A stretch of DNA of 44,619 nucleotides. Source: Symbiobacterium thermophilum. GTDB lineage: Bacteria; Bacillota; Sulfobacillia; DYFQ01. Position 1 is the first letter of the stretch. Each line of letters opens with the position of its first letter. Shown one piece after another: positions 1 through 44,619 of the stretch. The stretch is from assembly GCA_020725105.1 (NCBI GenBank), contig DYFQ01000022.1:1-44619 (forward strand). The letters run 5' to 3'. The position numbers were made by a program, and so were the translations under genes. The notes beneath the pieces are model-generated. The model was not told where the DNA came from. It did no database searches and was given only the letters and a program-made list of their open reading frames with translations.

Positions 1-1339
1 GGTCGAAGGCCGCCGCCAGGTTGACGCCGGCGGCCGTGTCCTCGGCCTCGGCCCAGAAGGGCTCGGTGACCAGTTCCGTCACCAGGCGGACGCCGGGCCG
101 CGGCCCGGCCGCGGCGGGGAGCCGGTAGGCCTCGGGGCCGCCCGCCCGGGCCAGGCGCAGCGGGGACCGGGGATAGGCGGTGGCCGGCACCTGCACCGTC
201 AACTCCCCTTCCCGGGCCACGACCCGGCCGCCGGCGATGACCACCCGGGGCCGGAACCCGGCCAGGTCGGGCAGGACCAGCAGGTCGGCCAGGCGTCCCG
301 GCGCCACGCCGCCCAGCACCGCGTCGAGACCGAAGTAGGCGGCGGGGACGCGGGTGGCCATCCGGATGGCCTCCACCGGCGGGAAGCCGGCCTCCACCGC
401 CGAGCGCAGCACCCAGTCCATGTGGCCCAGTTCCAGCAGGTGGGTGGGCCAGACCCCGTCACTGGCCACGCCCAGGAGGCCGAGGCCGACCCCGGCCCGG
501 CGCACGGCGGCCACGGCCGGCAGGTCGCGGCGAATGCTGCCCTGGCGCACCAGCACGGTGCAGCCCAGCCGGAGCCGGTCCAGAGCTTCCTCGGCGGTGA
601 TGGGCTCGTGGTCGGAGGTGAGGCCGGCAGCCAGGAACGCCTGTAGCTTCGGGCCGCGGGCCCCGGCCCCGTGGCCCTGGAGTTGCAGCCCCCGGGCCAG
701 GCTGGCGGCCACCAGTCGCAGCACCTGCCGGTGGCCGGCCGTCACCAGCGGCCAGTAGACCTCGCCCAGGGTGATGACCCCCGGCCGGGCCAGGAGCCCG
801 GCCACCTCGGCCTCGGAAAGGGGGGGCGTGACCCCGAAGACCTCCAGGGTGAAGGGCTGGGGGGCGGCCGCCAGCACCCGGCAGGGCAGCCGCGCCGCCG
901 CGGCCAGGAATGCCTGCACCCCCCGGAGGCCCAGGGCGTGGGCCACGTCGGTGGTCTCGCTCACCACGGTGGTGGCACCCAGCGCCAGGGCGTGGCGCAC
1001 GTACTCGTCCAGCCGGGCCAGGTAGCCCCAGTGGACGTGGCCGTCCACGTAGCCGGGGGCCACGTAAGCCCCGGCGGCGTCCACCACTTCCGTCTCCGGG
1101 CCGGCCGTCACCGCCCCGGCCGGCCCCGCGTAGGCGATCCAGGCGCCCCGTACCGCCACGTCCCAGCCGGGGTGAAGCTCCCCGGTGTAGACGTTGACCA
1201 CCGTCCCGCCCCGCACCAGGAGGTCGGGCGGCGCCTCGCCCAGGGCGACGCGAACCCGGTCGGCGATGACCGCCGGGTCGGTTTCAGCCAGGACCCCGAG
1301 GGGGCTGCAAACGGCGCGGTGGGGCCGGCCACTCGCCAT
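1..1339 (-). CDS. Adenine deaminase-family amidohydrolase (C-terminus outside window)
   Basis: About 446 codons are visible from an ATG at 1339; the 3' end lies beyond position 1. The fold is the composite-domain plus amidohydrolase barrel of the AdeC/Ade family, which deaminates adenine to hypoxanthine. Visible metal-site elements are HVH (residues 101-103), LGE followed by Y (matching the LAEMM segment), QGHGAG (matching DGHCPG), SDHE (matching the CHES segment) and a late SDG. Two family signatures differ: HIESSM is replaced by HWGYL and CDPHE by SETTD. The enzyme therefore probably binds metal, but its substrate may not be adenine. It is divergent from the TetR gene; a purine-rich GGAAGGGAG lies somewhat far upstream of the ATG. 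The family assignment is firm, the substrate is not. Confidence 0.8.
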   Translation of the reverse strand, partial: MASGRPHRAVCSPLGVLAETDPAVIADRVRVALGEAPPDLLVRGGTVVNVYTGELHPGWDVAVRGAWIAYAGPAGAVTAGPETEVVDAAGAYVAPGYVDGHVHWGYLARLDEYVRHALALGATTVVSETTDVAHALGLRGVQAFLAAAARLPCRVLAAAPQPFTLEVFGVTPPLSEAEVAGLLARPGVITLGEVYWPLVTAGHRQVLRLVAASLARGLQLQGHGAGARGPKLQAFLAAGLTSDHEPITAEEALDRLRLGCTVLVRQGSIRRDLPAVAAVRRAGVGLGLLGVASDGVWPTHLLELGHMDWVLRSAVEAGFPPVEAIRMATRVPAAYFGLDAVLGGVAPGRLADLLVLPDLAGFRPRVVIAGGRVVAREGELTVQVPATAYPRSPLRLARAGGPEAYRLPAAAGPRPGVRLVTELVTEPFWAEAEDTAAGVNLAAAFD

Positions 1340-1651
1340 CAGTGCGCTTGCTCCCTTCCGGCGCCTGCCGGCGCCGTGGCCTCAAGTTTGACCGCCGGGG
1401 GGGCCTCTCCTGCGATGGTGTCGGGGGTGGGTTGAGGGCCCGGTGCTCGCGTTCGCCGGCCGCCCCCGGAAGACCATCGCCAGGGGGAAGGAATCGCCCC
1501 CGGGGTCTCGAATGCTCTGCTACAGATTTCCCCGGCTGTCAGATCCCGGTCGGTTCCGGATCCATTGTACCAAACGTTTGGTACAGGACCTCCCCCGAGG
1601 GCCGGCCGGGGCGGGGGAGCGGGGCCCGTTGGGACCGGAGCCTGAAAGGAA
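1340..1651. other. Divergent intergenic region between the deaminase and tetR
   Basis: This 312-base gap separates divergent genes. It holds the perfect palindrome at 1566-1585. A TACAAT hexamer read on the minus strand (1568 to 1563) abuts the palindrome and could be a -10 for the deaminase, but no matching -35 is visible. I see no small gene or recognised riboswitch here. Confidence 0.5.
1566..1585. promoter_or_regulatory. Perfect 20-bp palindrome, probable TetR operator
   Basis: The two 10-base arms (TGTACCAAAC and GTTTGGTACA) are exact reverse complements with no spacer. The centre lies about 76 bases before the tetR start. Position and symmetry fit autoregulation by the adjacent TetR protein, and the site overlaps a minus-strand TACAAT, so it could also control the deaminase. 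I found no second copy in the window. Confidence 0.7.
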
Positions 1652-2242
1652 ATGGGGCGGGGGGCCGTGGCCAGTGACACGGAGGCCAGCATCCTGCGGG
1701 TTGCCGCCCGGCTGTTCCGCCAGCGGGGCTACCACGGCACCTCGATGCAGGACATCGCCGGCGCCCTGGGGCTGCAGCGAGGGAGTCTTTACCACCACAT
1801 CGAGAGCAAGGAAGATCTGCTCTTCAAGATCATGGAGGGAGGGGTGGGCCGGCTCATCGCCGCGGTGGAACCGGTGGTCACCTCGGACCTCGGGCCCGCC
1901 GAGAAGCTCGAAGCGCTGATCGTCGCCCACGTTCGCTGCATCACCCGCTCTCTCGACAACCTGACGGTATTCCTCACCGAACTGAGGTCTCTCAGCCCCG
2001 AGCGGTTACGGGCCATCGTCGCCCGGCGGGACCGCTACGAGGCCCTGGTCCGCCGGGTGATCCAGGAGGGGATCGCCGCCGGGACTTTCTCGCCGGAGCT
2101 TGACGTCAGGTTTTCCGGCATTGCCGTCCTGGCCGTCTGCAACTGGCTCTACCAGTGGTACCGTTCCGACGGCCCTCAGGGCCCGGAGGAGATCGGCCGC
2201 GCCTTTGCCCGGCTGCTCCTCCGGGGAATGCTCCGCCGCTAG
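1652..2242 (+). CDS. TetR/AcrR family transcriptional regulator
   Basis: A 196-residue one-component regulator. The N-terminal helix-turn-helix (about residues 13-60) carries the typical pattern TSMQDIAGALG followed by GSLYHHIESKEDLL. The C-terminal half is the variable ligand-binding and dimerisation domain. The ATG at 1652 has AAAGGA too close for ideal spacing; GTG at 1667 is an alternative start. It lies 87 bases before an acyl-CoA dehydrogenase in the same direction, an arrangement common for TetR proteins that sense acyl-CoAs and control fatty-acid or short-chain acid breakdown. The ligand is inferred from context only. Confidence 0.88.
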   Translation: MGRGAVASDTEASILRVAARLFRQRGYHGTSMQDIAGALGLQRGSLYHHIESKEDLLFKIMEGGVGRLIAAVEPVVTSDLGPAEKLEALIVAHVRCITRSLDNLTVFLTELRSLSPERLRAIVARRDRYEALVRRVIQEGIAAGTFSPELDVRFSGIAVLAVCNWLYQWYRSDGPQGPEEIGRAFARLLLRGMLRR

Positions 2243-2329
2243 CGGGACGGCCGAACCCCGCGGCGGCCGGAGTGAGGCGGGTGGCGGGGTAAACAGGTCC
2301 CAACGTCCCAGCGGAAGGAGTGTGCGCCC

Positions 2330-3475
2330 GTGATCGACTTTGAACTCACCCCGGAGCAGCGCGCCATTCGCGACCTGGCCCGCGAGTTCGTCCGCCGGGA
2401 GATCATCCCCATCGCCGCCGAGTACGACGAGCGGGAGGAGTTTCCCCTTGACGTTGTCGCCAAGGCCCACGAGGTCGGCCTGATGTACCTCCAGGTCCCC
2501 CGGGAGTACGGCGGCCAGGGTCTGGACCACGTCACCGGCGTGCTGGTCAGCGAGGAGATGGCCTACGGCTGTCTGGGCATCAACGGCGGCGTCGGTGGCA
2601 CGGGCCTGGGGCTCACCCCGCTCTTGCTGGCGGGCACCGAGGCGCAGAAGCAGGAACTCCTGCCGCCCCTTTGCGAGCGGGGCGGCCTGGCCGCCTTCTG
2701 CCTGACCGAGGCCCAGGCCGGCTCCGACGTGGCCGCCATCCAGACCGCCGCCCGCCGGGTGGGTGACGAGTACGTCCTGAACGGCACCAAGCGGTTCACC
2801 ACCAACGGCGGCATCGCCGACCTGTACACCGTCTTCGCCTCCGTTGACCGGTCACTGGGCCACAAGGGCCTGGTGGCCCTGATGGTCCCCGGCGACACCC
2901 CCGGTGTCCGGGGTGGCAAGAAGGAGAAGAAGATGGGCGACCGGGCGGCCCACGTGGCCGAGACCGTCTTCGAGGAAGCCCGGGTACCCGTTTCCTACCG
3001 GCTTGGCAACGAGGGCGACGGCTTTCGCATCGCCATGCAGACCCTGGACTACACCAGGCCCGGCGTGGGCGCCTCGGCCGTGGGCGTCGGCCGGCGGGCC
3101 TTCGAGGAGGCCAGGGCCTATGCCACCCAGCGCAAGCAGTTCGGCCGGGCCATCGCCGAGTTCCAGGCCATCCAGTTCGTGCTGGCCGACATGGCCATGT
3201 CTCTGGACGCCGCGAGGCTGCTGGTCTGGCGGGCGGCCCGCCGCCTCGATCAGGGCCGGCCCAGTCCCCTTGAGTCGGCGATGGCCAAGTGCTTCGCCTC
3301 GGACGTGGCCATGCGGGTGACCACCGACGCCGTCCAGATCCTGGGGGGCTACGGCTACATCCGCGAGTACCCCGTCGAGAAGCTGATGCGGGACGCCAAG
3401 ATAACCCAGATCTACGAGGGAACCAACCAGGTCCTCAGGTTGGTCATGGCCCGGCAGTTGCTCAGGCAACTCTGA
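2330..3475 (+). CDS. Acyl-CoA dehydrogenase
   Basis: A 381-residue FAD enzyme, the usual length for this family, that introduces the alpha-beta double bond of an acyl-CoA and passes electrons to ETF. The N-terminal helical domain, the middle strand domain (FCLTEAQAGSD near residue 123) and the C-terminal helical domain (RKQFGRAI; QILGGYGYIREYPVEKLMRD) are all present. The probable catalytic base is Glu363 in the late IYEGTNQ motif, its position in short- and medium-chain types. The GTG start at 2330 follows AAGGAG at good spacing. It is first in the CoA-thioester gene run under the TetR gene. No ETF genes are in the window. Chain-length specificity cannot be read from sequence. Confidence 0.93.
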   Translation: MIDFELTPEQRAIRDLAREFVRREIIPIAAEYDEREEFPLDVVAKAHEVGLMYLQVPREYGGQGLDHVTGVLVSEEMAYGCLGINGGVGGTGLGLTPLLLAGTEAQKQELLPPLCERGGLAAFCLTEAQAGSDVAAIQTAARRVGDEYVLNGTKRFTTNGGIADLYTVFASVDRSLGHKGLVALMVPGDTPGVRGGKKEKKMGDRAAHVAETVFEEARVPVSYRLGNEGDGFRIAMQTLDYTRPGVGASAVGVGRRAFEEARAYATQRKQFGRAIAEFQAIQFVLADMAMSLDAARLLVWRAARRLDQGRPSPLESAMAKCFASDVAMRVTTDAVQILGGYGYIREYPVEKLMRDAKITQIYEGTNQVLRLVMARQLLRQL

Positions 3476-3506
3476 GCGGGCTCCGGGCCGCGGCTCCCGG
3501 CGGGGC

Positions 3507-3527
3507 GTCGGGCCGGCGCGGCCCGAC
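3507..3527 (+). terminator. GC hairpin after the acyl-CoA dehydrogenase
   Basis: Eight perfect base pairs (GTCGGGCC with GGCCCGAC) close a five-base loop, 31 bases after the stop codon. No T run follows, so it may be an mRNA-stabilising or attenuating hairpin rather than a classical terminator. Confidence 0.4.
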
Positions 3528-3572
3528 CCCGGCCGGGCGACCGGCCTGGCGGGACCAGGCGGAGGCTGAGAC

Positions 3573-3896
3573 ATGATCATCGCCGGAGGTTACAACATCT
3601 ACCCCCGGGAAGTGGAGGAGGTGCCCTACGCCCACCCGAGTGTCCGGGAGGCCTGCGTCGCGGGAGTCCCTGAGCCCTACCGGGGCGAAACGGTCAAGGC
3701 CTACGTGGTGATCCGGCCCGGCGGGAACCTGACGGCCGACGAACTCATCGGCTATTGCCGCCAGCACCTGGCCGCCTACAAGGTGCCCCGGCTGCTGGAG
3801 TTCCGGGCGGAACTGCCCAAGTCAGCGGTGGGCAAGGTACTGCGCCGCGAACTGGTGGCCCAGGAACCCCGCCGGGCTCAACGGGAGGCGACGTGA
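3573..3896 (+). pseudogene. Stump of an acyl-CoA synthetase: C-terminal domain only
   Basis: These 107 codons encode only the small C-terminal domain of an AMP-forming acyl-CoA ligase (ANL superfamily, normally 500-550 residues). The match begins inside the A8 hinge motif ([16 protein letters not shown]; even the preceding codon GAC fits the usual Asp) and runs to the A10 motif [13 protein letters not shown] with its catalytic lysine. An in-frame TGA lies immediately before that Asp codon, and the large adenylate-forming domain is absent. GGAGG before the ATG is well placed, so the stump may still be translated. It ends one base into the next gene (TGATG). A deletion remnant is most likely; a free-standing domain protein is the alternative. 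Confidence 0.75.
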
Positions 3897-4771
3897 TGAC
3901 CGCTGACGATATCAAATCGCTGTGCGTGGTGGGGGCCGGCTTCATGGGTAGCCAGATCGCGGCCCAGGCGGCGCTTCACGGCTACCCCGTGGCCAACGTC
4001 GACGTGGACCGGGCCATTCTCGACCGGGCCCGGGAGTCGGTGGCCGGCCACCTCCGGCGGCGCGTGGAGAAGGGGAAGTTGTCCCAGGCCGACTTCGAAG
4101 CCGCCATGGGCCGCATCAGCTACACCACGGATCTGGAGGCGGCCGCCGCCGGCGCCGACTTTGTCGTCGAGGCCGTCATCGAGGATCTGGACGAGAAGAA
4201 GAAGGTCTTTGCCACGCTGGACCGGGTCTGCCCGCCCCACGCCGTCCTGGCCACCAACAGTTCCACCATCGTCAACTCCCTCATCGCCCCGGCCACCCGG
4301 CGGCCGGACAAGGTCATCAACATGCACTTCTTCAGCCCCGCCCTGGTGATGGAACTGGTGGAGGTGGTCATGTCCGAGGCCACCAGCGACGAGACCGCTG
4401 AAGTGACCATGGAACTGGCCCGCCGCATGGGGAAGACCCCGGTGCTCTTGCGCCGCGAGATTTCCGGCTTCGTGGTCAACCGGATCCTGGGCGTGATGAC
4501 GGACGAGGCGCTCAGGCTCTACGAGGCGGGCATCGCCCACTTCAAGGACATCGACATGGCGGTCAAGAAGGGGCTGGGCCATCCCATGGGGCCCTTTCAA
4601 CTGATGGACTTTACCGGCATCGACGTGAACTACCGGGTCAGGATGCAGCGCTACCGGGAGACGGGCGACCCCCAGGACCTGCCGGCCAGGACGGTGCGGG
4701 AGAAGTACGAGAGGGGCGAGTGGGGCCGCAAGAGCGGGCGCGGCTTCTACGACTACCCGAAGCCCGGGTAA
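3896..4771 (+). CDS. 3-hydroxyacyl-CoA (3-hydroxybutyryl-CoA type) dehydrogenase
   Basis: A 291-residue NAD(P)-dependent dehydrogenase interconverting 3-hydroxyacyl-CoA and 3-ketoacyl-CoA. The Rossmann motif GAGFMG is near residue 15. The catalytic Ser region (ATNSSTIV), the His (MHFFSPALVMELVEV) and the conserved Asn (GFVVNRILG) follow in order, and the C-terminal HPMGPFQLMDFTGID and GRKSGRGFYDY motifs are present. The length fits the short monofunctional enzymes of the 3-hydroxybutyryl-CoA dehydrogenase group. ATG 3896 overlaps the previous stop by one base and follows GGGAGG, so it is preferred over upstream in-frame codons. The neighbours (acyl-CoA dehydrogenase and an AbfD-like protein) suggest a C4-type CoA pathway. 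Confidence 0.92.
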   Translation: MTADDIKSLCVVGAGFMGSQIAAQAALHGYPVANVDVDRAILDRARESVAGHLRRRVEKGKLSQADFEAAMGRISYTTDLEAAAAGADFVVEAVIEDLDEKKKVFATLDRVCPPHAVLATNSSTIVNSLIAPATRRPDKVINMHFFSPALVMELVEVVMSEATSDETAEVTMELARRMGKTPVLLRREISGFVVNRILGVMTDEALRLYEAGIAHFKDIDMAVKKGLGHPMGPFQLMDFTGIDVNYRVRMQRYRETGDPQDLPARTVREKYERGEWGRKSGRGFYDYPKPG

Positions 4772-4855
4772 CCGTCGCCGAACCCGCCGCCACCGCGGGC
4801 CCGGCCGGCCGGCGGAGCGGGCCCGGGCCGGCCAGAAGAGGAGAGGAGGCCAGCC

Positions 4856-6349
4856 ATGGCCCTGAGAAGCCCTGACGCCTACCGGCAAAGCCTCAAGGAC
4901 GGCCGGCGGGTCATCCGCCACGGCCTGGAGGTGCCGGACGTCACCCAGGACCCGCTCCTGCGGCACGCGGTGGACAACACCGCCGTGGACTTCTGGATGG
5001 CCGAAGCGCCGGAATACCGGGACCTGGCGGTGGTGGAAGACGAGACCGCCGGCCCGGTCAGCCGGTACCTGGTGCCGCCCCGGACGGCGGAAGACCTGGC
5101 GCGGCGCCGGGAACTCATCGAGGTGGGGAGCCGTCTATGCCGCGGGTTCCCGCCCTTTGCCAAGGAGATCGGTACCGACGCCCTCTTCGCGCTCATGACC
5201 ATCGCGCCCCGGGTGGACGAGGCCTGCGGGACGGACTACACCCGGCGGGTGGAGGAATTCCGCCAGTACCTGATGGCCACGGACCCGGCCATGGCCACCG
5301 CCATGACCGACGTCAAGGGCGACCGCAGTCTCCGGCCCCACCAGCAGGCGGACCCCGACCTCTACGCGCGCGTGGTGGACAGGCGGGCCGACGGCATCGT
5401 TATCCGGGGGGCCAAGATCCACATCACCAACGCCCCCGTGGCCAACGAGCTGATGGTGCTGCCGACCCGGGCCATGACCGAGGCCGACGCCGCCTACGCG
5501 GTGGCCTGCGCCGTGCCGGCCAACGCCCCCGGGGTCACGATGGTGGTCCGCTCCACGGTGACGGTACCCCCGAATCCCTTTGACTACCCACTCAGGGCGC
5601 GGCACGACTTCGCCGAGGCCCTCATCCTGTTCGACGACGTGTTCGTCCCTCACGAGCGTGTCTTTCTCAACGGCGAGTGGCCCTTTGCCGGACCGCTGGC
5701 CAACACCTTCGCCGTTTGGCACCGGATGACGGCCGCCGCCTACAAGATCGCGTCTGCCGAGCTCCTGGCCGGCTCGGCGCAACTGGTAGCCGAGTACAAC
5801 GGGCTGGAGCGGTCGCCCATCGTGCGGGATAAGGTCACCTCGGTGGTCATCTACTGCGAGACGCTGAAGGCGCTCAACCGGATGACGGCCGAGCACCCCC
5901 ACCTTGACCCCGTCTCGGGGATCGCCACGCCCAACCCGCTGTACTCGAACCTGACCAAGTACTACTTCGCCGAGGGCTACCACAACGCCGTGCGTCAGGT
6001 GCAGGACGTGGCCGGAGGGCTCCTGGTCACCGGGCCGTCCGAGGCCGACCTGAACCACCCCGAGGTGGGGGAGGCCGTGGCCCGGGCGCTGCAGGGCAAG
6101 GCTGGGGTGTCCGGCCCGGAGCGGCTGCGGCTCATGAACTTCATCCGCGACCTGGCCGCCTCGGAACTGGGCGGCGGGTGGGAAGTGGTGTCCATTCACG
6201 CCGAGGGGACCCTGGCGGTGCTTAGGCTGACCCTTCACGCCCAGGCGGAGCTGGACACCTACAAGCAACTGGTCCGGGAGGCGGCGGGCCTGGTACCCGC
6301 TTCCTCGCCCGCCGGGGCGGCCCACCGGGGCGCCGGCGGGGCCGGGTGA
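4856..6349 (+). CDS. 4-hydroxybutyryl-CoA dehydratase/HpaB-like protein lacking cluster ligands
   Basis: A 497-residue protein that aligns along its length with 4-hydroxybutyryl-CoA dehydratase (AbfD) and more distantly with the flavin monooxygenase HpaB; all share the acyl-CoA dehydrogenase fold. Shared blocks include AMTDVKGDRSLRP, GIVIRGAKIHIT, AMTEADAAYAV and DVAGGLLVTGPSEAD. In the clostridial AbfD, Cys99, Cys103, His292 and Cys299 hold a [4Fe-4S] cluster. Here the first pair falls in GFPPFAKEIG (residues 97-106, no cysteine; nearest is Cys95), His is kept at 289, and Tyr296 takes the place of Cys299. A genuine dehydratase is thus unlikely; a flavin-only isomerase or monooxygenase is possible. 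The ATG start follows GAGAGGAGG. The last 15 or so residues are Gly/Ala-rich. Confidence 0.75.
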   Translation: MALRSPDAYRQSLKDGRRVIRHGLEVPDVTQDPLLRHAVDNTAVDFWMAEAPEYRDLAVVEDETAGPVSRYLVPPRTAEDLARRRELIEVGSRLCRGFPPFAKEIGTDALFALMTIAPRVDEACGTDYTRRVEEFRQYLMATDPAMATAMTDVKGDRSLRPHQQADPDLYARVVDRRADGIVIRGAKIHITNAPVANELMVLPTRAMTEADAAYAVACAVPANAPGVTMVVRSTVTVPPNPFDYPLRARHDFAEALILFDDVFVPHERVFLNGEWPFAGPLANTFAVWHRMTAAAYKIASAELLAGSAQLVAEYNGLERSPIVRDKVTSVVIYCETLKALNRMTAEHPHLDPVSGIATPNPLYSNLTKYYFAEGYHNAVRQVQDVAGGLLVTGPSEADLNHPEVGEAVARALQGKAGVSGPERLRLMNFIRDLAASELGGGWEVVSIHAEGTLAVLRLTLHAQAELDTYKQLVREAAGLVPASSPAGAAHRGAGGAG

Positions 6350-6493
6350 GGTGGGCGCTCCGTTGGCCGGTCGTTACTGGGACTGACCGGGGCATCGTCA
6401 CCCCCGCCGGCGAGGTGACCGATCAGCGGGGCGATGGTCCAGCGGGGAGAGCAGGTGATGCTGGTCCGCCGCCGGGAAGCTGGGTAACAAGGG

Positions 6494-6511
6494 CAGGGCC
6501 GCCCTGTTTTT
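6494..6511 (+). terminator. Intrinsic terminator after the CoA gene cluster
   Basis: CAGGG and CCCTG form a five-pair stem with a CCG loop, followed directly by five T. It lies about 145 bases after the AbfD-like gene and 60 bases before the DinB start, and probably separates the CoA operon from the next unit. Confidence 0.65.
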
Positions 6512-6570
6512 CCGGCGAAGCATCCCCCTGCCGGGCGCCGGCTCGGGGCGCCGGCCGGGGGCGATTTTCT

Positions 6571-7308
6571 TTGCGGTACGCGACGTATGTTGATCTCGGC
6601 AAGGACGACAGCTGCCTCGCCTGGATCGTCGAGCTGCCGGTCCCCGGTTGCCATGCCAGGGGCTACGGGCGGGAGGCGGTCCTGGCGGCGCTGCCCGGTG
6701 AGATCAATGCCTACCTTGACACGGTGGCCCGGCACCGGCCGGGGTTTGACCCCGCGCCGCTGCGCCCCAGCCGGATCGAGGTGGCCGGCGAGTACCGTCG
6801 CCGGCGCGACGTGACTTCCTGCAGCGCCGGGCTGTTCCCCCCGGAGGAGTGCCCGCTTGCGAGGGAGGAGATCGGGGAGCGGCTGGCGCTCTTGCGCGCC
6901 ACCCGGGGCGAACTGTTGAGCCTCACCCGGCCGCTCGAGCCGGCGGCCCTCGACTGGCCGGAGCCCGGCCGCGACCCGGCCTTTCACACCGTCAGGGCCC
7001 AGCTTCGCCACGTGGCGGGGGTCGAGCGGTGGTACATGTCTCGGCTGTGGCCTGGCCTGCCCCGGCTGGAGCCCAGCCGCACCGTGTGGGACCGGCTTGA
7101 CCGCACCCGGAGCCTGGTCGAGGAGTGGCTGGGGAACCTGCCCGAGACGGAACTCGGCCGGGCCGGCACCTCCCTCGGGGAGCGGTGGAACGTGACCAAG
7201 GTCATGCGCCGGCTGGCCTACCATGAATGGTTTCACCTCCGGGTGATCCAGCGGATCCTTCGCGCTTACCGGGAGCACGCCCGGACGGGCACGGCGGTGG
7301 GAGGTTAG
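6571..7308 (+). CDS. HicB-like domain fused to a DinB-family domain
   Basis: About 245 residues from TTG 6571 (a G-rich ribosome site lies about 10 bases upstream); an open frame extends back to GTG 6346, but that stretch is low-complexity and contains the terminator. Residues 1-60 resemble the HicB-like antitoxin fold (Tyr-Ala-Thr-Tyr strand, then a VELPVPGCHARGYGREAV segment). Residues 100-240 are a DinB four-helix bundle with the usual histidine triad: one His in QLRHVAGVERWY and two in the late YHEWFH helix, which bind a divalent metal in this family. DinB proteins include thiol-dependent transferases and hydrolases; the substrate is unknown. It is followed two bases later by a solute-binding protein gene. 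Confidence 0.7.
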   Translation: MRYATYVDLGKDDSCLAWIVELPVPGCHARGYGREAVLAALPGEINAYLDTVARHRPGFDPAPLRPSRIEVAGEYRRRRDVTSCSAGLFPPEECPLAREEIGERLALLRATRGELLSLTRPLEPAALDWPEPGRDPAFHTVRAQLRHVAGVERWYMSRLWPGLPRLEPSRTVWDRLDRTRSLVEEWLGNLPETELGRAGTSLGERWNVTKVMRRLAYHEWFHLRVIQRILRAYREHARTGTAVGG

Positions 7309-7309
7309 C

Positions 7310-8617
7310 ATGGCCACGCACGGGAGGTGGCTGGGGCTGAGCCTGGCGCTGGCCCTGGCCGCGGCGGCCCTCCTTCCGGGCTGCCAGCGGGAGCCGGTGG
7401 AGATCGTCGTCTGGGACGGCCCCCGCTGGCCCGACGAGAACAACGACCAGTTTCACTGGCTCCGTGGCCGGATCCAGGCCTTCAGCCAGCGCCACCCCGA
7501 CGTGAGGGTCCGGCTGGTCGAAAAACCCTGGGGCGATCTGGTTCAGCTGGTGGACCTGGCCGCCGGCGCCGGGGCGCTGCCCGACGTCGCTCCCCTGGAG
7601 CCGGCCGGCGGGGCCCTGGTCAGGTGGGTTGAGGCGGGCCTGCTGGAGCCGGTCGACGAGTACCTGGCGGCGCCGGAAGACCTGACCCCCGGGGCGCTGG
7701 CCGCCTTCAGCCACCAGGGGCGGACCTATGGCTTTCCCACCGCCCAGGCGGTTCACGTCCTGTTGCTGAACCGTGACCTCTTCGCCGAACGGGGAGTGCC
7801 CCTTCCGCCCGGCGGCCGCTGGTCCTGGGAAGAATTCCGCCGGGCCGCCGTGGAGTTGACCTTTGACCGGAACGAGGACGGGGCCATCGACGTCTATGGT
7901 CTTGCCGGCGCCGTACTGAAGGGCTTTTACGAGTTGTGGCCCTTCCTCTACATGGACGGGGCGCGGCCCCTGGCCGAGAACATGCGGCGGTGCGCCTTCA
8001 ACCGGCCCGAGGGCGTGTCGGCCCTGCAGAAACTGGTCGACCTGGTTCACCTGGACCGGGCCGCCCACCCGGACACGGGGACCTCTGACGTGGGTCACGT
8101 CTTCCGGCTGTTCGCCCTGGCCGGCGAGGCGTCCGTCGCCATGGCCCCGTGGGCCCCCTGGGCCATCGCCGCCATCCAGACCCGGGACCCCTTCCGGATC
8201 AACGTGGCGGTGGCCGAGTACCCGTACGGGGATAGCGGCGAGCCGGTGACCATCGGCGCCGCGAGCGGCTGGGTCGTGTTCAGGCAGGCGGATGCCCGCA
8301 AGAAGCGGCTGGTGATGGAGCTTGCCAACTTCCTTTCGGACACTGACGCCCACTACGCTTTCGCCACCCGGTACGGCACCTTCCCGGCCCGCCGGTCCGC
8401 GCTGTCAAGAGAACCCTTCGGGGGCAACCCCGTCCTGGCCAGGGTGGCCGCCATGGTGGAACTGGCCGAACCTCCCCCCAACCACGCCGAGTGGGACCGG
8501 CTGGAGGAGATCTTCCAGCACTACATCCAGCGTGCCCTCACCGGCGAACTGGCTCCCCGAGCGGCGCTGGACGCCGCCTGCCAGGAGGTGGACCGTGTCC
8601 TGGGCGGAGGTCGCTGA
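7310..8617 (+). CDS. Family 1 extracellular solute-binding lipoprotein (sugar type)
   Basis: A 435-residue ABC importer receptor. A signal peptide with a hydrophobic stretch ends at lipobox LLPGC (Cys25), predicting a lipid-anchored exported protein. The body has the layout of sugar-binding proteins: an early VEIVVWDG strand, LPDVAPLEP, an EF-hand-like loop DRNEDGAIDVYG (near residue 185) and a late GWVVF block. The ATG start follows GGGAGG overlapping the previous stop. No permease or ATPase is adjacent, so it must share components encoded elsewhere or act as an orphan receptor. With the wall glycosidase and MurNAc enzymes following, an amino-sugar or muropeptide sugar ligand is a reasonable inference. 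Confidence 0.88.
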   Translation: MATHGRWLGLSLALALAAAALLPGCQREPVEIVVWDGPRWPDENNDQFHWLRGRIQAFSQRHPDVRVRLVEKPWGDLVQLVDLAAGAGALPDVAPLEPAGGALVRWVEAGLLEPVDEYLAAPEDLTPGALAAFSHQGRTYGFPTAQAVHVLLLNRDLFAERGVPLPPGGRWSWEEFRRAAVELTFDRNEDGAIDVYGLAGAVLKGFYELWPFLYMDGARPLAENMRRCAFNRPEGVSALQKLVDLVHLDRAAHPDTGTSDVGHVFRLFALAGEASVAMAPWAPWAIAAIQTRDPFRINVAVAEYPYGDSGEPVTIGAASGWVVFRQADARKKRLVMELANFLSDTDAHYAFATRYGTFPARRSALSREPFGGNPVLARVAAMVELAEPPPNHAEWDRLEEIFQHYIQRALTGELAPRAALDAACQEVDRVLGGGR

Positions 8618-8662
8618 GCACGGTGGTTCCGCGGGCGCCGGCCCGCGGGCGGCGCGGCCGGC

Positions 8663-10582
8663 GTGATGGCGGCGGGGCGAGGGGTTGGAGGCCACGGCGG
8701 GCGCCTGGTGGCGGCCACGCTGGCCCTGACGTTGGCGGCCACCCTGGGGATGCTCGCCTGCCGGCGGGCGCCGGCCGGCCCGGCCGTGACGGGAGCGCCC
8801 GGTGCCGTTCCCGGCTCGGAAGTGGCGGAGCGGGACCCGGCAGGGGGGGATCCCGTCCCGGGGGAGCCGGGCGGGGGGAATCCCGTGGCGGAGGCTGAGG
8901 TGGAGGCCCTGCTGGGGGCCATGAGCCTGGAGCAGAAGGTCGGGCAACTGTTCGTCACGGGGTTCCGCGGCCGGTCCGCCGCCGACGACCCAAACCTCCG
9001 CCGGTTCCTGACGGAGGGCCGGTTCGGCGGAATCATCCTCTTCGACGCCAACGTGGAGTCACCGGCCCAGGTCGCCCGGCTGGTGGCCCAGGCCCAGGCC
9101 ATGGCGCGGGGCGTCGAGGGCGGCGTTCCCCTCCTGGTCGCCGTGGACCAGGAAGGCGGCAGCGTCGCCCGGCTGGTGGCGGGCGCCACGGTCTTTCCGG
9201 GCGCCATGGCGCTGGGCGCCATCTACGCGGCGGACGCCGCCGCCGGCGTCCGGGCGGCGTACGAGGCTGCCCGGTGGACCGCCCGGGAACTGAGAGCGGT
9301 GGGGGTCAACCTGAACCTGGCCCCGGTGGCCGACGTGAACAGTGACCCCCGCAACCCCGTGATCGGCGCCCGGTCGTTCGGAGAAGACCCGGGGCTCGTG
9401 GCCCGGCTGGTGCAAGCCTTCGTGCGGGGGACCCAGGACGAGGGGGTCCTGGCCACGGCCAAGCACTTTCCCGGCCACGGCGACACCGCCGTCGACTCCC
9501 ACCTGGCCCTGCCGGCCATTCCCCACGCCCGCCGGCGGCTGGAAGCGGTGGAACTGGTCCCCTTCCGGGCCGCCATCGAGGCCGGGGTGGCGGCGGTCAT
9601 GTCGGGCCACATCACCTTCCCGGCCCTGGAACCCGAACCCGGGCTGCCGGCCACCCTGTCCAGGCGGATCATGACCGGTTTGCTCCGCGAGGAACTGGGT
9701 TTCGGGGGCCTGGCGGTGACCGACGCCATGGAGATGCGGGCTATCACCGACCATCTCGGGCGCTATGACGCGGCCTGGAGGGCTGTCGCGGCCGGCGCCG
9801 ACCTGGTGCTGTTCGCCGGTGACGCCGACCTGGTCTGGGGGAGCTACCGGCGGGCGCTGGAGGCCGTACGGGCGGGAGAACTTCCCCTTGCCAGGGTGGA
9901 GGAGGCGGCCGGGCGGGTGCTCGGGGCCAAGTTCCGCCTCGGCCTGTTCGAGGTGGTTCCCGACCCGGAGGCGGCGGCCGCCCGGGCCCGGGAGGCGGTC
10001 GGAACGGTCGAGGCCCGCCGGGCGGCGGAGACCATGTACCGGCAGAGCGTGACCCTGGTACGGGACGACCGCGGGCTGGTGCCCCTGGCCCCTCAGCCAG
10101 GTCAGAAGGTGCTGGTGGTGGCCCCGGCCGTGACCGCCCTGGCGGAGCCTGATCCGGCCACCGGCCACCGGTCGTCGCTGGCCGCGGCGGTGACCGCCCA
10201 CCATCCGGGGACACGGGAGTACGTCTACCCGTCGGCCGCGCCCCGCGAGCACCGCGACGCGGTCCGGGCCCTGGCGGCCCAGGTGGACGTCGTGGTCGTC
10301 GCCACCTGCAACGCCCACCTGAATCCGGACCAGGCCGCCCTGGTCCGCGAACTCCTGGCCACCGGCAGGCCGGTGGCGGTGATCGCCCTGGGTGATCCCT
10401 ACGACCTGCTGGCCTTTGAGGCGGCGCCGCTGTATCTGGTCACCTACGGTCACCGGCCGGCGGCCGTGGCCGCCGCGGTGGACGTTCTCTTCGGCGCCGA
10501 ACCGGCCCGCGGCCGGCTGCCGGTGAGCCTGCCCGGGCTGGCCCCGGCCGGCCATGGCCTGCCCGGCGAAGGAGGGAGCTAG
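8663..10582 (+). CDS. nagZ: Exported GH3 beta-N-acetylglucosaminidase (NagZ type)
   Basis: A 639-residue glycoside hydrolase family 3 enzyme that removes GlcNAc from peptidoglycan fragments. An N-terminal hydrophobic segment ends in MLAC (Cys34), a plausible but imperfect lipobox. A Gly/Pro-rich linker follows, then the catalytic barrel with VAVDQEGG, KHFPGHGDT followed by DSH (the Asp-His general-acid loop that marks NagZ enzymes) and the nucleophile Asp354 in VTDAMEM. A second alpha/beta domain fills residues 460-630, as in Bacillus NagZ. The start is GTG 8663 or the next codon ATG 8666; no clear ribosome site separates them. It precedes the kinase-MurQ gene, the same partnership as in Gram-positive MurNAc recycling. 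Confidence 0.9.
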   Translation: MMAAGRGVGGHGGRLVAATLALTLAATLGMLACRRAPAGPAVTGAPGAVPGSEVAERDPAGGDPVPGEPGGGNPVAEAEVEALLGAMSLEQKVGQLFVTGFRGRSAADDPNLRRFLTEGRFGGIILFDANVESPAQVARLVAQAQAMARGVEGGVPLLVAVDQEGGSVARLVAGATVFPGAMALGAIYAADAAAGVRAAYEAARWTARELRAVGVNLNLAPVADVNSDPRNPVIGARSFGEDPGLVARLVQAFVRGTQDEGVLATAKHFPGHGDTAVDSHLALPAIPHARRRLEAVELVPFRAAIEAGVAAVMSGHITFPALEPEPGLPATLSRRIMTGLLREELGFGGLAVTDAMEMRAITDHLGRYDAAWRAVAAGADLVLFAGDADLVWGSYRRALEAVRAGELPLARVEEAAGRVLGAKFRLGLFEVVPDPEAAAARAREAVGTVEARRAAETMYRQSVTLVRDDRGLVPLAPQPGQKVLVVAPAVTALAEPDPATGHRSSLAAAVTAHHPGTREYVYPSAAPREHRDAVRALAAQVDVVVVATCNAHLNPDQAALVRELLATGRPVAVIALGDPYDLLAFEAAPLYLVTYGHRPAAVAAAVDVLFGAEPARGRLPVSLPGLAPAGHGLPGEGGS

Positions 10583-10665
10583 TGCCCGCCTCGCCCGGAA
10601 CAAGCACACGGCCCCGGCAGGCCCCGGGGCACCGGCGCCGTAACCTGCCAGGTGGGGGTGAGGCG

Positions 10666-12573
10666 ATGGCGGTGGTCCTGGGGGTCGACGGCGGCGGGAC
10701 CAAGACGGTGGCCCTGCTGGCCGATGAGGCGGGCCGGCCGCTGGCGCAGGCCACGGGCGGCCCCACCAACCACTACGCCGTGGGCCCGGAACGGGCCGGC
10801 GACGCGCTGCGGGCGATCGTCCGCCGGGTCCTGGGAGCGGCAGGGCTGTCCCCAACCGAGGTGGCCTGCGCCGTCCTGGGCATGGCCGGCGTGGACCGGC
10901 CCGACGACGTCCAACAGGTCTGCGACTGGGTCCGGCCCCTCGGCCTCGGGGGCACGCTGGTCGTGGAAAACGACGCCGTCATTGCCCTGGCCGGCGCCAC
11001 GCTGGGCCGTCCCGGGGTGGTGGTCGTGGCCGGCACCGGGTCCGTTGCCTTCGGCGTGAACGCCCGCGGCGAGCGGCGGCGGGCCGGTGGCTACGGCCAC
11101 CTGGTCGGTGACGAGGGTTCGGGCTTCGCCATCGGACGGGCCGCCCTGGCGGCGGTGCTGCGGGCCCACGACGGCCGGGGACCCGCCACCCGCCTGACAG
11201 AGCTCTTGCTGAGCGCCCTGGGGGTCATCGACGCGGCCGGGCTGATGGGCCGCGTGTATTACGGCATGGAACGCCGCGACATCGCCGCCCTGGCGCCACT
11301 GGTTGCCGAAGCGGCCCGCTCGGGGGACGGGGTTGCCGCCGGGATCCTGGCCGAGGCCGGCCACGAACTGGGGCTGGCCGCCCGGGCGGTCATCGCCGGC
11401 CTGGGCCTGCGGGCCGACGCCTTCGAGGTGGCGGCGGCGGGCGGCGTCTTCAAGGCCGGCAGCCCCGTCCTGGACCCGTTCACGCGGGTCGTGACCGCCG
11501 CCGCGCCCCGCGCCGCGGTGATCCGCCCCCGCTACCCCCCGGCGGTGGGGGCCGTCATCCTGGGCCTGCGGTGCCTGAATGTCGATCCGGCCGGGCTGGA
11601 CCTGAGTTCTCTGACCGCCGAGCCCGCCTCCGAGGTGGGGCCGACCGAGGCCGTGGCTCGGCCCGGCGCCCCCGCTGACCTGGATCTGATGTCCCTGCCC
11701 GACCTCCTGGCGCGCCTGCTGGCCGCCGAAGCGCGGGTCCCGGCCGCCGTCGGCGCGAGCCTCGATGACCTGGCCAGCGCCGTCGAGCGCCTGGTGGCAG
11801 CCATCGAGGGAGGCGGCCGGGTGTTCTACGTGGGCGCCGGCACCAGCGGGAGGCTGGGGGCGCTGGACGCGACCGAACTGCCACCGACCTTCGGCGTACC
11901 TGCCGCCTGGTTCCAGGCGGTGGTGGCCGGGGGCCGGCGGGCCCTCTGGCGGTCGGTGGAGGGCGCCGAGGACGACGAGGCTGCCGGAGAACGCGACCTG
12001 GCGGCCAGGGGAGTCGGGCCGGGCGATGCGGTGGTGGGCCTCTCGGCCAGCGGCCGGACGCCCTACACCCTGGGCGCCCTGGCCCACGCGCGCCGGGCCG
12101 GGGCGACTACCGTGGCCGTGACCACCACTCCCGGCTCGCCCCTGGCCCGCCTGGCCGACGTCTGTGTCTGCCCGGCGGTCGGACCCGAAGAGGTCGAGGG
12201 CTCGACCCGGTTGTCGGCGGGCACGGCCGAGAAGGTGGTTCTCAACCTCTTGAGCACCGCGACCATGGCCCGGCTGGGCCGGGTGTACGGCAACCTGATG
12301 GTGAGTCTGGAGGCGCGCAACTCGAAGCTCCGGGCCCGGGCCGTGGAGGTGGTCGGCCGCATCGCCGGGGTCGGACTCCGGGAGGCCGAGGCCACCCTGC
12401 AACGGTGCGGCTGGCAGCCCGCGACGGCCGTGCTCATGCTGCGCCTGGGCCTGGAGGCCGCCGCCGCCCGGCGGCGGCTCAGGGCGGCGGGGGGCTCCTT
12501 GCGTCGCGCCCTGGGCGGGGCCGGCCCCGGCGTGACCGACCAGGGCCCGGTCGCCCCGGGCCCCCCTTCTTGA
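10666..12573 (+). CDS. Amino-sugar kinase fused to MurNAc-6-phosphate etherase (MurK-MurQ type)
   Basis: A 635-residue two-domain protein. Residues 1-305 are a BadF/BcrA-type sugar kinase with phosphate loop DGGGTKT (8-14) and VAGTGS (122-127), the family of GlcNAc kinase and of clostridial MurK, which phosphorylates MurNAc and GlcNAc. Residues 325-635 are MurQ, with VGAGTSGRLGALDATELPP (catalytic Glu404) and SVEGAEDDE (Glu435), a SIS fold and a C-terminal helical tail. MurQ removes D-lactate from MurNAc-6-P to give GlcNAc-6-P, so one chain could do both steps. ATG 10666 follows GGTGGGGGTGAGG; the frame is open back to GTG 10582, but that extension is not conserved-looking. No stop or frameshift separates the halves. 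Confidence 0.9.
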   Translation: MAVVLGVDGGGTKTVALLADEAGRPLAQATGGPTNHYAVGPERAGDALRAIVRRVLGAAGLSPTEVACAVLGMAGVDRPDDVQQVCDWVRPLGLGGTLVVENDAVIALAGATLGRPGVVVVAGTGSVAFGVNARGERRRAGGYGHLVGDEGSGFAIGRAALAAVLRAHDGRGPATRLTELLLSALGVIDAAGLMGRVYYGMERRDIAALAPLVAEAARSGDGVAAGILAEAGHELGLAARAVIAGLGLRADAFEVAAAGGVFKAGSPVLDPFTRVVTAAAPRAAVIRPRYPPAVGAVILGLRCLNVDPAGLDLSSLTAEPASEVGPTEAVARPGAPADLDLMSLPDLLARLLAAEARVPAAVGASLDDLASAVERLVAAIEGGGRVFYVGAGTSGRLGALDATELPPTFGVPAAWFQAVVAGGRRALWRSVEGAEDDEAAGERDLAARGVGPGDAVVGLSASGRTPYTLGALAHARRAGATTVAVTTTPGSPLARLADVCVCPAVGPEEVEGSTRLSAGTAEKVVLNLLSTATMARLGRVYGNLMVSLEARNSKLRARAVEVVGRIAGVGLREAEATLQRCGWQPATAVLMLRLGLEAAAARRRLRAAGGSLRRALGGAGPGVTDQGPVAPGPPS

Positions 12574-12726
12574 GGGCATACCTGCAGTCTCAAGTTCCAC
12601 TTCACCCGCCGGCGGCAGGAAGGCCGCCGTGTGCCGCCGAATGCCCACCAGAGGCCGGGGAGGACGGGGTGCGGGCCCGGCGCCCCCGGCCGCCACATTT
12701 CGCGTGCCGTCCAGGGAGGGGATACC

Positions 12727-13647
12727 TTGCGCAACCGCGGGGCGTGGTGGCGGGCGGCGGCATTGCTCCTGGCCGGAGTGCTCCTGCTGAGCGGGCTGGC
12801 GCTCGCCGGCTGCCAGCGGAAGGAGGCCGCCGAGGTTCCGAAGGAACTGGTCATCGGGTTCGTGCCGTCGGTGGAGGCCGAGAAGATCCCGGAGAAGGTC
12901 GCGCCCCTGGCGGAGATGCTCTCGAAGGAACTCGGCATTCCGGTCAAGCACTTCACCTCGGCGAACTTCGCCGGCCTGGTGGAGGCCATGGGCGCCAAGA
13001 AGGTGGACGTGGGCTGGCTGAACCCCCTCGGCTACGTGCTGGCCCGTGACACGCACGGCGTTGAGGTCATCTTGAAGTCCGTCCGCCGCGGCTCGGTCTC
13101 CTACAAGGCCCAGATCGTGGTCCGGGCCGACAGTGGCATCAACAAGCTCGCCGACCTCAAGGGCAAGAAGTTCGGCTTCGTCGACCCCGGCTCCACATCG
13201 GGCTACCTGTTCCCGGCGGCCCACCTGAAGAAGAACAACATGAACCCCGAGAAGGACTTCTCGGAGGTCGTCTTCCTGGGTGGCCACGACAAGGTGATCA
13301 CCGCCGTCTACAACGGCGACGTGGACGCCGGCGCCACCTTCGCCGACGCCAGGGCCCGGGTGGAGAAGACCTTCCCCGACGTGATGCAGAAGGTCAGGAT
13401 TCTGGAGTACACCGGCGACATCCCCAACGACACCGTGTCCGTCCGCAAGGGGCTTGACCCGGCCTTTGTGGAGCAGGTCAAGCAGGCGCTCATAAAGATC
13501 GCCTCGTCCGAGGAAGGCAAGAGGATCTTCTTTGACCTCTACCAGTGGGACGGCGTCGCCGAGGCCAAGGACTCCGACTTTGACATCATCCGTGAGACGG
13601 CCAAGCTGATGAACCTGGACATCAAGAAGGAGCTGGGCGGCGGCTGA
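12727..13647 (+). CDS. phnD: Phosphonate/phosphite ABC transporter substrate-binding lipoprotein
   Basis: 306 residues from TTG 12727, chosen because AGGGAGGGG lies just before it and the signal peptide then begins properly. A hydrophobic core ends at LALAGC (Cys29), so it is a lipoprotein. The mature protein begins KELVIGFVPS and has the PhnD signatures KVDVGWLNPLGYV, DLKGKKFGFVDPGSTSGYLFP and GGHDKVITAVYNGDVDAGATF. It delivers phosphonate, phosphite or a related oxyanion to the PhnE permeases encoded next. No C-P lyase or phosphonatase is in the window, so the actual ligand is open. Confidence 0.93.
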   Translation: MRNRGAWWRAAALLLAGVLLLSGLALAGCQRKEAAEVPKELVIGFVPSVEAEKIPEKVAPLAEMLSKELGIPVKHFTSANFAGLVEAMGAKKVDVGWLNPLGYVLARDTHGVEVILKSVRRGSVSYKAQIVVRADSGINKLADLKGKKFGFVDPGSTSGYLFPAAHLKKNNMNPEKDFSEVVFLGGHDKVITAVYNGDVDAGATFADARARVEKTFPDVMQKVRILEYTGDIPNDTVSVRKGLDPAFVEQVKQALIKIASSEEGKRIFFDLYQWDGVAEAKDSDFDIIRETAKLMNLDIKKELGGG

Positions 13648-13718
13648 GCCACGCCTCGGCCGGCGGCGGACCGTGACGACCGGCGGCCGGAGGGCCTGCC
13701 CCGCCGATGTCTGGACGT

Positions 13719-13752
13719 CCCCGGGGGAGGGGGCCGGCTCCCTCTCCCCGGG
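13719..13752 (+). promoter_or_regulatory. Stem-loop between phnD and phnC
   Basis: A long, slightly imperfect GC hairpin pairs the C4G5AG5CC-type left arm with a CTCCCTCTCCCCGGG-type right arm. It lies between the binding-protein gene and the ATPase gene. Such hairpins commonly protect the upstream message or cut downstream expression so that binding protein exceeds transporter. No T run follows. Confidence 0.45.
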
Positions 13753-13773
13753 TGCCGTCAGAGGAGACCCGGC

Positions 13774-14550
13774 GTGATCGAGTTCAAGAAGGTGAGCAAG
13801 GAGTTTCCCGGCGGCGTCCAGGCCCTGCGCGACGTGTCCCTCAAGATCGCCGACGGCGAGTTCGTGGTCATCGTTGGCCTTTCGGGAGCCGGTAAGTCCA
13901 CGCTCCTGCGGTGCCTCAACCGGCTGGTGGAACCCACCTCCGGCGAGATCTGGGTGGACGGCGAGGAGATCACCCGGCTGCCCCCGGCCGAGCTGCGGCG
14001 GGTGCGCACCAAGATCGGGATGATCTTCCAGACCTTCAACCTGGTGCGGCGGTCTACCGTCCTCAAGAACGTCCTGGCCGGACGCCTGGGCCACAGCCCC
14101 ACCTGGCGGGGCCTGCTGGGGCTGTTCACCCCCCGGGACCTGGAGCTTGCCTTCCGGAGCCTGGAACGCCTGGAGATCCTGGACAAAGCCTTCGTCCGGG
14201 CCGACCAGCTTTCCGGCGGCCAGCAGCAGCGGGTGGGCATCGCCCGCGCCCTGACCCAGGAACCCAAGGTCATCCTGGCCGACGAGCCCGTGGCGAGCCT
14301 GGACCCGCCTACCTCCCACATGGTCATGCGGGACCTGCGCCGCATAAACCAGGAAGACGGCATCACCACCCTGGTGAACCTGCACTTCATCGACCTGGCC
14401 AGGGAGTACGGCCGGCGCATCGTGGGCCTGCGGCAGGGCCGGGTGGTCTATGATGGTCCAGCGGACCAGGTGGACGAGAAGACCTTCGAACAGATCTACG
14501 GGCGGCCTATCCGCGCGGAAGACCTGCGCGAGGCCGCCCGACCTGCCTAG
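13774..14550 (+). CDS. phnC: Phosphonate/phosphite ABC transporter ATPase
   Basis: 258 residues with every ABC ATPase element: Walker A GLSGAGKST (near 35-43), Q-loop in MIFQTFNLV, signature LSGGQQQR, Walker B VILADEP and an H-loop His in LHFIDLA. The insert LKNVLAGRLGHSPTWRGLLGLF is typical of PhnC. It powers the PhnE channels at the cytoplasmic face. The GTG start follows GAGGAG. It is directly followed by the first permease gene with no gap. Confidence 0.95.
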   Translation: MIEFKKVSKEFPGGVQALRDVSLKIADGEFVVIVGLSGAGKSTLLRCLNRLVEPTSGEIWVDGEEITRLPPAELRRVRTKIGMIFQTFNLVRRSTVLKNVLAGRLGHSPTWRGLLGLFTPRDLELAFRSLERLEILDKAFVRADQLSGGQQQRVGIARALTQEPKVILADEPVASLDPPTSHMVMRDLRRINQEDGITTLVNLHFIDLAREYGRRIVGLRQGRVVYDGPADQVDEKTFEQIYGRPIRAEDLREAARPA

Positions 14551-15354
14551 GTGGGCCCTGTGACCTCCGGCTCCGGCGCCCGGCCGCTGCCCAGGCCCCC
14601 GGCCAAAGGACCCGTCACCCTGGCGGCACTGGGGATGGTCGTGCTCTACATCTGGGCCCTGCGCCGGACCGACGTGAGCCCCGTGGACTTCTTCTGGGGC
14701 ATTCCGGACATGGCCGACCTCTTCCGGCGGATGTGGCCCCCGGTGTGGAGTTACATCCCGGAGATGGTAGGTCCCCTGCTGGAGACCGTCCAGATCGCCA
14801 TCCTCGGGACCACCCTGGGGGCAGTGGCGGCCGCGCCCATCAGCGTCCTGGCCGCCCGCAACGTGAGCCGGGTCCGCGCGGTGTACCTGGTGGCGCGGAC
14901 CGTGCTGAACGTGATCCGGACCTTGCCCGACCTGTTGCTGGCGGCGGTGTTCGCCATCGCCGTGGGCATCGGCGCCCTTCCCGGCGTGATGGCGCTGGCG
15001 GTCTTCTCCTTCGGCATCATCGCCAAGCTCACGAGCGAGACGGTGGAGGCCATCGACCCCGGACCGCTGGAGGCGTTGCAGGCCACGGGGGCCAACCGGA
15101 GCCTCATGGTCCACTACGCCGTGGTCCCCCAGGTGCTGCCCCAGTTCGTGGCCTACTGCCTCTACGTCTTCGAGATCAACATCCGGGTGGCCACGGTGCT
15201 GGGGCTGGTGGGCGCGGGCGGCATCGGCATGTGGCTGTACCGGGACATCAACCTCCTGCGGTACAAGTACGCGGCGGCCATCATCCTGGCGGTGTTCCTG
15301 GTGGTGGTCATCATCGACGCCGTCAGCACCCGGCTGCGGGAGCGACTGATTTGA
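14551..15354 (+). CDS. phnE: Phosphonate/phosphite ABC transporter permease, first copy
   Basis: 267 residues and about six membrane segments, with the BPD_transp_1 EAA-type loop EALQATGANRSLMVHYAVVPQVLP that contacts the ATPase. It belongs to the PhnE family. GTG 14551 abuts the stop codon of phnC; GTG 14560 is an alternative start. It is closely related to the next gene, and the two probably form a heterodimeric channel. Confidence 0.92.
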   Translation: MGPVTSGSGARPLPRPPAKGPVTLAALGMVVLYIWALRRTDVSPVDFFWGIPDMADLFRRMWPPVWSYIPEMVGPLLETVQIAILGTTLGAVAAAPISVLAARNVSRVRAVYLVARTVLNVIRTLPDLLLAAVFAIAVGIGALPGVMALAVFSFGIIAKLTSETVEAIDPGPLEALQATGANRSLMVHYAVVPQVLPQFVAYCLYVFEINIRVATVLGLVGAGGIGMWLYRDINLLRYKYAAAIILAVFLVVVIIDAVSTRLRERLI

Positions 15355-16208
15355 ACCCGCCACGGGCTACGGGTCAAGGAACGGCGGGCGCCACGACCCA
15401 GGCCCCCGGACAGGGTCCGGGACCGCGGTCGCCCCGGTACTCCCACTGGTGGCTGGCCCGTCAGGCCGGTGTCGCCGTCCTGGTGGTCCTGGTCTACTGG
15501 TGGGCGTCGGCCGGCATCGAGTTCAACGTGGACCGGCTGCTCCGGGGCCTGGGGCAACTGTGGACCATCACCCGCCAGATGTTCTACCAGCCCGGGCCTG
15601 ACTGGAACTACTTCCCCACCGTCTTCGAGGGCCTGGTGGAGAGCTTCAACATCGCGCTCCTGGGGACGACCCTTGCCGCCGTGCTGGCCATCCCCTTCGG
15701 CTTTCTGGCCGCCACCAACCTGGCCGGCCGGACCGGGGCGGCCGTGGGCAAGCTGTGTCTCAACGCCATCCGGGCCTTTCCCGAACTCTTGCTGGCCATC
15801 GTCTTCATGCGGGGCGTGGGACCGGGGGCGTTCGCCGGTATCCTGGCCATCGGCATCCATTCCATCGGCATGCTGGGCAAGCTCTACGCCGAGGTCGTGG
15901 AGGCCATCGACCGGCAGCCAGTGGAGGCGCTGCAGGCGGCCGGCGCCAACCGCCTGCTGACGGCGTGGTACGCCATCGTGCCCCAGGTGTTGCCGGACTT
16001 TGCCTCCTACGCCATCTACCGCTTCGAGATCAACGTGCGGGCCGCGACGGTGGTGGGCCTGGTGGGGGCGGGCGGCATCGGCAAGTCGCTCTACTTCCAG
16101 TTGCTCGCCTGGGACTGGTCCAAGGTCGGGCTGATCCTCCTGAGCATCATCGTCGCGGTGAGCGTCGTCGACTACCTGTCGGCCACCATCCGGAGCCGCA
16201 TCGTCTGA
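15351..16208 (+). CDS. phnE: Phosphonate/phosphite ABC transporter permease, second copy
   Basis: 285 residues from TTG 15351, which overlaps the previous stop as TTGA, with GGGAG seven bases upstream; translational coupling is likely. A longer open frame runs back through the first permease but is out of frame with it and not protein-like. About 28 polar N-terminal residues precede the membrane segments. The EAA loop EALQAAGANRLLTAWYAIVPQVLP and the ending GLVGAGGIGKSLYF match the first permease. Paired PhnE genes are a recurring arrangement in phosphonate and phosphite importers. Confidence 0.92.
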   Translation: MNPPRATGQGTAGATTQAPGQGPGPRSPRYSHWWLARQAGVAVLVVLVYWWASAGIEFNVDRLLRGLGQLWTITRQMFYQPGPDWNYFPTVFEGLVESFNIALLGTTLAAVLAIPFGFLAATNLAGRTGAAVGKLCLNAIRAFPELLLAIVFMRGVGPGAFAGILAIGIHSIGMLGKLYAEVVEAIDRQPVEALQAAGANRLLTAWYAIVPQVLPDFASYAIYRFEINVRAATVVGLVGAGGIGKSLYFQLLAWDWSKVGLILLSIIVAVSVVDYLSATIRSRIV

Positions 16209-16373
16209 CTCCGGTCCGATGTCCTCCCCCGACCGGCCCGCCGGGATGCAGCCACCGCCGCACCGGCAGGGATGGGTGGCCCGGCCGGGCGAATCTCCCG
16301 GCAAACGGATCCGGGAGGTGACGGTGTCTTGTCCGGACGCCTTCACCCCACGGCGGGAGGAGTACAGGCGGCC

Positions 16374-17408
16374 GTGAGGGCCCCGTCGGCGGGCGACGGG
16401 CGGCGGAGCCCGGGGGGCGCGGCGCCCAGGCCCCCGCGGCGGGAACGGGTGCTGCTCTACCACCCGAACCCGGAGCGGACTCAGGAACTGGCAGGGCTGG
16501 TCCGGGAGAAAGTGCGGCGGGTGGACCTGGTCACCGCCTCCACTCCACAGGCGGCCCGCCCACTGGTGGCCGGGGCCGAGATCATCCTGGGCTGGCGCTT
16601 TCCCGTGGACCTGCTGGGCGAGGCCACGCGGCTCCGGTGGTTCCAGCAGTTGGGCGCCGGGGTGGACGACCTGGTCGGCCCGGAGGTGCCGTGGCCGGCC
16701 GGCGCCGTGCTCACCCGGGTGACCGGTGTGTTCGGCCCCTGGATCGCCGAGTACGTCCTGGGGCACCTGCTGGCCCAGGGCCAGCGCGTGCCTCAGGTGC
16801 TGGCCGCCCGGGCGCGCCGGGCCTGGGAGCCGTTCATTCCTGAGCGGCTGGCAGGCAAGACGATGGCCATTGCGGGGCTGGGAGACATCGGGCTGGCCAT
16901 CGCCCGGCGGGCTCGGGCGTTCGGCATGACCGTCATCGGGCTCCGGCGCCGGGCCGTCGCTGCCGGCCGGCGCGCGGCCGGGGTCGTCGGGGTGAAGCGC
17001 GTGTACGGGCTCGACGCCTGGCCGGCGATGTTGTCGGACGCGGACGTGCTGGTGCTCACCCTGCCGCTGACTCCCGAGACCCGAGGCCTGGTGGACGCCG
17101 CCGCGTTCCGCCGGCTGAAGCCCGGGGCCTGGCTGGTCAACGTGGGCCGCGGGGCGGTCCTAGAAGAACAGGCGCTCCTGGAGGCGCTGGGCAGCCGCCG
17201 GCTGGGCGGCGCCGTCCTCGACGTCTTCTGGCAGGAACCCCTGCCGGCCGAGCACCCCCTGTGGTCGCTCCCCAACGTCGTCATCACCCCCCACGTCTCC
17301 GGTCCCAGCGTGGCGCCGGACATGGCGCGGGTGTTCGCCCGGAACCTGAAACGTTTCCGGGCCGGCCGGCCGCTGCTGGGCCTGGTAGACCGGGCAAAGG
17401 GGTATTAG
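16374..17408 (+). CDS. D-2-hydroxyacid dehydrogenase
   Basis: About 344 residues from GTG 16374, preceded by GGGAGGAG at slightly long spacing. The NAD-binding motif is GLGDIG. The three catalytic residues of the family are visible in order: Arg in NVGRGAVLEE, Glu in DVFWQEPLP and His in TPHVSGPS. Such enzymes reduce 2-keto acids (glyoxylate, hydroxypyruvate, pyruvate) to D-2-hydroxy acids. A low-complexity Pro/Arg stretch precedes the folded part (about residues 1-22). It is followed 19 bases later by two nitrilase-superfamily genes, so a role in processing keto acids from amide or nitrogen metabolism is possible but unproven. Confidence 0.88.
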   Translation: MRAPSAGDGRRSPGGAAPRPPRRERVLLYHPNPERTQELAGLVREKVRRVDLVTASTPQAARPLVAGAEIILGWRFPVDLLGEATRLRWFQQLGAGVDDLVGPEVPWPAGAVLTRVTGVFGPWIAEYVLGHLLAQGQRVPQVLAARARRAWEPFIPERLAGKTMAIAGLGDIGLAIARRARAFGMTVIGLRRRAVAAGRRAAGVVGVKRVYGLDAWPAMLSDADVLVLTLPLTPETRGLVDAAAFRRLKPGAWLVNVGRGAVLEEQALLEALGSRRLGGAVLDVFWQEPLPAEHPLWSLPNVVITPHVSGPSVAPDMARVFARNLKRFRAGRPLLGLVDRAKGY

Positions 17409-17427
17409 CCCCGAAGGGAGGCTTGCC

Positions 17428-18474
17428 GTGCGGGTTGCCGCCGTGGAACTGCCAGCCGAGGTCCTCTGGGCGGCCGATCCCTGGCCCGCCCTGGACCGCG
17501 CGGCCGGCCGGGCGGTCGAGGCCGGGGCCGGCCTCGTCTGCCTGGGCGGGCTGGCCGGCCTGGCCGGGCTGGTGGAGGCCGGGCGAGTGGCGGGTCCCCG
17601 CCCGGACGACCCGGCGGCGGCGGTGTTCCGCGACGGGTACGGGGGGGACGTGGCCCGGGGCTTTACCGTCGCGGTCTGGGAACAGGTACCCCTGGTTTCG
17701 CAGCCGCCGGCCCTCGACTGGGCCCGCCGGTTCGCCAGGGACCGCCGGGTCTGGCTGGTGGCCGGGACCTTCCTGTTGCCCGCGGGGGCCGCCGCCGCGC
17801 TGCCAACGGGCCCCGACCCGCCGGCCGGCCGGCCGGACGCCTGGGTTCACGCGGCCCCCCTCGTCACCCCCGGGGGTGAGGTCGCGGGCTGGCAGGTCCA
17901 GACCCACCCGACTGGAGCCGAGGCCGCGCGCGGTATGGCCGCGGGCCGCGACCTCCAGGTGTTCGACGCCGGTGGGCTGCGGCTCGGGCTGGCCGTCGGC
18001 GGTGACGCGTGGGTGCCCGAGGTGGGCCGCATTCTGGCCCTGCTGGGCGCCGAGGCCCTGCTGGCGCCGGTGGCCGTACCCCGGCCGTACCCATACTGGG
18101 CCCAGGTGGCCGGGCTCTGGCAGATCGTCCAGCAAAACCAGGTCTACGGGCTGGAGGTGGGGCTGGGTTCCCGCGGCGACCTGCCCTGGCGGGCCAGGAC
18201 GGCGGCGTTTGGCCCCTGCGAGATCACGCCGGACGAGACCGGCTGGCTTGACAGTCTGAGCGGTCCCGTAGATGACGCCGGCCTGCTCCTGGCCGACTTC
18301 GACGGGGACCGCCTGGCGGGCATCCGCGCCCGGTACCCCATCTTCGCCCACTTGAACCCTGCCCTGTACCGCCGTTACCTGCCCGCGGTTTACAGGGCAC
18401 GGGTCGCCGGAGGGCCGGCCGCCGGGCCGGACGGGCCGGCCGGCGCCGGGGGTGTCGTCGGTGGGCTGGGTTGA
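17428..18474 (+). CDS. Nitrilase-superfamily protein without the catalytic triad
   Basis: A 348-residue protein that aligns with the following nitrilase from its first residues (MRVAAVELP versus LRVAAVQMR) to the end of the fold. The Glu-Lys-Cys triad of carbon-nitrogen hydrolases is gone: FPED becomes LGGL (Gly41), the AKCH segment becomes VQTH (Gln for Lys), and VCMDA becomes VGGDA (Gly for Cys). The strand pattern around these sites is retained, so the fold appears intact. A regulatory or structural partner of the active paralogue is likely. GTG 17428 follows GAAGGGAGG. The tail is Gly/Pro/Ala-rich and overlaps the next gene. Confidence 0.75.
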   Translation: MRVAAVELPAEVLWAADPWPALDRAAGRAVEAGAGLVCLGGLAGLAGLVEAGRVAGPRPDDPAAAVFRDGYGGDVARGFTVAVWEQVPLVSQPPALDWARRFARDRRVWLVAGTFLLPAGAAAALPTGPDPPAGRPDAWVHAAPLVTPGGEVAGWQVQTHPTGAEAARGMAAGRDLQVFDAGGLRLGLAVGGDAWVPEVGRILALLGAEALLAPVAVPRPYPYWAQVAGLWQIVQQNQVYGLEVGLGSRGDLPWRARTAAFGPCEITPDETGWLDSLSGPVDDAGLLLADFDGDRLAGIRARYPIFAHLNPALYRRYLPAVYRARVAGGPAAGPDGPAGAGGVVGGLG

Positions 18475-19645
18475 TGGCCTGAAGACCCGCCTGGGCTCGG
18501 CGCTCATGGCCTGGCGGTCCCGGCCCGGGCGGGTCCGGCGCTTCCTCCGCCGCCGGCCCATGGAACGGCGGCCGCCCGACCCGGGGGGCGAGGGGGTCCC
18601 CGGCAGTCTGGCGGCGCGCCGCAGGAACACCCTGCGGGTGGCGGCGGTCCAGATGCGGCTGGAGTTCACCCCGTCGGCCGAGGCTTACGCCGAGCAGTGC
18701 TACCGGCTGGTCCGCCGGGCGGCCCGGGCCGGGGCGGAGCTTGTGTGCTTCCCCGAGGACGCGGCCACCCACCTGCTGGGGCTGGTGCCGGGGATCGGGG
18801 CGCTGTCCAGAGCCGGTTCGGTGGACCGCGCGGTGTCCAGCTTCGGCCCCGGGGTACGGGTGAAGGACCTCTTCGCCTTCGCCGGGCCCGCCACCGAGCG
18901 GGTCTACGACACCACCTTCCGGGAACTGGCCCGGGGTTTCGGCCTGTGGGTGGCGGCCGGTTCGGCCGTGCTTCCCGAACCCGGCGGCAGGGTCATCAAC
19001 CAGGCCCGGCTCTACGGCCCCGACGGGCGGTTGGTGGCGGTGCAGGCCAAGTGCCACCTGTTACCCATGGAAGCCGGCTGGGGACTGGAGCCCGGGGACG
19101 ACCTGACGGTGGTCGAGACGCCCCTGGTCACCCTGGGCCTGCCCGTGTGCATGGACGCCACCTACTACGAGACCTTCCGCATCCTGTCGTTGCGCGGCGT
19201 GGAACTGGTGATCCTGCCCACTGCCAACCCCGAACCCTACAACTTCTGGACCGCCCTCCGGGGAGCGTGGCCCCGGGCCCAGGAAAGCCTGGTCTTCGCC
19301 GTCAACCCGTGCCTGGTCGGAAACGTGCTGGGCCTCACCCTGACCGGGCGCAGCGGCATTTTCGCGCCCCTGGAGCTCACCCCGAACCTTGACGGGGTGC
19401 TGGTCCAGGCCGACGACCCCCACAGCGAGGGGGTCATCTGGGCCGACCTCGACCTGGAGACCCTGCGCCGCCTGCGGCGCGAGCGGGCCTCGCGGCCCGG
19501 CCCCAACCTGCCGCTGCTGGAGAAGTACTTCCCCGCCGTCTACGACCAGGCCCCGGCCCGCCTGGCCGAAGCCCGCCGGCGGACCGGCGCGGCCGGTGAC
19601 GGTTTTCCCCCGCGCCCGATTGCGATAGAATGTCAGGCGGAGTAG
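18452..19645 (+). CDS. Carbon-nitrogen hydrolase (nitrilase/amidase superfamily)
   Basis: Up to 397 residues, with an intact Glu-Lys-Cys triad: Glu102 in CFPED, Lys200 in VQAKCHLLP and Cys233 in PVCMDATYYE. The enzyme should cleave a non-peptide C-N bond of an amide, carbamoyl compound or nitrile through a thioester. A basic Arg-rich extension (about residues 1-60) precedes the fold; it could be real or reflect too early a start, since ATG 18506 and ATG 18560 are alternatives. The start region overlaps the inactive paralogue's end by 23 bases. The two probably arose by duplication and may assemble together, as nitrilases form dimers and spirals. Confidence 0.85.
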   Translation: MSSVGWVDGLKTRLGSALMAWRSRPGRVRRFLRRRPMERRPPDPGGEGVPGSLAARRRNTLRVAAVQMRLEFTPSAEAYAEQCYRLVRRAARAGAELVCFPEDAATHLLGLVPGIGALSRAGSVDRAVSSFGPGVRVKDLFAFAGPATERVYDTTFRELARGFGLWVAAGSAVLPEPGGRVINQARLYGPDGRLVAVQAKCHLLPMEAGWGLEPGDDLTVVETPLVTLGLPVCMDATYYETFRILSLRGVELVILPTANPEPYNFWTALRGAWPRAQESLVFAVNPCLVGNVLGLTLTGRSGIFAPLELTPNLDGVLVQADDPHSEGVIWADLDLETLRRLRRERASRPGPNLPLLEKYFPAVYDQAPARLAEARRRTGAAGDGFPPRPIAIECQAE

Positions 19646-19723
19646 TTTTATGTAAACCTTCGTTTGCCGGCCGTTTCCGGCCGGCCCACCCGGCCCCGGC
19701 CGCGTGGCGAGGGGAGGCTTTGC

Positions 19724-20716
19724 GTGTTCAGCCCGGAACCACGCCGGCACCCGGTGCTCCCAGGTCCGCCACGGCTCCGGCCCGGCCGCCGCCGGAGGCT
19801 GCTGGCTCTGGCCGGACTGGTCGCCGGTTGCCTGATCTTGCTACGGGAGCCCCTTGCCCTGGCCCTCGGACTGGTTCCGGTGGTGGGCGGCGGCCGGGTC
19901 CGCCAGCTACGGGTGGTCCAGCCTGTCGACCGGGCGGGAGCTCCGGTTCCGGAAGCTGAACCCGCGCCGGCGCCTCGCGACGCCGGCGCCGGGCAGGCCG
20001 CCCACTCGTTGCGGGTGGTCACCTACAACATCCGCTACGGCCGCGGGCTCGACGGGGTCGTGGACCTGGAGCGGCTGGCCCGCACCGTTTCCGACCTGGC
20101 CCCCGACATCGTCGTCCTGCAAGAGGTGGACCGCAACAATCCCCGTTCGGGTCTGGTGGACCAGGCTCAGTGGCTCGGCCGGCGGCTGGGGATGGCGGTG
20201 GCGTACGGGCCCAACCTCAACCTGGGCTGGACCCAGTACGGTAACGCCATACTGAGCCGTTTTCCCATTCTCGAAGCTGAAAACGCGGCGCTGCCCGGGC
20301 GCTGGGAGCCCCGCGGACTCTTGCGGGCGACGGTGGAACTTCCCGGCGGCGACCGCCTGGCGGTTTACACGACCCACCTCGGGCTGCAGCGCCAGGAGCG
20401 GGCGCACCAGGTGGCCGCGCTGCTGGCCCTCTTGCCGGCCGGGAGCCCCCTTGTCCTGGCCGGCGACTTCAACAGCCGGCCGGACGAGCCCTGGCTCCAG
20501 GCGGTGGCCGATCGGCTGGTGGACGCCCACGCCGTGGCCGGGGACGGCCCCGGGTACACGTTCCCGAGCGGAGCGCCCTCCGCCCGCATCGACCACGTCT
20601 TCGTCTCCGAACCCTTCTCGGTTACCGCCGCCGGCCCGGTGGTTTCCGACGCGTCCGACCACCTGCCCGTCGTGGCCGACCTCGTCCTGCCGCGGGGGAC
20701 CGCCGGGCAGGAGTGA
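19724..20716 (+). CDS. Membrane-anchored endonuclease/exonuclease/phosphatase-family protein
   Basis: 330 residues from GTG 19724, which follows GGGGAGG. A hydrophobic segment (about residues 25-48), after a run of arginines, predicts an N-terminal anchor with the body outside the membrane; a Pro/Ala linker follows. The EEP catalytic set is complete: VTYNIRYG, VLQEVD, TTHLGL, LAGDFNSRPDEP and SDHLPV. This superfamily includes metal-dependent nucleases, sphingomyelinases and phosphodiesterases. An exported lipid or nucleic-acid phosphodiesterase is likely. A TAGAAT hexamer at 19626-19631 could be a -10 element, with only a poor -35. Confidence 0.85.
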   Translation: MFSPEPRRHPVLPGPPRLRPGRRRRLLALAGLVAGCLILLREPLALALGLVPVVGGGRVRQLRVVQPVDRAGAPVPEAEPAPAPRDAGAGQAAHSLRVVTYNIRYGRGLDGVVDLERLARTVSDLAPDIVVLQEVDRNNPRSGLVDQAQWLGRRLGMAVAYGPNLNLGWTQYGNAILSRFPILEAENAALPGRWEPRGLLRATVELPGGDRLAVYTTHLGLQRQERAHQVAALLALLPAGSPLVLAGDFNSRPDEPWLQAVADRLVDAHAVAGDGPGYTFPSGAPSARIDHVFVSEPFSVTAAGPVVSDASDHLPVVADLVLPRGTAGQE

Positions 20717-20746
20717 GCCGACCCCGGCGCCGAAGGGGGCCGCACC

Positions 20747-21934
20747 ATGGCAGGCCTCCGATACGACCTGGTGATCCACAACGGCACCGTGCTGGAACCG
20801 GCCGGACCGGTCCGCGGCTGGCTGGCCGTCGACGGTGAGCGCCTGGCCGCCTCCGGCCAGGGCCGGCCGCCCGAAGCCCGGGCGCGGCTGGACGCCCGCG
20901 GGGGGATCGTGGCGCCGGGCTTTGTCGACCTGCACTGCCACGGCGCCGGCGGCGTCGACGTCCTGACCGCTTCCGAGGCAGACCTGCTGGCCCTGGCGCG
21001 CCTGTTGCCGCGCTTTGGGGTCACGGCCTTTTGCCCCACCCTGCCGAGCGCCTCCCACGAGGCTCTCCTCACGGCACTGGGCCGGATATCCCGGGCCCGT
21101 GCCGTGACCCGCGCGGGCGCCAGGTTGCTGGGGGTTCACCTGGAAGGACCTTACCTCAACCCGGCCCGGCAGGGTGCCCAGGACCCGGCTGCCCTGCGCC
21201 CGCCCAGCCGGCACGAGCTGGAAATCCTGCTGGCGGCGGCCGGCGGCCCCGCCGAAGGCCTGGCCCTGGTCACCCTGGCGCCGGAACTCCCGGGGATGGC
21301 GGAGTTGATCCCCTGGTTATGCCGGGCGGGGGTCCGGGTGGCCATCGGGCACTCCGACGCGACCTACCGGCAGGTCCGCCAGGCGGTCCGCCTGGGCGCC
21401 ACTCACGTGGTTCACTGTTTCAACGCCATGCGCGGCCTGCACCACCGGGAGCCCGGGGTGGCCGGGGCCGCCCTGGTACTGGACCAGCTGACCGTCGAGG
21501 TCATCGCCGACGGCATCCACCTTCACCCGGCCGTGGTGGACCTGGTGGTGCGGGCCAGAGGTCCGGCCGGGGTGGCTCTCGTGACCGACGCCACCGCCGC
21601 GGCGGGACTGGGGGACGGGCGCTACCGCCTGGGAGACCGGCCGGTCGTGGTGTCCGGTGGCGTCGCCCGGACAGTCGCCGGCGTCCTGGCCGGCAGTACC
21701 CTCACCATGGACCGGGCGGTCCGGAACGCGAGGCGCTACGCCCGGGTCGACTGGGCGGCGGCCGTCCAGATGGCGGCGACCACCCCGGCCCGGGTGCTGG
21801 GGATGGAAGACCGGGCGGGATGCCTGGCTCCCGGCCGCCCGGCCGACGTGGTCGTGCTGGACCGGTGGGGACGGGTCCGGGCCACACTGGTGGGAGGCGC
21901 GCTGGTATACTCCAACGGGGTCCAAGCGCCGTGA
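20747..21934 (+). CDS. nagA: N-acetylglucosamine-6-phosphate deacetylase
   Basis: 395 residues, normal for NagA, which hydrolyses GlcNAc-6-P to GlcN-6-P and acetate. The amidohydrolase motifs appear in order: DLHCHG, HLEGPYLN, AIGHSDA, HCFNAM followed by LHHREPG, IADGIHLHP, and the catalytic Asp281 in VTDATAAAG. ATG 20747 follows GAAGGGGG. The stop overlaps the nagB start (GTGA), so the two are translationally coupled. It receives GlcNAc-6-P from the kinase-MurQ fusion encoded 8 kb upstream and from imported GlcNAc. Confidence 0.95.
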   Translation: MAGLRYDLVIHNGTVLEPAGPVRGWLAVDGERLAASGQGRPPEARARLDARGGIVAPGFVDLHCHGAGGVDVLTASEADLLALARLLPRFGVTAFCPTLPSASHEALLTALGRISRARAVTRAGARLLGVHLEGPYLNPARQGAQDPAALRPPSRHELEILLAAAGGPAEGLALVTLAPELPGMAELIPWLCRAGVRVAIGHSDATYRQVRQAVRLGATHVVHCFNAMRGLHHREPGVAGAALVLDQLTVEVIADGIHLHPAVVDLVVRARGPAGVALVTDATAAAGLGDGRYRLGDRPVVVSGGVARTVAGVLAGSTLTMDRAVRNARRYARVDWAAAVQMAATTPARVLGMEDRAGCLAPGRPADVVVLDRWGRVRATLVGGALVYSNGVQAP

Positions 21935-23004
21935 CGGTCCTGGTGGTCCCCGGCTACGACCTGTTGAGCGCCCTGGCGGCCCGGGCCGTCGCGGAGCTCG
22001 CCCGGCGCCGGAAGGACCTGGTGGTAGCCCTTCCCACCGGCCGGACGCCGCTGGGTCTGTACCGGCGGCTGGCCGCGGCCAGGACCGAGGGGGCCGTGGA
22101 TTTGCGAGCCGCGAGGGTCTTCGGCCTCGACGAATACCTCGGGCTTTCCCCCGACCATCCCGCCGCCGCGGCCCGGACCTTTCGCGAGTTGATCGTGCCG
22201 TCGCTGGGGCTGGACCCTCGCCGGGTCCGGCCCGTGGACGGGCTGGCCGCGGACCCCGCCGCCGAAGCCGCGCGGGTGGAGGAGGCCATCCGGGCGGCGG
22301 GGGGCCTTGACCTGGTGGTGCTGGGCATCGGTCGAAACGGCCACGTCGGGCTGAACGAGCCCGGATCGGCCCGGGACAGCCGGACCCGGGTGGTGTCGGT
22401 GGCCCCCGAGAGCCGGGCCGCGCTGGCCGGCGCCTCTGGCGCCAGGGCGCCGGCGGTGCCCCAGCGTGGCATCACCCTGGGTGTGGCGACGATCCTGGAA
22501 GCCCGGCGGGTGCTCTTGCTGGCGTCGGGGCGCGAGAAGGCCGAGATCCTGCGCCGGGCCGTGGAAGAGCCCCCGACCCCGGCCGTCCCGGCCAGCTTCT
22601 TGCAGGAGCACCCGGCCGCCCTGGTCGTGGCCGACGCGGCGGCCGCCGCCGGCCTGCGGGGTCAGTACCCCCGCATCGACTCCCTGGACGCCGCCGGGGC
22701 CGCCGGGTGGCCCGGGGCGTGGCTCGCCGGGGACGGTGGCGCGACGACTCCAGCGGAGCTGTCGCCCGCCGGCTGGACGGTGGTGCACCACGCCGTCGAT
22801 CCCGTCGCCGCGGCAGTGGTCCGGGGGCTGCTAGAAGCCCACGGTATCCCCGCCGTGCTCGAGTCCGACGCGGCCCCGTCGGTTCACCCTTTCGGCGTGG
22901 GACCGCTGGCGTCGGTGAGGGTGCGGGTGCGTGCGCGGGACATCGGGGCTGCCCGGGCCTTGCTCCGGGGGATTGAGCCGCCGGGGCTCCCGAACGGCCG
23001 CTGA
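21931..23004 (+). CDS. nagB: Glucosamine-6-phosphate deaminase with added DUF2007-like C-terminal domain
   Basis: 357 residues; ordinary NagB is 240-265. Residues 1-245 are the deaminase, with PTGRTPLGLYRRL, GLDEYLG (catalytic Asp67) and GIGRNGHVGLNEPGS (His138, Glu143). It converts GlcN-6-P to fructose-6-P and ammonia. A linker (246-278) leads to an extra domain (280-346) with the DUF2007 pattern: WTVVHHAVDP, then RGLLEAHGIPAVLES, then VRVRARDIGAARALL. That small ferredoxin-like domain is of unknown, probably regulatory or ligand-sensing, function. GTG 21931 overlaps the nagA stop; the frame is open further upstream, but that stretch is not protein-like. I see no frameshift between the two parts. 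Confidence 0.88.
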   Translation: MTVLVVPGYDLLSALAARAVAELARRRKDLVVALPTGRTPLGLYRRLAAARTEGAVDLRAARVFGLDEYLGLSPDHPAAAARTFRELIVPSLGLDPRRVRPVDGLAADPAAEAARVEEAIRAAGGLDLVVLGIGRNGHVGLNEPGSARDSRTRVVSVAPESRAALAGASGARAPAVPQRGITLGVATILEARRVLLLASGREKAEILRRAVEEPPTPAVPASFLQEHPAALVVADAAAAAGLRGQYPRIDSLDAAGAAGWPGAWLAGDGGATTPAELSPAGWTVVHHAVDPVAAAVVRGLLEAHGIPAVLESDAAPSVHPFGVGPLASVRVRVRARDIGAARALLRGIEPPGLPNGR

Positions 23005-23099
23005 AGCCGCCGGCCGGCGATCCGTGGCTCCGATAGCGGTACCGGGCTGGTATGATGGAAGGCGAAAGCCGGGCGCGGCCGGGGCAGGAGGGGGCGGCG

Positions 23100-23975
23100 G
23101 TGCAGGACATCCGGTTTGTCGTGGTCACCGGCCTGTCGGGGGCCGGTAAGTCCCTGGCCCTGCGGGCCCTGGAGGACGCCGGCTATTTCTGCGTCGACAA
23201 CCTGCCTCCCGCGCTCATTCCCAAGTTTGCCGAGATCTGTGCCCAGTCGGGCGGCAAGATCCGCCGGATCGCCATCGTCGTGGACATCCGGGGCGGGGCC
23301 TTCTTCGACAGCCTCCTCGACGCCCTTCAGGACCTGGAGCGGACGGGTTTCGCCTACCAGATCCTGTTCCTCGAGGCCGACGATGAAACCCTGGTCCGCC
23401 GGTTCAAGGAGACCAGGCGCCGGCATCCCCTGGCGCCGCAGGGACGCGTGCTCGAGGCGATCCGGGAGGAGCGGTGCCGGCTGGAAGAGATCCGGGGCCG
23501 GGCCCACCGGATCATCGACACCTCGGCGCTCAGCCCCCAGAAGTTCCGCGAGGAGATCCTGGAGATCTTCGCGACCGACCAGGACCCGGAGCGGTTCATC
23601 GTGACCGTGGTCTCCTTCGGCTTCAAACACGGCCTGCCCCTGGACGCGGACCTGGTGTTCGACGTGCGGTTCCTGCCCAACCCCCACTACGTGGATTCCC
23701 TGCGGCCCCTGGACGGCGGGGACCCGCTGGTGGAGGAGTACGTCATGCGGTGGCCCATCGCCCAGCAGTTCATGCGCCGCCTGGCAAGCCTGGTGGAGTT
23801 CCTGCTGCCCCAGTACCTGGCCGAGGGCAAGACCCAGCTGGCCATCGGCATCGGCTGTACCGGCGGCCAGCACCGGTCGGTGGTCATCGCCAACCGGCTG
23901 GCCAGGCTCCTGCGGGAGAAGCACCACACGGTCCTGGTGGAACATCGCGACCTGCCGCTCCGGTCCGAAGCCTGA
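23100..23975 (+). CDS. rapZ: RapZ/YvcJ family P-loop nucleotide-binding adaptor
   Basis: 291 residues from GTG 23100, chosen because AGGAGGGGG lies before it and the protein then has family length; ATG 23052 is an in-frame alternative. The N-terminal kinase-like half has Walker A GLSGAGKS and the family hallmark GYFCVDNLPPALIPKF. The C-terminal half has VVSFGFKHGLPLDADLVFDVRFLPNP and GCTGGQHRSV. In E. coli RapZ binds GlcN-6-P and controls glmS small RNAs; B. subtilis YvcJ binds and hydrolyses nucleotides. It stands 95 bases after nagB rather than beside yvcK and whiA. Confidence 0.96.
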   Translation: MQDIRFVVVTGLSGAGKSLALRALEDAGYFCVDNLPPALIPKFAEICAQSGGKIRRIAIVVDIRGGAFFDSLLDALQDLERTGFAYQILFLEADDETLVRRFKETRRRHPLAPQGRVLEAIREERCRLEEIRGRAHRIIDTSALSPQKFREEILEIFATDQDPERFIVTVVSFGFKHGLPLDADLVFDVRFLPNPHYVDSLRPLDGGDPLVEEYVMRWPIAQQFMRRLASLVEFLLPQYLAEGKTQLAIGIGCTGGQHRSVVIANRLARLLREKHHTVLVEHRDLPLRSEA

Positions 23976-23987
23976 GCGGGCAAAGCT

Positions 23988-24020
23988 CGGGCCGGGCGGG
24001 AGTCCTTCCCGCCCGGCCCG
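23988..24020 (+). terminator. Strong GC hairpin after rapZ
   Basis: Fourteen consecutive pairs close a five-base loop (GTCCT), starting 13 bases after the rapZ stop. No T run follows on either strand. A weaker four-pair ACGC/GCGT hairpin followed by CC and five T lies further on (24075-24094) and might be the actual termination point. Confidence 0.5.
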
Positions 24021-24168
24021 GCCGCTGGGCGATTCGGCTGAACTCCTGTGGGGGCGGCACGTGGTTTCAGGCTTACGCTAGCTGCGTCCTTTTTGCGCCA
24101 GAGCTCAGCCCCTCCGGATTCTACCGCTCCTTTGCCGCCTTGGCCATGCCCCAGGCGGGCTAGTCCGA

Positions 24169-24480
24169 TCAGGCCGGCACCAGCGGCCACCTTTGCCCCG
24201 AGCCTCCGGTGGCCGCCTGGAGCGGGTCGCGCCGGCGCCGCCGCGCGACGACGTAGGCGCCTCGCCGCAGGAGGATGTGGGCGTTTTGCGCCCTGCTCCG
24301 GCTCAGCACGCCCTGGAGCCGGGCAACGAAGCCGTCGGGGTCTTGCACCAGGAGTCGCAGGGGCCGTGACTGCAGGACCAGAGGCCGTTCGGGCAACTGG
24401 GCCAGCAGCTCGTTGAAGGCTCCGTCCAGGGTACCGTCGTAATCCACCTGCACCAGGGACAACGCCTGCTGCTCCAACAT
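24169..24480 (-). CDS. Hypothetical protein, 103 residues
   Basis: I do not recognise a family. ATG at 24480 is preceded (minus strand) by GGAGGG at good spacing, the main reason to accept the gene. The first 70 residues look like a small alpha/beta fold: VDYDGTLDGAFNELLAQLPERPLVLQ, LRLLVQ, DGFVARLQGVL and AHILLRRGAYVVAR. The tail is basic then Gly/Gln/Pro-rich. There are no membrane segments. It is the last minus-strand gene of the two-component cluster, but 456 bases separate it from its neighbour, so it is probably a separate unit. Confidence 0.55.
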   Translation of the reverse strand: MLEQQALSLVQVDYDGTLDGAFNELLAQLPERPLVLQSRPLRLLVQDPDGFVARLQGVLSRSRAQNAHILLRRGAYVVARRRRRDPLQAATGGSGQRWPLVPA

Positions 24481-24936
24481 CTCGTACCACCCTCCTTCGG
24501 CCCGGCCGGCCGCGGCCGGCGCGTTCGGGGTTTCGATCCGGCTTCAGTGTACCCGGGGTGGAAAGCCGGCCGCCTCGGCTTTCAGGCTGGAACTGGCACG
24601 GGCTATTGGACCTGGCCGGTGACTCCGACCGAAGACGGAGCGACTGGGACTTGTGACGGAAAACGCTTGACTTTTTACGTGGCCGTCATGACCGCACACC
24701 GAACAGTCCGGAGCCTGTCATCCCGCCTTGCCGAGGCGCTCGGGGCCGCCGGATGAGGGGGCCGTTGAGTCGGGCCGCGATTGCCCGCTGACGCCTCGGG
24801 GGGGATCGTTCTGCTTTCCGGAAAGTCTCCCGAACCGGCCCTGGCCGACGACGCCGCCGGAGTCATCCGGAGCTTGGCGGCCCCCACACGCTTTCCCCGG
24901 CTTTCCAAAGGACGGTCGCCCGCTGGTGTTGCCCGC
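24481..24936. other. 456-base noncoding stretch with hairpins
   Basis: No convincing gene. Structures visible: GAAAGCCG and CGGCTTTC pair across seven bases (24561-24583); around 24622-24641 the minus-strand transcript could fold CTCCG..CGGAG capped by a C-UUCG-G tetraloop; CTTTCCGGAAAG at 24814-24825 is a perfect 12-base palindrome. The first two would lie in the 5' leader of the small minus-strand gene if transcription starts far upstream. A TTGACT at 24667-24672 (plus) has no partner -10. No known riboswitch family matches by eye. Confidence 0.4.
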
Positions 24937-25362
24937 TCACCTTTGGAGGACTCCGGGCGGTTCTGATTCCGGGCGCGGGCGCCTGCGTGCGGGTTCGTAC
25001 CCCGGCATCCGGGTGACCTTCCATACCAGGTCGCAGAGGCCGCCGGCCGATACCGGCTCGGCGGACTGGGCACCGGGATCGGGGTCGAAGAGGCAGTCGG
25101 ACCACGGGTCGCACGAGTAGTAGATGACGGAGGTCGAAGCAAGGGCGGCCGGCGGATCCGGCGGCCCGCCGGTTGGCCGGCGCATGACGATCACCTCGGG
25201 AGCCAGACGGCGGGCCAGCTCGGAAGCCTCGTCGGTTCCGGCCGCTTCGCCAACCACCTGGCAGCGTCCGGCTGCCTCCAGCAGGTTCTTGACGGCCTCC
25301 CGCACCCGGGGTGACGGCTCGATCACCAGTACGCGGGGCATGCCGGCCTGCCGCGAGGCCAT
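24937..25362 (-). CDS. Degenerate receiver-domain protein
   Basis: About 141 residues if started at ATG 25362, which follows GAGGCG; ATG 25341 is an alternative and the frame is open back to 25458. Residues 9-60 follow a response-regulator receiver: PRVLVIEPSPRVREAVKNLL, VVGEAAGTDEASELA, APEVIVM. The phosphorylated Asp (as in DVILLD) is replaced by Arg61, and the acidic pair DD by Glu-Pro. The second half, PTGGPPDPP onwards, does not look like a receiver and contains CDPWSDCLFDPDPG. It lies 142 bases downstream of the NarL-type regulator. It may be a phosphorylation-independent partner or a decaying gene. Confidence 0.55.
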   Translation of the reverse strand: MASRQAGMPRVLVIEPSPRVREAVKNLLEAAGRCQVVGEAAGTDEASELARRLAPEVIVMRRPTGGPPDPPAALASTSVIYYSCDPWSDCLFDPDPGAQSAEPVSAGGLCDLVWKVTRMPGYEPARRRPRPESEPPGVLQR

Positions 25363-25504
25363 TCGCCTCACCCGCCTCGTGTAGCTCCCGTGTCTTCCTG
25401 GTTCCAGCCTAATGGTGGAGCCCGCGGGAGGCATCGGCCAGCCGACCGAACTGTCCATCCATCGATGGTCCCGGTAGGGTCCGAAGTCCCGGTGGTATCC
25501 GCAC

Positions 25505-26188
25505 TCAGCCGTTCAGGCCATGGCGAACCGCGAACAGGGCCGCCTGGGTGCGGTCCGCCACGCCGAGTTTGTGCAGGATGTTGGAGACGTGGGTCTTCAC
25601 CGTCTTCTCGCTGATGTAAAGGGCGGCGGCGATCTCCTTGTTGCTCTTGCCTTCAGCCAGTAGCCCGAGAACCTGCCGTTCCCGCTGGGTAAGCGCCTCC
25701 AGGAGCCCGGTCTGGCCGGGGCCGCCAGGCGCCTGGGCCGCGTCGGACGGCGGTTGGGCCCGCCCCGCCACCGCCTGCACCAGCCGCATGGCTACCTTGG
25801 GGTGCAGTTGGGGCTCGCCCAGGGCCGCGCCCACCACGGCGCGGTAAAGGTCCTGGGGCTGAACGTCCTTGGTCAGAAAACCCACGGCGCCGCCGAGGAT
25901 GGCCCGGAGCGCCCTCTGATCGTCGGCGAAGCTGGTCAGGACCACGACCCGGGCCTGGATCCCCTCGCGCCGCAAGAGTTCCAGGGCTTCCAGACCGTCC
26001 ATGCGCGGCATGACCAGGTCCAGGAGGATCACGTCCGGAGACAGCGCCCGGGCGACGTCCACCGTCTCCTCCCCGTCCCTGGCCTCACCCACCACCGCCA
26101 CGTCCTCGTACAGTTCCAGAAAGGTGCGCAGCCCCTGGCGAACCATGGGGTGGTCGTCGGCGATGAGCACCCGGATGGGCTTCCCCAC
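25505..26188 (-). CDS. NarL/LuxR-family response regulator
   Basis: 227 residues. The receiver has [11 protein letters not shown], phospho-acceptor Asp57 in [12 protein letters not shown], Thr in VLTSFADD and Lys in LTKDVQP. After a Pro/Ala/Gln linker comes the LuxR helix-turn-helix, [25 protein letters not shown] followed by [17 protein letters not shown]. The GTG start follows AGAGGGGG and lies 15 bases after the kinase stop, so kinase and regulator form an operon. The receiver and kinase type resemble LiaR/DegU/NarL systems. Targets cannot be told from sequence. Confidence 0.95.
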
Positions 26189-26203
26189 GGTGGTACCCCC
26201 TCT

Positions 26204-27946
26204 CTAGCCTGCGTCACGGCTGGCCGTGTCGGCCACGGGCACGGTCACCACGACCCGCGTGCCCCGGCCGGGCCCGCTGTCCAGCTGCAGCCGGCCGCCA
26301 ACCAGTTCGGCCCGTTCACGCATGCTGGTCAGGCCCAGGTGGGCCTGCCGGTCCGCCAGGCCCGGGTTGAGCGCGAAAGCGGGATCAAAGCCGACGCCGT
26401 CATCGGCGACGACCAGCCGGGCGGCAACTTCGTCCACCTGGAGGCTGACCCGCACCCGGGTGGCCCGGGCGTGCTTCGCCACGTTCGAGAGGGCCTCCTG
26501 GGCCACCCGGTAAAGCGCCAGTTGCACGTCCTTGGCCAGAACCTCGCCCCCCGACGCTTCGAACTCCACGTCGATCCCCTGGCGGCGCCGGAAGAGTTCG
26601 ACGTGGTTTCTGATGGCCGTCACCAGCCCCTTTTCTTCCAGGGCGGCGGGGCGCAGCTCGAAGATGAGGGACCGCATCTCCACCAGGGCCTCCTGGGAGA
26701 TCTCCTTGACCCGGTGCGCCAGGGCCTGAGCCCGGGCAGGGTCCCGCCTGGTCAACTCGGCCAGCGCTTCGGCGTTGAGTACCAGGCTGAACAGGGACTG
26801 GGAGATGGAGTCGTGAAGCTCCCTGGCCAGCCGGCTGCGCTCCTCGGCCACCGCCAGTTCCCTTGCCTTCTCGTGGAGGCCGGCGTTCTCCAGGGCGATG
26901 GCGGCGTGGTGGCCCAGAAGCTGCAGCACCTCCACCTCCGCGGCGTCGAAACCGGGCCCCGGGTTGACCACCGCCAGGACGCCCAGCACCTGATCCTTGA
27001 TCCGCAGCGGGACCGCCACCAGGCTCTTGATCCTGGCCCGGCCGGCCAGCCGGCGGTGCCTGAGGCGGGGGTCCCGCATCACGTCGTCCGACCGGACGGC
27101 CCGGCCGCTCCGGAAGGCGACGCCGAGGAGGGAACCATCAACCGGAACTTGCTGCCCGAGCAGGGGTTCCAGACGCTCGCCCCGCACCACGCGGATCTCC
27201 AGTCGCGTGCCGCCCGGGGCTGGCAGCGCCACCAGGCTGCCGCTGGCCTCCGCCAGCCGCCGGGCGTGACCGGCGACCAGGCGCAGGATGTTGCCCAGGT
27301 CGAGTTCGCGCACGAGGGCGGCCCCGACCTCTTGAATGCTCAGGCTCTCGGCCAGTCGCCGCTGGACCTGGGCGTACAGGGCGGCGTTCTCGATGGCGAT
27401 CGCCGCGTAGCTGGCGAAGATGGACAGCATCGAGACCTCGGCCGGCGGGAACTCCCGCTCCTCGCAGGAGTAGACCGCGATGGCCCCGAGCGGCCGGCCC
27501 TTCGCCAGCAGGGGGATGCCGAGGACGGTCTTGAAGGCTCCCGGACGGTCATGGGAGCCCGCGTGGCGGGGGGGAGGCAGGTCGAGGGTCCCGCCGGAAC
27601 TGGCCGTGGTCGTCACCGGATGGCCCTTCGCCACTGCCGCGCCCACCGCCAGTTCGCCCACCGGGACCCTGGCCTGGTTCACGTAGGCCTGAGGCAGGCC
27701 TCTGGCGCTGACGATACGCAGGCTGTTCTTGCTCTCGTCCAGCCGGAAGATGGCGCAGGCGCATGCGTCGGGGCCGACCAGCTTCATCACCTGGCCCACG
27801 ATGGCGTCCAGCACCCGCTCGAGGTCCAGCGACGCGCTGACTGCGGCGGCGCTGCGGTAGAGCGCCGCGATCTCGGCCTCGGAATTGCCGGGCGGCCCGC
27901 CGGCTTCTCGCCGGCTTCCCGCGCCGGCGGCGTTCGCTGGATCCAT
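26204..27946 (-). CDS. Cytoplasmic GAF-GAF histidine kinase (HisKA_3 type)
   Basis: 580 residues from ATG 27946, which follows GAGGGG; an upstream in-frame ATG at 28000 lies inside the predicted -10 and is rejected. No membrane segment is evident. Two GAF sensor domains occupy roughly residues 25-190 and 195-355; the first contains the cysteines of DACACAIF. The dimerisation domain carries phospho-acceptor His378 in SRLARELHDSISQSLF, and the HATPase domain has LYRVAQEALSNVAKHA, ADDGVGFD and HLGLTSMRERAELVGG. It should phosphorylate the adjacent NarL-type regulator. The ligand of the GAF domains is unknown. Confidence 0.93.
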   Translation of the reverse strand: MDPANAAGAGSRREAGGPPGNSEAEIAALYRSAAAVSASLDLERVLDAIVGQVMKLVGPDACACAIFRLDESKNSLRIVSARGLPQAYVNQARVPVGELAVGAAVAKGHPVTTTASSGGTLDLPPPRHAGSHDRPGAFKTVLGIPLLAKGRPLGAIAVYSCEEREFPPAEVSMLSIFASYAAIAIENAALYAQVQRRLAESLSIQEVGAALVRELDLGNILRLVAGHARRLAEASGSLVALPAPGGTRLEIRVVRGERLEPLLGQQVPVDGSLLGVAFRSGRAVRSDDVMRDPRLRHRRLAGRARIKSLVAVPLRIKDQVLGVLAVVNPGPGFDAAEVEVLQLLGHHAAIALENAGLHEKARELAVAEERSRLARELHDSISQSLFSLVLNAEALAELTRRDPARAQALAHRVKEISQEALVEMRSLIFELRPAALEEKGLVTAIRNHVELFRRRQGIDVEFEASGGEVLAKDVQLALYRVAQEALSNVAKHARATRVRVSLQVDEVAARLVVADDGVGFDPAFALNPGLADRQAHLGLTSMRERAELVGGRLQLDSGPGRGTRVVVTVPVADTASRDAG

Positions 27947-27995
27947 CCCGACCCCTCGCTCGTCCGGGCAGCCTGCCTTGTGTCCGACCGGAGAA

Positions 27996-28025
27996 AGCAT
28001 ACCTTGAAACCCGTTTCCCCGTCAT
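27996..28025 (-). promoter_or_regulatory. Probable sigma-A promoter of the kinase-regulator operon
   Basis: Read on the minus strand, ATGACG (28025-28020), an 18-base spacer and TATGCT (28001-27996). This gives a leader of roughly 45 bases before ATG 27946. Confidence 0.5.
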
Positions 28026-28034
28026 CACCGGTGG

Positions 28035-28040
28035 TATAAT
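28035..28040 (+). promoter_or_regulatory. Consensus -10 (TATAAT) for whiA
   Basis: An exact TATAAT, 22 bases before the whiA GTG, so the transcript would have a leader of at most about 15 bases. The -35 region is poor (CGTTTC at 17-base spacing). It faces the kinase promoter, with less than 10 bases between the elements. Confidence 0.55.
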
Positions 28041-28061
28041 CGACCCGGGTGGTTGGAGCCG

Positions 28062-29033
28062 GTGCGCCTGATCAGCCGGACCCGAGACGAACTGGCCCGG
28101 ATCGCCCCGGAGCGCGCCTGCTGTCGCCGGGCGGAACTCGCGGGCCTGATCGGGTCGCTCTTGCGCGGCGGCTGGCCGGCTGACGAGCGCCTGGAGTTGA
28201 CGACCGAGAGCGCCGGCGCCGCCCGCCGCCTGATTCACCTTTCCAAACAGGTCCTGGGCGGCGCCGGTCCCGTGGCTGCCCGGCGCCGGGAGCGGCTCCG
28301 GCGGACCACCGTGTACGCCGTCGCCCTCCCCACCTCCGCCGTCCGCGGGTTCTGGGAGGCGGTCGACCGGGACCACCCGCCCGACCGCGCCTGCTGCCAG
28401 CAAGCCTTCACCCGTGGGGCTTTCCTTGGCGCCGGCTTTGTCGCCGACCCCGAACGTGGCTACCACTGGGAAGTGGTCACCGCCCGGCCGGAAGCGGCAA
28501 CCCGTCTGGCCCGCGCCCTGTCGGCGATGGGCCTGGCGGCCGGAACCGGCCGGCGCAGGGGACGCCTTCTGGTCTACCTGAAGACCGGCGAGGACATCGC
28601 CAGCTGGCTTGGCCAGGTCGGGGCCCACCACGCCTTGCTGGCCTTCGAGAACGTGCGGGCCCTCCGGGAAGTGCGGGGGCGGGTCAACCGCCGGGTCAAC
28701 GCCGAGACCGCGAACCTTCAGAAGACGGTAACGGCGTCCCTGCGCCAGCTGGCGGACATCGAGGCCTTGCGGGACGGGCCGGGGCTGGAGGCGCTCCCCC
28801 CCTCCCTCCGGGAACTGGCCCGGCTCCGGCTGGAGCACCGGGAAGCAAGTCTGGCCGAACTGGGCCGCCTGCTCGAGCCGCCGCTGAGCAAGTCCACCGT
28901 GAACCACCGCTTCCGGCGCCTGGCCCGGTTGGCCCGGCGCCTGGAGCGGCAGGAGGGCGGAAGGAGAAGCCCCAGCGCTCGTGGAAGTCCGTCCGGCACG
29001 ACGGGACCGAACCCCCTTCCGGACCGCAGGTGA
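28062..29033 (+). CDS. whiA: WhiA-family sporulation/cell-division regulator
   Basis: 323 residues from GTG 28062; from this codon the first 11 residues line up with the usual WhiA start (ending ..TRDEL), so TTG 28053 is less likely. The LAGLIDADG-like half has CCRRAELAGLIGSL and RGAFLGAGFVADPERGYHWEVV. The C-terminal helix-turn-helix has LAELGRLLEPPLSKSTVNHRFRRL. WhiA is a DNA-binding regulator of sporulation septation in actinobacteria, and of division and chromosome organisation in Bacillus. It normally follows rapZ and yvcK; here it is 4 kb from rapZ with opposing genes between. A basic, Pro-rich tail follows the HTH. Confidence 0.95.
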   Translation: MRLISRTRDELARIAPERACCRRAELAGLIGSLLRGGWPADERLELTTESAGAARRLIHLSKQVLGGAGPVAARRRERLRRTTVYAVALPTSAVRGFWEAVDRDHPPDRACCQQAFTRGAFLGAGFVADPERGYHWEVVTARPEAATRLARALSAMGLAAGTGRRRGRLLVYLKTGEDIASWLGQVGAHHALLAFENVRALREVRGRVNRRVNAETANLQKTVTASLRQLADIEALRDGPGLEALPPSLRELARLRLEHREASLAELGRLLEPPLSKSTVNHRFRRLARLARRLERQEGGRRSPSARGSPSGTTGPNPLPDRR

Positions 29034-29037
29034 TGCC

Positions 29038-30006
29038 GTGAGGGCCACCGACATCTTCCCAGAAATCGCGGTCGACCTGGAACGTTGCGAGGCGGAAATC
29101 CTGAAGGCCCTGGACGTGGAGGACCCGCTGGTGCGGGAAGCGGCCACCCACCTCCTGCGGGCCGGCGGGAAACGCATCCGGCCGGCGCTGGTGTTTCTGG
29201 GGGCCCGGTTCCACCACTACGACCCGAGCCGCCTGCTCCCGCTGGGCGCGGCCGTCGAGATGATCCACATGGCCACCCTGATTCACGACGACGTGGTGGA
29301 CAGTTCCACCACCCGTAGGGGGCGGCCCACGGTCAACGCCAAGTGGTCCGACAAGGTCTCGGTCCTGACGGGCGACTTCCTCTTCGCCAGGGCGTTCATG
29401 CTGGTGGCCACCTACGGCACGTCCGAAATCATCCGCATCCTGGGCGAGGTGGTTTTCAACCTCTCTCTCGGTGAGATCCAGCAACTGGGCCGGTTGTACT
29501 CCTTCCGGCAGGACCAGGACGAATACCTGGATCGGATCGCCAAGAAGACGGCCCGCTTCATCGCCGCCTGCTGCGACGTGGGCGCCATCGCCTCCGGGGC
29601 TCCGCCTCACTTCCGGCGGGCGCTGCACGACTACGGCTTCGCCGTGGGAATGGGCTTTCAGATCGTCGACGACGTTCTGGATTTCACCTCTTCCGTTCCC
29701 GAGCTCGGCAAGCCCATCGGTAACGACCTCCGGTCCGGCGTCTACACGCTGCCCCTGATCTACGCGTTGCAGCACGGCAAGGACCGGGTGCGGCTGCGGG
29801 AACTCTGTAGTCTGGCCGAGATCGGCGACGAGGAGGTCCGCCAGATCACCCGCCTGGTGGAAGCTTCCGGTGCCTTCCGGCACGCGTTTGAGCTGGCGGA
29901 AGCATACATCGGCCAGGCCAAGGCGGCCCTGGCCGACCTGCCGCCCGTTTCCGCCCGCGACACTCTGGCAGAGGTGGCAGACTTCATCCTGATCCGGAAC
30001 TATTGA
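29038..30006 (+). CDS. Long-chain polyprenyl diphosphate synthase (heptaprenyl type)
   Basis: 322 residues. It condenses isopentenyl diphosphate onto allylic diphosphates to make the C35-C40 side chain of menaquinone. The two Asp-rich motifs are IHDDVVD (first) and QIVDDVLD (second), with GGKRIRP near residue 43 and the Lys-Pro-Ile-Gly-Asn-Asp block after the second. Small residues before the first motif fit a long-chain product. GTG 29038 lies five bases after the whiA stop; the ribosome site is weak, so coupling to whiA is likely. It could be called hepT or ispB; I leave the symbol open. Confidence 0.92.
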   Translation: MRATDIFPEIAVDLERCEAEILKALDVEDPLVREAATHLLRAGGKRIRPALVFLGARFHHYDPSRLLPLGAAVEMIHMATLIHDDVVDSSTTRRGRPTVNAKWSDKVSVLTGDFLFARAFMLVATYGTSEIIRILGEVVFNLSLGEIQQLGRLYSFRQDQDEYLDRIAKKTARFIAACCDVGAIASGAPPHFRRALHDYGFAVGMGFQIVDDVLDFTSSVPELGKPIGNDLRSGVYTLPLIYALQHGKDRVRLRELCSLAEIGDEEVRQITRLVEASGAFRHAFELAEAYIGQAKAALADLPPVSARDTLAEVADFILIRNY

Positions 30007-30053
30007 GCCTGGTCCCGGGAGGGCGGTTGCTGGTGGGCGAAGGGGGTGTCCCC

Positions 30054-30812
30054 GTGGGCGGCCCGCCGCCGGCGGGGGGCCGGCGCGCCGGGCGCCGCCG
30101 GCCAGATCCCGACACCATGAGCCTCATCGAACACCTGGAAGAACTCAGGTGGCGGCTCATCTGGAGTCTGGCCAGCTTTGCCCTGGCCACCGTGGCCAGC
30201 TTCGCCGTGGCCGGACGCGTGCTACAGGCTCTGGTCTCGCCGGTCGGGACGGTGGTCTTCCTCGCGCCGGCCGAGGCCTTCCTCACCCAGCTCAGGGTGG
30301 CGGTGTTCATGGGCCTGGCGTTGGCGGCGCCGGTCATCCTCTATCAGCTGGCCGCCTTCGTGCTGCCCGGCCTCGAGCGCCACGAGCGCAGGGTGCTCTA
30401 CGGCGTGCTCCCCTCGGCGTCGCTTCTGTTTCTGGCCGGCGCCGCCTTCGGTTACCTGGTCGCCGTGCCTTTTCTGTACCGGTTTTTCCTGAGCTTCTCT
30501 TCGCCGGCCGTCCAGGCGCAGATCAGGATCTCCGACTATCTCGGCTTCGTGGTGGGGGTCGTGGTGCCCATGGGGGTCGTCTTCGAACTGCCGGTGCTGG
30601 TCTGGGGGCTGGCGGCCATCGGCCTGGTGACCCCCGGGTTTTTGAGCAGAAACCGCAAGTACGCGGTGCTCGTCATCTTCGTGATTGCCGCCGTGCTGTC
30701 GCCCCCGGACGTGGTGTCCCAGTTCCTGTTCGCCAGCCCCATGCTTCTCCTGTACGAGGTCAGCATCGTGGTGGCCCGGCTGGCGGTCCCGCGCGCGAGG
30801 GCCGGGGACTGA
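30054..30812 (+). CDS. tatC: Sec-independent (Tat) translocase subunit TatC
   Basis: About 252 residues and six membrane segments. The family opening MSLIEHLEELRWRL is clear, as are FLAPAEAFLTQLRVA, FVLPGLERHERR and AVLSPPDVVSQ. TatC binds twin-arginine signal peptides. GTG 30054 has GAAGGGGG at good spacing; TTG 30027 and TTG 30003 are in-frame alternatives that would add a Gly/Arg-rich leader. No TatA/B gene is nearby. The next gene starts three bases after the stop. Confidence 0.94.
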   Translation: MGGPPPAGGRRAGRRRPDPDTMSLIEHLEELRWRLIWSLASFALATVASFAVAGRVLQALVSPVGTVVFLAPAEAFLTQLRVAVFMGLALAAPVILYQLAAFVLPGLERHERRVLYGVLPSASLLFLAGAAFGYLVAVPFLYRFFLSFSSPAVQAQIRISDYLGFVVGVVVPMGVVFELPVLVWGLAAIGLVTPGFLSRNRKYAVLVIFVIAAVLSPPDVVSQFLFASPMLLLYEVSIVVARLAVPRARAGD

Positions 30813-30814
30813 CG

Positions 30815-32533
30815 GTGCGGGTCCCGGCGGCGGGACACGGGCGCTTTCAGCTGGCCTGGCGGCTTGCCGCCCTGCTGGTGGCCCTGGCCGTGGCGGGAAC
30901 GGCCACCGGGATGGCGCTGGCGGCCCGGGCGTGGCGCGGGGCCTCGCCGGCCGCCGACACGGTCAGGATCGCGGTGGCGCCCGAGCTTCTGGACTTCCTG
31001 GAACCCGTGTGGCTGGGTCTGGCCCGGGCCTTTCCCGACCTGGTCTTCGAAGCCGCCGCCGGTCCGAGCGACTTCGACCTCTGGCTCGTCGCGGGGGAGT
31101 GGGGGGATCCGGACTGGCAACCGGCGCCGGCGGCCCCGGCCGCCGCCCGCTTGCCGGTCCGGCTGGGCTTCGACCACCGCGTGCTGGCCGTGGGGCCGCT
31201 GGACCCCAGGACCGGCCTGGACCGGGCCACCGCGGTCGCCCTGGCGGCCGGCCCGGACGGTGGAGCGCCGGTCGCGGCGACCCTGGACGATGCCGGCCTG
31301 AGGGTGTTGCGGCACCAGGACCTGTCGGCCGCCTGGCGGCCGCTGGCGGTGGACGGGGTGCGCCCGTCCCTTGACTCCATCACCGGCGGTGGCTACCCGC
31401 TGGTTCGCGCGGTCTGGCTGGTCACCGTGGCGCTGCCGGGCGTGGATGGCCCGCTGCCGGGGCCGGCCTGGTGGCCCGAGGGTCTCCGGCGGCGCCTGGG
31501 CGAGCTGGCTCGCCCCAACGCCACGGCCGTGGCGGCGGTCAGGGCCTGGCTCGCCGAGGCGGTCACCGCCCACCTTCACGGTGACCTCGAGCCCGAGGTG
31601 GAACTGGCCGCCTGCGGCGACGTCATGCTGGCCCGGGGCGTCGACGCGGTCATCCGGCGCCACGGGGTCGCCTACCCCTTCGCCCGGGTGGCTCACGTGT
31701 TTCACGCGGCGGACGTGAGCTTCTGCAACCTGGAGTCGCCGGCCGGTGTCACCGGCGCGCCCATTCCCGGCAAGGGGATCTGGTTCAGGGCCCGGCCAGA
31801 GGCCCTGGAGGCGCTGACCCTGGGCGGCGTGGGCGTGGTCGGCGTGGCCAACAACCACATTCTCGACTACGACACCGCCAACTTTCTGGAGACCCTGGAA
31901 CTCCTGGCCGCCCGCGGCATCGCCCACGTTGGCGGGGGGCGGACCATCAACGAGGCCCGGGCGCCGGTGGTGGTGGAGCGCCGGGGCCTGCGCGTCGCGT
32001 TTCTGGCGTACTCCGCCTTTGCCGACCTCTTCTGGAGCCACGCCTATCCCAGGAGCTTCGCGGCCACCGCCGACCGGCCGGGGGTGGCGCCGCTCAGACT
32101 GGACTGGGTCCGCGAGGACGTGGCCCGGGCCCGAGAGCTGGCCGACGTGGTGGTCGTGGCCTATCACTGGGGCGAGGAGTACCAGAACCGGTTCACCGCG
32201 GACCAGCAGGCGCTGGGCCGGGCCACCATCGATGCCGGCGCCGACCTGGTGCTGGGCTCGCACCCCCACGCCGTGCAGGGTTTCGAACTGTGGCCGTCGG
32301 CCGCCACGGGGCGGTTGGGACTCATCGCCTACAGCCTGGGCAACTTCGTGACGGACCAGCGGGACCCCGTCACGCGGGAAACCTTCGTCTTGCGGGTGTG
32401 GCTCTCGGCCGCCGGTGTCCGTGGCTTTCAGGTCCTGCCCGGGACCATCGAGGCGGGCCAGCCCCGTCTGCTCGAGGGTGCCGAGGCCGAGAAACTCCTG
32501 GAAAAACTGGCTACCGTCTCCGAGCCCTGGTGA
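30815..32533 (+). CDS. CapA-family protein with an N-terminal binding-protein-like domain
   Basis: 572 residues from GTG 30815. One membrane segment (about 13-38) anchors it. Residues 48-255 resemble a degenerate phosphate-type periplasmic binding domain (VRIAVAPELLDFLEPVWLGL; later LDSITGGGYPLVRAVWLVT). Residues 262-570 are the CapA/PgsA metallophosphatase-like domain: ACGDVMLARGVD (Asp269), NLESP, ANNHILDY (His348), VAYHWGEEY, GSHPHAVQGFE and YSLGNFV. CapA proteins act in poly-gamma-glutamate or related cell-surface work; their chemistry is poorly defined. No capB or capC is in the window. The fusion suggests an envelope-bound, ligand-responsive phosphatase, but that is inference. Confidence 0.82.
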   Translation: MRVPAAGHGRFQLAWRLAALLVALAVAGTATGMALAARAWRGASPAADTVRIAVAPELLDFLEPVWLGLARAFPDLVFEAAAGPSDFDLWLVAGEWGDPDWQPAPAAPAAARLPVRLGFDHRVLAVGPLDPRTGLDRATAVALAAGPDGGAPVAATLDDAGLRVLRHQDLSAAWRPLAVDGVRPSLDSITGGGYPLVRAVWLVTVALPGVDGPLPGPAWWPEGLRRRLGELARPNATAVAAVRAWLAEAVTAHLHGDLEPEVELAACGDVMLARGVDAVIRRHGVAYPFARVAHVFHAADVSFCNLESPAGVTGAPIPGKGIWFRARPEALEALTLGGVGVVGVANNHILDYDTANFLETLELLAARGIAHVGGGRTINEARAPVVVERRGLRVAFLAYSAFADLFWSHAYPRSFAATADRPGVAPLRLDWVREDVARARELADVVVVAYHWGEEYQNRFTADQQALGRATIDAGADLVLGSHPHAVQGFELWPSAATGRLGLIAYSLGNFVTDQRDPVTRETFVLRVWLSAAGVRGFQVLPGTIEAGQPRLLEGAEAEKLLEKLATVSEPW

Positions 32534-32685
32534 ACCGGCGCGGAGCCCGAATCCCACGCGGCGCCGCGCCGCTGGTCTGGTTGCCACCTGCCGCTAGCCG
32601 CAACAGCCGTTCCCGGCCATAGCTCGGTGCCGCGGAGGCGACAATAAGCGTGCGCCCAACGCGGGGCAGCGGGAGGTGAGTCCGT

Positions 32686-32928
32686 ATGGTTGGACCGCGT
32701 CAGTTCCGGCCAGCCCAGAACTTCCAGCGCTTCGAGCAGGAAGTGGCCGAGGAGATCTCGGCCGACCTCCAGCGCCGCCGACAGCAGGGTGCCGCGGGTC
32801 CGCGCCACCGGCCGCAGCCCGACCGCACGCAGCCGGGGTACCAGCCACCGTACCCCGGCCTGCCGGCGCGCAGGCCCGGCCGGCCTGAGCAGCCGACACC
32901 GCCCACGCCGGGCCCGCGGCCGCGGTAG
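32686..32928 (+). CDS. Small protein: acidic helix followed by Pro/Arg-rich tail
   Basis: 80 residues. The ATG follows a near-perfect GGGAGGTGA, good evidence for translation. Residues 10-34 (QNFQRFEQEVAEEISADLQ) form an amphipathic helix with a pattern like the first conserved helix of alpha/beta-type small acid-soluble spore proteins (hydrophobic, then E-V-A-x-E). The rest is Pro, Gln, Arg and Gly and lacks the second conserved SASP helix. I do not assign a family. It stands alone between capA and the P-loop/Asp23 gene and is followed by a strong hairpin. Confidence 0.6.
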   Translation: MVGPRQFRPAQNFQRFEQEVAEEISADLQRRRQQGAAGPRHRPQPDRTQPGYQPPYPGLPARRPGRPEQPTPPTPGPRPR

Positions 32929-32968
32929 CACCTCCCTAGCCGCGGGTCGCTTGCCGGCGACCCTGAAC

Positions 32969-32997
32969 GGACGGGCGGCCCGCCAGGCCGCCCGTCC
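32969..32997 (+). terminator. GC hairpin after the small Pro-rich gene
   Basis: Twelve perfect pairs (GGACGGGCGGCC with GGCCGCCCGTCC) close a five-base loop. No T run follows. Same style as the hairpins after rapZ and the acyl-CoA dehydrogenase. Confidence 0.5.
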
Positions 32998-33063
32998 TGC
33001 CGTGCAAGCAAAGGATAAGCCCGGCAAGCGCCAGAATAGTTGTCCCGACGAGGGGGCTCGGCC

Positions 33064-33897
33064 GTGGAAGTGGTTGCCCTGGTCGGCCCGAGCGGGACCG
33101 GGAAGAGCCACCGGGCCCAGCTGGTGGCCTACGACCTCGGGGCCGACGCCGTCATCGACGACGGCCTGCTGGTGAGGGAAGGCAAGATCCTGGCCGGCAA
33201 GTCGGCCAAGCGCGAGGAAACCAGGATGGCCGCCATCAGGCGGGCCATCTTCGCCGACCCCGACCATGCCGCCGAGGTTCGGGCCGCCCTGGACCAGGTC
33301 CAGCCCGAGCGCCTGCTGATTCTGGGCACCTCCGAGAAGATGGTGCGCCGGATCGCCAGCGCCCTGAGGCTCGACGCTCCGGTCCGGGTCATTCCCATTG
33401 AAGCGGTGGCCTCGCCCGTGGAGATCCGCCGGGCCCGCCGCGTCCGCCAGCAGGAGGGCAAGCACGTCGTCCCGGCCCCCACCTTTGACGTGCGCCGCAC
33501 GTTTTCGGGCTACCTCGTGGACCCACTGCGCCTCTGGCTCCGGAGCCGCACCGAGCGGGCCCGGGACATGGTCATCGAGAAGTCGGTGGTTCGCCCCACT
33601 TTCAGCTCCCTGGGCCGCTTCACCATCGCCGATACCGTCGTGTCGTCCATCGCGGCCCGGGCCTGCCTCCAGGTGGAAGGCATCTCCCGGGTTTTCCGGG
33701 TGAGCGTCGAGATCACCCGGGAGGGCGTGGCGATCAACCTGGACGTGGCCGTGCGCTACGGGGTCCAGATCGAGAGCGTGCTCGTCGAGGCCCAGCGGGC
33801 GGTCAAAGCCGTCGTCGAGTACATGACCGCCCTGTTTGTCATGACCGTCAACGTGCACGCCCGCAAGGTAACCGTCGGCTCGGTTCCCCCCGCGTAA
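33064..33897 (+). CDS. P-loop domain fused to an Asp23/Gls24 domain
   Basis: 277 residues from GTG 33064, which follows GAGGGGG. The N-terminal half has Walker A VGPSGTGKS (7-15), a following DAVIDDGLLV strand and LLILGTSEKMVRRIA near 84-98, suggesting a small nucleoside-triphosphatase or kinase. The C-terminal domain (183-272) matches Asp23/Gls24 (DUF322) proteins: RFTIADTVVSSIAARACLQVEGISRV, then INLDVAVRYG and VEAQRAVKAVVEYMT. Asp23 proteins are cell-envelope-associated stress proteins of Gram-positives, and a P-loop partner could make the assembly nucleotide-controlled. There is no membrane segment. It is followed by a terminator and then rpoN. Function unknown. Confidence 0.82.
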   Translation: MEVVALVGPSGTGKSHRAQLVAYDLGADAVIDDGLLVREGKILAGKSAKREETRMAAIRRAIFADPDHAAEVRAALDQVQPERLLILGTSEKMVRRIASALRLDAPVRVIPIEAVASPVEIRRARRVRQQEGKHVVPAPTFDVRRTFSGYLVDPLRLWLRSRTERARDMVIEKSVVRPTFSSLGRFTIADTVVSSIAARACLQVEGISRVFRVSVEITREGVAINLDVAVRYGVQIESVLVEAQRAVKAVVEYMTALFVMTVNVHARKVTVGSVPPA

Positions 33898-33937
33898 AGC
33901 CCAGGAAATGTTTTCCGACGATGAGAATGAGAACCGT

Positions 33938-33956
33938 GGCCCGGCAAGGGCCTTTT
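33938..33956 (+). terminator. Short intrinsic terminator before rpoN
   Basis: GGCCC and GGGCC pair across a GGCAA loop and are followed by TTTT. It lies 40 bases after the P-loop/Asp23 stop and 43 bases before the rpoN start. Confidence 0.6.
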
Positions 33957-33998
33957 GAACCTCCCAGGGCCGCGCAGGAAAGGAGGTGCTGAAGCGGC

Positions 33999-35426
33999 GT
34001 GGGTCCCGGCGCCCGCCTCGCTCTCCGGCAGGAGCACAAGCTGGTGATGAGCCATCAGTTGCGCCAGGCCATCGAACTCTTGCAGCTTCCCGTGCTGGAA
34101 CTGCAGGCGCGACTGGAGCGGGAACTGGTCGAAAACCCCTGTCTGGAAGTGCGAGACGAGGTCGAAGACGAGGTGCCCCCGGGGCCGCCCGACCGGACCG
34201 CTCCCGACCCCCGGGACCTTGGCGGGCGGTCGGCCGCTGCGGCGTTTCGCGAGGACTGGTGGGACTATTTCGGCCAGAGCGGTGACCGGGGCAGCCAGTG
34301 GGTATCGGAACCTGCCGCGGCTGCCGAGTCGCACGCCACCGAGCCGGTGTCAGATTACCTCACGCTGCGCCAGCACCTCCGCCACCAGTTGGGCCTCTCC
34401 CCGACGAGTGATCCGGAGCGCCGCGCGGCCGAGTTTCTCATCGACCAGCTGGACGACAACGGCTACCTGAGGGGAACCCTGCCGGGGCTCGCCCGCGACG
34501 GGGGCTGGTCCGTCCAACTTCTGGAACGGGCCCTCAAGCTGGTCCAGTCCTTCGACCCGCCCGGGGTGGCGGCCCGCGACCTGGTGGAATGCCTGGACCT
34601 GCAACTTCAGGCCCGGGGGTGCCAAGCCCCGCTGGTGCTGGCAATTGCCCGCGACCACCTGGACGACGTGGCGGGCGGGCGGCTGGGCCGCGTCGCCGAC
34701 GCGTGCGGGGTGCCCCGCCAGGCGGTCGAGGCCGCCGTGGGACTCCTCCGTCAGCTGGACCCCAAGCCCGGCCGCCGTTTCGGCCCGGGTGAGAACCGGT
34801 GCGTGGTTCCCGACGTCACGGTGGAGCGGGTTGGTGGCGAGCACGTGGTGGTCCTGAACGAGGGAGTCGCTCCCCGGCTGATGATAAACCCGACCTATCA
34901 ATCCCTCCTGGAGCAGGGGGCGGCGCTGGAGCCCGCGACGCGCCGGTTTCTCGAACGGCGGCTCCAGTCGGCCCTGTGGCTCATCCGCGCCATCGAGCAG
35001 CGGCGGCTGACCCTGTACCGGGTGAGCGAGGTCATCGTCAGCCGCCAGCGGGCCTTTCTGGAGCGGGAGGTTCCCGGGCCGGTGCCCATGACCCTCAGGG
35101 ACGTGGCCGATGCCACCGGCCTTCACGAATCCACCGTCAGCCGGGCGACGGCCGGCAAGTACCTGCAGACGCCCAGGGGCGTCTTTCCCTTCCGGTTCTT
35201 GTTCAGCCCGAGCCTGGGCGGAGGCGGTGCCGGGCCCGTCTCCGCCGAACACGTGAGGCGGCTCATCCGGGAGCTGGTGGCTTCCGAGGATCCCCGCCGG
35301 CCCGTCTCCGACGCCCGGATCAGCAAGGTCCTGTCGGCCCGGGGGGTGCGGGTGGCCCGCCGGACGGTGGCCAAGTACCGGGCGGCACTGGGCATCCCTG
35401 GCTCGGCCGGCCGCCGCCGCCCGTAA
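33999..35426 (+). CDS. rpoN: RNA polymerase sigma-54 factor
   Basis: 475 residues. Region I (LRQEHKLVMSHQLRQAIELLQLP, then LERELVENPCLEV) binds enhancer-dependent activators. A short acidic region II follows, then the core-binding domain, the helix-turn-helix (LRDVADATGLHESTVSRATAGKYLQTPRGVFP) and the RpoN box ARRTVAKYR near residue 458. GTG 33999 has AAAGGAGGTG upstream. It sits where cggR often precedes gap in Bacillota; whether it is co-transcribed with the glycolytic genes is unclear, with 125 bases to gap. No sigma-54 activator gene is in the window. Confidence 0.96.
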   Translation: MGPGARLALRQEHKLVMSHQLRQAIELLQLPVLELQARLERELVENPCLEVRDEVEDEVPPGPPDRTAPDPRDLGGRSAAAAFREDWWDYFGQSGDRGSQWVSEPAAAAESHATEPVSDYLTLRQHLRHQLGLSPTSDPERRAAEFLIDQLDDNGYLRGTLPGLARDGGWSVQLLERALKLVQSFDPPGVAARDLVECLDLQLQARGCQAPLVLAIARDHLDDVAGGRLGRVADACGVPRQAVEAAVGLLRQLDPKPGRRFGPGENRCVVPDVTVERVGGEHVVVLNEGVAPRLMINPTYQSLLEQGAALEPATRRFLERRLQSALWLIRAIEQRRLTLYRVSEVIVSRQRAFLEREVPGPVPMTLRDVADATGLHESTVSRATAGKYLQTPRGVFPFRFLFSPSLGGGGAGPVSAEHVRRLIRELVASEDPRRPVSDARISKVLSARGVRVARRTVAKYRAALGIPGSAGRRRP

Positions 35427-35551
35427 CCCGCGGTCCGCTCCCTTTCGCCCGTGGCGATCGGTGAGGTACGATAGGTAGGGCGTGGCCCATCACTGCCGGG
35501 TCTGCGGGGGCCGACGGTTGCCCGGGCGCGGCCCGGCGCCGAGGAGGTCGC

Positions 35552-36625
35552 TTGCCAGTGGCAGTCCGGGTAGGGATCAACGGCTTCGGCGCGATCGGGC
35601 GGCGGTTCGCGCGCATCGCCCTGGAGCACGCCGACATCGAACTGGTAGCCTGCAACGACCTGACCGACCCCGCCACCCTGGCCCACCTGTTCCAGTACGA
35701 TTCCAACTATGGCCGCTATACCGGCCGGGTCGAGGTTTCCGGCAACGCCATCGTCATCGACGGCCGGCGGCTCAGAGTCCTATCGGAACGGGATCCAGCC
35801 AGGCTGCCCTGGGCCGACCTGGGCGTGGAGGTGGTGGTGGAGTCCACGGGGCGCTTCACCGACCGGGAAAAGGCGGAGCTACACATCACCCAGGGCGGGG
35901 CCCGCAAGGTCATCATCTCGGCGCCCGCCAAGAGCCCCGACCTCACCGTCGTGCCCGGGGTCAACTGGGACGCCTACGACCCGGACCGCCACCACGTGCT
36001 GTCCAACGCTTCCTGCACCACCAACTGTCTGGCGGTCACCGCCAAGGCGCTGCAGGACGCCTTCGGCATCCGCGAAGGGCTCATGAGCACCATCCACGCC
36101 TACACCCAGGACCAGAACCTGCTGGACTTCCCCCACCGTGACCTGCGCCGGGCTCGCGCCGCGGCCATATCGATCGTCCCCACCACCACCGGAGCGGCCC
36201 GGGCCATCGGCGACGTGCTGCCGGAACTGGACGGTCGCATGAACGGCCTGGCCTTCCGGGTACCCGTGCCCACCGTCTCCGTGGTGGACCTGGTGGCCGT
36301 CCTGGATCGGCCGGCCACCGCCGCTGATATCAACGATGCCTACCGTCAGGCGGCCGCCGGTCCCCTCAAGTCGTTCCTGGACGTGGCCCGCGCGCCCCTC
36401 GTCTCGGTGGACTTCAAAGGGGCGTACCAGTCGGCGGTGGTCGATCCCGACCTGACCATGGTGGTGGGTGGCCGCCTGGCCAAGGTGGTGGCCTGGTACG
36501 ACAACGAGTGGGGGTACTCCGCCCGCCTGGTGGACCTGGTGGAGATGGTGGGCCGGCGAGGTCTGGCCGCCCGGGGCGCGGCCGGCACCGGGCGCCCGGG
36601 TCCGGGGGCGGGGGGCCGTGGCTAG
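35552..36625 (+). CDS. gap: Glyceraldehyde-3-phosphate dehydrogenase
   Basis: 357 residues. [11 protein letters not shown] is the NAD-binding start, the active Cys155 is in [10 protein letters not shown], and the His is in [25 protein letters not shown] ends the fold, followed by about 20 extra Gly/Arg/Ala residues. It oxidises glyceraldehyde-3-phosphate to 1,3-bisphosphoglycerate. TTG 35552 is close behind GAGGAGG; GTG 35558 is equally possible. TACGAT at 35467-35472 is a candidate -10 without a clear -35. The end overlaps pgk by eight bases. It is first in the lower-glycolysis operon; no cggR repressor is beside it. Confidence 0.96.
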
Positions 36626-37862
36626 CCGCGGCGGCTTCGCCAAGCGCACCGTAGACGACCTAAAAGTCGAGGGCCGGCGGGTCCTGGTGCGGGTGGACTT
36701 CAACGTTCCCCTGCGCCAGGGCCGGGTGGCCGACGACACCCGCCTGCGGGCTCACCTGTGGACCATCGAGACCCTGCTGGACCGGAGGGCGCGGGTCATT
36801 CTCGCCTCCCACCTGGGCCGCCCCAGGGGACGGGTGGTGGACGAGTTCAGGCTGGACCCCGTGGCCCAGCGGCTGGCCGACCTGCTGGGCGTGGAGGTGC
36901 TGAAGACCGACGACTGTCTGGGACCGGAGCCGGCCCAGGCCCTGTCGCGGCTGGACCAGGACCAGGTGCTGCTCCTGGAAAACCTGCGCTTTCACCCGGG
37001 CGAGGAGCAGAACGACCCGGAATTCGCCCGCGCCCTGGCTGCCCTGGCCGACTGTTACGTCAACGACGCCTTCGGGGCCGCCCACCGGGCGCATGCCTCC
37101 GTGGTGGCCATCACCCGGTACCTGCCGTCCGCGGCCGGCCCGCTGATGGCCACCGAACTGCGGGCGCTGGGCCGGTTGCTGGACGAGGTGGAGCGGCCCT
37201 TTGTGGCCGTGCTGGGCGGGGCGAAAGTGTCCGACAAGGTGGGCGTGCTCCGCTCGCTGGTGCGGCGGGTGGACCGGCTGATCCTCGGGGGCGGCATGGC
37301 CAACACCTTCCTGGCGGCGGAAGGCTTTGCCCTGTCAGCATCCCTGGTGGAGCCCGACGCCTTTGACGCGGCACGGGAGGTGGCCGAACTGGCCAGGGCC
37401 GCCGGCACCGAACTGATCGTGCCGGTGGACCTGGTGGTGGCCGAGTCGGCTGAGCCGCCGGGGCCCCGCCGTACGGTCGGCCCCGCCGACGTGCCGCCGG
37501 GCTGGCGGGCGCTGGACGTGGGGCCGCGAACCCTCGAGCTGATTGGCCGCGCCCTGGCCGACGCCCGGACGGTGTTCTGGAACGGCCCGGTCGGCCGGTT
37601 CGAGGTCCGGCCTTTTGACGCCGGAACCGTGGCGGTCGCCCGGATGCTGGCCCGGCTCCAGGGGCGGGCCTTCACGGTGGTGGGCGGCGGCGACTCGGTG
37701 GCCGCGCTGCAGCAGGCGGGGCTGGCCGGGGCGGTGAGCCACGTATCCACCGGCGGCGGGGCGGCCCTGGAGTTTCTGGAGGGCCGGGAACTGCCGGGCG
37801 TGGCCTGCCTGCCCGACCGTGACGCGGGTGCCGAGGGGGTCTGGGCCGGTGGCAGGACCTGA
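36618..37862 (+). CDS. pgk: Phosphoglycerate kinase
   Basis: 414 residues from GTG 36618, inside the end of gap, with a G-rich ribosome site. PGK motifs: [81 protein letters not shown] and [11 protein letters not shown]. It makes ATP from 1,3-bisphosphoglycerate. The start codon overlap suggests coupling to gap translation. The tail past [14 protein letters not shown] is typical. Confidence 0.96.
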
Positions 37863-38666
37863 CGCTCGTGGCCCGACGAGACCCTGGTTGATCGCCGCCA
37901 ACTGGAAGCTGCACCACACGGCGGAGACGGGCGCCGCCCTGGCCCGGGGGGTGGTTGATGAAGTCCTGCCCTGGCTCGGCGAACGGGGCGGGGCAGAGGC
38001 GGTCCGGGTCGTGCTCTGCCCGCCGTTTACCGCGCTTCACGCGGTCGCGGCGGCGCTGGCCGGATCTCCCCTGGACCTGGGGGCCCAGGATGTCTTCTGG
38101 GAGGACTGGGGCGCCTACACCGGCGAGGTGTCCGCGCCGATGCTGGTGGCGGCCGGGTGCCGGTACGTCATCGTCGGCCACTCCGAGCGGCGGCACCTGC
38201 TGGGGGAGACCGACGAGGCGGTGGCCAGAAAGGCGCGGGCGGCCGCCGGCCACGGCCTGGTGCCCATCGTCTGCGTCGGCGAGACGCTGGCCCAACGGGA
38301 GGCCGGGCGCACGGAACAGGTCGTCCTCGGGCAACTGGCGCCGGTGGCCGAAAGCCTGGTGGCGGGGGGCGGCCCGCCGCTGGTCGCCATCGCCTACGAA
38401 CCGGTCTGGGCCATCGGCACCGGACGCCCGGCCAGGGGCGCCGACGCCCAGGCCGTGGCGGCGGCCATCCGCGACCGGCTGGTTGCCGCCTGGGGCGACG
38501 CGGGAGCCTCGGTTCCGGTGCTCTACGGCGGCAGCGTGAAGCCGGAAAACGCCGCCGAGTTCCTGCGGCAGCCCGACATCGACGGGGCCCTGGTGGGCGG
38601 GGCCAGCCTGGACCCGGCCGCTTTCGCCGGCGTCGTCCGGGCCGTCGATGACACGGAGGGGGAGGC

Positions 38667-38670
<4 letters not shown>
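37849..38670 (+). CDS. tpiA: Triosephosphate isomerase
   Basis: 273 residues from GTG 37849, which has GAGGGGG eight bases upstream and overlaps pgk by 14 bases; GTG 37828 and GTG 37819 are alternatives. The catalytic set is visible: ANWKLH (Asn, Lys), VGHSERR (His) and [11 protein letters not shown] (Glu). [14 protein letters not shown] and GALVGGASL form the phosphate site. It interconverts dihydroxyacetone phosphate and glyceraldehyde-3-phosphate. Confidence 0.95.
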
Positions 38671-41671
<3,001 letters not shown>

Positions 41672-41700
41672 TTGTACACGCCGTGCCGCTGTGCTACAAT
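41672..41700 (+). promoter_or_regulatory. secG promoter: Sigma-A type promoter of secG
   Basis: TTGTAC, a 17-base spacer and TACAAT start one base after the eno stop codon. This is the best vegetative promoter match in the window and gives secG (start 41773) a leader of about 65 bases, so secG need not depend on the glycolytic operon. Confidence 0.75.
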
Positions 41701-41772
41701 TGGGAACCGGGTTTGACGCCGGCTCCGGCCGATCCGGGTCGCAATCCAGGCCCAGTTGAAGGTGAACGCCCG

Positions 41773-42000
41773 GTGTATACCGTGCTCCTGATCATTCACA
41801 TCCTGGTATCGATTGGCCTTATCGCCACCGTGCTGCTGCAGTCCGGCCGCAGCGCCGGGCTGTCGGGAGCCATCGCCGGCGCCGGCCAGCAGCTGTTCGG
41901 CAAGAAACGGGGTATCGACGAACTGCTGTCGAGGGTCACCACCGGGCTGGCCGTGGGCTTCATGGTCACGTCGCTGGCGTTGACGCTGTTGCACGGCTAG
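41773..42000 (+). CDS. secG: Protein translocase subunit SecG
   Basis: 75 residues from GTG 41773 with AAGGTGA upstream; this start gives the usual SecG length, and the frame extends upstream without a better site. Two membrane segments (about 3-24 and 52-73) flank the conserved cytosolic loop [19 protein letters not shown] followed by LFGKKRG. It is part of the SecYEG channel. Confidence 0.95.
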
Positions 42001-42035
42001 CCTCCGGACCCAGATCCGGCCGGGCAGCACGCGGG

Positions 42036-42057
42036 CACCTCGGCGGCCACCGAGGTG
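42036..42057 (+). terminator. Hairpin after secG
   Basis: CACCTCGG and CCGAGGTG pair over a six-base loop and can be extended by three more pairs (one G-T). No T run follows. Confidence 0.4.
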
Positions 42058-42131
42058 TCCTGACGTTCTCGGACCCCGCGGGGCGGGCCGATCACCGCCG
42101 CCCCGAAGCACAGACAGAGGGGGCAAGCTTC

Positions 42132-44141
<2,010 letters not shown>

Positions 44142-44159
44142 AAGCGGCAGGCGTCGGAC

Positions 44160-44193
44160 CAGGGCCGGCCAAGGCGTCACGCCGCCGGCCCTG
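44160..44193 (+). terminator. Long hairpin after hppA
   Basis: CAGGGCCGGC pairs with GCCGGCCCTG, and the interior GGCGT/ACGCC can extend the helix. Only a weak AACTTCT follows. It lies 18 bases after the hppA stop. Confidence 0.55.
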
Positions 44194-44231
44194 AACTTCT
44201 GGCCTGATCCCGGCCGGGAGGAGTGGATAGG

Positions 44232-44619
44232 GTGACCAGCCGGCAGGCCATCCTGGAGTACATGGGAGAGCAAGCTTACAAACCGCTCACCGCGGAGGAA
44301 CTGGCCGCCGCCCTCGGCGTGCCGGCGCGGGAGCGGGCGGCGTTTCTCGACGTCTTGCGGTCCATGGAGGCCGAAGGGCTGGTCGTTCGGACCCGGGCCG
44401 AGCGTTACGGCGTGCCCGACCGGATGAACCTGGTGGTTGGCCGGTTCCAGGGCCACGAGCGGGGCTACGGTTTCGTCGTGGCCGACCGGCCTGGCGCCCG
44501 CCGGGACCGGAGCGACCTCTTCATACCCCCCGACGCGACCGCAAGCGCCATGCACGGCGACCGGGTGATCGCCAGGATCCACTCGCGCGGCCGGGGCGGG
44601 CGCGGCCCCGAGGGTGAGG
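44232..44619 (+). CDS. rnr: Ribonuclease R, N-terminal part (runs off window)
   Basis: The first 129 codons of an RNase II/R family 3'-5' exoribonuclease. GTG 44232 follows GGGAGGAG. Residues 1-60 are the winged-helix domain (SRQAILEYMGEQAYKPLTAEELAAALGV). From about residue 68 comes the cold-shock-like RNA-binding domain: GRFQGHERGYGFVV, LFIPPDATASAMHGDRVIARI. The catalytic RNB and S1 domains lie beyond the window. It closes the usual secG-rnr block of Bacillota, where smpB often follows. Confidence 0.9.
   Translation, partial: MTSRQAILEYMGEQAYKPLTAEELAAALGVPARERAAFLDVLRSMEAEGLVVRTRAERYGVPDRMNLVVGRFQGHERGYGFVVADRPGARRDRSDLFIPPDATASAMHGDRVIARIHSRGRGGRGPEGE

Follow-up and report, generated by a model that had tools for sequence, protein, structure and literature searches.

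In the stretch of DNA analysed here (the window; 44,619 nucleotides of contig DYFQ01000022.1 in the Symbiobacterium thermophilum assembly GCA_020725105.1), a single gene encodes a BadF-type sugar kinase and a complete N-acetylmuramic acid 6-phosphate (MurNAc-6-P) etherase (MurQ) on one polypeptide. It is a real two-enzyme protein and, judged by its relatives, most likely a MurNAc/GlcNAc kinase joined to a MurNAc-6-P etherase. As the best explanation we propose, with a probability of about 0.8, a bifunctional cytosolic salvage enzyme whose halves would fold independently on either side of a linker of ~30 residues and which would feed NagA and NagB. The N-terminal kinase would phosphorylate MurNAc (and GlcNAc) at O-6, with D103 serving as the base, and the C-terminal SIS-fold etherase would release the lactyl group from MurNAc-6-P via E404 and E435, giving GlcNAc-6-P and D-lactate; the net reaction would thus be MurNAc + ATP → GlcNAc-6-P + D-lactate, with GlcNAc-6-P passing through NagA and NagB to central metabolism. 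This two-step route from MurNAc to GlcNAc-6-P, already proposed in a first-pass annotation of the same DNA, has good support from the sequence, the predicted fold and the genes nearby, from which we infer substrate, activities and physiological role. If true, a single natural protein would take MurNAc to GlcNAc-6-P and be useful as a tool enzyme.

Table 1. Features of the window that bear on murein-sugar salvage
Feature	Position	Strand	Remarks
Sugar ABC transporter substrate-binding lipoprotein	7310..8617	+	upstream of NagZ and the fusion
NagZ-type GH3 β-N-acetylhexosaminidase, lipoprotein-like signal	8663..10582	+	directly upstream of the fusion
Kinase-MurQ fusion gene	10666..12573	+	635 aa; ATG start, GGTGAGG upstream
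BadF-family half, most likely MurNAc/GlcNAc kinase	10666..11580	+	residues 1-305; Pfam PF01869; best PDB match 8zo3
Linker	11581..11670	+	residues 306-335; low predicted confidence
MurQ half	11671..12516	+	residues 336-617; NCBIfam NF003915; PDB 4s12/4lzj
NagA, GlcNAc-6-P deacetylase	20747..21934	+	TIGR00221 288 bits, cut-off 226
NagB-like GlcN-6-P deaminase, C-terminal DUF2007	21937..23004	+	PF09413, 34 bits

That kinase and complete etherase share one frame, as the first-pass annotation had stated, is confirmed by translation, Pfam and NCBIfam. The frame is uninterrupted and its sole stop is terminal; the domain search that had been suggested as a check places the Pfam model BcrAD_BadFG (PF01869) at residues 5-300 (151.8 bits, full model length 1-271/271) and the MurQ models of NCBIfam at residues 335-617. 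In NCBIfam, no bifunctional model recognises the fusion protein, and the scores come from the two halves only. An alternative in-frame GTG lies upstream at position 10,582, but the ATG at 10,666 is favoured, since homology begins at residue 1-3 and the GGTGAGG motif precedes this codon. In the AlphaFold2 model (55 relatives; pTM 0.72) the mean pLDDT is 92.9; both halves are well folded, and confidence is low only at about 311-340, in the linker region, and at about 618-635, among the last residues.

The kinase half has the BadF/NAGK fold together with the DGGGT motif, present as the phosphate motif DGGGTKT, and the catalytic Asp; this residue, D103 (10972-10974), is the catalytic base of the family and invariant in 98/98 homologues, and all 23 conserved kinase columns are retained in the alignment. 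The best solved relative is Clostridium acetobutylicum MurK (8zo3; 35% identity over 299 residues; Foldseek TM 0.93), which is alike in fold, catalytic Asp, phosphate motifs and sugar-site residues, but is a stand-alone protein, whereas the window kinase is fused to MurQ. Further solved relatives by sequence are the S. tokodaii hexokinase and human NAGK. In the kinase tree, the window clusters with kinases that mostly adjoin MurQ, while C. acetobutylicum MurK is found elsewhere, behind weakly supported deep branches. The closest relative of the window kinase half that was found (47-49% identity) is the downstream BadF kinase of two loci (L205 and L206, from G1118 and G1093), in which MurQ is flanked on each side by different BadF kinases.

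Within the BadF-type family, sequence alone cannot split MurNAc from GlcNAc kinases, and the kinase half could be mainly a GlcNAc (or glucose-type) kinase. The fusion would then tie together two steps that each deliver GlcNAc-6-P, with MurNAc-6-P coming from elsewhere, e.g., from a PTS. Such a reading would agree with the family's GlcNAc kinases and a hexokinase matching at 27-32% identity, with a GlcNAc kinase being the nearest NCBIfam model (scored under its cut-off), and with Asn102 directly before D103, a residue type linked to glucose-type kinases in a paper that also discusses the kinase positions for MurNAc recognition (PMC10465942). We consider it quite unlikely, however, because C. 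acetobutylicum MurK, the closest solved relative, takes both sugars with the same Asn, no other kinase of such a type was found in the genome, and the recurrent joining with MurQ speaks for MurNAc as the substrate. At the positions for MurNAc recognition, the window kinase and C. acetobutylicum MurK match (VVENDA/IVVNDA, AGVD/AGAD and RAGGYGHLVGDEG/RSGGWGHIIGDEG), and, by comparison with the published positions (PMC10465942), there is no bulky Glu or His at the lactyl-facing position. Given that Asn102 occurs in glucose-type kinases and in C. acetobutylicum MurK alike, our best guess is a dual MurNAc/GlcNAc kinase; read in such a way, the fusion protein probably serves GlcNAc as well, converting it to GlcNAc-6-P.

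The MurQ half is recognised by NF003915 (344 bits, cut-off 168) and NF009222 (316 bits, cut-off 255), while the equivalog model TIGR00274 scores 287 bits, slightly below its cut-off of 302; Pfam SIS/GKRP domains lie at residues 365-528. Both catalytic Glu residues named in the first-pass annotation, E404 (11875-11877) and E435 (11968-11970; VEGAE motif), are in place, 31 residues apart and invariant in 194/194 homologues. Solved relatives by sequence are 4s12, 4lzj and 1nri, with Foldseek TM values of 0.95-0.96 against 4s12/4lzj. The enzymes from Haemophilus (4lzj/4m0d) and Yersinia (4s12) have the fold and both catalytic Glu residues in common with the MurQ half (41-47% identity); they are, however, stand-alone proteins, whereas in the window a kinase and a linker come before MurQ. 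A further difference is Ser517 in place of Lys/Arg, one of only two departures (I501V and K517S) from 70 highly conserved columns, of which 68 are kept. Since 192/194 homologues carry Lys or Arg at this near-invariant basic position, the substitution could alter the etherase activity.

A frameshift between the halves, which the first-pass annotation had named as a finding that would overturn the fusion, has left no sign in the window DNA: codon-position GC (50-codon steps; ~0.8-0.9/0.54-0.6/0.86-0.92 over codons 276-400) continues unchanged at the junction. The opposite strand is open across the region too, as is common at 72% GC, and nothing points to coding there. The possibility that an assembly or sequencing artefact has joined two neighbouring genes draws on the draft state of the assembly (73 contigs, the window having 72% GC) and on related lineages, in which both genes often share a frame with a single stop codon between them, so that one wrong base would be enough for a false fusion. 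It is nonetheless highly improbable in view of the continuous coding signal, of a linker length of 35 (within the 29-47 range of the fused proteins from other phyla), of the fact that no Shine-Dalgarno-like site was seen ahead of the GTG codons in the linker at which a separate MurQ might start, and of a second fused member of the class (G012).

Adjacent kinase, MurQ and NagZ genes occur across the window's class. The class includes Candidatus Fermentithermobacillus (family f5; G085 and CP062796.1 have the same coordinates), and in several genomes of this family a single stop codon separates the kinase gene from an in-frame MurQ. Conserved readthrough of this stop was considered and rejected: it is TGA, TAG or TAA, depending on the genome, and MurQ has its own start codons there, which makes ordinary neighbouring genes the more likely arrangement.

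Regarding its distribution, a reading of the fusion as exceptional is not supported. In C. acetobutylicum, MurK and MurQ are separate proteins. That annotation was right in regarding them as separate in characterised systems, as exemplified by the murTKQ operon of T. forsythia, where MurK and MurQ are likewise separate proteins (PMC10465942); this operon has the same two steps, kinase then etherase, and their genetic linkage in common with the fusion, but its MurK is less closely related to the window kinase (fold-match identity about 20%). The genome count that had been suggested reveals the same fusion in several phyla, making it recurrent and not unique. Kinase and MurQ lie in one frame in 2/154 genomes of the window's class (the window and G012), in at least 23/388 genomes of Verrucomicrobiota and in at least 2/299 of Pseudomonadota, while no match across both halves was obtained in a sample of 299 Bacillota genomes. 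In Hydrogenedentota, the fusion is the commonest state, with about 42/68 genomes having one match across both halves and 15/15 fetched loci in that search being single frames. Since scoring was limited to the best candidates of each genome, these figures are minimum values. Four further candidates with equal open-frame values (G004, G101, G088 and G1084) were discarded on account of stops between the halves in the DNA. In Hydrogenedentota and Verrucomicrobiota, the one-frame proteins (e.g., L040, L099 and L036) have the same domain order and a similar length and linker; in contrast to these likenesses, they have a separate origin on the kinase tree, and scores of their kinase halves against that of the window reach only about 50-110 bits.

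The fused state has to change six times on the kinase tree (at least four changes being forced by well-supported branches) and seven times on the MurQ tree (at least three forced). For the kinase half, an AU test rejects a single origin of all kinase-MurQ fusions (p = 0.00014); a single origin for the window and G012 only is not rejected (p = 0.42). By this sequence comparison, the join arose several separate times in unrelated bacteria, which argues for a real and recurrent rather than a unique arrangement. In the literature searched, no description of a kinase-MurQ fusion was found, many subscription papers being outside its reach; the join appears to be undescribed there, yet widespread in public genomes, and its parts are known. 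Kinase/MurQ-like fusion proteins may already be on record from fungi or protists. If the proposed function is true, the fusion could be used to recognise murein salvage in the genomes of uncultured phyla.

The first-pass annotation had further held that the fusion would channel MurNAc-6-P directly. Selection for channelling, through a tunnel or facing active sites, would add to the bifunctional salvage enzyme rather than replace it, and the several independent origins would be in keeping with it. These are, however, explained equally well by co-expression or equal dosage, and the linker is predicted to be flexible, the AlphaFold2 model giving no evidence of a fixed interface (pTM 0.72). A flexible linker of ~30 residues does not show a tunnel; the claim is not supported, and we regard channelling as the driving force as unlikely.

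NagZ and a sugar-binding lipoprotein precede the fusion gene, and NagA and NagB follow 8 kb downstream; no ABC permease genes lie next to that of the sugar-binding protein. The genome holds only one MurQ and only one BadF-type kinase of such a kind, both in the fusion; no AnmK was found in it, and its PF00144 (β-lactamase/AmiE-type) matches are four strong and one partial. This setting fits a cell that salvages GlcNAc and MurNAc set free outside the cell. The NagB-like deaminase with its DUF2007 domain is another join within the same salvage set.

MurQ is joined to other neighbours as well. In family f5, its C-terminus is fused to a PF00144 AmiE-like domain; the arrangement occurs in families f5, f40 and f42 (L003, L004, L006, L008, L025, L112, L113, L115-L121, L123, L125 and L127-L133), where a kinase gene immediately precedes the fused gene and, at loci for which the DNA read extends far enough, NagZ immediately follows it. 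No obvious signal peptide is present at the N-termini of the NagZ proteins looked at (L032, L129, L117 and L118), and the sequences suggest cytosolic processing by NagZ at these loci. In G1084 (L215:3185-5722), MurQ and a GH3 NagZ form one frame of 846 residues, preceded in the same frame by a kinase gene and one stop codon. Taken together, the kinase, AmiE-like and NagZ joins show that MurQ is recurrently fused to salvage enzymes of its neighbourhood. That MurQ is a fusion hub of murein-sugar salvage, with the kinase upstream and AmiE-like or NagZ domains downstream, because kinase-etherase coupling keeps free MurNAc-6-P low, the intermediate being perhaps harmful or signalling, is a speculative and rather doubtful idea; the repeated origin of the fusion lets the question of whether free MurNAc-6-P is worth avoiding be tested directly.

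The interval from the fusion to NagA holds, among other genes, a phosphonate/phosphite-type ABC cluster (12631-16208) and a 2-hydroxyacid dehydrogenase. The order of a PhnD-PhnC-PhnE-PhnE type transporter and then the dehydrogenase (12631-17408) recalls phosphite-oxidation clusters; the dehydrogenase at 16,272 was rejected as a phosphite dehydrogenase, with no such named relative in the 60 best of 146 PDB matches. At 2330-6349, genes for an acyl-CoA dehydrogenase, a 3-hydroxyacyl-CoA dehydrogenase and an HpaB/4-hydroxybutyryl-CoA dehydratase-like protein follow one another.
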